The notes beneath the pieces are model-generated. The model did not search any database and was not told the origin of the DNA. It saw only the letters and a list, made by a program, of their open reading frames with translations. From contig JAQPZY010001232.1 in assembly GCA_029931535.1 (NCBI GenBank), positions 1,612,001 through 1,676,000 on the forward strand: a DNA stretch of 64,000 nucleotides, written 5' to 3'. Of the stretch, positions 1 to 64,000 are shown piece after piece. The translations under genes were made by a program, and so were the position numbers. Source of the stretch: Margaritifera margaritifera (lineage: Eukaryota; Mollusca; Bivalvia; Unionida; Margaritiferidae). Within the stretch, counting starts at the first letter, position 1, and every line of letters begins with the position of its first letter.

Positions 1-2930
1 TTAAAAGGAATGTGGTTTATAATGCTTGTTATTTGCTATGGAAATAAGACCATAGCTTGCGTTCTTTCCCGAATGCTTACGGTTTCAAGCACATTCAAAG
101 TAGTTTCAACCGCGACTGTAACGATTGACCAATGGTGACGTCAAAAGCCCGCTTTAAATGTGTTAATGTTGATTTAATCTATTTACACTTTTCACCCCTA
201 TACCTTAAACTTCATTATAACGCTCCAGTACACCGTACCTGCATACCTTGCATTTCGGTTTAATGTATGGGTAGATAATATATCAAACTATGTTAGTGAA
301 GTACGCATATTTGTCGTGGTTTCAGCAAAGGAGATTTCTCAAGACTTGAATAGCACAGTGGATGTTATTAAAATTCGACTCGTTTTTAGCTCTAAAATAC
401 TGCATATTGCATATTGACAAGATCCAGCAAAGAACGCTGGAGGAAACTTTCAAAAAAGGATATTATGGTACCAGGTGTAGAAACGAATGAAGTATAGGAA
501 ACATAAAATTCGGTGATTACACATATGTTGACATTTAAAATGAGCTTATATATCTTCGCCTTCGTTTGTCCGAATCGTATTACAAGACTTGTGGCATACA
601 TCCACCAGATGGAAGCCATTTGGTTAAATAATAATTGTTTCAGTTCCTTTGTCACCAAAAAGAAATTCAAAGTCGAAGTGTCTGGGTAATAAGATAAGTT
701 TTATAATAACGTCGTACCTCCGCAAGTCTGCCCCCCCCCCCCCATTCCCGTTCATGTCGAGGCAATATTTGCAAATTTAAGTTACTATTTGACTCAGATT
801 TTGGTTTAACCTTTAATGTTTATGTATGAAGGAAGGTACAACTGTTTATTCTGATTTTGTCTTTAAAAGGATCATTAATTTGTATTTTGAATCACCTTTT
901 ATTTTTATCATGGCTACGGGTACTCACCTTGTTTACTTGTTAACATGCATAACAGTCTAATGTGACACTAATGCATTTTAAATAATTCTTTATTCCGACA
1001 ATTTTATTGGCGTATTAATGAATCATCGATAATATCACAGCATTAAACGTGTTATAATCAATGTCATAATTTTCTTTCACGTCTGAAATATGTTGCCATA
1101 AGAGATGTTTCAGTTCTAGATAAGGTCTTAATATCCTTTCTTCCTTCTTTCTTATACTTCTGCTAGAAAATATACAAAGAGGCACAGAAAAAAAAATGTT
1201 CAGCCGCGTTTTCTTATCTGATCAGGTTGGCTTTTGCTGGTTTGACTCGCAGGATTTGGCTACATCAACTGTGCATCAACAAATAAACTCACTTGATGAA
1301 AGTGTAAAGTCATTTATGTAAAAGGAAGTTAAACAACCAGCTATCAAAAAACGTTGAGGTCGTCATGGTTAAATCATGAAATCTCTTGTGGCATCCATTT
1401 AATAAGCTGTAAAACGTTGCACCAATATAGATTTAATTTCGCTTGTTTAAAAAAATATAATTAAGTGTTTCACCAACTCTGAACAACGCAAATTTTGGAT
1501 TCGTATGGTCATTGTGGTAGAGGAAGCCAGAGAACCCGGATTAAACAATCACCAACCAGGATTGGTAACAACATATACTTACAGGATCCAGAACTATGAA
1601 TCAAATTCAGAACCAGAAATTTGTACAAATTAAGCTCTTTGATTCTCCTTTTACCCGGTCTGAGCGTTAAATATTGTACCATTAATATTGGTCAATATAT
1701 CCCACAAGCTGTCGATATATCCTAAATATCGCCTATTTTCAAAGTGTGGAGAGACGCTTGATGCTGAGGAAGCAACAATAGCCTCAGGTAGCCCCTGCCA
1801 TCCCCCAATATTATTTTTAAAAACAAATCAAGGAGACTCAGTTTTCGAAAATTAGACCTCCCCTCCCCCCCAACAAAAAAAAAATAATTAAAATAAAATA
1901 AAGGGAAAAAAATAAATAAAATAAAATCAGTTCGGTTTTATTTTATCCTCTGGAAGCATATTTGCGGAACATTACATTTAATTAGCACTATATAGCCCGG
2001 ATTGTGCTAAAGTGCTGTCAAATCCTATACATACAGTCCAGAAGGGTTAATTTACATTTCTCGATTTTTTGTTTGATTCTTTGTGGGTTTTTTTTTTTTT
2101 TTTTTTTTTTTTTTGTTTCCTACTTCTACCCATCAACATCATTGGTTGAAGTGTCCTCAATCATCTCTAAATCACTTGTAACAGTTGTAGATAGATCATT
2201 TGTGGGTACATTGTGGAAACATGTCTCCAAATGTCTCCAATCTTATCATCGAAATCTCCGTGGTAACAGTGATAGATAGATCATGGTGCGTACGTTGTGG
2301 AAACATCTCTTAATCTGATCATAGAAATCTCTTGGATACAATTGAAGATAGATTGTGGAAAACTATAGTATTATCATAGAAATGTCCTTGGAAGAATTGT
2401 ATATAGATCATTTATGCGTGCAATGTAGAAACATCCCTACCATCGCAATATCCTAAGATATGCAGTTAGCAAATACATATAGTTTTATTGTCAATTAAGA
2501 TTTGTTCTCTTTTAAGCGTTTCGTGTGAAAAATGTTTATGCTGTCCAGACAAATAAAGAAAAATGATCTAAACTCGAGTACGATATGAAACAGACTAAAA
2601 GCAATTTGAACTAAGGTGGATGTCGAACGAAATAAAGGTGGCGGAATTCTTTGAGAGTTATCAAAATAATTGCTATAAATAGGCCAGCTGATTAATCTAA
2701 GGGCCATTTCCAGGAAACCCACGGAACATTGATAAAATAACCAAGAAGGCGATTGTGAAATGTTTATTAAAGTGTTTCATGAGGAGAAAGAAATAGTCAA
2801 AAGACGAATTCATAGTCGTTGCATAGACGACTTTTTCAACAATTTACACAGATACTGTGATTTAAGTTTCAAATCCCCATATTACCATCAGCGAACATTT
2901 AACATGTAATTGGCTCTAGTGATGTACATG
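1..2930 (+). repeat. Unit 1, block A of a long paralogous repeat
   Basis: This stretch recurs in units 2, 3, 4 and partly 5. Shared landmarks include the opening TGCTTGTTATTTGCTATGG, the segment around 1070-1110 (CACGTCTGAAATATG... in this copy) and the segment around 1225-1265 ending in a TTTGGCTACATCA motif. Compared with units 2, 4 and 5, this copy lacks several hundred bases just after about 1265, where the others carry a conserved stem-loop. It contains a poly(C) run at 731-743 and a poly(T) run near 2088-2114. I see no convincing coding region; the short open frames are not preserved between copies. Confidence 0.8.
2150..2450 (+). repeat. Degenerate tandem repeat, about 55-85 bp period
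   Basis: Four imperfect copies share a core like GTAGATAGATCATTTGTG followed by a TTGTGGAAACATCTC-type segment and a GAAATCTCCTTGG-type segment. The ATAGAT landmark recurs near 2191, 2276, 2348 and 2403, so spacing is irregular. The same array type is found in unit 3 near 41866-42070. Confidence 0.7.
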
Positions 2931-4435
2931 TGGGTAGCTAGAAACAGCAACTTTTCTTTAATTGTTTGTCCTTTGTATTCACTGGCGGTGGGTCAGAAAG
3001 TCAACACATGCCAGTCGCACAGTGCGAGTGAATATAAGATTTATAGTGTTTCAACAGGGCTATGATTATTATAATGAGAGAGAGATAGAAAAAATGAGAG
3101 AGATAGAGACAGACGAATTAACCCCAACAATATATATAAGTATATTGAAAAATTATCATCACAAATGTTCAATAGTTGTTGATGACACGATGTAACAGTT
3201 CAATTTAGAAAAAAACATGTTTTTAATTCTTGTTTTTGCCCTAAAAGAGGAATATCTTTTCGGACACGAACTCAAGACTCGTTCATAAAGCCGCAAACAG
3301 CCATCCTTGGTTTCATCCACATCGAAGATAGGTTTATCTTAAATGCCTATTTCGATTAGGATTTGCGAAAAAAAACTGTATTAAATAATATTGTTTAAGT
3401 TGTTTTTAGTTGATAAAAAAGTATACATAGAATAACTCAGGGTCATACTGATTTGATATCAGTGTAATGTGAAACAATATTTGTTAAGCTAAGGTTAAAC
3501 TGAATCTTTCTTTGCCCTCCATCTAGCTTCATTTCCTGGAATAAATCCTTAACTAATAATTAAGCTTTATTTTTGTTTACCACGTAATAAAGTCGCACTG
3601 ATGACATGTATGATAATGTGGATTTTACGATGTTTTCATGCTCCTAAGTTCTGTAATATGATCAGGAGTTTATGAATATGTCAGATTTACGAGCAAGAAA
3701 ATACTGATTTTAAAACTTATTAGCTTTACAGGTGCAAAATGTTATACAGGATAATATTACACAAATAGTTTTACATCTCTCTACAGACATTGATACAAGA
3801 AAACGAATATACTTTGTTGAAATGAAATGTAATGGTCCTCATTTGCGATGTTTACACTTAATTTCTGACCCCTTTCCGAAACATTAAAGATGTTCCCTGT
3901 CTGTTTTCAAGTCGTTAAATTGAACATTCCACACTTTATTTATGATAGATATTTCTTTCATGAGAATATGGATACAAGATATTCATATAGTCCATGTAAA
4001 TGTTTTGACCCACAAAAACCATTTTGTGTTGTAAATTGCTTTCAAATTCATATATTTTGAATACAACAGTTAATGAAATGAGACAAATAGTTAAGTTTAA
4101 TTGTTTTAAAATATCCAAACTTTCCTTATAGACATTTATCAACTTACACTTAAGAACAAATTGATTTTGGTTTATCAATTTTAAAAAAAAATAATTCGGA
4201 CCGATGTGAAACCAAACAATGATGCTACAAAAGTCGGTGTTATGGGCATTCTTCCGTAGCAGACACACCCGCATGAATGCCGTAACCCGCGGGCCCAGGT
4301 TAAAAAATCTCCGTGGAGTACGAATTAAAATTCTCTACCCTGTATGATAATATTATTTATTCGTATTTAAAAATTATGTTACTGTTATCATGCGTTCTTC
4401 TGTAGGATCCAAGAACAGCACTTTCAGCTTTGTTT

Positions 4436-4438
<3 letters not shown>

Positions 4439-4500
<62 letters not shown>
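4439..4500. repeat. (TA)n microsatellite
   Basis: About 31 uninterrupted TA units lie at the end of the first copy of the 233-bp duplication. A single (TA)n tract occupies the matching place in the inverted block of unit 5. Confidence 0.95.
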
Positions 4501-4503
<3 letters not shown>

Positions 4504-4666
4504 TAAATAATATTACCATACAGGTGAGAGAATTTGTAATTCTTCGTAGAGTACAAATTGAAAATTCTCTATTATCTAGAATAATTTATTCGTGTTTAAA
4601 AATTCTATTAATGTTATCAAGCATTCTCCAGGGACAGCACTTTCAGCTCTGTTTTGTGTATATTTG

Positions 4667-4670
<4 letters not shown>

Positions 4671-4725
<55 letters not shown>
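4671..4725. repeat. (TA)n microsatellite
   Basis: An uninterrupted TA tract lies at the end of the second copy of the 233-bp duplication. Confidence 0.95.
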
Positions 4726-4727
<2 letters not shown>

Positions 4728-4916
4728 TATCAGCTAAACTATAATATAAATCAATATGGAATTTTCAGCTCATGACAAATTGTATAAAAATAAATGAAGT
4801 TATGAATATTTTAATTTGTTCCAAAAAATAAATATTTTTTTTAAAGTAAAATCATTTAGGTGTTGGCGCATCAGAACCAATTACCAACAAATTGTGCATA
4901 CAGATAAGATTATGTA

Positions 4917-5248
4917 TTGACTCCCACCTAGCAAGCGATATTATTGGTCAACGTTCCTTTGTAATGTACAATACGTCATAGTTAGATTGACAGGTTGGTG
5001 GTATCGGCGATTGGTCAAAAACCGTAAATCGGTCAGAGATTTTACACATGCATGTGGATAAATTTTCTTTCATCCAGCGGTATTGACTTCCACCTAGCAA
5101 GCGATATTATTGGTCAATGTTCCTTTGTAATGTACAATACGTCATAGTTAGATTGACAGGTTGGTGGTGTCCGCGATTGGTCAAACACCGTAAATCGGTC
5201 AGAGATTTTACACATGCATGTGGATAAATTTTCTTTCATCCAGCGGTG
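4917..5248 (+). repeat. 166-bp tandem duplication
   Basis: Two head-to-tail copies begin TTGACTCCCACCTAGC at 4917 and TTGACTTCCACCTAGC at 5083, and both end in TTTCATCCAGCGGT. They differ at only a few bases. The inverted homologue in unit 5 (about 51170-51330) carries a single, more diverged copy, so this duplication is recent and private to unit 1. Confidence 0.9.
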
Positions 5249-5689
5249 AGAGATATAAACTAGGTTTATGAGTAACCAGATTTGTAAACTCGGCTGTCGT
5301 GTCCTTTGTATTCCATCTACCCAAAGACATAAAACTATTCTGTCGTGTGTGAAGATGGATGTGATATTAACGTGTCTAATGCTTAATATGCAAAATCTTG
5401 AATTTTAATTGCTGTATTACACCTTAACAGATAATTAATCCTTAATAGTAAGACAAAATTAGTATGCATTTCATGTTTGGCATAACATTAACATACACGT
5501 TCCATTTTCAACCTCTATAATGAATTGGTATTTTTAAGTCACCCACATTTTGTTATAAGTACAATCTATTGAATAAACCAAAATATTAAGTGAGAATATT
5601 TAGTTTAGAATATGAAACTAACAATATAGTTGGCTATTATTTAATTCAGACTGATATGACATCAAGACACCCATTTCACATCGTTACTG

Positions 5690-6025
5690 AAAGAATCTGC
5701 TCCTGTCTTACCACTAAATTATCTTAATCGAGAATTGGAACCAATTATTAAACACCTTCCTATTGTTGTTCTTCTTCATCTTGTAATTCTATTTTTATGT
5801 CTTTTGTAATCTTTGATTTAATTGTCACCATAGTGTTGGTTAAAACATATGATTGCCAGATTCTAAACTATCTGCAGTAGACCGTTGGTATTATACATTA
5901 TATTTTAAGTCCGACATTTAGTAGATTAATGATGAAACTTTTACATAAAATCCTCAAGTTTGATTTTTCTTTCTTAAAATTTCTGAAAAGAGCTTACAGT
6001 TCAAATTCTAACGTTTGCAATAAAA
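5690..6025. other. Unassigned interval between blocks B and C
   Basis: About 330 bases of AT-rich sequence. I could not pair it with another part of the window, and I see no gene. Confidence 0.5.
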
Positions 6026-6537
6026 AATGTCCATTAAACTTTTCGAGAGAATAATAGAGAGAGACAGACAGACAGAGAGCGAGAGAGAGAGAGAGAGAAA
6101 GTCAGTAGAATATTCGGGTAGCCATTTCGACATATGACATGTATTCATTCGAAACTCTGAGTCGAATGTCGAAGTAAATGGTAAATATCCGTTGGTCCTA
6201 TCATTATTTATAGTTTCTAGTATGAACACGTGCTTTTGTTTGCATGTTTCATTGAAGAGTGTAAACTATATCAAAATGTCGCAGAATGACTTGACACTCA
6301 GAACAGATATAACAAAAGCAATCTGTATTAAACGTCAAGCACGATGCACGTTTGCTCTGTATAACATATATGCACTACGTAGCAATGGATATTATTTACC
6401 TCTTGAACACCAAAGGGGTACCATGTGAGTTTAAAAAAAATCTCCAATACACAAAATGGATAACGAAAATATGATAAAAATAAGCATAGAAAATCTGGAA
6501 GGAAAAAGGTACAGGAACGGTGTTATTTGCACTTTTC

Positions 6538-6574
6538 ATCGTCATCGTCATCATCATCATCATCATCATCATCA
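6538..6574. repeat. (CAT)n microsatellite
   Basis: Short CAT/CGT trinucleotide tract. Unit 5 has a shorter version at the equivalent place near 53563. Confidence 0.85.
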
Positions 6575-7692
6575 ATATAAAATGTGACAAAATATTCAGA
6601 AACTCGTTATCATATAGAGTGGGGGAAAATGTTTGCGATTTTCATTTCACTCGAGCTATGTAATCTTTATTTAACCAACATTTACGTGAATAAGTCCTCT
6701 TTAACTTTGTAGAAATCATGGGAAAATATCTAAAAGTACCAAAAGCGTGTTTGTATGCAAAATAAGAAGACGAAAAAAACAAAAAACAAACAAAATAACA
6801 TTTTTATGAAAATTTATGGTATGCACTCGGAGATCAAAATTATCGTGAGTACTCCGCCTCTCCTCTTCCTCCTCTTTTCCACTTTCTTCTTCTCCACATC
6901 ATTATTATTACTATTACAGTTATTGTGGTTGAAGGTGATGATGTCGTTTATGATCACGGTAACTGAAGTGTCCCTCGTGCTGTTTTTACTGCAGCTGTTG
7001 ATACTATTTTATAACCCTTCTATTGAAAGGCTTTTTTTTACTGTTGTAGTCCTTGTTGGTGTTGTTGTTATTTTAATCTACAAACTGAGGTTGAATGATG
7101 CTATGGGATTTTATCTCCGTGCTACATATTGGTTTTATGCATATAATAATAAAAATTGCTTAAAGAGAAACATGCTACAAGTAAATTTTTAGAAAACATG
7201 CAGGGAAGGGAGGAGTCTGCACACAATACACATATTATTTAGTGATTAATTTGTGTATTCGCATCGAATGCCTGTAATCTTGACTCTTATCTATGGCCGA
7301 AGAAGGAACCATATTTGTTTTAGATGATTCTTTCTTTCAATACCTTTTCACACACACGTACAATAGCTGAGGAAAAATAGTGCACAATGTTAAACAGATT
7401 CTGTACAGTCTGTGGAACTCACCGATTGAAGTATTATTTAACAGCAGAAAGGAAACTGATGAAATGTTTATTCATTACTTACACTGTTCAAGGCTACTAG
7501 TAACACTGCGCTCTTTTTATAATGTATTTGTTTCACAATTTTGTTCCGCTTGCCTTCTTTGTACTAATTTTGTATAATACATTTCTACCACCGACTAAAC
7601 TCCACTGTAGAAAACGCATATACTGCACTTGTACTAGTCAGTGATCATAGGGAATTAGAGGAATTAAACTGATTTGGCGTGTGTGTGTGTGT

Positions 7693-7783
7693 GCAAAAGC
7701 AAAAATAGGCCAAACGCCACATGGTATGACTGATCTCGTTGATCAGTTATACCATGTGGCGTTTTGCCTCTTTTTGCTTTTGC
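7693..7783 (+). repeat. Long near-perfect hairpin (inverted repeat) in block C
   Basis: Left arm 7693-7735 and right arm 7741-7783 are 43 bases each, with about three mismatches and a 5-base loop (TCGTT). The arms begin GCAAAAGCAAAAA and close with ACTGATC/GATCAGT. The hairpin follows a (GT)n tract. A second copy with its own substitutions is at 55344-55435, and a lone right-arm sequence lies near 54808-54863. It could be a palindromic mobile-element remnant or a transcribed hairpin; the sequence alone does not decide. Confidence 0.85.
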
Positions 7784-8269
7784 ATATTGATGTGGTGTAT
7801 TTTTTTTTTTTTTTTTTTTTGCATGAAACAATGATACTAGAAATGGATGAAATGTTTTCTTGTCTTTCTTAAAAAAAAAATTTTTTTTGCATGAAACAAT
7901 GGTAGTAAAAATGGATAAAAATGTTTTTTTTTTTTACAGGATTTTCATTTAAATGTGTAAAGTGTCTGATTATAATGAGACTAATTTCTTTCTTTACAGA
8001 AAAGGACATGGTGCCTTTCTAAATCTTCAAATATTTAAACGTTGCCACTTTTTCCCTTGCAATGGCTTAATATCTTATACTTTTCTCACATTTTGTTAAT
8101 GTCAACAAGTGAGAGGCACACTATCTAGTGTTATTTAGCCCATCATAATCTAAGCAATATTTCGAGCCTACAATAATACAGCTAATATTTAAACATAATT
8201 TAAACTGCACCTCAAAAACTGTCGATTGCAAACCAAAGAAAGACCATTTCCAAAGTAAAACATCTCTCT

Positions 8270-8389
<120 letters not shown>

Positions 8390-9139
8390 GGAGAATTATC
8401 ATATCTCCAACAAAACTCATTTTCGGTGCCACTGAAAAATGTCTCCTTCTAAACTTGCACATATAAGCGCTTACGATTAAATTTTCACCATGTCACGTTT
8501 TGCTTCTCTATTCATTTTCATCTTGGTTAACCAAGTCTTGAATGGATATAAATCTGTCAAGTTTGACCTTTATTCAGGCTCAAATCTCATAAATATGCTT
8601 CAATAAGGATTAATTATTACGTATCGACAGTTGCAAACTTTTTAATGGCTATTTTTTCAAAACCCACCTCATAGTTGATAAATATATTAATGGTTCCCTT
8701 ATTAAAATCAGAATTGTCAGAAATCCGTTTTATTTTTCGCAAAATCATTCATATAGAATATGTAACAACTACTGGAATATGTGCTGAAGTTTTGCGCAAT
8801 TGGGTCAATTCGTGGCCCAGTTCTATATGAATTCGTATTTTATTTGTCGAAATTAGCCGAAGTTGATATAATTTCAGTTTGTACCTAGTACAAGATACTA
8901 ACTGTATGAGGATCGGACTAACCACCCCCTAGAACGTTCTCAAATCAAATTATATGAGATTTTTGCGGTGATTAAATGTATCTAGTTAATTTCACATAGT
9001 TGTTCTTTAAGAAAATGACATTGTTTTATGTACCAAATAAAAATATGGTTATTTCAGTTATGTATGGCTGCTTTGTGAAGAATAATGTCAGGATTAATAA
9101 AGCCTGCTTTGAAAGAAAGATTTTTAGATGTCTTACGGT

Positions 9140-10160
9140 ACGGCTAAAAACAGCATCATCTCGAATTGCCAATCTTCGAAAACTAATATACAAACTTAGA
9201 AGTCAAATGTGATCAAAGCTGTATATAACTTATAGCAGGTCCATTTTGGAATATGTCTGTGTATTTTGGGATGGATGTTAGGTTATAAATTCCGAAAAAC
9301 TTGAAAAACTATAGCTAGAAGCGGCAGGAACAGTTACAGGACTTCCAAACTTATTTTGGGAAAGTCTGCAATTTAGACGAAAGAGTCAAAAAATATTCTC
9401 TATGAAATTAAAATAAGGCAAACTCATGACAATCTTTTTAAATTAATCCCTCTCCCTGTGTCCGAACAAACCATTATAACCTTTTATGTTTAAATAATTT
9501 AGTCACTTGCAATTTTAGACTAGACTTATTCCATCATTTTTATACCCTCAACAGTGGCCTCGTGGAACAATCTTAAACAGGATACCCAATGTATCATGTC
9601 TTACAGTGCTTTGATAAAATGTTTATGTCCAAATATCGAAACCAGTAATATGCCAAATCTTACATATTATTATCTATACTAGATTGCGTCATTTTTAGCG
9701 CATTAAAAGCTGACCTTTATCGTGTTCCACTTGTTCACACCCCTTTTTGTTTCTTTTGGTGGCATAGAAACCAACCTACATTTCTTTATATTCTGTCCCA
9801 AGTATAGTCAGCAGCGAAATGAGTTGATGAAAAGTTACTATCAGTGCCATATCCAAATGTTAGTTACTGATTTGGGGAGAGGGCGGGCGATCCAAATGAA
9901 AGATATAAAATTCTACAACATGTATGCAAGTATATAAATGATACTGAACGATGGAAATTTTTTTTACTAAAATCAAGAATGATGTTATTATTCCCCCCCC
10001 CCTTCTCCAATTATTTTTCAATATTAGTTTTTGCTACACTGTTGTCATGTTGAAATATATTGAAATATTTGTATCATATAATGTGAGGGCTAATTAAGTT
10101 GAAAACGTGTGCCCAATCCCATTGTATCATATGTTGATAATAAAATATGTGTAAACCAAA
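9140..10160 (+). pseudogene. Decayed 3' end of a non-LTR retrotransposon (LINE)
   Basis: Broken reading frames encode the C-terminal region of a LINE reverse transcriptase polyprotein. One segment reads like RSILEYVCVFWDGC, followed by EKL and AAGTVTGLPN-like residues. This matches the post-RT thumb region seen in many invertebrate LINEs, where a motif of the type LEYA-VWD-C is followed by EAARIVTG. Further on, near 9770, HFFIFCPKYSQQRNEL resembles the cysteine/histidine-containing C-terminal segment of the same elements. Many stops and frameshifts make it non-functional. The 3' end near 10105-10160 (ATCCCATTGTATCATAT, then AATAAAATATGTGTAAACC) is shared with the LINE tail at 25363-25502. The start of the same segment is seen at 63900-64000, so this LINE remnant is part of the duplicated unit. 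Confidence 0.75.
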
Positions 10161-11690
10161 ATAATTAACCGAATTGTTGAAACTGACGCTAATTGTGACT
10201 TAAACTGCCATATTTGGTGTTACCACAAGAGAAATTAAATGACAAAAGACACCTCTACTTCAAGGCATAATGTTTATTTTTAATCTCAGTTTTTTCCAGT
10301 GTGAAAGGAGACCTCACGGTGTATCCTACCGTGCCTCAACACTAGTCGTTCATGAAATACTGGACGCAATCAAAGCCTGTGGCATAACTTAGGACCTTGA
10401 ATAATGAATGAGCACGCATACAATAACTTTAGTCTATACCACATATTTAACTATCTCAAGTTTTGCCTTTCAAAGGGGTATGTCGTAGAGTGCACCGACT
10501 TTGTCTAGCCAGCTCTACTTTCAATCCTCACATGAAAGACTATCCAGAGCTAGAATACATAGGTGGTAAACGGCAGCATTCTTCCCTGACTTGTATTCTT
10601 CTAGAGAATGACAGAATATATTGTAAGCCTTTTCATGTTTACCAGCCTTGAAATAGGATAAAGCCGAGTAGGTTGATGGTAAACATCAAAGTCCTTGACA
10701 TTTCCTTCATTTTAGGAAGCAGTGACTATAACGAATAAGCATAGATCACTAGATGGATTTCGCAGTAAAAGAGGTTCCTGTTTCCTACACCCAAAAAAGC
10801 ACACTCATAGTTTCCGGCTTCTGAAAGACATTGCAGATATGTTGACCTAAATCTAACATACAGTGCTGCAAATTAATTTCTTGCAACTTTGAGATACTCT
10901 GGATTTCCATCGGCCTCAGTTAAATTGCCATACTTTACAATGATCACAAGATTTATTCTGCTGCGCTCACCTGTGTATAAATATACAATGTTTAGCCCGT
11001 CTAAAACAATGAGAGAACTGTAGTCTTTACAGACTCAATATCACAACGTACATTATTCGTTCCTTTCAGATCAGAGATTTAGTTTTCTGTGGAAAAGAAA
11101 ATACAGAAGTTTTATATTTAGTCTAGCAGCTAGGACCAAAATTTTTCGAAAGGTTCACCCCGAAAACTAGAACATTTCTGATAGACCCATGCATTTCTAT
11201 GACCCTTCAGGGAAACCCGTAGGGTGGATGTGGACTCCAGAAGTGGTGCAGTTGTTTTTTCATCAGAGGGCTTTGTTGAGAGACTTGGTACCCCAAAACG
11301 GTCATCTCTAAAAACATGTTTGTTTCAATAGTGTATTGTCTCATATACTATCTAATGAAAAAAATCATTTTTTTAAAAAGCATGCTAAGCTTCCACCATG
11401 TGGAAGAAACCACATAAACCACCCCAATTTTGAATCTGCTCAGTATTTTGCAAATCATAACATATGATTAATGGTGATTGTTAATAAAATCTACAGTTGT
11501 TATGTTCATTGTTACATTCATGTTTTGATATTGTCATTGTTACTGTTACTATTGTAAAAAGCCTAAATATTAAGTCCTTAGAACTCTCAAATAATTTACA
11601 CCACAGAATGATTGATAAGCAATATCATTACTAAATATCATGAAGGTTATTAATTATATTTTGTATTTCACCCTATTTCAGATGGATTCC
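10160..11690. other. Unrecognised interval
   Basis: About 1.5 kb between the LINE tail and the decayed coding region. Fragments of open frame occur (for example 10463-10651), but I recognise none. It may hold further decayed upstream sequence of the pseudogene at 11690-14480. No microsatellite or paralogous block was identified here. Confidence 0.4.
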
Positions 11691-14479
11691 AGTCCTTAAA
11701 AACGTACTCTTTCATCGAAGAAACCAAGATTATCATTTAACCCTAGCATATGTCTTATCTTCCAGAACGAAAGTGATGAGGACCTTTGGAAGGCATCAGA
11801 ATCGGGTAAAATAAGCTTTCTTGAAGGCTCTCAGTGTAAGAATTGAAGTAGGTGACAGCAAAGTGCATGAGAGAATTCAAAATGTACTTGTTGAACATGG
11901 AGAGTGGATATTTCCTGTGGCATAAAAACTGTTATTCGTCATTCACAAGCATCACACACCTCACGGATTTAGAATGTCCAAAGATGGATGAACCTGCACA
12001 AAGCTCGCAATAACGGCAACAAAGGTCTGAATTCTGCTGGATGGAGGTCTGCGTGTTTTGTGGACAAAAGCCGCAAAACAAAGACAGAACTCTCATCATT
12101 ATGACCACATTTGAGTTATGCAAAATACTGGAAAGGGTACAGGAGATGGCTGACCATGTCCTTTAATGCAGAATAGGTAACATCTCGAAACTGATTGCAG
12201 TAGAGTCTCAGTATCACAAAGCTTGCCATAGTTGATACATTTTGCAGGAGGAAGACAGCCACGGTTGATACATCAGAAGATATATGATAAGGCATTTGAT
12301 AATTGTCTTGCCCTCATTATGCCAACTTTGGAAGTGGGACAGCAGTTGACATGAACCAAATTCTGTCCAAAGTATGTGAGTGAGGAGAAAGCGCAGTGCT
12401 TTACAAAGCATAAGCTAGAGGCAAAGCTTGAAAAACGCTGTGGAAACAGCATGTAGGTTTATCCTATTTCTGGTCAGCAATCTTCAAGATATAATCAACA
12501 CTGCAGCAAATCTAAAGGAAACCCTAAAAACACTCAGGTTAAGGAAGATGCTTTCCTTGATGTCATAAAGCAGGAATCATAGCCTGCGATGATTTTATTC
12601 CACGCAGCAATCATCCATTGTTCCATTAAATCATATGAAGAAATCCAGTAACAGCTAATTTGACCATTGGACTTATCAACAGAGAGCTGTGAGTATCAAG
12701 TGCCTGATGAACTCTACACCTTTTTCTACTGGACCATGTGCAGGCAACCGGCAAATTCCTTATATATTGTTGAGCGGATTCCTGAGAAGGAACCGGTGCT
12801 TCACATTTACATCCTTATCCTCGGACATAATCTAGCCTGTATATAGTCCCGGGGCAAATGTAGAATACCAATGTATGGTGGGCTTTGTGTCGCCTTGCAT
12901 TGAACGACCCAGTTAAACGAGGTTGTGACATTGATCAACAAGCTTGGCGGCCATGACATAAGTTATGACGAAGTGCAGCACATTGACACTTGCTGGTCAA
13001 ATATTCAGATGTCTTCGGAAAGTCCAGGTGTGTCACAAATATGGTTTATGGTAGGACCAAACGTGGAGCTGATGACAATTTAAATAGAGTTACAGAGCCA
13101 GTACAGAGAAAACACCATGACATTGTAAACATGGTGCTATATCATACCAAATAGGAACATGCCGGGACACCCTGGGGCATTTGGTCAATGGGAACCAGTC
13201 CCCAAAAGTTCATTAAGGACAGTGAAAAAAATATCTGATTAATCAAACATACGTGTGTGCCCTAACATGGGTGGTAAAATCATTGCTCCACAACACCTGG
13301 TAGGGAGAGTAAAGATGGAATGGTGTCTTGAATGTACATCTCATCATAAAGATATGAGAGCTAATGATCAAACACTCATTGTGCTCAGAATGATGCCCAT
13401 GAAGATGTTTGACTTATTGACATATAGCAATATCCCAAACACAGTGTATCAGGATATGCTGCGCATCATGCAATCCTCAGCAAAAAAGCTGTAATCAGCA
13501 GAACAAATATTGTGCACTATCTAACGGGTTCATCATCAGTGGTGGATTTCAACACTGTTTACACAACGATTAAACAGTTTCAGATGATACTATGGGCCAA
13601 GATTGGACGTTTGTCACCCACGATGAAGCAAGTTACAGAAAAGCACAGATCATTAAGTGGAGAAACCCTGTAGAGTTCAAGAGGGATGAGCTGAAAATGG
13701 GTGACCTGCACACAGTGATAAACTTCATGAGTGACAATTGGACATGTGATGGTGGAAAGTGGTTTTGATGACATACTGTTGAGAGTGACATCTATTGCTC
13801 ATCTGTTGTGTCTCATGTGATGAAAGGCAAAGGTTACAACGGGGGTGTTCGAACTCACAAGATTATGAATGAGGACATGCAGAGGCTAAAGTGGACGGCC
13901 CTCTGTAACTGGTTTGCAAAGGAAGATGCACCTGTAATTGAAGAGGAACGAGCTGACATTTCAGAGCATGCAACAAGATGTATTCAACTTTTTGTTGACA
14001 TTGCTAAAGTGTATGACGATAATGAAACAGACGTGCAAAATGAAATCAGAAAGTTCATCCAGCTTTTTCACCCAATACATGTTGTCATGAACAAGTTTAC
14101 GGAACATGGACGTCAGTGCTCTGAAACTTTTGTTCTGTGGGACAACTATGTGACAGACTTGTCTCAGTTGCTGTTAGACAACATTGCAACAAAGCGGGAT
14201 GAAAAATGCAATAAAGAGCTTGAAACGTTTGCTGCAATGATCCCACTTGACTTTATGTGTTGCCACCTGAACTATGCCTAGTGGATCACGATCAACGTCA
14301 TTGAGGGGAGACTCCTAGAAAAGAAACAGCCTGAGATTTACCAGAACTCTGCGATGGAAATTGGTTTGTTCATCACACAACAAGACCTTACAGTGGGGTC
14401 TGGCATGATATGGGGTTTGAGCAGTCAATCAATAACGACTGTGGTAAATATTGCCACTTGTGTACCAAAGAAGAGGTTC

Positions 14480-14480
<1 letters not shown>
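11690..14480 (+). pseudogene. Decayed large ORF with cysteine/histidine zinc-binding-like module; function unknown
   Basis: Conceptual translation in shifting frames gives long patches of ordinary protein composition. Near 12050 a CVFCGQK motif, with YHKACHS about 160 bases later, suggests a C-x2-C...H-x3-C zinc-binding module. Near 12690, CEYQVPDELYTFFYW starts a second region, followed near 12930 by VVTLINKLGGHDISYDEVQ. Near 13605, WTFVTHDEASYRKAQIIKW and then LHTVINFM look like an acidic residue followed at a distance by a histidine. The best preserved open frame, 13808-14281, encodes 157 residues, mostly helical and charged, with LWDNYVTDL and MIPLDFMCCHLNYA. Downstream sequence continues the similarity to about 14480. 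From memory, similar arrangements occur in multicopy uncharacterised proteins of molluscs and cnidarians, which may be mobile. No enzyme assignment is made. Numerous stops and frameshifts show it is dead. Confidence 0.55.
13808..14281 (+). pseudogene. Best-preserved frame of the decayed multicopy-family protein
   Basis: This is a 157-residue open segment within the larger pseudogene, not an independent gene. It starts at an ATG that is probably internal to the ancestral protein. It is rich in charged residues and has several short predicted helices (for example IRKFIQLFHPIHVVMNKF). It ends at a TAG immediately before WITINVIEGRLLEKK in the same frame, so the stop looks secondary: the codons after it continue plausible coding sequence. 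No signal peptide or membrane segment is visible. Confidence 0.5.
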
Positions 14481-15362
<882 letters not shown>

Positions 15363-17793
15363 ATATCCATTCACAATACCTGTATATTTTTCTCAAAATT
15401 CGAGAACAATACGTTATAAGCCGCAGTAGGAACGTATGCAAGTGTTTTCGTTACTTTTTCATTTCATTTCATTCATGCTCATGCTTTCGTCTTGTATGAA
15501 CTATACACTTATGATCCATTTTTCTATATGCTCATTTTAATGCCTGCAGCATCTTCTTTCTCTGGGTAAGAAATGCAGACGGAGAGCCAGACTAGAGTAC
15601 TCTAGGACAGATACAAACATATCGTGACCTTGAACTACTAATAGGCCAATCAATGGCACAAAACCTCTGCGTGTTTTGCAAAGGTATGAGCAAACTATGT
15701 TTTGAGCAGGTTAAACCAGATATCAAGAAATATACAGAATGAATGGGACAGACGTTTCTAAATGCAGTTTCTATGAAACCAAAGATTACCGTGCTCTACA
15801 TAGTTTGCTGTTATTCATGGGAGTCATTCTTTGCGAAATCACTTTGAATGCCCCCTACGCGAGATTATTTCGTAACAAGAAATTAGTATATATCTATATG
15901 GACATACTTTTGCACTGAAATGGCAGTATTATTGGGCTTTTTTACTAACATGGCATAACTCTTCAGGTAAATTGTCGGTGGCACCCTTGATATGCCATTG
16001 GCCACATGCTTATAAATGTACGAAAATATTGAAGGTATAGTTCACATTTCATTATTTTATTTATGTTTTCTTGTATAATAATGATGGTGTACCATTCATT
16101 ATCGAATGGCTGAATTATGTTTTTATTACATCCTGATGACGCCAAATATATACCCCATATAAACGCTATATTAGATTGCGCTATGTTACTTAAGTTTACA
16201 GAATGACGTTATAAGGCTGCCATAACAGCAACTCTGTACAGCTCACCAATAATTAATTCGAGGATTGGTAAAACTAAGAATCGACCACGTGCTCTCTGTC
16301 CCGGTGTGTGCGCTTTGGGCCCGACCTAAAACCGGTTCTACCTCAAAGCTGCATAAGTTCCAATTGAAAACCAAAGCAATCATCTGAACACTCTGCATGT
16401 TTGCAACCTGCGAAAAACTAGTCTTATTTTCAAAAGCTACATGTTAGTGAGTGTCATCAGTACTAATTTTAGTCCGCACCATATGAGAGTTTCCCAAAAG
16501 ATAAACAAGCCGAACTGGACAATCTGGGTGGAATTGGGTGGTACGAATATCATTTTATACGGTTATGATCTACAAAGAAAACGCCATCATATTAGTTTAA
16601 AATTGATATTGTTTCCTACGAGTTGAAGAATTGTGATGATAGATTGAAGATGCTTTAGATTGTAACAAATATTCAGAATACATTTGCCAGTATAGAATTG
16701 ACATTTTGCTGCTTTTTTCTACACCAAAATCACTCGTAGGTTATTTGAAAGCAGCTAGGGCAATTGAAAATAAGACGACAACTTTTGAATCCTTGCTTCA
16801 CCACATGTTCCTGGCAAAACCAATGGCTGCTGCCTACTTGTAAATATTGATCACTTCCATTGTATTTACATCTCTTGGGACCCATCATCAAAGACTTTTC
16901 TCATTCTACCTTTACCAAATAAATCTGCTTACCGTGATCAATTTTGTTCTCATAAGAATAGCCATACAGCTCTATACAGGTTCACAACCTGCTGAACATT
17001 AGAAAAAAATATGTTGCTTGAAAATGCTCATTGATTTGAAGTACTGAGAATTAACTATTTTTTGTGGGGTTCCGATTTTAGGGATTTCATGGTGGTCACA
17101 CACCACGAATTCTAGGACCCAACGATCAATGATCCTTATATGGAAATAAGAGAACTCCGTCCTCAATTCACGACTTTACGTACCAACAGAAATGTCTATT
17201 TGGCACAAAACCACGAACATTGGTTCCCACGACAATAAATTCATTCAAAATATACAAAATTGAGAGAGAGATGCCATACCAAAGAATTTATGGCTATAAT
17301 TAATTATGATTTGATTCAGTTTTGGATGTTATTGCTTAAATGTCCAGCAGCAAATTAACTTAAGTATCCAAAGGTAAATTGCACCCAAGGGATGATCACA
17401 TAGTTAGCTGAAGCCGGAAAAATGGATATATTTGTATTCCGAGGTGGATGTTTTCATGCACATTTATCTTGTTTAAGACTTAAATGTTACAAGGTTGAAT
17501 TGAAATAACCTGGACGATTTAATGTTTCCCTGCTTCTCTAACTCTGGAAGAAAAGATTAAATGATTTTGTTACAAGGCTTGGAAAAACTACTCCTGATTC
17601 AGTATGTTGGAATTTTAGAGCGTTGCTTTAGTTTTGATAAAATTCACACGCCATCTCAATGAGCACAGATTAATCGGCAATGTGTAAAGAAGCCAATGTA
17701 CCTGATGTTCGGGGGGGGGGGGGGGGCTTATAACCAGAAGGGACAATAATTTCTTATAGACATAAATGAGGGGAGGGGTATGTGTGAGAGAAA
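15363..17793. other. Unrecognised interval with a poly(G) run
   Basis: About 2.4 kb with no recognisable coding region on either strand. A run of about 17 G lies at 17710-17726. No homology to the repeat units was seen. Confidence 0.4.
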
Positions 17794-17810
17794 CACACAC
17801 ACACACATAC

Positions 17811-17863
<53 letters not shown>
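17794..17863. repeat. Compound (CA)n(TA)n microsatellite
   Basis: A short CA tract is followed by a TA tract from about 17814. Confidence 0.95.
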
Positions 17864-17865
<2 letters not shown>

Positions 17866-18057
17866 CGCCCTAAAGAATCAACGACAGAGCGTCATTTGTG
17901 AATGGATAGCTCTAGTAAGAAACAAAACTCTAAATGATGTGTCTTCCTTTACATTATATTCTGACACATACTGTACAAAATTAAATGCTCTATCATTTCT
18001 TTCATTGCAATCTGTGTATTTTGATAATAATTAACACCTCTCATTATAAAGATTGAA

Positions 18058-18185
18058 ACACATACATACATACATACATACATACATACATACATACATA
18101 CATACATACATACATACATACATACATACATACATACATACATACATACATACATACATACATACATACATACATACATACATAC
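18058..18185. repeat. (ACAT)n tetranucleotide array
   Basis: About 31 uninterrupted copies of the tetranucleotide CATA/ACAT. The reverse strand reads as an artificial MYVC-repeat open frame. Confidence 0.97.
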
Positions 18186-21100
18186 TTGAAAGATATTTTT
18201 CCCGTCAAACTTACACCTGATTTTTCTTACTTCTGTATCCCAGACTTCAGGAAAATGCAGCCCAGATCTTGTCGTTATGCTTAAATAAAGTCAGATCACA
18301 TATAGAGGTTCTAAACAAGATATGATTAATGAAGGATTTATTGCTATATTGAGATCTAGATTTGAAAAGGAAATTATATAGCGGGGTTATATAGAATTAC
18401 ACTTAAAAGTAGCCTAATTTCAGTATGATGGAGACAGTGTTGGAGAATGTAAATATTGAGAGAGTAAGGTCACTGCTCCATGTCTTTTGTGGTTGCAGGG
18501 GAATTACGCATTACACGGATCCCAAAAATGGCGAAGATTTATTTCCCCTGACTTATAGCCATGCGAATAACTAGTGTTGAGTTAAATAAATTTCATGTCA
18601 CTACAATGATGGCAATTCAAAAAGGTTAAAGAATGAATGACGCAAAATACTATCATATATTTCAATATTAAGATTATGACATTTTTATGTCAAGCATACT
18701 TGACTCCCTCGTAAAAATCGCGTTCTTCAGATAGCAACTTTAAATACAAAGATTATGACGTTTCTCCAATAAGTCAAAAGTACTCAATGCTCTTGGATGT
18801 TCGGTATATAAGTGACTTTCATTTTTTTCAGGGTGTCCAAAGAGGTGGATTGATATTTTTTCTTCATTCAGGATAGGAATTCGTCTGCACCTATAGCATG
18901 CAACATATCAAGACGGAAGGGGGAGGGTGCAGAGCAAAAGTATTCTTTTTTAAAGACAAAACTGTATTCTTGCCAGAATGTCAGGTATACTTTTAGGGGA
19001 TCCTAACAAAGACAAGTTGAAATTGCTCTGACTGTTGGATAAATAACCAAATATAGCGCCAATTCATCACTTTGGTCTTTTATTAAGATTCTTTATCGCA
19101 TCATTCTATGGAACCGTCTGAGGTCATTCCGGGAACGTTTCAGGGTTTCCACGTTCAAGTTATTTTTGTACTTAAATAGACTGCCCGGACAAGTTTTGTA
19201 ATTTCTGATATATAACTAATGCAAATAACGTATATAAATGTGCGTTGGTAGTATGTTCTGATATAATATTAAACTAGACAGATATACATTTATTGTCCGA
19301 TAACAGCCGACTCCCTTAGTATGTTTTGTATCTTTTCAGCCGAAATCCATTTAAATTGCTTAAATTACACGCTTTTCTACGTAATCTTTTTTTTTTTCTT
19401 TGTTTTTTTAAATCTATTCATAAATAAATAAATGTTTAAATCTCCCTCTCAGATTATTTTCAAGTTTCAGTTTTCTTAACAGCTTTCCATCAGCATTTTC
19501 AACATTTTTACGACAGTTACAATAAATGGAAGCTTAATAAGAAAACTTCAGCGGTCACACATGCCTGGCAACGACCGATCGTGGTTTTGTGGTGAAAATA
19601 TTCATAAAATTAAGTTTTTTTATACATCAGTTTTGCAATAATGACGGCTCGCAACGAGCACTTGATGGTTCACTAAAAAAAATATTTATCGCTTGAAAAG
19701 AAATACCAGATCCTTTAAAATTAGTTTTATAATATGCTATACCACTCCACTGTTGCTATAACTTCGTAATCTCAAAGCGTTTCCTAGGTCTTCATTACTC
19801 ATATTTCGTAAGACATCTGTATATAAAAGACTAAGCTTCAGACCCTCAATTGCGCTTATAAACTGTCCATGCAGATTGTTTAGTATAACTATACTGTAGT
19901 TGATTATTGGACATACATTTCCTTTCGTTGATAGCTGTGAGTTTCAATTTGCCATTGTAGACAATGCCTTTTCATACGAATGTCAAGCAGTATTTTTTGG
20001 TTTATTTTGTAATCAATCTTTTTTACATTACAACAATAGAAAGTACACATTTTTAAGAAATTTTGCTTCGTTTTCGTATTATGGTTTTATACAAAGGTCT
20101 AAAAATGTATTATGATATTTACATTTCTCCACAGCTTGAGTGTGATGTCTGTACCACTCATATATGTATGGCACTATTGATGAATTTAAAATCTTCCTGT
20201 AAATACATTTTGGTTGGTCCCTGTTATACTTTGAATCATGCACAAGCGCCATCTGGAATCTTTTCAGATAATTAAAGAATATAGTATCTGTGCTGTTGGA
20301 TATTTTGGGCGATACCAAAGTACAAAGTGGTGAGCTTGCGAGACCCATGCACTTTTTGGGGCGAAACCAAAATATCAAACAGTACAAATACTATAATTTA
20401 TTTATCACATACCCCCATTTTAAAAAAATAAATTGTATTTATATTGTTTTTCACAAATTTAAGTGAATACACATGTTTGAAGAGAAATATTGTTCTACGT
20501 TTTTATTGCTGAATCACGCATACATACATATTTTGACATGACGTGATGTTGCATACTGTTGCGTCTCGATAAGCATGATGTGACGTCATATTGCGCAGCA
20601 ACGAACGTATTGGGTCCTTTGTGTGCTTAACAACACCCAACCAGTGCTTGACGACGCCCAGAAAGTTGGATATTTACTAGATCATCCATTGCAATGCATT
20701 TGCATAGAAGTCACGTGCTGGTTAAATGATGAAATAATCTGTTTCATTGTGATTCTCTATTAGGGAGTTGGAAGAAGGATGCATATTCACTGATCAAAAA
20801 AGTCTAAATTCCCAAAAGAGAAAACGTTCATATTCTATATTTTATTATTGTGTTTTCCACATTAAATGTAGTGAGTAATCCAAGACACATACTACTATGC
20901 TGTGTATATCAGTTCTTTCGTAAATCAAAATACGATATACACACCATTATTGATATATGCGACAGAATGAAAGTAAATATAGTCTTTCTTTTTCCTGATA
21001 CATCAGTACCATGTATACATTAAACCTGTGTGAAATGTGTTCATTGTTTTTACATCATACTCAAGAAAAGCAAACAAGATTGAATTTCAGAAGACACAAA

Positions 21101-24100
21101 GCAGACAAGTTGAAACGTTTAGTTAAACACCAGGTTGCCCTGTCAAGCAATACATAACATCACGTCAAGGAAGGATGTCCTTATCGATTAATCTGTTTAT
21201 TTGCCGGATGATGTAGGTGTACAGCCAGAAGCACAACTTATACATATTTTATTCGCAGTGCATAGACGAAGTTCACAATTGGTCTATATACCTCGAAGAT
21301 GTGAATTTAATATATTAAACGCATTTATATAAACATTTTAAAAAGTTATTGTTTTTGCTGACTACATTTGTTTTCACTCGTAAACAACAACATGTTTCGG
21401 GTCTCAAAGTATCGGATGGAACAGATTAGTGTGATCAGACCAGCAATACGGATCTCCGGTATTAACCACCTCTAAAACTACTTCATTTCAATGTGTGTGC
21501 CTCTAGAGTTTTATTTATATTACACTGTACGCAAAAAGAGCAATTCAAATTTAGTTGTCCTCCCGATGGGCATTGAAACTGTAAACCAAGCCGGATTTAA
21601 GAAAGTACAATAACAACAGCCTAAACTATATTTAGAAAGGTTCTTTCCATTCGAGCTTACTGTTATTGGTAGACAGGAAAACAATGCTCTTACCTACGTT
21701 CAGAGTACGTGGGCAGTGATAATATTTGAACTGTCGCCATATTTTCCTGAGTATTGTATTCATAGGGGTACACACAGTCTGATCTCTCGGCTAACGTCTG
21801 GTCCTTCATTTTCTCAGTATGTTTTCTTAAGCGTTTTGCTTAGATTCATATTACATTTTTGTCAACATCAAGACGTTCTATCGTTTTCTACGATAATTGA
21901 CATTTGATAATAGGACGCAGACGACTGTCTTAAGCATTTAATGTTTCAGAGCGATCATTCTACAAAGGGCATACGAACCTTTGCCATTCCTATAGCCGCG
22001 ATTTTACATTACAAGCGCCAGCCTGCTTCATGTGTCGATATAGATCTTTATCCTTTTGAGTACGATACAACAAAATGACTTAGAATTAGACATCGACCAT
22101 TTAATCTTCAAGAGGAAGGAGGCTGGAATTGTTTTTTGAAACAAAAAATCTAGCATTTAATTTTTTTTTTTTAATTGCCTGGAGTTGAATGGAAGAAAAA
22201 AATTGACAGTCATAAAAAAATAATTACAGATATAGTCTTACATGAAAATAAGACTAAAATTAGACCATTAAAAGTCTAAAATAAATATGAAGGGGAAAAT
22301 AATCTACTGGAAAATAATATAGTAGAAATGATCCCTCCTGCTGCCTGCCAAGATTAACCGATCGGTGCCTGAACAATGCTCCCACATAAATACCTTGTTC
22401 GGCCACATTTTGGACCCGGTAGCTATATTACTTTGTTTGATCCAGTTTTATATTGGTGTTTATTTAGTAATGCTCTTTCCAAGAACAATAGGACCATACT
22501 GATTTTTGAATAAGTGTAAAGGAAATAATACTGGTTGGGCCATGGTTAAACTGAAAGTTTAGGTGTTTGTATTCCGACTCAAAGCTTAATAAAGCATGAG
22601 AGGGGAAACTTTGTAAATTCCGTGCTCAAAGCTAGAAAATATTTGATAAAACACTTCATAAGGAAAAAAGTCGTTCATGTGGAAATTTTACACGGTGAAT
22701 TTTACCAAGTTTCAAAGCAGGCAAAATATTTGGGATTATATTTCTGATTCCTATTGTAAGAAATGGAGTTTGGTTCTCAGGTCGTGTTTCAAGACAAATG
22801 ACTTTAAATTCTAAGGTTCTGTATGATAGTTTGCCACGTGAAGTAACTCCTTAAGGACAGTTTAGATACGAAATATCAACTTATTCAATCTGAATAATTC
22901 TGTCCCATTTGAAGCCGTCTTGTGATAAACTTGCTCAGTCTGTGTCAAGATTTATATACATGTATTGTGAATCTGTTAAAAGAATATTTGCCTGAAGGTT
23001 GGAGCGGGGGGGGGGGGGGAGGGAGGAGGGGAAGAGTAAATTAATTTAAATTAGAAGTGCAGAAGTGCAAACAGTGGAAAAATTGAACAACGCAAATAAT
23101 ATTTCATTACACTCTTTAATATACATAGTTAGCGCAACATTCAACGCAATATTAGCACCACAACTAATAGCTAACGCAATATTAGCACCACAACCAATAG
23201 CTGACAACAAAGGCCAATTTCACAAAACAAAGCTCAATACAGTATCATATACTAGTATGGACGTGGCGTTTTAAACTGGATATGATGAATTACATATTCG
23301 TGCATTAATGTCATATAGAAATTAGGTTTATATGTGATCCGTAAGCCTAATGTCTAAAATCTGGTATTGTTCATTCTGGATCATAGCCCTCCAGCCCCAC
23401 CCCCATCCCCTTTGACATATAACTATTCTGTGTCTCTGAAGACGGATGGAAGAGTGATACATTTATAATACAGTATACAGGATAACACAGAACACGGTGT
23501 ACCGGATAACATATACTATAGGGTACCAGATAATACATATGTCACGGAATTGTGTGTACTTTATGTTAGTGAATATATGTGAACGAAAATGTACTCGAGT
23601 TTCGTTGCAGCGTACATCGTTAACAGAAGGTGGTTTATTTTTCGGCTTTAGCTATTTCAAAATACTGAGTTCCATTCATCCTATGCTGCACGTGCAAATT
23701 GCCTGCAGTGAAAAGCCCAATTATCTCAGATAACTGGCTGCGCATATTAACTCATCCAGAGTAATTATAGAGTGAATTCGCAATGTATATTCACATTACA
23801 ACGAGTCTTGTCAGGAAGCTAACCACTTTACGGGAGCAATCTTCAGCTGTAGAGGTATGTTAAATATAAAATTGTATTCTTTTTTGCTAACCGTTTTATG
23901 TGACAAAGTTGTTTTATATATTGGATGTTTCAGAATTTATTCTAAATTTTACGGAGAGTCAAACTTATGTCATATAACGCCATGCTATTAGAAAGACTAT
24001 AGTCTGTTTCAAGTTAGCTATTTTTTATAACTGAACAGACAGATTGACTTCAATTATTCGCTGCATGCATTGAATGATGAATGACGTTCGAGCTCTTATG

Positions 24101-24394
24101 ATCCAGTGAGATTATTCTTGTCGGACACAGATTTATGTACGAACAGGGTATTATAATATATCATTATATTCCTACTTAACCGTGTCATATGTACTGCACG
24201 GCTCAGTTATTATATTGTTAGCTGTTTTGGTTTGGTGATGCGGAGTTGTAGCACTCCGCGGGTCTGTGTTGGATAAGGAGGCTCTCGAGGGATCCTTCAA
24301 CAGACTGGGAGGGGAGTGCCATGCATGGTGGAAACTTGACCATTGACTAGACCTGTGGAATCGGAAATACATCGTTATCGTCAACTGAACGCCA

Positions 24395-24398
<4 letters not shown>
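18186..24398. other. Long interval without recognisable genes
   Basis: About 6.2 kb of AT-rich sequence. I recognise no protein domain on either strand and no match to the repeat units. Minor features are a poly(G) run near 23006-23019 and a 30-bp direct repeat around 23145-23205 sharing CGCAATATTAGCACCACAA and AATAGCT. A GTGACGTCAT-like palindrome (TGACGTCA, CRE-type) lies near 20580; without a gene next to it, it has no assignable role. Confidence 0.4.

Positions 24399-24478
<80 letters not shown>
24399..24478. repeat. Compound (TA)n(TG)n microsatellite
   Basis: A TA tract to about 24456 is followed by a TG tract. Confidence 0.95.
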
Positions 24479-24534
24479 TCCATATTTGAATTCATATATT
24501 TCACTATTGATATATGATCATAAATTAATAATTA

Positions 24535-24810
24535 AATATCACTAAATGAGTGATAATCCATATTACACTCAGCCTACTTGTGGATAGAATATATATTATT
24601 CATATTTGTGTATAAATCATATAATTTGGTCACTTTTGGTGTTGAACCATACATTGTTTGTATTTGAGTATAAATCATATACTTTCATCACTCTTGGTGA
24701 TAGAAACGTACGTTATCCATATTTGTGTACAAATTCTATACATTGATAGTCCATGGTTATATATCCATATATCAGTCATATTTGTTTATAAGTTCCATAC
24801 GTTGATTATT
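24535..24810 (+). repeat. Degenerate tandem repeat, about 60-65 bp period
   Basis: Four to five imperfect copies share CATATTTGTGTATAAAT-like and CATACATTG/CATACGTTG-like segments separated by a GGTCACTTTTGGTG-type spacer. Drift between copies is considerable. Confidence 0.65.
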
Positions 24811-25194
24811 GTTTTTTTTTCTTGTTGAAGTTACATGTTCTGATCAGTTCCATGTTAGGAAAATATCATTTCCTTATATTAGTTGTTGAACTCGGTGCGC
24901 ATCATTCTGTTAAATCCATTGTTGGATTTTATGCGTACAGTATTGTTCCAGATTCATTCATCGTTCAATTACATTATAAATAAACATCTCATTAACGAAA
25001 TTGCTTCCGGTGTCTTCGCTAAATCCAATCCCAACCCGGCTTCATCCTGTTACAACATAAATACAGAGTAGCAAAAATTAATAGCTGTAGTGAAATTTTA
25101 GCAATTTGGCGGTCTCAGAATAGAAACTTTACCACCGTAGATATTATAACAAGCATGATTAAGGGCACTGCACACATGCTTGGACAAGGATACG
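24811..25194. other. Unassigned interval, possibly the end of an LTR-like sequence
   Basis: The segment contains AATAAA near 24980 and ends a T-rich stretch with CCTGTTACAACA near 25052. Together with the preceding tandem array it has a vague look of a solo LTR (tandem enhancer repeats, polyadenylation signal, terminal CA). I found no clear TG start or target duplication, so this is only a suggestion. Confidence 0.2.
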
Positions 25195-25362
25195 TTGAAA
25201 TAAGTAACAATAGAACTATAGATCATAGGGAGGTACATCGTTCTTCAGTTTTCTAACCAGTGCGCGAATCGGTATATGCATTGAAGTTTTCTGTGGCACA
25301 TGATATGGTACCCTTTGGGGATGTTTGGCTTCATATCGCTACCCAAAATCATTACCCATGCC

Positions 25363-25460
25363 CCCCCCCCCCCCCAATAAGCCACACACACTCATCAAAT
25401 TGTGCTCAATCCTACTGTATCATATTGTGACAATAAAATATGTTTAAACCAAACTCATGC

Positions 25461-25502
<42 letters not shown>
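25363..25502 (+). mobile_element. 5'-truncated LINE 3' tail with poly(C) and (AC)n
   Basis: After a poly(C) run comes GTGCTCAATCCTACTGTATC and then AATAAAATATGTTTAAACC, matching the 3' end of the LINE at 9140-10160, followed by an (AC)n tract. Unit 3 (around 38990-39010) lacks the whole segment while flanks match on both sides, so it inserted after the units diverged or was lost from unit 3. It is too short to encode anything. Confidence 0.7.
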
Positions 25503-25504
<2 letters not shown>

Positions 25505-26170
25505 CGCAGAATCGTTCTAAATCATGAACCTCTTCTACTTGTATTGAGATACTAGTAATCATCAAACACTTTTCGAGGGCAATGGTGTGCGACTGCTGTA
25601 TGGACATAGCGGTGAAAACATGCTGATGCTATTATAATATTTACCTCGTAAGGGGAAAACAAACTGGATACAATGCTTGTTATTTGCTATGGAAATAAGG
25701 TCATCGATGGCTTTTTCCCGAATGCTTACAGTTTCAAGGCCCCTGAAAGTAGTTCATACAGCGACTGCCGAGCATGAGTAATGGTGACGTCAAAGACCCA
25801 GCTTTAAATGTGTTAGTGCTGATTGTATCTATTTACACTTTTCACCCCTATACCTTAAACTTCATTATAACGCTCCAATACACCGTACCTGTATACCGTA
25901 CATTTCGCATTTCGGTTTATTGTGTGGATGGATAATATATCAAACTAATTTAGTGAAGTACGCGCATTTATCGTGTTTTTATCAAAAGGAGATTTCTCAA
26001 GACTTGAATAGCTCGGTAGATGTCATTGAAAATAGACTCATTTCTCAATTTCCACACACTTGCCCTCAAGATCAAACTTGGACTAGAAGGAGAAAATAGA
26101 TCTAGTTATTCTGACATTAGCTTTCAATAATTGCGTGTTGACAAGACAAATCAAAGAATGTAATAGAGAA

Positions 26171-26173
<3 letters not shown>

Positions 26174-26234
<61 letters not shown>
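26174..26234. repeat. (TA)n microsatellite
   Basis: Uninterrupted TA tract within unit 2 block A. Confidence 0.95.
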
Positions 26235-26238
<4 letters not shown>

Positions 26239-27631
26239 GTCAGATTAAATCCCTGTCAGAAAATGTATTGCCTCTAGCGATATTCTCCATCTATCAGCTA
26301 CCGAAGTGTACCGTCTATCGGCCGCTAAACGTGACCCTAAGCACACTCATTTTTTTTATCACTATGTACTGTCAATACATGTAAAGCATTTGATACACTA
26401 GAAATTATGTAGCAAATATCACTGACGACAATACAGAGATTAGACGAAGAGTTCATTCGAAGAAATGTGGTTTCATTGCTCTATGAGACTATACTTAACA
26501 AAATAAATTCCAATTTATCAATATATTCGTTTGAAACCTACACTTGTACCTGTTCTGTCAATCGTAATACAGGGCTAGTTGCATGAATCCACCAGGTGGA
26601 AGCCATTTGGTTCAGAAATTGCTACTTTTGTTTTTATTTTATATACTGATTTGTCAATATGGGATATTTTATTAGGACCAGAATATAAATAATTGTTTTG
26701 TTCCGATGTTACAGCAATCTGCAGGTGCCCTAAAACAAATCAAAGTCGGAGTGCATCAATCAGGGTAATATTACAAGTTCTCTAATAACCTAGTAATTTC
26801 GAAAATCCACCCCGTCCCTCTGCTGTTCATCTCAAGGCAATATTTACCATTTTGAGCTTAGGTTAATATTTTACTCAAATTTTGGTTTACCATGTCTGTA
26901 TATATGCAAAGGATGGTACAACTGTTGATTATGATTTTGTCTTTTGCATGTTTAATAGAACCAGCAATTTATATTTCGAATAATTTTTATTTGTCTCGTG
27001 GCTACCGAATGATTTGGAAAGGCCCATCTTTTTTACATGTTAGCATACATAACCTTACTAATGTGACACTAATGAATGTTTTTAAAATTCTTTATTCTGA
27101 CAATTTTATTGATATTTTAATGAATCATCAATAATATCACAACATTATAATACAATCAATGTTATACATTTTTCTCACGTCTTACAAATTCTCTAAGAAT
27201 ATGTTGCCATAAAAGATGTTTCAGATCTAGATAAGGTTGTAACATTCTTTCTTCCTTCTTCCTTATTTTTGTGTGAGAAGGTTTACACAATTTGGACAGA
27301 AAAATCTTGGATTTTTGTTGTTTCCGCATGTTTATTGGTTGTCACGCGTGGGACTTGGCTACATCAGCTGTGCTCTAACATAAGTAATGCGTGTTTCTTT
27401 TGAATACAGTTGATGTATTTCGTGCTTGAAAAGACTCTTTTTATAGGTATTTAGTATTAAATGTATGTACTTAATAATTATTTATGTTATAATAACTATC
27501 AAACACGGTTTGCTGTGTGCAGAGCATTCGCTGGAATACTCGGTACAGATTTTGAACCCTTGGGCGCAAACACTTCCCTCGTGCTGAAGCAAACGCTTGC
27601 ATACAGCCAAGTGTGAGCGATCCCTTTAATA

Positions 27632-28332
27632 TGTTACGACTCTAGGTCCTAAAATGTGTAATAGAAAAAAAGTGAAACCAATAAAATCAAGTAAAATCAA
27701 CAATCAATGTATTTCCAGACAATTAAATAACAATTCAAAAGACACTTATAATTTTTTTAATTAAATTCCAAATAATCCTAAATGTTCTAATCACAAGTCC
27801 AAAAAATAGAATGTTCCGAATGAATTCCAATACCCTTGAATGTCCTGATGAACCACAGAGATGTAATCCAAAATCTATTTGAATTAGTTCACATAAATCC
27901 CCAAATCGTGTATAAATCCAAAAGTCAATGAATACTTTAGTAATTCCAACGAATATTTTAAATAAATAATTTCTCTAGAATTACATAATGTTGCAACAAC
28001 ACAACTGTAATTACTAAAATAGATTCCTTACAGACTGATCTTTAGAACCGGAATTCTAGAACAGGAATGAATTGTTTACCAAAATCGGTATATAAATACA
28101 CATGCCTAGATGATCTATGTCACATCAGAATATGAGTAATTCTAATAGAAAAATACTGGCATACTTGACATATGTCACATGAGTCTAACTGCGAAATGCC
28201 ATAAGAAAATAGTAGCCTACCTGACACATGTGACAATTTACAAGCATGGACAAAAGTTAAGTAAGTATTTTCAATAACCATACAACTTACTTAATTTTTG
28301 TTTATGATTGTATGCAAACTTCATGCATAACA
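27632..28332 (-). mobile_element. Solo LTR of the same family as the gypsy element, inverted
   Basis: The plus strand begins TGTTACGACTCTAGGTCC, the reverse complement of the end of the gypsy LTR, and shares further blocks such as TCTAATCACAAGTCC, AGAATGTTCCGAAT and CCAACGAATATTT. It ends GCATAACA, the reverse complement of the LTR start. It is flanked by the 4-bp duplication AATA (27628-27631 and 28333-28336). The pre-insertion site is preserved in unit 3 near 40255, with a single AATA. At 701 bp it is clearly diverged from the 754 bp LTRs, so it is an older insertion reduced by LTR-LTR recombination. No internal sequence remains. Confidence 0.88.
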
Positions 28333-28542
28333 AATATCATGTAGAAAGTGCCTCGCATATTTTCTACCCTTTGTTTGCCTCCGTTCCAATTTTTAAAACT
28401 GTATATATGATGTATGACGATTATCTTCCATTCCACTCTAATTCGTTTTATATATTTGAATCTGAATTGAACTGATTGATTGATATTTTTCACCAGTCAG
28501 AGGAGACCTCTGATTAGAAAGAATGCACGGATATCTCACAAC

Positions 28543-28590
28543 ATCGAGAGTTACGGTGTCGTGGGCCACGAAAACAGCCTTTTCTCTCGA
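28543..28590 (+). repeat. Conserved nested stem-loop, unit 2 copy
   Basis: An outer stem of the ATCGAGAG.../...CTCTCGA type encloses an inner stem TCGTGG/CCACGA. This copy has the weakest outer stem of the four (a TTACGG / CCTTTT mismatch region), but the inner stem is intact. See also 40478, 44843 and 50169. Confidence 0.6.
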
Positions 28591-29609
28591 CTACATTTTC
28601 ATCAAACATCTGTCTCAATGAAATTTGTTTAAATCTTATCAATAATTAACTTTCGAGACATTTTATTGTGCGCATGTATACAAAATAAAACAAATTACTG
28701 ACCACTGATCAATCCTCACTCTCTATGTATGTGCAAGCAGTTTTCCATCTACAGCGGAACTTTTTTCGCGGTGGATGGGATATCTACTATTCTGCTTTTT
28801 TCGGCGGTTGGAGGGGAATCTTTTATTTCCGCTTTTATAAAAATCTCGATTTGAAATAGTCCGCGTTTTTCAACTTCTGCTGAATATATGGAAATGTAAT
28901 GTCATTTATGTAAAATAAAGCTAAACAACCAACTATCAGAAACTTTAGAGGTCCATGGTTCGACAGCATACTCTCTTGTTGCATCCATTCACAATGTTGT
29001 AAGACCTTTAAACAGTATTTGTTTAATTTGGGTTTTCAAACAATTTGCAAAACAAATTTCATGCACTCTCAAGGCACTTATTTTTGCATGATATGACATT
29101 TGTGGTAAAGGAAATAAGAGAACCCAGATGAACCAATCACCAACGTTAGATGGGTGACAAGATACACTTGTAAGTTTCGGAACTGCGAATCAAATTCAGA
29201 TCAAGAAGGTTGTATCAAGTAAGCTCTTTCTACCTGCTGATACCTGGTCTAAACTCTAAAAGTTCTTACCAACAACATTGGCCAAAATATACAAAAACAT
29301 GCTGATATATCTTAAAATTCGCCTGATACTGATGTGGGAGAGACGCACTTGATGGGGAAGAAACAACACGAAGCTCAAGTAGCCCATCCTCTCTCCTCCA
29401 CCCCACGCCCCCTCTCCATTTTTTAAAAACGCAAGTCAACTAGACCTCCTTTTCGAAGTTTCGATCCCCCTCCCCAAAAAGAATTATCAGGTGAACTCAA
29501 TTTTGAGTCTGGAAGAACAGTATTTTAACACTACATTTGATCGGCACTATATAGGCAGGATCGTGATGTTGTTGTTCGTTATTCGAGTTCCCAGATGACC
29601 ATGACATCA

Positions 29610-30310
29610 CTAACTGGTTTGGTTTCTACGAATACGTGAGTGGCTGATCAGGCCAATTTGTGCTCTGAACTGTCTGTGGCACACTTCACAGGAGATGCCG
29701 ATTGGGTTTGCTTGATCAACAGAAGACGTGCTGCAGTTCTGATATTTACTCTGCTCGCGCTTCTGCACTGCCTCTGCAATTCTCCTCAGTTCAAAGTATG
29801 TAGCTCCAGTATAGATTAGACTGTGCCAGGTGGAGCAATCCTGTGCGACATCTTCCCAACGCTCAGGACCAATGTTGAAGTGTTTCAAGGATGACTGGAG
29901 GGAATCTTTGAAGCGTTTCTTCTGATCACGCTGAGATCGCTTTCCCTTTTTTTATCTTCTTTGGTAGTCGCTCTTCTGACATCACGGTGACGTGGCCTGC
30001 CCATCTCATCTGTTATTTCATCAGCAGAGTGTGGATGCTTAAAGTGCCTGCCTGTGTGAAAACTTTAGTGTCTGGACCCTGTCCTGCCATCTTATGCTCA
30101 TCAGTTTTCTCAGGCAGCCCATGTTAAAATGGTTCAGCTTGTTGGCATGGCATCTGTACACCGTCCAGGTTTAGCATGCACACAGCAAGGTCGGTAACAC
30201 AGTGGATTTGTAGACCTTCAGTTTTGTTTCTAGACTGACGCCTCTGCTCTATCACACATTTGCGCGTAGTCTGCTACAGGCCACACTTGCTTTAGCAATT
30301 CTGCCATTGA
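29610..30310 (-). pseudogene. LINE C-terminal region with zinc-finger-like motif
   Basis: The open part (29610-29888) encodes 92 residues. Near its C-terminus, CEVCHRQFRAQIGLISH forms most of a C2H2-type finger (C-x2-C-x12-H), but the final histidine region reads SRIRRNQ and looks eroded. Upstream on the minus strand (about 29890-30310), the expected linker between the RT thumb and this domain is present only in broken frames. Such C-terminal fingers are thought to help bind template RNA or target DNA. Confidence 0.75.
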
Positions 30311-30315
30311 TTTAA

Positions 30316-31620
30316 TCATCGATGTGGGCTGCACGTGAGTGTGCTGCTGAGATAGGTGAACTTGTCCACAGCCATGATGGTTTGGCCATTTACTGTGATG
30401 GAAGGCTCTACGTAAGGCTTTCCTGATGCAGGTTGGTGCATCTCCTCTGTCTTCGTGATACTGATTGTGAAACCGAAATTGTCACAAGCTGAAGAGAAAT
30501 GGTCCATACTCGCATGCATGTCAGACACAGATTTAACATTCAGGGAGCAGTCGTCAGCAAATATAAAATTAAGAACAGTCACTTCCTGTAACTTCGTCTT
30601 CGCCTGTAGTCTCCTCAGAGTGAAGAGCTTGCCGTCAGTCAGGTATCTGATGTTGATCCCAGTGGCATAGTCACGGAAGGCATGAGCAAGCATAACAGAG
30701 AACATCATAATAAAGAGGGCTGGGGCCAACACACAACCTTGCTTGACTCCATTGGTAACTGGGAATGGTTCAGATGACTCGCCGTCGTCCAAGACACGAG
30801 CCAGCATGCTATCATGGAATTGCCGAACCATCACGATGAATTTGTCTGGGCAACCAAATTGTGCCGTGATCTTCCAAATGCCCCCACGATTGACTGTGTC
30901 AAAGGCTTTTGCCAGGTCGTCGAATGTCATGTACAGGTTGGAGTTCTATTCCTGGCTTTTCTCCTGGAGTTGACGAGGTGCTAACACAACGACTACGGTC
31001 TCTCGTCCTTTCCTGAAAGCACTCTGACTCTCTGGCAGATGCCCTTGATTGAAGTGATGCACAAGGCGATTAAGCAGAATTCTGGCAAGGATTTTGCCAG
31101 CTATTGACAGCAATGAGATGCCCTGATGGTTGTCGCAGGATTTTATGTTGCCTTTTCGCTTGTGCAAATGGACGATGGGCGCATACTTGTTCTCCTGAAT
31201 TATAGTTCCTTGAGATCACATTGACTGGAAGAGTTCAGACAGTTTCTATGTCATGTGTCAGCCTCCAGCTTTGTAGACTTCTGCTGGTGTAGCATCTGCT
31301 ACAGGTGCTTTGTCATTTGACAAGAGGTCAAATTGCTTTCTCAGTTTCTGTCAGCGTTGGAGGATCAGCAAGTGATATGTTGATTTCCACTTGGGGCATT
31401 CGATCAATTGCCTCCTCGCTAATAGATGACGGTTGCTTGAGCATTCTGCCCATCTTTGATGTATCTTTTCTTTGTCAGTGAGTAGTGTGGTGCTGTCAGT
31501 GTGGTGCTGTCAGCACTCAGTATTGGAGATGTTCCTGATGACTGTGGCCCGAAGATTATCTTCAAAGCATCGTAGAAATTCTTCATGTAATTCCTGTCTG
31601 CGTATGACTGACTCTCATCT
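30316..31620 (-). pseudogene. LINE reverse transcriptase domain, frameshifted
   Basis: The reverse transcriptase core is split over two frames. The N-terminal part (30946-31167) has NHQGISLLSIAGKILARIL, the fingers motif that starts non-LTR RTs, followed by LPESQSAFRKGR. The next frame (30316-30930) has DLAKAFDTV (catalytic aspartate of motif A), NGVKQGCVLAPALF (motif B) and FIFADDCSLN, whose FADD box (codons at about 30547-30561) supplies the two motif C aspartates. Catalytic residues are therefore preserved, but the domain is broken by a frameshift between the two segments and by missing sequence upstream. In life such an enzyme primes cDNA synthesis at a nicked genomic target. Confidence 0.88.
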
Positions 31621-31625
31621 GACTC

Positions 31626-32790
31626 TCATCTGCCTTGTTGCTCAGCCATGAGTCTTGCAACTCTGAGTTTGGATTGGACAGTCCTCTTGATGTTGTTGAA
31701 GGTTACCTTCGTAGATGATGAAGTGCTGTCTTCTAAACAGGCCTTCTGTGACCGATGTTTCTCATTCAGAAGTCTCTGTATTTCACCATCGTTGTCATCA
31801 AACCAATCTTGATATTTACATGTCGTGTGACCGAGGGTTTGGGATGCAGCTGAGTAAACAGAGTCTCTGAACGATACCCAGTTTCCCTCGACATTCTCAG
31901 AGTTCATATCGATTGTTTCTAGTTAGCTGCACAGCTCTTCGATAAATTCCTGTTTCACATTCTCCTGTTTTAATTTGGAGACATCAAGATTTTTGGGCAC
32001 TGTTTTGCCTTGTGGTCGTCTTCTAGGCAGAATCTAGATATTGAGTCTGGAGATTATGAGCCTGTGGTCAGTCCAGCATTCTGCACTTCTCATGGTATTC
32101 GTTACTTGGACATCCTGCGTGTCTCTTCTTCTGACGATGACGTAGTCAATACGATGCCAGTGCTTGGAGCGTGGCTGCATCTAAGACGTCGTGTTGCGAG
32201 TTGGCAGTCGGAAGACTGTGTTGATGATTAGGAGGTCGTGTTCAGCTCATTTCCTCCGTAGGAGGAGTCCGTTGTTGTTCCATTTGCCACAGCCATTTTT
32301 GCCAATGGCACCGGGTCATGTCTAGTGATCTGTGCCAACTCAGACACTGAATACATCAAGGATGATGTGCTTATCTGCCTTTGGTACTTCTGCGATAAGA
32401 GTCTCCAGGTCTTCATAAAATTTGTTCTTGATCTCATCTGAGTTGGTCGTGATGTGTGCATAGGCGCTGAAGATAGTTGCATGTCTTTTTCCAGACAGTG
32501 GGAGTTTCATTTCATTCTGTAATTCACGCCTTTTGGGAATTTTGTAGGTTTCTGACTAGCTGTGATTTGATGGTAAACCCAACGCCAGCTTCACGTCACT
32601 CTTGTTTATTTCGGTCTCTCCAGAAGAAGGTGCAGACGGCTCCTACTTGCGTGAGTTGTTCTTCTTCAGCTAGGCGAGTTTCACTCAGGGTTGCTATCTG
32701 TATGTAGAATCTTGCCAGTTCTCTACCAGCTAAAACTATTTTTCTATCTGGTCTATCTGCTGATATACTGTCTATTAGTGTGCGCACCTT
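31626..32790 (-). pseudogene. LINE apurinic-endonuclease-like region, degraded
   Basis: On the minus strand the first open segment (32596-32787) begins MRTLIDSISADRP and contains IATLSETRLAEEEQL, where SETR carries the metal-binding glutamate typical of APE-type endonucleases. The segment that should hold the conserved GDFN-type motif (around 32340-32380) is scrambled by substitution and frameshift, and stops follow. A later open segment (31626-31907) corresponds to the linker between endonuclease and RT (SDRE-like arginine/lysine-rich sequence with TLGHTTCKYQDWFDDND). The endonuclease is not functional. Confidence 0.8.
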
Positions 32791-33135
32791 CCATGCAACG
32801 ATGGTGAGTTGCTTCGCCTTTATCTTTTTGTTAGATTTTCCACCGCTAAGGTGAGATTCCCTTCAGCCACGGTATGCTGACCAGGTCCAAGGTGAAGCAG
32901 GCAATGTTTAGGGCACCTTTTCTAGCCCCTTCTTTATGTTATGAAGGTGAGCAGTTTTATCCTAAAAAAAAAGGATGCTCAGTCACACAAGGTGGTCGCC
33001 GATTTTCACTGCTGCTTTGGCCCAATCAAAAGCTACCCTAAGCCCTGAGCCGCCTGTATCCAAGGCTGCAGCTACAGCTCCCAGTGTATCCAGACCTGCT
33101 GCTTTGCCGCTCGCCCATCGCCACAGGACTTGAAG

Positions 33136-33400
33136 GTATGCATGTTAATATAACAAATGGTTCAATATATCTGTAATACACGTGGTACTCTGGATTTAAA
33201 CTTTATTGTTTTGAACACAATGCAATGGTCCTCATTTGAAATGTTTGCAATAAAATTTCTGACTCCTTCAACAAAAATCGATTATGATTCTCTATCAGTT
33301 TTTCAAGACCAAAAATTCTAAATTTCATGTATTATTTATGATACTGTACTTTCTCACTTGCAATATTCTTTGAAGAGTGTACAAAAATATGACATTCATA
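33136..33400 (+). repeat. Unit 2, remnant of block B
   Basis: After the LINE, sequence including CAATGGTCCTCATTTG near 33223 and TTTATGATA-like sequence near 33336 matches unit 1 near 3830-3945. Only this short part of block B survives in unit 2 before the transposase fragment. Confidence 0.6.
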
Positions 33401-33423
33401 TATTCCATATTAATGATTTCTTG

Positions 33424-34190
33424 GGAGAATGCAGACGTTGACCAAGAGCTTGTGAGCGACGGACAAGCCTAGTCATTGACTTAACAAGACGTTACGACAA
33501 AAAAGAGGTGTTCAATATGGATGAGACGGGACGTTTCTTTCAAATGTTGCCTGACCGGTCCCTATCAACAAAGGATGACATAAAAGGGATATAAAGAACA
33601 AACTACAGAATCACAGATGTGCTTTGTATCAATACTGATGGGTCTGAGATGATGAAACTAGTTGTTATTGGAAAATCAGGCAATTCGAGGTGTTTTCGTA
33701 ACGTTAATCACAAACTCTACGCGGACTACTGTCATAACGAGAAAGCTTGGATGACGTCAGTATATTTCTCCCAGTGGATCAATTATATCAACTGAAGAAT
33801 GAAGAGACAAGACAGAAATATTTCTTTTTGACGCACAACGTCCCCACCCACATTATCCCTAAAATGTATTTTCTACCACCAACACCAACCAGACATTTGC
33901 AGAGTTCACCTACATGGACAAGAAAGAATCACCAGCACTGCTCCTAATTAACGTCATTTGCCTTATCAAAATGGCTTGGGGGCTGTGTTACACCTGACAC
34001 GACGATGATGGCTACACAAAGGGGTTATCTGTAAGACACCCCACTCAGGTGAGATGGGAGGACAAACAAGTCAGAACGCCGAACCCGCCAAGATCAATAC
34101 ATGGAAAGTGATGTTCAGATTAATGTGGATAAATATCTTTCAGTGGATATGACGGATTCTGACATCGTAATGACTGCAAGTGAATTATGT
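33424..34190 (+). pseudogene. Decayed pogo/Tigger-like (Tc1/mariner superfamily) transposase fragment
   Basis: The frame beginning at 33511 reads FNMDETGRFFQMLPDRSL, where MDETG holds the first catalytic aspartate of the DDE domain. It continues through one in-frame stop to RITDVLCINTDGSE, LVVIGKSGNSRCF and EKAWMTSVYFSQWI, all typical of pogo/Tigger/CENP-B-related transposases. After a frameshift, NVPTHIIPKMYFLPP corresponds to the second catalytic block, but the aspartate expected before the asparagine is a histidine. Weaker C-terminal similarity (LIKMAWG...VTP-type) extends to about 34190. The N-terminal DNA-binding region is missing. It is absent from unit 1 and lies only in unit 2. Confidence 0.85.
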
Positions 34191-34707
34191 TGTTAACAGT
34201 GATACATAAATGTAGGAAATGTGTCTACCACTCCATGTGGGAGCGGAAGCGAAAACAGCGCTACATACTGCCATGCGATTTCTGGAATCCTGTGATGTCG
34301 ACTTGTGCATGATATCAGAGAAAGACTGAACACGCTGACTTGCCACAAGAGTAAACAACGATCAAATATGTATTTTGTCGTTGGAAAGTAATGTTAGTGT
34401 TATTAGTAGTAGAGCGTACAGTGCATTAATTTTGGTTTCCATTGATACTTTTAAGGACTGTGGAATGCATGCGATGAAGGAACCTACTGAGTTCCGGTGC
34501 AAATATGTGAGCAGCTTAAATTAACTAAAATCCATTTGATTGATCAGTGCTTGATTTTTAATGGTGAACTGGTTGGATGTGTCTGTGTACGTCTGTCTTT
34601 CTCTTCATTCGTCTATCAATCAATATTTTCTTGCTGAACTTGAACCATCTACATTTGATGTTGTGCAGTATTAGTATTCCGCGTTGCACCTCGAATCTCC
34701 GTCAATA
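34190..34707. other. Unassigned interval
   Basis: About 500 bases between the transposase fragment and block C of unit 2. They may include the transposon's noncoding end, but no terminal inverted repeat was found by eye. Confidence 0.35.
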
Positions 34708-37009
<2,302 letters not shown>

Positions 37010-37010
<1 letters not shown>

Positions 37011-37560
37011 CAATTCTATTCAACCAATTGTGATGCATATAGCCTTGCACAGTTTTCTCTCAGCAGTAATTTCAAACTCACCTTGCCTGAGCTACCAACT
37101 TTTCTGCATGTTTTACGTTCGTGATTTGTGCATAAGAAGAATATATGAGTATATGTATCTTTTTTAGTATAGGTACTAACCTGTTAGCCTTATCAAGATG
37201 TTATCTTCTTGATGACAATTTGTCTCTTTCATCTGTGTAGGTATCTCATTATCACTTCTCTTCCTATTTCTTTCTATCATTCGTATTTGATAGATAGCCT
37301 GTTTCCTCTAGTTAAATGATTTGAAATTTTCTTGGTTTCCATTATGCCTGTCAAATTCAACATCTCATAATATGTTTTGATTAGATATTGTCTAGTTTTG
37401 AATTACAGTCGTATCTTTATCCGAATTGTCAAGTTGGTATACTTTATGAATGTTATATACAGTAAGTGGTGAGAATGCTCCAGTTGATTGTAATCTTAAT
37501 CATTCTTGTCGTGGAAGAATTTCATATGCGAACATGGTCATCATGCTAATTATCATAGTC
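37010..37560. other. Unassigned interval
   Basis: About 550 bases with no gene recognised. A 15-bp direct repeat (TCTATTCAACCAATT) lies near 37000-37030. Confidence 0.4.
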
Positions 37561-37860
37561 ATCATGGTCATCAATCAATCAATTAACCTCTATAGTCCTC
37601 CAAGGGACCGTCAAGGTCATTGGTGAGCCTTCCTCATTCTCTCTTGATGGATTCCCAAATCCTCCTCTTTATTGTGCCATACTTACTGTCGTCTAGCCAT
37701 CCTCTTGCTGGTTATTCCCGTTTGCGCTTTCCTTCTATTATTCCATGCATTGCTTTTTCACCATTATGTCTTTCATTCTGCACATATACCCAAATAGTCC
37801 CAACTTATAATCTTTGACTCATTCGCTGATCTTCATGGTCACCGTGTGATCATTTACAGT
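37560..37860 (-). pseudogene. Decayed C-terminal fragment of an endonuclease-RT LINE
   Basis: The minus-strand translation contains HGIIEGKRKRE, PARGWLDD and later DRE-like sequence in broken frames. This corresponds to the post-RT region of a common LINE type, where a GKRKRGRPARRWLDD-like motif is followed by a short tail. On the plus strand the end of the fragment reads as a GATTCCC...CCTCTT-rich segment. Only about 300 bases survive, with stops. The lineage appears different from both the 29568-33135 LINE and the 9140-10160 LINE. Confidence 0.65.
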
Positions 37861-37911
37861 AATTTTTATCTTATAATGATTGTAATGCTTCAACTATACC
37901 TTTCTTGTGTA

Positions 37912-37914
<3 letters not shown>

Positions 37915-37982
<68 letters not shown>
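37915..37982. repeat. (TA)n microsatellite
   Basis: Uninterrupted TA tract of about 34 units. Confidence 0.95.
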
Positions 37983-37986
<4 letters not shown>

Positions 37987-38799
37987 TTGTACCTTAATGT
38001 ACTAATGATCTTAGACGATGTATTCCAAGGTTCAGTGGTATTTCAGATGAATCGGGATTTTTTGACAGGGAAATGATGAATGCGTAATCAATAGATGAAT
38101 GCTGGCCGTGTGAAAGTCGTGTTTTACTCAGTCCAACGGTGATGGATTGATGGGTCGCCGCTTCAGTGCTATACCCTTAGCGTTTGCTAAAGTGAGAGTG
38201 AGGGTCTATTGGGAATCCTTTGAAAGACTAGACAACATGTTGTATTTGTGTCCATTCTTTGTTTGCACATCGTATTGAAATAGGACATTTACTTGTACCT
38301 GTTATGTGGAGAGGGTAATTTCAAAGCAAAGTTGAGGACATATCTTCATTCTTTTATTTGGACAGGATAACTTCACACCTGTAATGCAGACAGATAACTT
38401 CACACCTTGTAAATCTTCAGGACAGTTCATTATGGTGTTGAATAGGCAACGTGTATCCATTATGTTATGTGAACGGAATGAATGCAGCAATCGCATTTGT
38501 ATTATTTCTCAATACTTTATTTCGAATCTTATTTTGCCATTTGAGTAACAATATCTTGAATGCAATGCATACTAATCGTGCGTCAACCATTACGACAAAA
38601 TGTTTATTCTAACTTAAATTGTGTATTATGTCAAAAACTGATATGTTTGAAACTTCATGTTAGTGTAGAAGTGTCAGAAATTGCTCTTGATGGTATACAT
38701 AACTATTTTTTTTCCTTTTGACACCTTGTAAATAAATTTCCCATGTTTTGATAACTGGTCGTTTTTCCTTTTACAAATTTATTTCCTGCTAGATCTATC
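37983..38799. other. Unassigned interval before unit 3
   Basis: About 800 bases with no gene. A near-direct repeat around 38360-38410 shares GATAACTTCACACC. Confidence 0.4.
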
Positions 38800-39546
38800 C
38801 TTGTGACAATATCAAGGATATGTTTAAATAAGTAACAATAAAACTATACGATCATAATAAGCGTGGTATATCGTCCTTAAGTTTTCTGACAAGCACATAA
38901 ATTGGTATATCAATTGAATTTTACTGTGGCTCGTGATTGGATACCTTCTTGTGATGCTGGATAGCACCTCACTACCCAAAATAGTATTGAGTCACACCAC
39001 CCACACCGGAAAATGTTCAAACACATACAACTCTTCTACTTCTATTGAAAAACTAGTAATCATCAATATTTTATACCGTGGTTGTGGGATATTACTCTGT
39101 GGGTAAAACAGTGAAGACTGATGCTATTTAAATATTTACCAATTCCTCAAAATATTAGCTACAACGTTTGCTATTTGCTTTGGAAAACAAAAAATCATCC
39201 GTGGCTTTCTTTAAGAACATTTACGGTTTCAAGAACAAAGAAAGTAGTTCTAATAGCGATTGCATCCATGAGTGACGGTGACGTAAAAGAACCAGTTTTA
39301 AATGCGCTATTTTTATTTTATTAATTTAAACGTTTCATCCCTATACAACTCATTATAACTCTCCAATTCACGCGTACCTGTAATGCGTAGGCCGATAATG
39401 CAGCCTTATTAAGTGAATTAATCGGATTGATCGTGTCTTCAACAAAGGAGCGTTTTCAAGATTTGAACAGCTCAGTGGATGTCATTGAAAATGGACTTGT
39501 GTTTCGACTTGGACACACTAACCCCGATAATCAAAGTTTCAATTGC

Positions 39547-39661
<115 letters not shown>

Positions 39662-40477
39662 AGGCACGTTGTACAAGTGCTTCAGATGGAAACCATTTGA
39701 TTATGTATTTGGAACTTTTGTTCTTATTTTATAAATTAATTCAGCCATTTAAGATAAGATATGAATATTAGAAGTTAAATAATTGTTTTGCTCCTTTGTC
39801 GTAGACACATGCAGGTACCCTGCAAAAATAATCCAAGTCGAAGTGCATCAATCAGGGTAATATAATTCAGTTCTCTAGTTACCTCGTAACTACACAAATC
39901 CTTGTTGTCTCTGCATAAAGAAAATAATAACATTTTTACCTGATAAGGCAGGCATTTTTTTTTTGACTCGTTGGATTTGTTTAATAAACTGATTTCAAAC
40001 ATCAGAAGTGCATGTTTTTAGTTGGCTTTTATACTACATTTTATCTATTTCGTGTTTGAAAACCCTTTTCATTGATATTAAATGTCAATTGTATGTCACT
40101 AATAATTATACCTGTTACAATAACAATCAGACACGGTTTCTGTATTTAAAGCGTTTTCTGGAACACTCGGGAAAGATTTTCTAACTCTCGGGCACAAACT
40201 CTTCCCTTGTGCTCCGACAAACACTTGCATACAGCTATATGTGTATGATCCCTTTAATATCATGCAGTAAGTACTTCATATATGTGCTACCCTTCGTTTG
40301 CTTACTTTCCGTAAACTATGTATATATTAAGTATGACGACTGTCTTCTAGCCCTCTCTTCTTCCAGGCTTAATATAATTGAATTGATTAAATCATTCGTT
40401 GATTCGGTGACTGACTAATATTTTTGCACCAGCCAATGTCTCCTCTTGTTAGAAAGATAATATGCATTTTTCACGCC

Positions 40478-40527
40478 ATTGAGAGTTCAAGGCGCCGTGA
40501 GGCACGATAACAGCCTTGAAACTCGAT
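40478..40527 (+). repeat. Conserved nested stem-loop, unit 3 copy
   Basis: The outer stem pairs ATTGAGAGTTCAAGG with CCTTGAAACTCGAT. The inner part CCGTGAGGCACGA is still partly self-complementary (CGTG/CACG), with changes relative to the other copies. Confidence 0.65.
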
Positions 40528-41338
40528 TACACTTTCATACCTCTATCTGAATGATAATTGTTTAAACCTTGTCAGTAATCGAGTTTGAAGATACTTATAT
40601 TTTGAAGATGTACAAAAGATGAAAAAGATACTGACTATTTCCGCTTTCATAACAAAATCTCGATTTCAAAATAGTTGGAGCTCTTTAAACGTCTATTGAT
40701 TAAAAAAAGTAATTTATATTATTGTTCCTCCTTCTTGGGATATATTGGAGAATGAATAAGCTAACTTGATGGAATTGTAAAATCATTGATTTAAAAGGAA
40801 GTTAAACAGCCAACCGCCAGATTCCTTTTAGGTCCATGTTAAAACTACAAAGTAGCCCTAGGATTCTTTCGCTATGTTCTAAAATATTTTTAATATTTTT
40901 ATTAATTTTGATTTTAAAAAAATGCATGATGAACTGTGCAAATTTTGACCTGAGATGGTCTTTGTGGCGGAGGAAAACAGAGAATCTGGATGGACTATCC
41001 ACCAACATTTGATGGTGACAACATACTCTTACAAGTTCTGGAACTGTGAATCGAAACCGAAGCAGAAAGTTGCAAAGTAAGCTCTTTGTTCCTTCTATTA
41101 CCCTATCGCTAAATAGTATATCATTAACACTGGTTCAGATGTACAAACAGCTGGCGATATAAATTTAATTTCGTTTAAAATAGTCATGTGGGGAGAGACA
41201 CTTGGTGGTTAAGGAGGCATAAAAACCTCAGGTAGTCGAAATCCATTTACCACCCACCCTCATTAAAAAAAATGAATTTCTATGAATTTTCACTCATGAA
41301 GCGTTGATTTACATTTACTGTTCAGATATATCGTTTAT

Positions 41339-41794
41339 TTGATTGTTTGCTTATTTGTATTCTTTATTCCTAGTATACCAGTCAGTTATTATTATTTGAT
41401 TGTTTGCTTATTTATGTTCTTTATTCCTAGTATACCAGTCAGTTATTATTATTTGATTGTTTGCTTATTTGTGTCCTTTATTCCTAGTATACCAGTCAGT
41501 TATTATTATTTGATTGTTTGCTTATTTGTGTTCTTTATTCCTAATATACCAGTCAGTTATTATTATTTGATTGTTTGCTTATTTGTGTTCTTTATTCCCA
41601 GTATACCAGTCAGTTATTATTATTTGATTGTTTGCTTATTTGTGTTCTTTATTCCTACTATACCAGCCAGTTATTATTATTTGATTGTTTGCTTATTTGT
41701 ATTCTCTATTCCTAGTATACCAGTCAGTTATTATTATTTAATTGTTTGCTTACTTGTATTCTTTATTCCTAGTATACCAGTCAGTTATTATCTT
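41339..41794 (+). repeat. 57-bp minisatellite, eight copies
   Basis: Eight near-identical units each begin GATTGTTTGCTTATTTGT and end CCAGTCAGTTATTATTATTT. Because 57 is divisible by three, a hydrophobic open frame runs through all copies (a 19-residue repeat of the LIVCLFVFFIPSIPVSYYY type) and on into flanking sequence to 42097. Its 5' end is a TTG codon, not ATG. The matching place in units 1 and 4 has one GTTTGATTCT-like segment and no array. I call it a repeat expansion, not a protein. Confidence 0.92.
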
Positions 41795-41865
41795 AAATGT
41801 CATACAACAGGACTTTTCTTTCTCAGTCACCCTTTACTGATATTAACGGTTATTTATATATCACT

Positions 41866-42070
41866 TGAGCTTACATTGTGGAAACATATCTACCATCGAG
41901 TGATTGAAATCTCCTTAGAAACAGTTGTATATAGATCAGATGGATGTATATTGTGGAAACATCTCTACCATCTCATTCACGGAATCTCCTTGGAAAGAGT
42001 TGTAGATAGATCATTTGTACGTAGATTGTGGAACAATCTCTGCCATGTCATCGAAATCTATAATATGCAA
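41866..42070 (+). repeat. Degenerate tandem repeat, about 75 bp period
   Basis: Two to three copies of the ATTGTGGAAACATCTCTACC / GAAATCTCCTTGGAAA / GTAGATAGATCATTTGT type occur. It is homologous to the array at 2150-2450. Confidence 0.7.
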
Positions 42071-44687
42071 TTAGCAAAGAAATGCATTTTTTGTTAATTA
42101 AGATGTGTTCCTTATAAGTGTCCACGTGAAATTTGTTGCGATCCATGTAAAGAAATAAAAATGCTCAAAACTCATGGACCGCAAGAAATCAAACGCATTA
42201 CAAAATCATTTGGGAAATAAGATCTTTCGGCACGAAAAGTTTAATGTTTCTCGTTGAATTTCAAACGGTGGATGTTTGATGAATGGAAGGAGCGGAAATC
42301 TTTGAAATGTATCAATTAATCGAAATATTTAGGCCAACTGATTGCAGGCCATTTCTAAGAAACCCATGGGGAATTGATATTAAAATAACTAAGAAGGCTA
42401 TTGTGAAACGTATGTTAAAGCGTTTTCAAGAAGAAAGAAATAGTCACAAGGCGAAGTCCTCGTTGTTGCATAGTTGACATTATCTCAACAATCCGCCAGA
42501 ATTTAATCAGATAGTGCCATAATCTCAACATTGCTTCAATTTACTCACGTGATGCGATTTGAGTTTCAGATCCTCATGTTTACCATAGGCGAGCATTTGA
42601 AACTTTATTGGCATTTAGCGTGTAACTACCTTTTTCTATCATTGCTTATCCCCTTCTCTGACTGGGCGTTGGTCGGAAAGTCATCACATGCCAGTCAAAC
42701 AGTATGCGTGAATATAAGATATACAGTATATACAGTATGTTTTCTTTTCTTTTTTCTCTACAGTATATAGCATGCATTATGAGAGAAAGAGAGGACGGAC
42801 TACCACAATAATATGCACAAGTTCGATATCAAATAATGATACGATGTGACACTTCCGTTTAAAACGAAAAGATTGATTCTTGATATGTCTGTGTGTGTGT
42901 GCGTTCTTGTTTTTTTCTTTTTGCCTTGAAAAAGAATATAGTCTACAATGCTTTTTATTTGCTCTGGAAATAAGGCCATCGATGGCTTTCTTTCTCGAAC
43001 GCTTAAGGTTTCAAGGACGCTGAAAGTAGTTCCTACAGCGACTGGCATGAATAAGCGATGGTGACGTCAAAGACCCAGCTTTAAATCTGTTAATATTGAT
43101 TATGCCTATTTACACTTGTCACCCCTATACCTTAAATTTATAACGTTCCAGTACACCGTACCTGCATACTTTACATTTTGGTTTAATGGATGGGCATATA
43201 ATATAACAAACTAAGGTAGTAAAGTACGCGTATTTGTCGTATTTTTAGCAAAGGATATTTCTCAAGACTTGAACAGCTCAGTAGATGTCATTAGAAATCG
43301 ACTCGTTTTTCGAAAGAAGAAAATAGATCTAGTAATTCTGATATTAGCTAAATAAAATTGCATATTGCATATTGACAAGGTCCATCAAAGAACGCTATAG
43401 CGAAACTTTCTTTTAACATTGGGGATATTATGGTACAAGGTGTAAAAATCAGTCAAGTGTAAGAAACCTGAAATTCGGTGATTACGCATATGTTGACATT
43501 TAAAATGAGCTTATATATCTTCACTTTCGTGTCTCCGAGTCGTAATACAAGGATTGTTGTATACATCCCCCAAAAGGATGCTATTTTGTTCAATAAATGG
43601 TACTTTTTATTTTATATATGGATTCAGCAACTTAGAATATGATATGAAGATTAGAAGAAAAATAATTGTTTTTGTTCCTTTGTCACCAAAGAGAAATTCA
43701 AAGTCGAAGTGCATCAACCTCGGTAAGATTATAAGTTCTCTAGTAACTTTGTAACTCCGCAAATCAAACAACCTACCCTCCCTCCGTTCATATCGAGGCA
43801 ATATATGCCTATTTCAGTTCATATTTGACTGAAATTTTCGTTATGATTTATATATTTAAAAGGACCATTAATTTATATTTGTCATGGCTACAGAACGATT
43901 TGGAAAGGCCTATCTTTGTTCACTTCATAACCTGCATAATATTACTAAAGTGACACTAATGAATTTTAAATAATTCTTTATTCCGACAATTTTATTGTTG
44001 TATTAATGAATCATCGATAATATCACGGCATCAAACGTGCTATATTCAACGCTTTTTCTCACGTCTGACAAATTGTCTAAGAATGTGTTGCCATAAAGGA
44101 TGCTTCACATCTAGATAAGGTCTGATCATCATTTCTTCCTTCCTTCTTTTTCTTGTGTGAGAAAATTTTAAAAAGAGGGATAGAATCAAAAAAAGAAAAA
44201 AAAAGAAACAACTTTCAGCCACGTTTTGATGTTTCCGTATAAATAAGATCATACTATCCTTACCTCATCAGGCTAGCTTTTGCTGGTTTGACTCGCAGTA
44301 TTTGGCTACATCAGCTGTGCTCCGACATCAGAACTACATGTATCTTCTGAATACAGTTCATGCATTTCGTGCTTGAAAAACTCATTTCCATAGTTAATTG
44401 GTAGCAAATGTATGTACTTAATAATTATTTATGCTAGAATCACTAACAAATAAGGTTTGGTGGAGCACTCTGGAAAGGTTTTGAACCGTTGGGCTCAAGC
44501 ACTTCCCTAGTGCTGAAGAAAACGCTTGCATACAGTCAAGCAAGTATGATCCCATTTTAATATCATCTAATAAGTAATCACATGTTTGCTACCTTTTGTT
44601 TGCTTCCTTTCCTTTTTTAAACTATGTATATATAAAGTATGGCGATTGTCATCCAGTCCACTCGGCTTCCTAATTTAATAGAATTCA

Positions 44688-44689
44688 AC

Positions 44690-44779
<90 letters not shown>

Positions 44780-44785
44780 ATTGAT
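44688..44785. repeat. (ATTG)n tetranucleotide array
   Basis: About 24 copies of GATT with one G-for-A interruption. Units 2, 3 and 5 have only two to four copies at the same place, so the array expanded within unit 4. The reverse strand reads as an artificial NQSI repeat. Confidence 0.95.
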
Positions 44786-44842
44786 ATTTTGCAACAACCA
44801 ATGTCTTCTCTGGCTAGAAAGATTGCACGCATATCTGACATC

Positions 44843-44892
44843 ATCGAGAGTTCAAGGTGTCGTGGGCCACGATAACAGCCTTGACTCTCCAT
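44843..44892 (+). repeat. Conserved nested stem-loop, unit 4 copy
   Basis: The outer stem pairs ATCGAGAG...TCAAGG with CCTTGACTCTCCAT (one mismatch near the base), and the inner stem is TCGTGG/CCACGA. This is one of the two clearest copies. Confidence 0.7.
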
Positions 44893-46145
44893 TACACATT
44901 GATCAGACTTCTTGCTTGATGATAATTCTTTAAATCTTGTGAGTGAATGATTTAAGAGATATTATGTTGCAAGCATGTACACAAAATGAAACAAATTACT
45001 AACCAGTGATCAGTCTTCACTGCGTATGTATGTCAAAGTGGTTTTCCATCTGCCGTCGACGTTTTTCTCCAGGGTGGTTGTGGTATCTACTATTTCCTCT
45101 TTCATAAAATCTAGTTTTAAAATAGTCTGTAATATAATGTAAAAAAAAGATATTTCTATTCTCTTTCATTTATTTGAGGATATATTGGAAAACGAATGAA
45201 CTCACGTGATGGAACTGTAAAGTTATTTATGTAAAAGGTAAACAACCAGCTATCAAGGACTTTGGAGGTCCATGGTTAGACCATTAAATCTCTTGTAGCA
45301 TCCATTGGAGGTCCATGGTTAGACCATTAAATATCTTGTAGCATCCATTCGCTATGCTGTAAAACGTTTAAATAACATTTATTTAATTTGGATTTTAAAA
45401 CAATTTTACAAATGTTTCACGAACTCTCAAAGGAACAAATTTTGGTGTCATACGGTTTTTGTGGTAGAGGAAACCAGAGAACCCGGATGAACGAATCACC
45501 AACTAGGATGGGTGACAGTATATACTTACAAGATCCAGAGTAGCCCCTCCTCTCCCCCTCCCCCAATTAAAAAAAAAAACATATCAAGTAGACTCAATTT
45601 TCGAACATTAGACCCCTCCCTCACCGTACCCCTACCCCCCAAAAACAACAAAATTACAAGAAAAACAAAATCAGCTTGGCTCAATTTTTAGTCCGAAAGC
45701 ATTTTTGAGGAACATTACATTTAATCAGCACCATATAGCTCGGCTTATGCTGAAGTGCTGTCATATCATATACAGTCAGGAAGCGTTAATTTACATTTCT
45801 CGATTTATTGTTCGGATGAGTCTTTTATTTGATTCTGTTTTTTCTTCATTTTGTTTTTCTTTATTTTTTTTTTAGTTATACCCATAAAAGTTATTAGTTT
45901 AAGTGTCATACAACCCGACAGTTTTGCCTCCATCATCTCTAAATCACTTGTAACAGTTGTAGATAGATCATAAGTTTAACTGGGTTACAATATCCAAACT
46001 TTCCTTATAGACAATTATCAACTTACACTTTAAAACAAATTGATTTTGGTTTATCCATTTTTTCAAAAATATTTAGGACCGATGTGAAATACAAATTGGT
46101 TGGACAACAAGAGTCACACTGATAACAAGTATGCTAATGTGGATT

Positions 46146-49100
46146 TTTCGATGTTTCCAAGCCCCTATTACTGAATTTGATTCTAACACGTTTTATATCA
46201 GTTCTAATGCACTCACTTCTTATAATACCTATGTAAAACTATCCTCTGGAACTAGAGATGGGAACGTAGGATAGGAACGAGTGATATAATCACTCCCTGA
46301 ATGTGCAAAACTTGGATAGTTTTTATTTATATTAAAATTCCTTATCGAAACATATTTATAGTCAAAAATACCGAAGCGGTAGATACCATAATTTATGCTC
46401 ATTTTATCTCTTGTGCAAACTTTATACCTGTGACCAAAATCGCACCTTCTTCTGTTTTCTATCCTCTTTTATCGAAAGTATGTTTAAAAACTTCATAAAC
46501 TCCATCAAAAGTACAGAAAGTTCAGGAAAATCTGATTTTTTTTTAAAATTATTTTTTTATTTTCTTATAGGGATGAATCTAATAAGCATTAGCAAATGTT
46601 GGTGATTGGTCGACTAACGCGTATTCGTTTGGTATAGAAAGTAAATTTTGTTTGTGTGTGAGTCCATACTGTATTGTCCGCCGTAGTATTGAAACAGTTT
46701 CTTCCTCCATTGTGTGGCCTCTTTCCATAAATTAGAATTACACATGAAAAAGCTTTACTCTTTCTCTTTCCAAACGAAACCAGTCTTACACACTTATCAT
46801 TCATTGTTTTCTATCCTCTTCTCCGTATAATTTTGTTTTTAGTAAGCAATCATGAATAATTGAAAAGTATTTCTTTCTAATTACGTGATTCCCTTGTAAC
46901 ATTTGCTATGAAATAACAACACATTTGAAGACCAATATTTTTTGTTTTCTTTTTTAACAAACACAATAAGAGTTACAAAGTTTACAGTCAAAATACAACA
47001 AAAACTTTAACCGTTTTCTATATCGAATACATTAAGTACATATTCAATTACCTTACCTTTGCAAACCAAGTTGACTTATTAGTTTATTATATTGCTATAA
47101 ATATATTGCTCTAAAAAGGGAGAGATCTGATGGATGCGCTTGCTTGTCCAAGAAGTGTCCTTCACTCTCTGAATAAGGACTCTGGAGCTATCTCCTCCAA
47201 CGTCCTATTAAGCATATTTTTTAAATTAAAAGTCTTATGTCTCATTCAAAATGATAGTGAAATAGATACACAGAAAACAGAAGATTTGTGGTTAACAAGG
47301 GTAAATGCACAATGTGTAACGGTGATGATATAGTAGCGAAAAGGATATGATAAGGTGTTTTCAACCACTGAAAAAGAATTGTCTGGTGTCTGTAACCTTG
47401 CTTTGGTACAAAACACAGTTGAATGTTTATCTTCAAGTTGCAAAGATTTCTTCTAAAGTGAAAAAGTACCTATCTGCTTACAAATATACGAGAGAGTTCA
47501 GGTTGAAGTTGAAAGCTGTTAGAATATCATCCGTTTTTGTTCCCCACATGTACAGGAAAAGCTAAATTGCCCATTTCTGTACGTCCAGCAAAACTCTTTC
47601 AAGTGTTATGAGTTGATTCAAGATTGTTTCTGTTTTGTTTATCCTTGTAAAATATCACACTTGAGTCTTTGTGTAATAATATTTTTATTATTAATTGATT
47701 TTGCCGAAAGTAAGCTTTCTCTACGATTTTCAAATCAAATTGTAGTGCCACCCAATTGCTGCCGGCATATATATATACACACAAACTTTGTTGTTGGTTT
47801 TTTTTTGTTTTGTTTCTTCTTTAATTTTTTTATTAGTTATCTTGCTACCTGCAATTTATCAGTTAATCGGTCAAATTCATCCTAAATGGGTTCTTGCATA
47901 GTTGGAAGAGATGTAATATCTTGACTTTGAACCGTCATAAAAATGTGATAATAATTGGCGGGAGACGGGGCATGGCGGGGAAGGGGTATTTAAACTAGCA
48001 GCAAACGACATACTACCCAAAAGTGCTTCAGTAGTATATATCTGAATATAGCACTGTGGATAAAAGGCATTCAGACGCATTCGTGCATGTGAACACCTTT
48101 GCAAAATGCATTATGATCATAATTTCCACCTCTAAGTCATATCTACAAAAGGTACGCCATGCTATGTGTCGCAAGGCATGTAGTAATCTCCGTAAAATAT
48201 TACGTATGTGGCTGCAAGTTAAATTTTGCGACATACATTTTTTCTTTCGTTTTTTAACAGTAATGTTTTAAAGGGGAAGCTAACTAAATATCTTATTCCC
48301 CTTTCAGACAGAACTACAGTATACTAATTTATCCGCTAAATTTTGTATCATCCTCGATAAAGTCCTGGTTTAGCTCCTTGAGATTTTTGGCTCAATCCCG
48401 TTATCAAAGATTCGCTGAGGAACAGACGACGTGAAAGCTGGCATGCGGTTGGAAATGCAGTTTTCCAGTGTATGAACAACATATCAAAAGGTCAATACAA
48501 AATGGCATTTAATAATTGGATAATCAGACTGAGACAGTGTGCAGAGGTTGATGGGGAGTACTGTAAGAGGATTGCATTGACGTACTGTTCACTAATAAAG
48601 AACTTTGTTGTACAGCTCACTAATATTCAGAACTTTTTAAATGCCCCTCGTATAGGTATGTGAGTATGTGCGTAAAAGACATGGTGTGCCAAGGATGACT
48701 AAGATTTTCTTTGTCTTATGTACTTTCATAAATATGCTGTCGTGGAGAAGGAATGAGTCTTAGACTATTATAAACAAGTCAATCTCACATTTAATTTCAA
48801 ATCCTTATTGTTTGTTTTCGCTAACTAACTAATTAACCGTGTTTGATATGTTTGCTACAGCTGTCTAAACAGATGTTTGCTTTAATCACTGCAATTCTAT
48901 ATATTCACTACACATTAAAACATTTGTTTACTTATCGATATCTTTCATACGGAGTATTAATTGTAATTTCAGATATAAACTTTATTTGTATCTCCATCTG
49001 GATAGCTAAAGATTTAACGAGAATAACTATCTTTACTTGCATGCATATTACGTAATTGTAGCACTTTGTAATTTAAAATCATTCTTTTTTCCAAGAAGTT

Positions 49101-49489
49101 TGCATATGCATGAATCACTAATCATATCTTACACTTGAATGCTGGCAGACTTATTTAAATGAGTGTCATAAAAGTGTATTAAGTATGACTGACGTGTTTG
49201 TAAACGTTCATTAGAAAAGATTTTCCAGCTGGCCAAGGTCTTAACCTACTTTTTTATATTCCGTGTTTTCGCGTAATCTTTTGTGAAGTATACACACGGC
49301 AAAAATGGCAAGATGTGCGTGACTCTTACAGATCCGTTTTCCAGCCACAAATTGCTACTGAGAAAAAGGAAAGCAATATATATATAAGTAAAAGGGCGAG
49401 CGATTTTTGTCCCCTTTTGTCCCGGCTCTTGCTCTCTACGGGAATTTGACATATGTGGGCTACTCTGACTATCGTTGGGAAGTTAACAT
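46146..49489. other. Unrecognised spacer between units 4 and 5
   Basis: About 3.3 kb with no match to the repeat units and no intact gene. Several 60-90 residue open frames occur on both strands; none carries a domain I recognise, apart from the weak candidate at 48418-48590. Some stretches (47130-47560) have fairly ordinary protein-like composition but no identifiable family. Confidence 0.45.
48418..48590 (+). pseudogene. Possible C-terminal scrap of a mariner-type transposase
   Basis: In one frame, VGNAVFQCMNNISKGQYKM runs into AFNNWIIRLRQCAEVDGEYC. The pattern AF-x2-W-x2-R-x3-C-x3-G-x-Y resembles the extreme C-terminus of mariner transposases, where a conserved arginine, cysteine and GEYF-like motif end the protein. 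Nothing upstream (DDE residues, SPDL-like motif) could be found, so the assignment rests on about 40 residues and is weak. It could equally be chance or another family. Confidence 0.25.
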
Positions 49490-50675
49490 TATAATAAATG
49501 TTTTCTCTCACGTCTGATAAATTTTCTAAGAATATGTTGCCATAAAAGATGTTTCAGATCAAGATAAGTTGTTAGCTTCCTTTCTTCTTTCCTTCTTATT
49601 CTTGTGCGAGAAAGTTTACAAAAGAGGGACAGATAAAATCATTCAGTCACATTTTATTGTTTCCTCATAAGGAAGATCATAATATCCTTAGCTGATCAGG
49701 CTGACTTTTGCTGGTTTGACCCGCAGTATTCTGCTACATCAGCTGTGCTCCTTCATCCGAACTGCGTGTGTCTTTTGAATACAGTCCATGCATTTCATGT
49801 TTGAAAAACTCATTTTCTTTGTTAATTGGTATAAAATGTATGTACTTAATAATTATTTATGCTAGGATCACTAACAAATATGGTTTGTTGGAGCACTCGG
49901 GAAAGGTTTTGAACCAATGGGCTATAGCATACGCTTGCATACAGCCAAGTGTGTATGATCCCATTTTAATATCATCTAATAAGTATTCACATGTTTTGCT
50001 GCCTTTTGTTTGCTTCCTTTTCTTTTTAAACTACGTAGGTATGACGATTCCCATCCAGTCCACTCTTCTTCTTAGTCTAATAGAATTGAACTAGTTGATT
50101 GATCGATTGATATTTTTCAAAAGCCAATGTCTTCTCTGGCTAGAAAGACGACACGGATATCTCACGCCATCGAGAGTTCAAAGTGTCGTGAGCCACGATA
50201 ACACCTTGACTCTCGATTACACTTCCATCAGACCTCTTGCTCAATGAAAATTCTTTAAATCTCGTCAGTAAATGATTTAAGAAACATTTTGTTGTGTGCA
50301 TGCACACAAACTGAAACAATTTACTGACCAGTTATCAATTTTCACTGTCTATGTATGTCAAAATGGTTTTTCATCTACAGTTGAAGTTTTTGTTTTCGAA
50401 GAGGATAGGGGTATCTATTATTTTCGTTTTCGTAAAATCTCGATTTAAAATAGTCTGTAATAGAATGAAAAAAAAAATTTCGATTTTCTTTCATCTATTT
50501 GAATACATATTTTATAACCAATAAAATGTAAAGTTATTTATGTAAAAGAAAGTTTAACAACCAGCTATCAGAATCTTTGAAGGTCTAGAGTTAGATCATG
50601 AAATCTCTTGTTGCATCCATTCACTATGCTGTAAAATGTTTAGACAATATTTATCTAGTTTGGATTTTAAAACAA
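49490..50675 (+). repeat. Unit 5, partial block A
   Basis: It begins within block A at a CTCACGTCTGATAAATTTTC segment (matching 44060 in unit 4 and 27177 in unit 2) and runs to TTGGATTTTAAAACAA. At that point the inverted block B starts abruptly. It carries the conserved stem-loop and only a few GATT copies. Confidence 0.82.
50169..50217 (+). repeat. Conserved nested stem-loop, unit 5 copy
   Basis: The outer stem is ATCGAGAG/CTCTCGAT and the inner stem TCGTG/CCACGA. It keeps the outer pairing fully, despite substitutions elsewhere in the copy. Confidence 0.7.
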
Positions 50676-51479
50676 GCTGATATGGGTGTCTTGTTGTCTA
50701 ATCAATCTAAATTAAATAATCGCCAATTATCTTATTAGTCTGATATTCTAAACAAAATATTCTCACTTAACATTTTGGTTTATTCCATACATTGTATTTA
50801 CAAAAAAATGTAGGTGGTATCAAAATACTAATTCATGTTAGAGTTCAAAACTGGAACGTGTATGTCAATTTTATGCGAAATATGAAATGTATACTAATTC
50901 TTTCTCCCTATTCAGGATTAATTATCCGTTAAAGGTCTTTAAAAGAACAGCATAACAGCAATAAAAATTCATGATTTTGCATATTAGGCATTAAACACGT
51001 TTATATCACATTCATCTTCACACACGACAGAATAGTTTTATGTCTTGGGGTAGATGGAATACAAAGGACACGACATCCGAGTTTGAAAATCTGATTACTC
51101 ATAAACCTAATTTCTATCTCTCAACAAAGCATGAATATAAAATAAACCACATGCCTGTGTTAAAAGTCTGCCCGATTTACGGTATTTGACCAATCGACGA
51201 TACCACTAACCTGTCAGTCCAACTGTGATGTATTGAACATTACAAAGAAACGTTGACCAAATAGGTAGCAGTCATCACATACACTCGTCTGCAGGCAAAG
51301 CTTGTTGGTGCTTGGTTCTGATGCGTCAAGACCTAAATGATTTCACTACATCAGATTTATCCAAATTAAAATATTCATAACTTAATTAATTATTCATCCG
51401 TTTTTCATTAGAGTCTTTGAATATCTTAAAATTTCATAATGATTTATATTATATTTTCGATAGTCTAAAGAATGCCTCG

Positions 51480-51568
<89 letters not shown>

Positions 51569-52940
51569 ATGTGTGTGTGTGTGTATGGGTCCTAATTATT
51601 AAAACATATTATATAAATCAAAATCAATTTGTTGTGACGTGTAAGGTGATAAATGTCTATAAAGAAACCACTGTAATTTTATTTTTGAAAGTTTGGAAAT
51701 TTTACACCAATTAAACTATCTCAATGAATTACCCGTTGTATTCAAAATGTATGAATTTTAACTCAGATTGTGCGATTTACATCTCCAAATAGCTTACAGT
51801 GGGGAAAGGCATTTAGATGGCATATATGAATGTCTTGTATCCATATTCTCATAAAAGAAATACATCTAACGTCAAACTACGATAAACGAAATAGTGGAAT
51901 TTACAATTCTATGTCTTGAAACACAGACAGGGAACCATATTCGATGTTTGCAAAAGAGTCTGAAATTACTTGTAAACATCCCAAATGAGAACCATGTGAT
52001 TTCATTTCAACAAACTATTTGAGTTTCCAGGTACCACTGTCTGTAGAGAGAGTGTAAAACCATTTTTGTAATAATATCATGCATAAAATTTTCCACCCGT
52101 ACAGCTAATAAGTTGTAACATCATTATTTTTTTCTCGTAAATCTGACATATTCATAAGCTCCTGATCATATTACAGAACTTAGCAGCATGGAAACATCGT
52201 ATAATCCACATTATTATAATTGCCCCACATTATCATACATGTCATCAGTGTGACTTTAACACATGTTAAACAGAACGAAAGTGTAATTATTAGTTAAAGA
52301 TGTATTCCAAGAAATGAAGCTAGACGGATGGCAAAGAAAGATTCAGATTAACCATAGCTTAATAAAGTATCTTTTTCGCATTACACTGATATCAAATCAG
52401 TAAGACACGGAGCTGTTCTTTGTATACTTTATTATCAATTGCAAACAACTTAAACGATATTGTTGAATACACGTTTGTCGCTAAACCTAAATGAAATAGG
52501 CATACTAGATAAACCGATCTTTGATGTGGTTGAAACCAAGGTTGGATGTTTGCGGCTTTAAGAATGAGTATGTTCTGACCTTTAGTTCGTGTTTGAAAAC
52601 ATATTCATTTTTAAAGGCAAACACAAGAATCAAAACATATGTTGTTGTTTTTTTCTAAATTAAACTGTTACATCATGTCATCAATTGATATTGAACATTT
52701 GTGATGATACACTTTTAAATATATTTGTGTATATTATTGAAGATAATTAGTCTCTCTCTTTCATTTACTCTCTCTCTCATCATAATATACATAACCCTGT
52801 AAAAACACGATGTACTAGTATCTTATATTCACTCGCACTGTACGACTGTCATGTGATGACTTTCTGACCCACAGTCTGTGAATGCAAAGGACAAACAATT
52901 AAAGAAAAGTTGCTATATATAGCTACCGAAATGTCCATGT
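50676..52940 (-). repeat. Unit 5, inverted block B
   Basis: The sequence is the reverse complement of unit 1 from about 5690 back to 2930. In order it shows the ACACGACAGAATAGTTTTATG segment (51023), a single copy of the 166-bp segment (about 51170-51330), a (TA)n(TG)n tract, AGCTCCTGATCATATTACAG (52159), GAAATGAAGCTAGACGG (52310) and TGACTTTCTGACCCACAG (52857). Blocks A and C on either side are in normal orientation, so this is a local inversion of about 2.3 kb. Confidence 0.9.
51483..51586. repeat. Compound (TA)n(TG)n microsatellite
   Basis: A TA tract to about 51546 is followed by an interrupted TG tract. It sits at the place of the unit 1 TA tracts near 4439-4725. Confidence 0.95.
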
Positions 52941-53879
52941 AAAAAAAAAACATTCTAGCTATTACTTCTTGCAATAAAAATAGCTATTCATTCATATAGA
53001 GTATTTAAAAAGGCACTACTAATATTTTTTGGCCTAATGAAAATACAATTTTGATTTACATTGTTTGTCCTCTAAACGTTTTGAGAGAAAATGGTGAAAG
53101 CGAGAGAGAATGATCACGAATGAGAAATGTCAGTAGAATTTTCGGGTAGCTATTGCGACAGATGAAATGTACTCATTCAGAACTTGGAGTCGAATTTACA
53201 AGCAAATAGTGAAATATACGTTGTTCCTATCAGTGTTTATAGTTTTTTTGTATGAACACGTGCTTTTATTTACATATTTCATTGAACATTTTAAACTATA
53301 TCAAAATGTCGCAGAATGACTTGACACACATAAACGACATAATAATGCAATCTGTATTAAACGACAACCACGAGGCACGTTTGTTCTGCATTACATATCT
53401 GTACTACGTAGCAATTGATAGTATTTACCTTTTTGAGAACGAAAGATGTACCATGTGAGTTTAAAAACAATTTCCAATGCACATGTGATAATAAAAATAT
53501 AATTAAAAAAAGTATAGAAAATCTGGAAGGAGAAGGTACAGGAACAGTGTTATTTGCACTTTTCATCATCATCATCTGAAAGGATAAAATGTGAGTAAAT
53601 ATCCAGAAACTCGTTATCATATTGAGTTGAGGAAAATGTTTGCGATTTTCATTTCACTCGAGCTATGTAATCTTTATTTAGCCAACATTTATGTGAATAA
53701 GTCCTCTTTAACTTTGTAGAAATAATGGGAAAGTATCTCAAAGTACCAAAAGCGTAATATATGCACAAAAATACAAGAAAACATGTTTGTGAAAACTTAT
53801 GGTATGCACTTGGCGATCAAAATTATCGTGAGTACTCTACTCTCTTATTCCTTCTTCTTTTCCTCTTTCTTCTTCTCCA

Positions 53880-53936
<57 letters not shown>
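53880..53936. repeat. (ATT)n trinucleotide array
   Basis: About 19 ATT units. Unit 1 has about three at the homologous place near 6900. Confidence 0.95.
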
Positions 53937-53937
<1 letters not shown>

Positions 53938-54494
53938 ACTGTTGTTGTGGTTGAAGGTGATGATGGCGTTCATGATCACGGTAACTATGGTGTTTTTCGT
54001 GTATTATCTTGCTGCTCTTGTTGATGCTATTTTATAACGCTTCTATTGAAAGGCTGTTTTGTTACTGTTGTAGCCCTTGTTGTTGTTGTTGTCATTTTAA
54101 TTTACATGCTGTGGTTGAATGATGCTATGGGATTTTATCTCAGTACTGCATAATGATATTATGTATATACAATAACAAAGACGGTTAAAAGAACAAAATG
54201 CAACAAATATATTTTAAAAAACTTGTGGTGGTGGGGGAATTGGAGGAGTGGTCTACACATATTATATAGTGATTAATTTGTATTAGTATTGAATGCCTGT
54301 AATCTTTTCTTTTGTCTATAGCCGAAGATATCAACGATGACATTCGCCAAGGAAACATATTTGTTTTTGATGATTCTTTCTACCAAATCTTCTCACACAC
54401 ACGTACAATAGCTGACGAAAAATAATTTACAAAGTTTTGCAGCGATTCTGCCAAAAAGGAAACTGATGAAATATGTATTAATTTCTTCCATTGT

Positions 54495-55640
54495 TCAAGG
54501 CTACTAATAACACATTGCTCATTTTATAATGCATTTGTTTCACAATTTTCTTCCGTTTGCCTTTTTTGTCCTAATTTCATATAATTTACTTCTAACACCT
54601 ACTAAACCCCACTGTGGAAAGAACATCCACTGACCTATATTTGTACTAGGGAATTAGGGGAATTAAACTGATTCGGCGTTTGCAGTTCAATCATATCAAG
54701 TTCATAATTAAGAGATGCATCACATACAAGACTGTCCATTAAATGTATATTTTTGTTCTTTAAAATATTGATTTTACATTGCACTATAGTGGATGTCCTT
54801 CTCACTTGTTAAACGAGGTCAGTTATACCATGTGACTTTTTCGCCTTTGTTTGCTTTTGCATACTGATGTGATGTTATGTCATTTTTTCTGGCATCAAAC
54901 AATGATTTCAACAATTATTCTCCAAGCCCGATGGATTCAAATTTTTCTTGTTTTCTTTTTTCTTTGTGCAGGATTTTCATTTAAATTTGTAAATAGTCTG
55001 AATATAATAAGACTAATTTCTTTCTTTACAAAATAGGAAGCAGTGCCCATTTAAATTTTTAAATAGTTAAACATTACTAGTAACACATTGTTCTTTTTAT
55101 AATGTATTTGTTTTACAATTTTGTTCCGCTTGCCGTCTTTGTACTAATTTCGTATAATTCACTTCTACCACCAACTAAACTCCACTGTGGAAAACGCATA
55201 TACAACACTTGTACTAGTCAGTGGTCATAGCAAATTAGAGGAATTAAACTGATTTGACGTTCGGAGTTCAATCATTTCAAGGTCATAATTTAGAGATGCA
55301 TCAACTCCAAGACTGTCCATTACACGTATATGTGTGTGTGTGTGCAAAAGCAAAAAAGAGGCGAAAAGTCACATGGTATAACTGATCTCATTGATCAGTT
55401 ATACCATGTGGCGTTTCGCCTCTTTATACTTTTGCATATTGATGTATTGTGGGGGAGGGGGTTGGTTTTTTTAATTTTTTATTTGTTTTTTTGCATGAAA
55501 CAATGATAGTAAAAATCGATTAAAATGTTTTCCTGTTTTTCTTTGTTTTTGTTTTTTTGTTTTTTTTTTGTACAGGACTTTCATTTAAATGAGTAAATTG
55601 TCGGTATATAATCAGACTAATTTCTTTCTTTACAGAAAAG
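54495..55640 (+). repeat. Tandem duplication of about 570 bp inside block C
   Basis: Segments from about 54495 and from about 55080 share AACACATTG, TTTGTTTCACAATTTT-like, CTAAACTCCACTGTGG-like, GAATTAAACTGATT and AGAGATGCATCA landmarks in the same order. The first copy keeps only one arm of the long hairpin; the second keeps both arms. Unit 1 has a single copy. Confidence 0.8.
55344..55435 (+). repeat. Long near-perfect hairpin, unit 5 copy
   Basis: Left arm 55344-55387 and right arm 55393-55435 differ from one another at a handful of bases. The central part, including ACATGGTATAACTGATC and its complement, is perfectly paired. It is preceded by (GT)n, as in unit 1 (7693-7783). Confidence 0.85.
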
Positions 55641-55865
55641 GACATGGTACCTTTTTAAATCTTTTTTCCTTGCAATGACTTCATATCTTATATTTTTCAC
55701 ACCTTTTGTTAATGTCAACAAGTAAAAGGCACACTATAGTGTTATTTAGCCCATCATAATCTAAGCAATATTTCGAGTCTAAAATAATACAGCAAATATT
55801 TTCAACATAATTTAGACTGCACTTCATAAACTGTCAATTCCAAATCTAAGAAAGACTATTTCCTC

Positions 55866-55896
55866 TCTCTCTCTCTCTCTCTCTCCAGTTATACAA

Positions 55897-55955
<59 letters not shown>
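55866..55955. repeat. (CT)n and (TA)n tracts at the gypsy insertion site
   Basis: A short CT tract, then GTTATACAAATT, then a TA tract ending in ATAC. The final ATAC is the left half of the target-site duplication. Confidence 0.9.
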
Positions 55956-55956
<1 letters not shown>

Positions 55957-56198
55957 TGTTATGTATGATGTTATATAATATTATAAATATTTTAGGAAAT
56001 TATAAATGTTTCTTCACTTTAATATTTGCTTAAATCTTTATGTTTATCAGGAAAAACATGTTTAACTAGTGTCCTTGAATTAGGTTGTTTTGATCAATAT
56101 AATGTTTTCTCAATTTGAAGGTCAAGGTTGATTTTGTTTACAAGTAGAATTCCATCAAGATGACTCATGTTCTAGAACATTCTGTCATGTGACCAATC

Positions 56199-56208
56199 TT
56201 TATATATA
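56199..56208 (+). promoter_or_regulatory. Probable TATA box of the LTR promoter
   Basis: TTTATATATA in the middle of the LTR, identical in the 3' copy (62167-62176). The position about 245 bases into the LTR fits a U3 promoter. Transcription start is not determinable by eye. Confidence 0.55.
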
Positions 56209-56626
56209 CCATGTTTGGTGGACATTTTTTCAGTTTTGACATTACCATCAGTCTTGTAAAGAGCTAATACAGTTGTGAAAATTCATTCCAAATTCTAAGA
56301 GAGGAATTATTTTAAATATTCGTTGGATTATAACAGTGCTCATAAACTTTTAGATTTTGGATTTTTAATTGATGATTTTGGAATTTATGTGAACTTATTC
56401 AGAGATTTTGGAATACTTCATTTTGACATCAGCACATCAAGATTACTAGTACATCAGGACTTTGGAGACCATTAGCACATCATAACATTCAAGGACACAG
56501 CCGTGAATTCGGAACATTCTATATTTAGGACTTGTGATTAGAACAATCATTCTTATTGGATTATTAGGATTTCAAAACACATTACTGTAAGTGACTTTTT
56601 GATTTTTTTCATTTTAATTATCTAGT

Positions 56627-56632
56627 AATAAA
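56627..56632 (+). promoter_or_regulatory. AATAAA polyadenylation signal in the LTR
   Basis: The signal lies about 80 bases before the LTR end. In the 3' LTR the same hexamer (62593-62598) would terminate the element transcript. Confidence 0.6.
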
Positions 56633-56715
56633 TTGCTTGTTGATTTTTACTTGATTTGTTGGTTTCACTTTTTTTCTGTTACATTTTTCTTAGACCATAG
56701 AGTCGTAACAGAAAT

Positions 56716-56733
56716 TGGGGGCTCGTCCGGGAT
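56716..56733 (+). promoter_or_regulatory. Primer binding site, proline-tRNA type
   Basis: TGGGGGCTCGTCCGGGAT is complementary to the 3' 18 bases (with CCA) of animal tRNA-Pro. It is the primer-site sequence best known from gammaretroviruses. It begins after a five-base spacer (GAAAT) following the LTR. Confidence 0.92.
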
Positions 56734-56877
56734 TGAATTTCTTTAAAGCATATTGGAGATATTAAAGTTATTTTTTAAATTCATATTGATTTTGTCTCGG
56801 AGAATTTTATTTTTTTTGTCATTGGCAAAGATTTTATATAGAGAAATTTTTTTGTGTGAAACCAACAAGCATTTACA

Positions 56878-57345
56878 ATGGCATCTAATGTTCAGAATTT
56901 CATTTCAAAACCTACCCAGGAGGGGTTAGAGTGCATGAGAAAGGATGAGTTGCTCGAGCTTGCCAGAAAATACAGTCTATCTGAGACAAAAGTATCATTG
57001 ACAAAACAGGAGATAAAGATTATTTTGATTCAGTATTTAGTAGGAAAGGGAATTTTTGAAAATAGTGCTTTAAGTTTGAAGAGAAAGCCTGTATCTGGTT
57101 CTGACAGGAAATTAAGGGAATTAGAGTTAAAGAACCAGATGGATTTAGAATTGGCAAAGCTTCAGATTCAGAGAGAGAGAGAGAAAGAAGAGAGGCAGAT
57201 ACAGATGGAGAGAGAGAAGGAAGAGAGGCAGATACAAATGCAAAAAGAAGAGAGGCAGATACAGATGGAGAGAGAGAAGGAAGAGAGGCAGATACAGATG
57301 GAGAGAGAGAAAGAAGAGAGGCAGATCCAAATGCAGAAAGAATAG
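56878..57345 (+). pseudogene. gag N-terminal segment, ended by a premature stop
   Basis: The start ATG has a good context (ACAATGG) about 144 bases after the primer site. Residues 1-65 form a compact helical region (RKDELLELARKYSL, then KQEIKIILIQYLV) that resembles SAP-like helix-extended-helix modules found at the start of some gypsy gags. From about residue 75 to the stop it is an arginine/glutamate/glutamine repeat likely to form a long coiled coil. The TAG at 57343 replaces a glutamate codon of the repeat by one base change, and the same frame continues immediately. The segment alone would lack capsid and nucleocapsid. Confidence 0.88.
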
Positions 57346-57480
57346 AGGCAGATCCAAATGCAGAAAGAAGAGAGGCAGATCCAAATGCAGAAGGAAGAGA
57401 GGCAGATACAAATGCAGATGGAGAGAGAGAAACAGGAGAGGGAGATGCAGAGAGAGAGAGAAAGAGAAGAAAGGGAAATG
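57165..57480 (+). repeat. Coding minisatellite in gag (27- and 33-bp units)
   Basis: About eight or nine units encode alternating nine-residue (QIQMQKEER) and eleven-residue (QIQMEREKEER) repeats, all multiples of three so the frame is kept. The first stop codon of the element lies inside it. Long open frames on the opposite strand over this array are an artefact of its composition. Confidence 0.9.
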
Positions 57481-59298
57481 CAATTTAAATTAAGAGAATT
57501 TGAACTGGCAAACAGAGCACACTCCACTCCTTTAAACACAAGTTCAGGTTTTGATGTTACTAGATATATTAGGTTTGTACCCCCTTTTCAGGAAAAAGAA
57601 GTAGATAAATACTTTCTTCATTTCGAGAAAATAGCTGAAAACTTGAAATGTCCCAGAGAGCGTTGGACTTTGTTATTACAAAGTGTACTCATTGGCAAAG
57701 CTCATGAAGTCTACATTTCACTGTCAGTACAACAAAGCACTGATTATGATGTGGTTAAGGAGTACATCTTGAAAGCTTATGAGTTGGTACCAGAGGCATA
57801 TCGACAAAGGTTTAGGAATTGTAGAAAAGAAACTGGACAAACTCATGTCGAATTTGCAAGGGATAAAGAACAACTATTTGATAGGTGGTGCTCAGCCAAG
57901 AAAGTTGATCAAGCTTATGATAACCTCCGACAGCTCGTATTAATTGAAGAGTTCAAGAGGTGCATCCATAGTGATGTTAAAACCTATCTTGACGAGCAGA
58001 ATGTGGAAACTTTGGAAAATGCTGCTCGTATGGCTGATGATTATTCCTTGACTCACAAAATTTCATTTGGCAATAAGTCGTCCTCTCAGCAGTTTTCTGG
58101 TAAAAAACCATTTCAATCTCATTCGAGTACTTCCAAATTTCACAACAGCACAACTGTTAGGAATCAAACATCTGATAAAACTGATCAGAAATCCTTATCT
58201 CTTCCTACGTGCACTTATTGTAAAACGAAAGGGCACGTTATTTCTGATTGCTTCAAGTTGAAAAATAAGCAACAGAGTAAAGACAGAGCTTTTCCAAATG
58301 CTCTTATTTCTACGAGGTCAAGGTCACGGTCTTGTATTGAAAGCAATACATTTGTTGGATCAAACAAACCCCAGTCTGACTCTATTTTGGAGGCTTATGA
58401 ACCATTCATGTCAGAAGGTTCTATATCACTTATTGGTGATTCTGTCAAGCCTATCCCAATTAAAATATTAAGGGACACTGGAGCTTCCCAGAGTCTTTTA
58501 TTATCAGGTACTTTGCCTTTGTCTGAGGAGTCTTCTTCAAGTGAAAGTGTTCTTGTTCAGGGAGTAGAGTGCGGCTTTGTAAATGTTCCTCTCCATTGTG
58601 TAAATTTGGCATCAGACTTAGTTTCTGAACCTGTGACTGTTGGGGCAGTGACTTCTTTACCCATAGAGGGTGTTCATTTATTACTAGGCAATGACCTAGC
58701 TGGAGATAAGGTTGTGGTTAATCCACTTGTAACTGACAAGCCTTGTTTGGATCAGAAAGTTGATCCTGTCGAAACTGAAATCCCTGATTTATACCCTGCT
58801 TGTGCAGTTACTAGAGCTATGGCAAAAAGAGCTCTTGAGAGTGATGTTGATCAGGATATTATTCCTTTAGCTGACACATGTATTGGTCAGTCTTTTGATG
58901 AGGTCACTTTTTCCTCAGGTATTGATCAATCAAATGGTATTGATCACAGTGATCCTCTTTTGGCAACTCATTCTCTTTGTTCTAATCAGGATGGCAAACG
59001 ACAATCCCTTGTCGTTGAACAGGAGCAAGATCCAGAGATATCTTGTTTGTTTCAGAGGGCTATTAGTGAAACTGAAGCCACACAAGTTCCAGTGTGTTAC
59101 TTTGTGAAAAATGGGGTCCTTATGAGGAAATGGAGACCACCTGATGTACCCGTTGGTGACGAGTGGTCAGTGAGCTATCAAATTGTTGTTCCTAAGTCAT
59201 ATCGACATGAAATTCTTAATTTAGCCCATGAAACTCCTTTGGCTGATCATTTAGGAGTCCGTAAGATTTATCATAAGATCTTGAATCATTTTTATTGA
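57346..59298 (+). pseudogene. gag capsid and nucleocapsid, protease, and start of integrase
   Basis: Counting from the first internal ATG (57358), the coiled-coil repeat ends near residue 50. The capsid region follows (VDKYFLHFEKIAENL, ERWTLLLQSVL), with a segment at about 146-230 (EAYRQRFRN, then LRQLVLIEEFKRCI) that looks like the SCAN domain/capsid C-terminal domain. A CX2CX4HX4C zinc knuckle lies at 285-298 (CTYCKTKGHVISDC). The protease active site is LRDTGASQSLLLS, with the aspartate at 373, followed by LLLGNDLAG, the second conserved protease block. The segment closes with the first half of the integrase HHCC zinc-binding domain (LAHETPLADHLG). The TGA at 59296 falls where this family normally has a tryptophan, one base change away; the frame continues beyond it. 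Confidence 0.92.
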
Positions 59299-61785
59299 CC
59301 GAAACTCAAAAGTGATGTTTCTAAATACTGCAGATCTTGTCACACTTGTCAAATGGTAGGAAAACCCAATCAGAAGATACCTAAGGCTCATCTGCAACCT
59401 ATTCCTGCATTTGATGAACCATTTAGTAGAATAATGGTAGACTGTGTTGGTCCTTTACCTAAAACCAAGTCAGGCAACCAATACTTGTTGACCATCATGT
59501 GTACATGTACAAGATTTCCAGAAGCAATTCCTCTGAGAAATATAAAAACTAAAACTATTGTGAATGCTTTGGTGAAGTTTTTTACACTTGTTGGCCTTCC
59601 CAAATCTGTCCAGTCGGATCAAGGGTCAAATTTTATGTCTGGAATTTTCCAACAAGTTATGCATGAATTAGGCATCCAACAGTTTAAATCTTCTGCCTAT
59701 CACCCTGAAAGTCAAGGTGCTTTGGAAAGATTTCATCAAACTTTGAAGAATATGATTCGATCATATTGCTTTGATACAGAAAAGGATTGGAATGAGGGTG
59801 TTCATTTGTTGTTGTTTGCTGTTAGGGAATCAGTTCAAGAGTCGTTGGGTTTTAGTTCCTTTGAACTAGTTTTTGGTCATACTGTCCGTGGACCATTGAA
59901 ATTATTGAAAGAGAAACTTCTTTCAAATGAAGATTCAAAGATGAATCTTCTTGATTATGTTTCTGATTTCAAATACAAGTTGTCAAAGGCCTGTGAAGTA
60001 GCAGGAACTAATCTTCACACTACTCAGTCAAAAATGAAATTAAGTTATGACAGAAATACACAGGAAAGGAGTTTTAAACCTGGTGACAAAGTTCTGGCTC
60101 TCTTTCCCATACCTCAGAATCCTCTTCAGGCTAAATTTTATGGTCCTTATACCGTTGAAAAGAAAGTAAATGACTTAAATTATATCATTAACACTCCTGG
60201 GAGACGGAAACAGAAACAACTTTGTCATATAAATATGTTAAAGGAATATTTTGACAGAGATAGCCCAGCTAATTATTCTGTTAATTTAGTTGTACCTGTC
60301 CCACACAGTGAAGATATCAACGATGGAGTACGATCAGACTATAGTGACTCTGGTATAACCAATCTTCGGAATTCAGAAATATTGAACAACCTAGACCAGA
60401 AACTTTCACATCTACAACAACAAGAAAGAAATGAACTAAAACAGCTATTACATGACTATGAGCACTTGTTTCCTGATGTTCCAACACGAACAAGTAAAAT
60501 TTATCATGACGTTGACATTGTAGATTCTGCGCCTGTGAAACAGCATCCTTATAGGATGAATCCTCTCAAACAGAACTATCTGAAGAAAGAAATTCAGTAT
60601 CTACTGGAGAATGATTTCATAGAACCAAGTAAAAGTAACTGGAGTTCACCATGTATTCTTGTTCCCAAGCCAGATAATACATTCCGTATGTGTACTGACT
60701 ATAGAAAAGTCAACAGTGTCACCAAAACTGATTCATTTCCAATCCCAAGAATGGACGATTGCATTGATAAAATTGGAAATGCGGAATATGTCACCAAGTT
60801 TGACCTTTTAAAAGGATTCTGGCAAATTCCACTGACGGAAAGGGCAAAAGAAATTTCAACATTTGTAACTCCAGATGGACTTTATCAATATAAAGTTATG
60901 CCGTTTGGAATGAAAAATTCGCCTGCAACGTTTCAACGTCTGATGAACATGATAACATTTGGTCTTGATAATTGTGACGCTTATATCGATGACGTCATTA
61001 TCTACAACAACACCTGGGAAGATCATTTGGAAACCATTCGAAAATTCTTCGATCGACTCAGCGATGCGAATCTGACAATTAATTTGAGTAAAAGTGAGTT
61101 TTGCCATGCTTGTGTCACATTATTAGGACATATTGTGGGACAAGGTCAAGTTAAACCTATAAAAGTTAAGGTCAAAGCTATCTCTGAATTTCAAGTTCCA
61201 ATTTGTAAAAAGCAACTGATGCGATTTCTAGGTATGGATGGATATTATCGGAAATTTTGTTCCAATTTTTCTAAAATTGCTGAACCTTTGACAAGTTTAT
61301 TGAGTAAGAAAACCAAATTTCATTGGTCTGACAAGTGTCAGGAATCTTTTGACAAGTTAAAGGCCATGCTTAAGAATGCACCAGTTCTTTCTGCACCAAA
61401 TTTCAGCCAATCATTTAAATTATCTGTTGATGCAAGTGATGTAGGGGTTGGTGGAGTATTGATTCAGGAAGACAAAAGTGGTGTGGATCACCCTGTGTGT
61501 TATTTTTCTAAAAAACTAAACAAACATCAGAAAAATTATTCCACAATTGAGAAGGAATGTTTGGCTTTGATATTGGCTTTACAGCATTTTGAAGTGTATG
61601 TTACCTCAGCTCTTTCTCCAATTATTGTGTACAGTGATCACAATCCCCTTACTTTCATCAACAAAATGAAAGATAAAAATCGGAGATTGTTGAGATGGAG
61701 TTTGATATTGCAGGAATATAACATTGACATCAAACACATCAGGGGAAAAGACAATGTGATTGCAGATGCACTCTCACGTGCCTAG
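59299..61785 (+). pseudogene. Integrase core, reverse transcriptase and RNase H
   Basis: The same frame continues after the stop with the cysteine pair of the zinc domain (YCRSCHTCQ). Counting from the first ATG (59353), the integrase catalytic triad is D30, D89 and E125 (D-D-35-E spacing, motifs MVDCVGP, SDQGSNF and HPESQGALERF). A GPY/F-type module (FYGPYTVEKKV) lies near 258-270; no chromodomain is seen. Reverse transcriptase spans about 395-620 with KFDLLKGFWQI (catalytic D484), MPFGMKNSPATFQR and YIDDV (544-548, genomic 60982-60996). RNase H follows from about 690 (LSVDASDVGVGGVL with D693, then STIEKECLAL and YSDHNPL) and ends ADALSRA. All catalytic residues checked are present. The segment lacks its own start, since it depended on the upstream polyprotein. 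Confidence 0.95.
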
Positions 61786-61914
61786 AAATCTAATATTGCT
61801 TGATGTAATTAAGTCCAGTATCATAAAACATGTTCTTATGTAATTTTGGTTATTATAGTATTAGATGTATATTCAAAAGAAAGCTTTATTACATAAATCT
61901 TTCTTTTTCTTTAT

Positions 61915-61923
61915 GAGGGGAGG
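61915..61923 (+). promoter_or_regulatory. Polypurine tract
   Basis: GAGGGGAGG lies directly before the TG of the 3' LTR. It would prime plus-strand DNA synthesis. Confidence 0.9.
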
Positions 61924-62676
61924 TGTTATGTATGATGTTTATATAATATTAAAAATATTTTAGGAAATTATAAATGTTTCTTCACTTTAATATTTGCTTA
62001 AATCTTTATGTTTATCAGGAAAAACATGTTTAACTAGTGTCCTTGAATTAGGTTGTTTTGATCAATATAATGTTTTCTCAATTTGAAGGTCAAGGTTGAT
62101 TTTGTTTACAAGTAGAATTCCATCAAGATGACTCATGTTCTAGAACATTCTGTCATGTGACCAATCTTTATATATACCATGTTTGGTGACATTAATTCAG
62201 TTTTGACATTACCATCAGTCTTGTAAAGAGCTAATACAGTTGTGAAAATTCATTCCAAATTCTAAGAGAGGAATTATTTTAAATATTCATTGGATTATAA
62301 CAGTGCTCATAAACTTTTAGATTTTGGATTTTTAATTGATGATTTTGGAATTTATGTGAACTTATTCAGAGATTTTGGAATACTTCATTTTGACATCAGC
62401 ACATCAAGATTACTAGTACATCAGGACTTTGGAGACCATTAGCACATCATAACATTCAAGGACACAGCCGTGAATTCGGAACATTCTATATTTAGGACTT
62501 GTGATTAGAACAATCATTCTTATTGGATTATTAGGATTTCAAAACACATTACTGTAAGTGACTTTTTGATTTTTTCATTTTAATTATCTAGTAATAAATT
62601 GCTTGTTGATTTTTGCTTGATTTGTTGGTTTCACTTTCTTTCTGTTACATTTTTCTTAGACCATAGAGTCGTAACA
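61924..62676 (+). repeat. 3' LTR
   Basis: It starts TGTTATGTATGATG and ends GTCGTAACA, with about nine small differences from the 5' LTR. It is followed by ATAC, the right target-site duplication, and then block C sequence. Confidence 0.96.
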
Positions 62677-64000
62677 ATACACACGTAGATCCATCATGTC
62701 TCCAACAAAACTCGTTCTCAGTAATTCAATCTGAACTTGCACACAATTGACCTATGATTAAATTTCGACTAGAAGAAGAAAAGAGATCGCGTTTTTCTGA
62801 TATCCATTTTCCTAAATTATGTGTTGACAAGACCCATGAAAGACCTTTCCGTTGGAACGTGCTGACATATAGGGATATTATTGTCATGTTTTAAAGAAAT
62901 TGTGTAGGCGTACAAATCAACGAATTTCATGAAAGATCATGATCATCTTGAAATTTGAAAAGAGTTTTTCAATACAATTTCTTCACTTGAAACCAACGCA
63001 TTTGCATTGTCTGTGAAACGTAATACAATATTCGTGAAACTCAGTCGGAACATAATTTGTAACCTGTTTAATTTACATGTTAATTTATCAACTTAGGATA
63101 AAATACGAAGGTTAGAAGATAAATAATTGTTTTAGTTCCATTGACGCCGACATCTTAACGTGACCTATCACAAAAGAAAATCTGAATTCGAATTTCATCA
63201 ATCAAGATAATATTGTGAGGTCACTGGTAACATCGCCATCTCCCTACTCTGCACCGTTCGGATCTCAAGCCAATACTCGCTATTTCTGTCTAAGGTGATA
63301 TTTGACACTCAAATGAGTTCCACCTTGCAGAACATTTTTAGTTGCACTTCTTTAGAAAAAATGTCACGTCTTGCCTCTCTATTCATTTTCAACTTGCTTA
63401 GCGATGCCTTGAATGGATATAAATCTGTCAAGTTTGACCTTTATTCAGTCTCAAATCTCATAAATATGCTTCAATAAGGATTAATTATTACGTATATCAG
63501 TTTTAAAATTTCATGGCCTCTTCTGTGAAAACCCACTTCATAGTAGATAAATATATTAATGTTTCCCCTATAAAAATCAGAATTGTCAGAAATCCGTTTT
63601 ATTACTCGCAAACTCTTTCATATAGAATGTGCAACAACGATCGGAGTATGTGCTGAAATTTTGCGCAATTGGGTCAATTCATGGCTCAGGTCTATATAAT
63701 TTGAATTCGTATTTTACTTGTCGCAATTGGCCGAAGTTGAAATTATTTCAGTTTGTACCTAGTACATGATAATAATTGTGTTAGAGTCAGACTAACCATC
63801 CCCTAGAACTTTCTCGAATCAAATTATATATGAGATTATGCGGTGATTAAATGTAGCTAGTGAATGTCACAGCATATTTTGTCTTGAAGAAATTGATATT
63901 GTGTTATGTACCAAATAAAAATATGGTTGCTTCAATTATGTGTGGCTGCTTTGTGAAGAATAATGTCAGGATCAAAGAAGCCTGTCATGAAAGAAAAATC
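62677..64000 (+). repeat. Unit 5, block C after the gypsy insertion
   Basis: It resumes with a TCCATCATGTCTCCAACAAA-type segment, as at 8398 and 35990, and follows unit 1 to the window end, including TTGAATGGATATAAATCTG near 63412. The last 100 bases match the beginning of the LINE-bearing segment of unit 1 (GTGGCTGCTTTGTGAAGAAT). The copy runs out of the window. Confidence 0.88.

What the first reader, a model, noticed from the sequence alone, without database searches (positions are those of the whole stretch)
55957..62676. Gypsy-type element with integrase encoded before reverse transcriptase
Seen directly: the integrase triad (59440-59730) lies upstream of the YIDDV box (60982) and RNase H in one reading frame, with gag and protease before them. 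Established: most Ty3/gypsy elements order protease-RT-RNase H-integrase, and the Gmr1-like group, described mainly from deuterostomes, has integrase first. Inference: if the host is a mollusc or other protostome, this copy extends that layout to a lineage where it is less well documented.
Basis: partly seen in the sequence, partly recalled or inferred. Interest (0 to 1): 0.75.

Follow-up and report, generated by a model that had tools for sequence, protein, structure and literature searches.

The report
Integrase-first gypsy retrotransposon in bivalve
This is a recent, now broken copy of a common jumping element of the Gmr1-like kind, whose integrase gene sits before its reverse transcriptase gene; that layout is known from fish, frogs, crustaceans and a worm, and here it sits in what is probably a freshwater pearl mussel.

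Summary
Window 55957-62676 is an LTR retrotransposon with two ~754-bp LTRs (6 substitutions in 752 aligned sites), target duplication ATAC, a PBS, a PPT and, in one frame, gag, protease, integrase (DD35E at 59440/59617/59725), reverse transcriptase (YIDDV at 60982) and RNase H. Two in-frame stops break gag-pol. The integrase-first order is not an artefact: it recurs in 7 of 7 other internal units read in the host assembly and in 136 of 136 database proteins (of 360 listed) that match both domains. Integrase and RT identities covary (rho 0.90, 65 rows). The enzymes are Ty3/gypsy-type, and gag carries a SCAN-like capsid domain, a recorded Gmr1 mark. So it is a Gmr1-like element (0.93), although no named Gmr1 reference was at hand for a tree. 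The host is probably the freshwater pearl mussel Margaritifera margaritifera, on assembly statistics only. A mollusc survey of 2018 listed none, so this is a modest range extension. In passing: one host insertion is a head-to-tail array of four near-identical units.

The parts
55953..55956 (.). 5' target-site duplication ATAC
55957..56710 (+). 5' LTR (754 bp, TGTTATG...CGTAACA)
   Evidence: the 40 scored matches in the host genome are 97-100% identical
56716..56733 (+). primer-binding site TGGGGGCTCGTCCGGGAT, 5 bases after the LTR; fits a tRNA-Pro 3' end (recalled from murine leukaemia virus)
   Evidence: 1022 genome sites, 0 in the reversed-pattern control
56878..57345 (+). gag N-terminal part with a 27/33-base repeat coding a charged, probably helical stretch; ends at an in-frame stop
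57790..58059 (+). SCAN-like capsid C-terminal domain (PF02023)
   Evidence: 2.6e-13; model resembles capsid C-terminal domains, weakly
58210..58251 (+). zinc knuckle CX2CX4HX4C
58474..58695 (+). aspartic protease by motif: DTGA (58474) to LLLGND (58678-58695); no Pfam protease match
59188..59361 (+). integrase H2C2 zinc-binding domain, interrupted by an in-frame stop (59296-59298)
59416..59706 (+). integrase core as matched by Pfam rve; triad D59440, D59617, E59725 (E lies just past the match)
60142..60243 (+). integrase C-terminal domain (Integrase_p58_C)
60661..61137 (+). reverse transcriptase, RVT_1; YIDDV at 60982
61324..61719 (+). RNase H (RT_RNaseH_2 / RT_RNaseH)
61783..61785 (+). terminal stop codon of pol
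61915..61923 (+). polypurine tract GAGGGGAGG directly before the 3' LTR
61924..62676 (+). 3' LTR (753 bp); 3 transitions, 3 transversions, 3 gap columns against the 5' LTR
62677..62680 (.). 3' target-site duplication ATAC

Best explanation
A recent but now broken insertion of a Gmr1-like Ty3/gypsy LTR retrotransposon with order gag-protease-integrase-RT-RNase H. Inferred mechanism: an LTR-driven RNA is copied by RT primed by a tRNA (probably tRNA-Pro) inside capsids built from a SCAN-like gag, and integrase joins the cDNA to the host with a 4-bp (sometimes 5-bp) duplication. The enzymes appear to come from one gag-pol frame, so placing integrase ahead of RT changes the order of cleavage products, not the cycle. 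Shown: anatomy, order, its recurrence in relatives, LTR near-identity, target duplications. Inferred: life cycle, primer identity, single polyprotein. The host is probably the bivalve Margaritifera margaritifera.
For: Pfam order. Ty3 entry 7q5b is the top solved match of the integrase piece and second, just behind an RT/RNase H entry (4ol8) whose aligned residues are almost those of Ty3, of the RT piece; in Ty3 RT (582-1009) comes before integrase (1129-1448), the reverse of here. 7 of 7 other host internal units, from four insertions; 136 of 136 proteins matching both domains, 0 reversed, among 360 listed hits. Control: conventional gypsy contig L020 has RT then integrase, while L018 and L019 are integrase-first. 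Integrase/RT identity correlation 0.90 over 65 rows. SCAN in 120 of 120 listed gag relatives; SCAN found in over 50% of Gmr elements only, among frog LTR elements (PMC4131045, passages). An integrase named from a sea cucumber falls inside the group. Target duplications in 5 of 5 insertions read.
Against: No named Gmr1 sequence (Gadus, Danio) could be put in a tree, so monophyly with Gmr1 proper is not shown; both trees are quick ones with one long outgroup and few strongly supported forks. The sea-cucumber record carries no RT, so its domain order is unseen. The listed relatives are the best 120 per search and mostly unnamed. A survey of other gypsy elements in this host, to compare orders, did not complete. 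Host identity is circumstantial; no COX1 match was found.
Confidence: 0.93

Rival explanations
1. An independent switch to integrase-first order inside another gypsy clade (for example one of the mollusc MolGy clades), convergent with Gmr1.
For: The 2018 mollusc survey found no Gmr1 clade but 16 new clades whose pol order the passages seen do not state. Named Gmr1 references were not available here.
Against: The SCAN-like gag is an independent Gmr1 mark, and an integrase named from a deuterostome (sea cucumber) falls within the group.
Confidence: 0.05
2. A nested insertion, recombinant or assembly error that put an integrase fragment before an RT of another element.
For: The frame is broken by two stops.
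Against: Same order and nearly constant domain spacing in the other host copies read and the same order in 136 of 136 listed proteins matching both domains; integrase and RT identities covary.
Confidence: 0.01
3. A Ty1/copia element, in which integrase-first is the rule.
For: Domain order only.
Against: Pfam gives RVT_1, RT_RNaseH, Integrase_H2C2 and Integrase_p58_C and no copia RT model at E 0.01; Ty3 is among the two best solved relatives of the RT piece and the best of the integrase piece.
Confidence: 0.01

Closest known systems
Gmr1-like Ty3/gypsy elements (Goodwin and Poulter 2002, as cited in PMC6238403; original not read)
   Same: Ty3-type enzymes with integrase upstream of RT; SCAN-like capsid domain as recorded for frog Gmr elements
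   Different: Probable bivalve host; charged repeat in the gag N-terminus (not compared with Gmr1 gag)
Crustacean Gmr1-like elements GyRex4, Gychoro2, GyMaja1, GyLiva4 (PMC3587641, passages)
   Same: Protostome hosts; RT clade related to Gmr1 according to the authors
   Different: GyRex4 and GyRex5 are described there as non-overlapping RT/RNase H and integrase pieces; this copy shows the whole layout. Sequences not compared here
Annelid LGF3 family of Lamellibrachia luymesi (PMC8220671, passages)
   Same: Lophotrochozoan Gmr1 family by the authors' RT, RNase H and integrase trees
   Different: Host phylum; sequences not compared here
Ty3 of yeast
   Same: Closest or nearly closest solved RT-RNase H and integrase
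   Different: RT before integrase

Membership tests
Gmr1-like Ty3/gypsy | Integrase encoded upstream of RT in pol | tested here: met
Gmr1-like Ty3/gypsy | RT, RNase H and integrase of Ty3/gypsy type | tested here: met
Gmr1-like Ty3/gypsy | SCAN-like capsid C-terminal domain in gag (PMC4592553, PMC3424704, PMC4131045; passages) | tested here: met
   (2.6e-13); 120 of 120 listed gag relatives of 1469
Gmr1-like Ty3/gypsy | RT and integrase cluster with named Gmr1 references | tested here: inconclusive
   No named Gmr1 reference obtained; only an integrase named from Apostichopus (deuterostome) falls in the group
LTR retrotransposon | Paired LTRs, PBS, PPT, short target duplication | tested here: met
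Ty1/copia | Copia-type RT | tested here: not met
   RVT_1 and RT_RNaseH matched, no copia RT model at E 0.01

The most novel reading that the evidence does not exclude
In this genome, elements with this PBS expand after insertion as head-to-tail arrays sharing LTRs: one verified array has four near-identical internal units inside a single target duplication, and 28 of the first 100 listed PBS sites (of 1,022) lie in 9 same-strand runs spaced 4.6-5.9 kb. Array growth or concatemer integration would then be a regular way of multiplying, rather than an assembly quirk.
Probability: 0.2. Interest if true: 0.5.

Novelty: new member of a known kind. Interest (0 to 1): 0.27.

Why it matters
It adds a probable bivalve to the hosts of integrase-first gypsy elements and shows the layout recurring in every listed relative in which both domains could be seen. 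The SCAN-like capsid domain in what is probably a bivalve copy fits the published view that vertebrate SCAN domains came from Gmr1-like gag, and suggests that such a gag is not confined to vertebrates. It is otherwise ordinary.

Tried and rejected
Host by COX1: no match in the assembly (7 candidates scored). Host by mollusc haemocyanin (PF14830): no candidate, but the control genomes gave nothing either, so it says little; bivalves mostly lack this protein (recalled). I first thought of a cephalopod from the repeats (recalled impression only) and dropped that for lack of evidence. The host inference rests on 2,453,371,941 bases in 1,696 contigs against the published 2.45 Gb in 1,700 contigs, GC 35.3% (PMC10189783, passages); the contig numbers do not agree exactly; window GC is 34.7%. 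Unio pictorum (2.43 Gb, 670 contigs) and Unio delphinus (2.50 Gb, 1,254 sequences) fit less well. No genome outside the freshwater mussels in those tables was compared.

Scans of viral contigs gave no relative; the first genome-contig scan gave none, the second gave L018-L020. ARAGORN found no tRNA in the four PBS loci, so the tRNA-Pro primer stays unproven. The gag piece had no sequence match among solved structures. A single-sequence fold of gag was poor (mean pLDDT 41); the aligned one was modest (54.9), and its Foldseek hits, led by retroviral, Arc, PEG10 and MOAP1 capsid C-terminal domains, have E >= 0.15 (SCAN itself at rank 38), so they only agree with the Pfam result. Rfam and tRNA scans of the window: none. 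Eight other ORFs of the window, searched against Pfam for host genes, gave one match, a reverse transcriptase fragment.

Full report
What is there. The element runs from 55957 to 62676. Two LTRs of 754 and 753 bp differ by 3 transitions and 3 transversions over 752 sites (K2P 0.008), begin TG and end CA, and are flanked by ATAC on both sides; the PBS lies 5 bases after the 5' LTR and GAGGGGAGG directly before the 3' LTR. With the rate used in PMC8220671 (1.3e-8 per site and year; passage seen) the divergence would mean about 0.3 million years, a rough figure because no rate for this host was tested. It sits at the end of a TA microsatellite.

Coding parts. All lie in one forward frame: ORFs 56878-57345, 57358-59298 and 59353-61785, parted by one in-frame stop in gag and one inside the integrase zinc-binding domain. 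Pfam, run on five separate pieces, gives SCAN in gag, then Integrase_H2C2, rve and Integrase_p58_C, then RVT_1 and RNase H; it gives no protease match and nothing for the gag N-terminal piece. The triad D59440, D59617, E59725 (DD35E), YIDDV at 60982, a protease DTGA at 58474 and a zinc knuckle at 58210-58251 are present.

Is the order real? In the host assembly the LTR query had 1,746 first-look candidates, of which 40 were scored, those 40 at 97-100% identity. Nine stretches were fetched, covering seven further places. In two of the nine (L009, L011) only an LTR was in reach, and in one (L017) only the RT-RNase H end and an LTR. The other six stretches cover four separate insertions with seven internal units (four of them in one tandem array, two of those cut by stretch borders), and 7 of 7 read gag-protease-integrase-RT. 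Domain spacing is nearly constant; the length differences between copies lie almost wholly before the capsid region, where the gag repeat is, apart from 14 bases between protease and integrase in L012. Counting the window, five insertions have target duplications: ATAC, GGAT, TTAT, CGGAG and ATAG. None of the five was open throughout gag-pol (one of the array's four units was read).

Beyond the host. Protein searches listed 120 hits each of 2,233 (RT-RNase H piece), 2,275 (integrase piece) and 1,469 (gag region). Of these 360 proteins, 136 match both integrase and RT, and 136 of 136 have integrase first (one search gave 135 of 135 on the first 240); one fragment (P0253) runs from gag-protease to RT with no integrase match. 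These are the nearest relatives only. Two contigs filed under a Heimdallarchaeota MAG (L018, L019; animal contamination is my inference) are integrase-first, while a contig filed under a cyanobacterial MAG (L020) carries a conventional element with RT first, at 34% RT identity. Over 65 rows (62 of the 240 proteins with enough of both domains, the window, L018, L019) and 2,080 pairs, integrase identity and RT identity correlate at rho 0.90 (L020 left out), so the two domains have travelled together.

Which clade? For the RT piece the two best solved relatives are an RT/RNase H entry (4ol8) and Ty3 (7q5b), with almost the same aligned residues; for the integrase piece the best is Ty3, and in Ty3 the order is the opposite. 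Gag carries the SCAN-like capsid domain in 120 of 120 listed relatives. Reviews state that vertebrate SCAN domains derive from Gmr1-like gag (PMC4592553 and PMC3424704, passages), and in frogs SCAN was found in over half of Gmr elements and in no other (PMC4131045, passages). In an integrase tree of 33 rows (29 representatives of 131 proteins, the window, L018-L020) the window pairs with P0121, and a row named from the sea cucumber Apostichopus falls inside the group, next to P0118; the sea-cucumber record has no RT. In an RT tree of 40 rows (the window, 36 protein rows chosen from 119, L018-L020) the window falls in a 12-row set with a protein from a Lucinoma-symbiont MAG and one from Paramuricea clavata. 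Both trees are quick ones with a single long outgroup (L020) and 8 strongly supported inner branches of 30 and 37. No named Gmr1 sequence was available, so the clade name rests on layout, gag type and enzyme type.

Host. The assembly has 2,453,371,941 bases in 1,696 contigs. The M. margaritifera V2 assembly is reported as 2.45 Gb, 1,700 contigs, N50 3.42 Mb, GC 35.3% (PMC10189783, passages). That fits closely but not exactly, and no gene was used; COX1 was not found.

What is known. Gmr1-like elements in protostomes are in print for crustaceans (PMC3587641) and an annelid (PMC8220671); PMC8556966 counts Gmr1 among clades present in several phyla but found none in its own annelid data. The mollusc survey PMC6238403 says that only six known gypsy clades were found in molluscs, and its Table 1 has no Gmr1; it mentions Gmr1 as the known exception to pol order. 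My searches for Gmr1 with integrase and gypsy (16 papers), Gmr1 alone (2,184 papers, 40 listed, mostly unrelated), with mollusc (5), with LTR and Mag (52, 25 listed) and with octopus (1) showed no paper whose title or abstract start reports Gmr1 in a mollusc; of their hits I read passages only of those cited here. Subscription papers are largely not held.

Mechanism. The cycle is taken as the usual LTR-retrotransposon one; only anatomy, target duplications and near-identical LTRs are shown. The PBS word occurs 1,022 times in the host (0 in the reversed control); the one site read, L021, has different flanking sequence, so several families probably share this primer. Its tRNA-Pro identity is recalled, and ARAGORN found no tRNA in four of these loci.

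Verdict. Observation confirmed; family assignment well supported but not closed by a reference tree; the protostome novelty is already in print; a mollusc host is probable and would be a modest extension.

Noticed in passing
L014-L016 (G000:C708:1336466-1360689): Head-to-tail array with five LTRs and four internal units of 5116 bases, period 5868; the internal units differ at one site and the whole array has one outer target duplication, ATAG. Real expansion and assembly artefact are both open.
   Followed up: partly
G000 contigs C22, C41, C94, C105, C113, C116, C121, C126 (listing): 28 of the first 100 listed PBS sites (of 1,022) fall in 9 same-strand runs spaced 4.6-5.9 kb, so arrays may be common; the listing is in contig order, not a random sample, and these runs were not read.
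   Followed up: partly
57089-57483: 27/33-base tandem repeat in gag coding a charged, probably helical stretch; the region before the capsid domain varies by up to 97 bases among five copies.
   Followed up: partly
P0058, P0054: Close RT relatives named from an octocoral (Paramuricea clavata, 69%) and a ciliate (Halteria, 68%); contamination or cross-species transfer was not resolved.
   Followed up: no
L018, L019, L020: Animal-type retroelement contigs binned into archaeal and cyanobacterial MAGs, probably contamination.
   Followed up: no
54647-55664: Related direct repeats and inverted arms (81-94% complementary) around a CAGTTATACCATGTG motif just upstream of the element, possibly another mobile element.
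   Followed up: no
30319-30945 (-): Fragment of a reverse transcriptase, perhaps of a non-LTR element (RVT_1, 2.8e-18).
   Followed up: no
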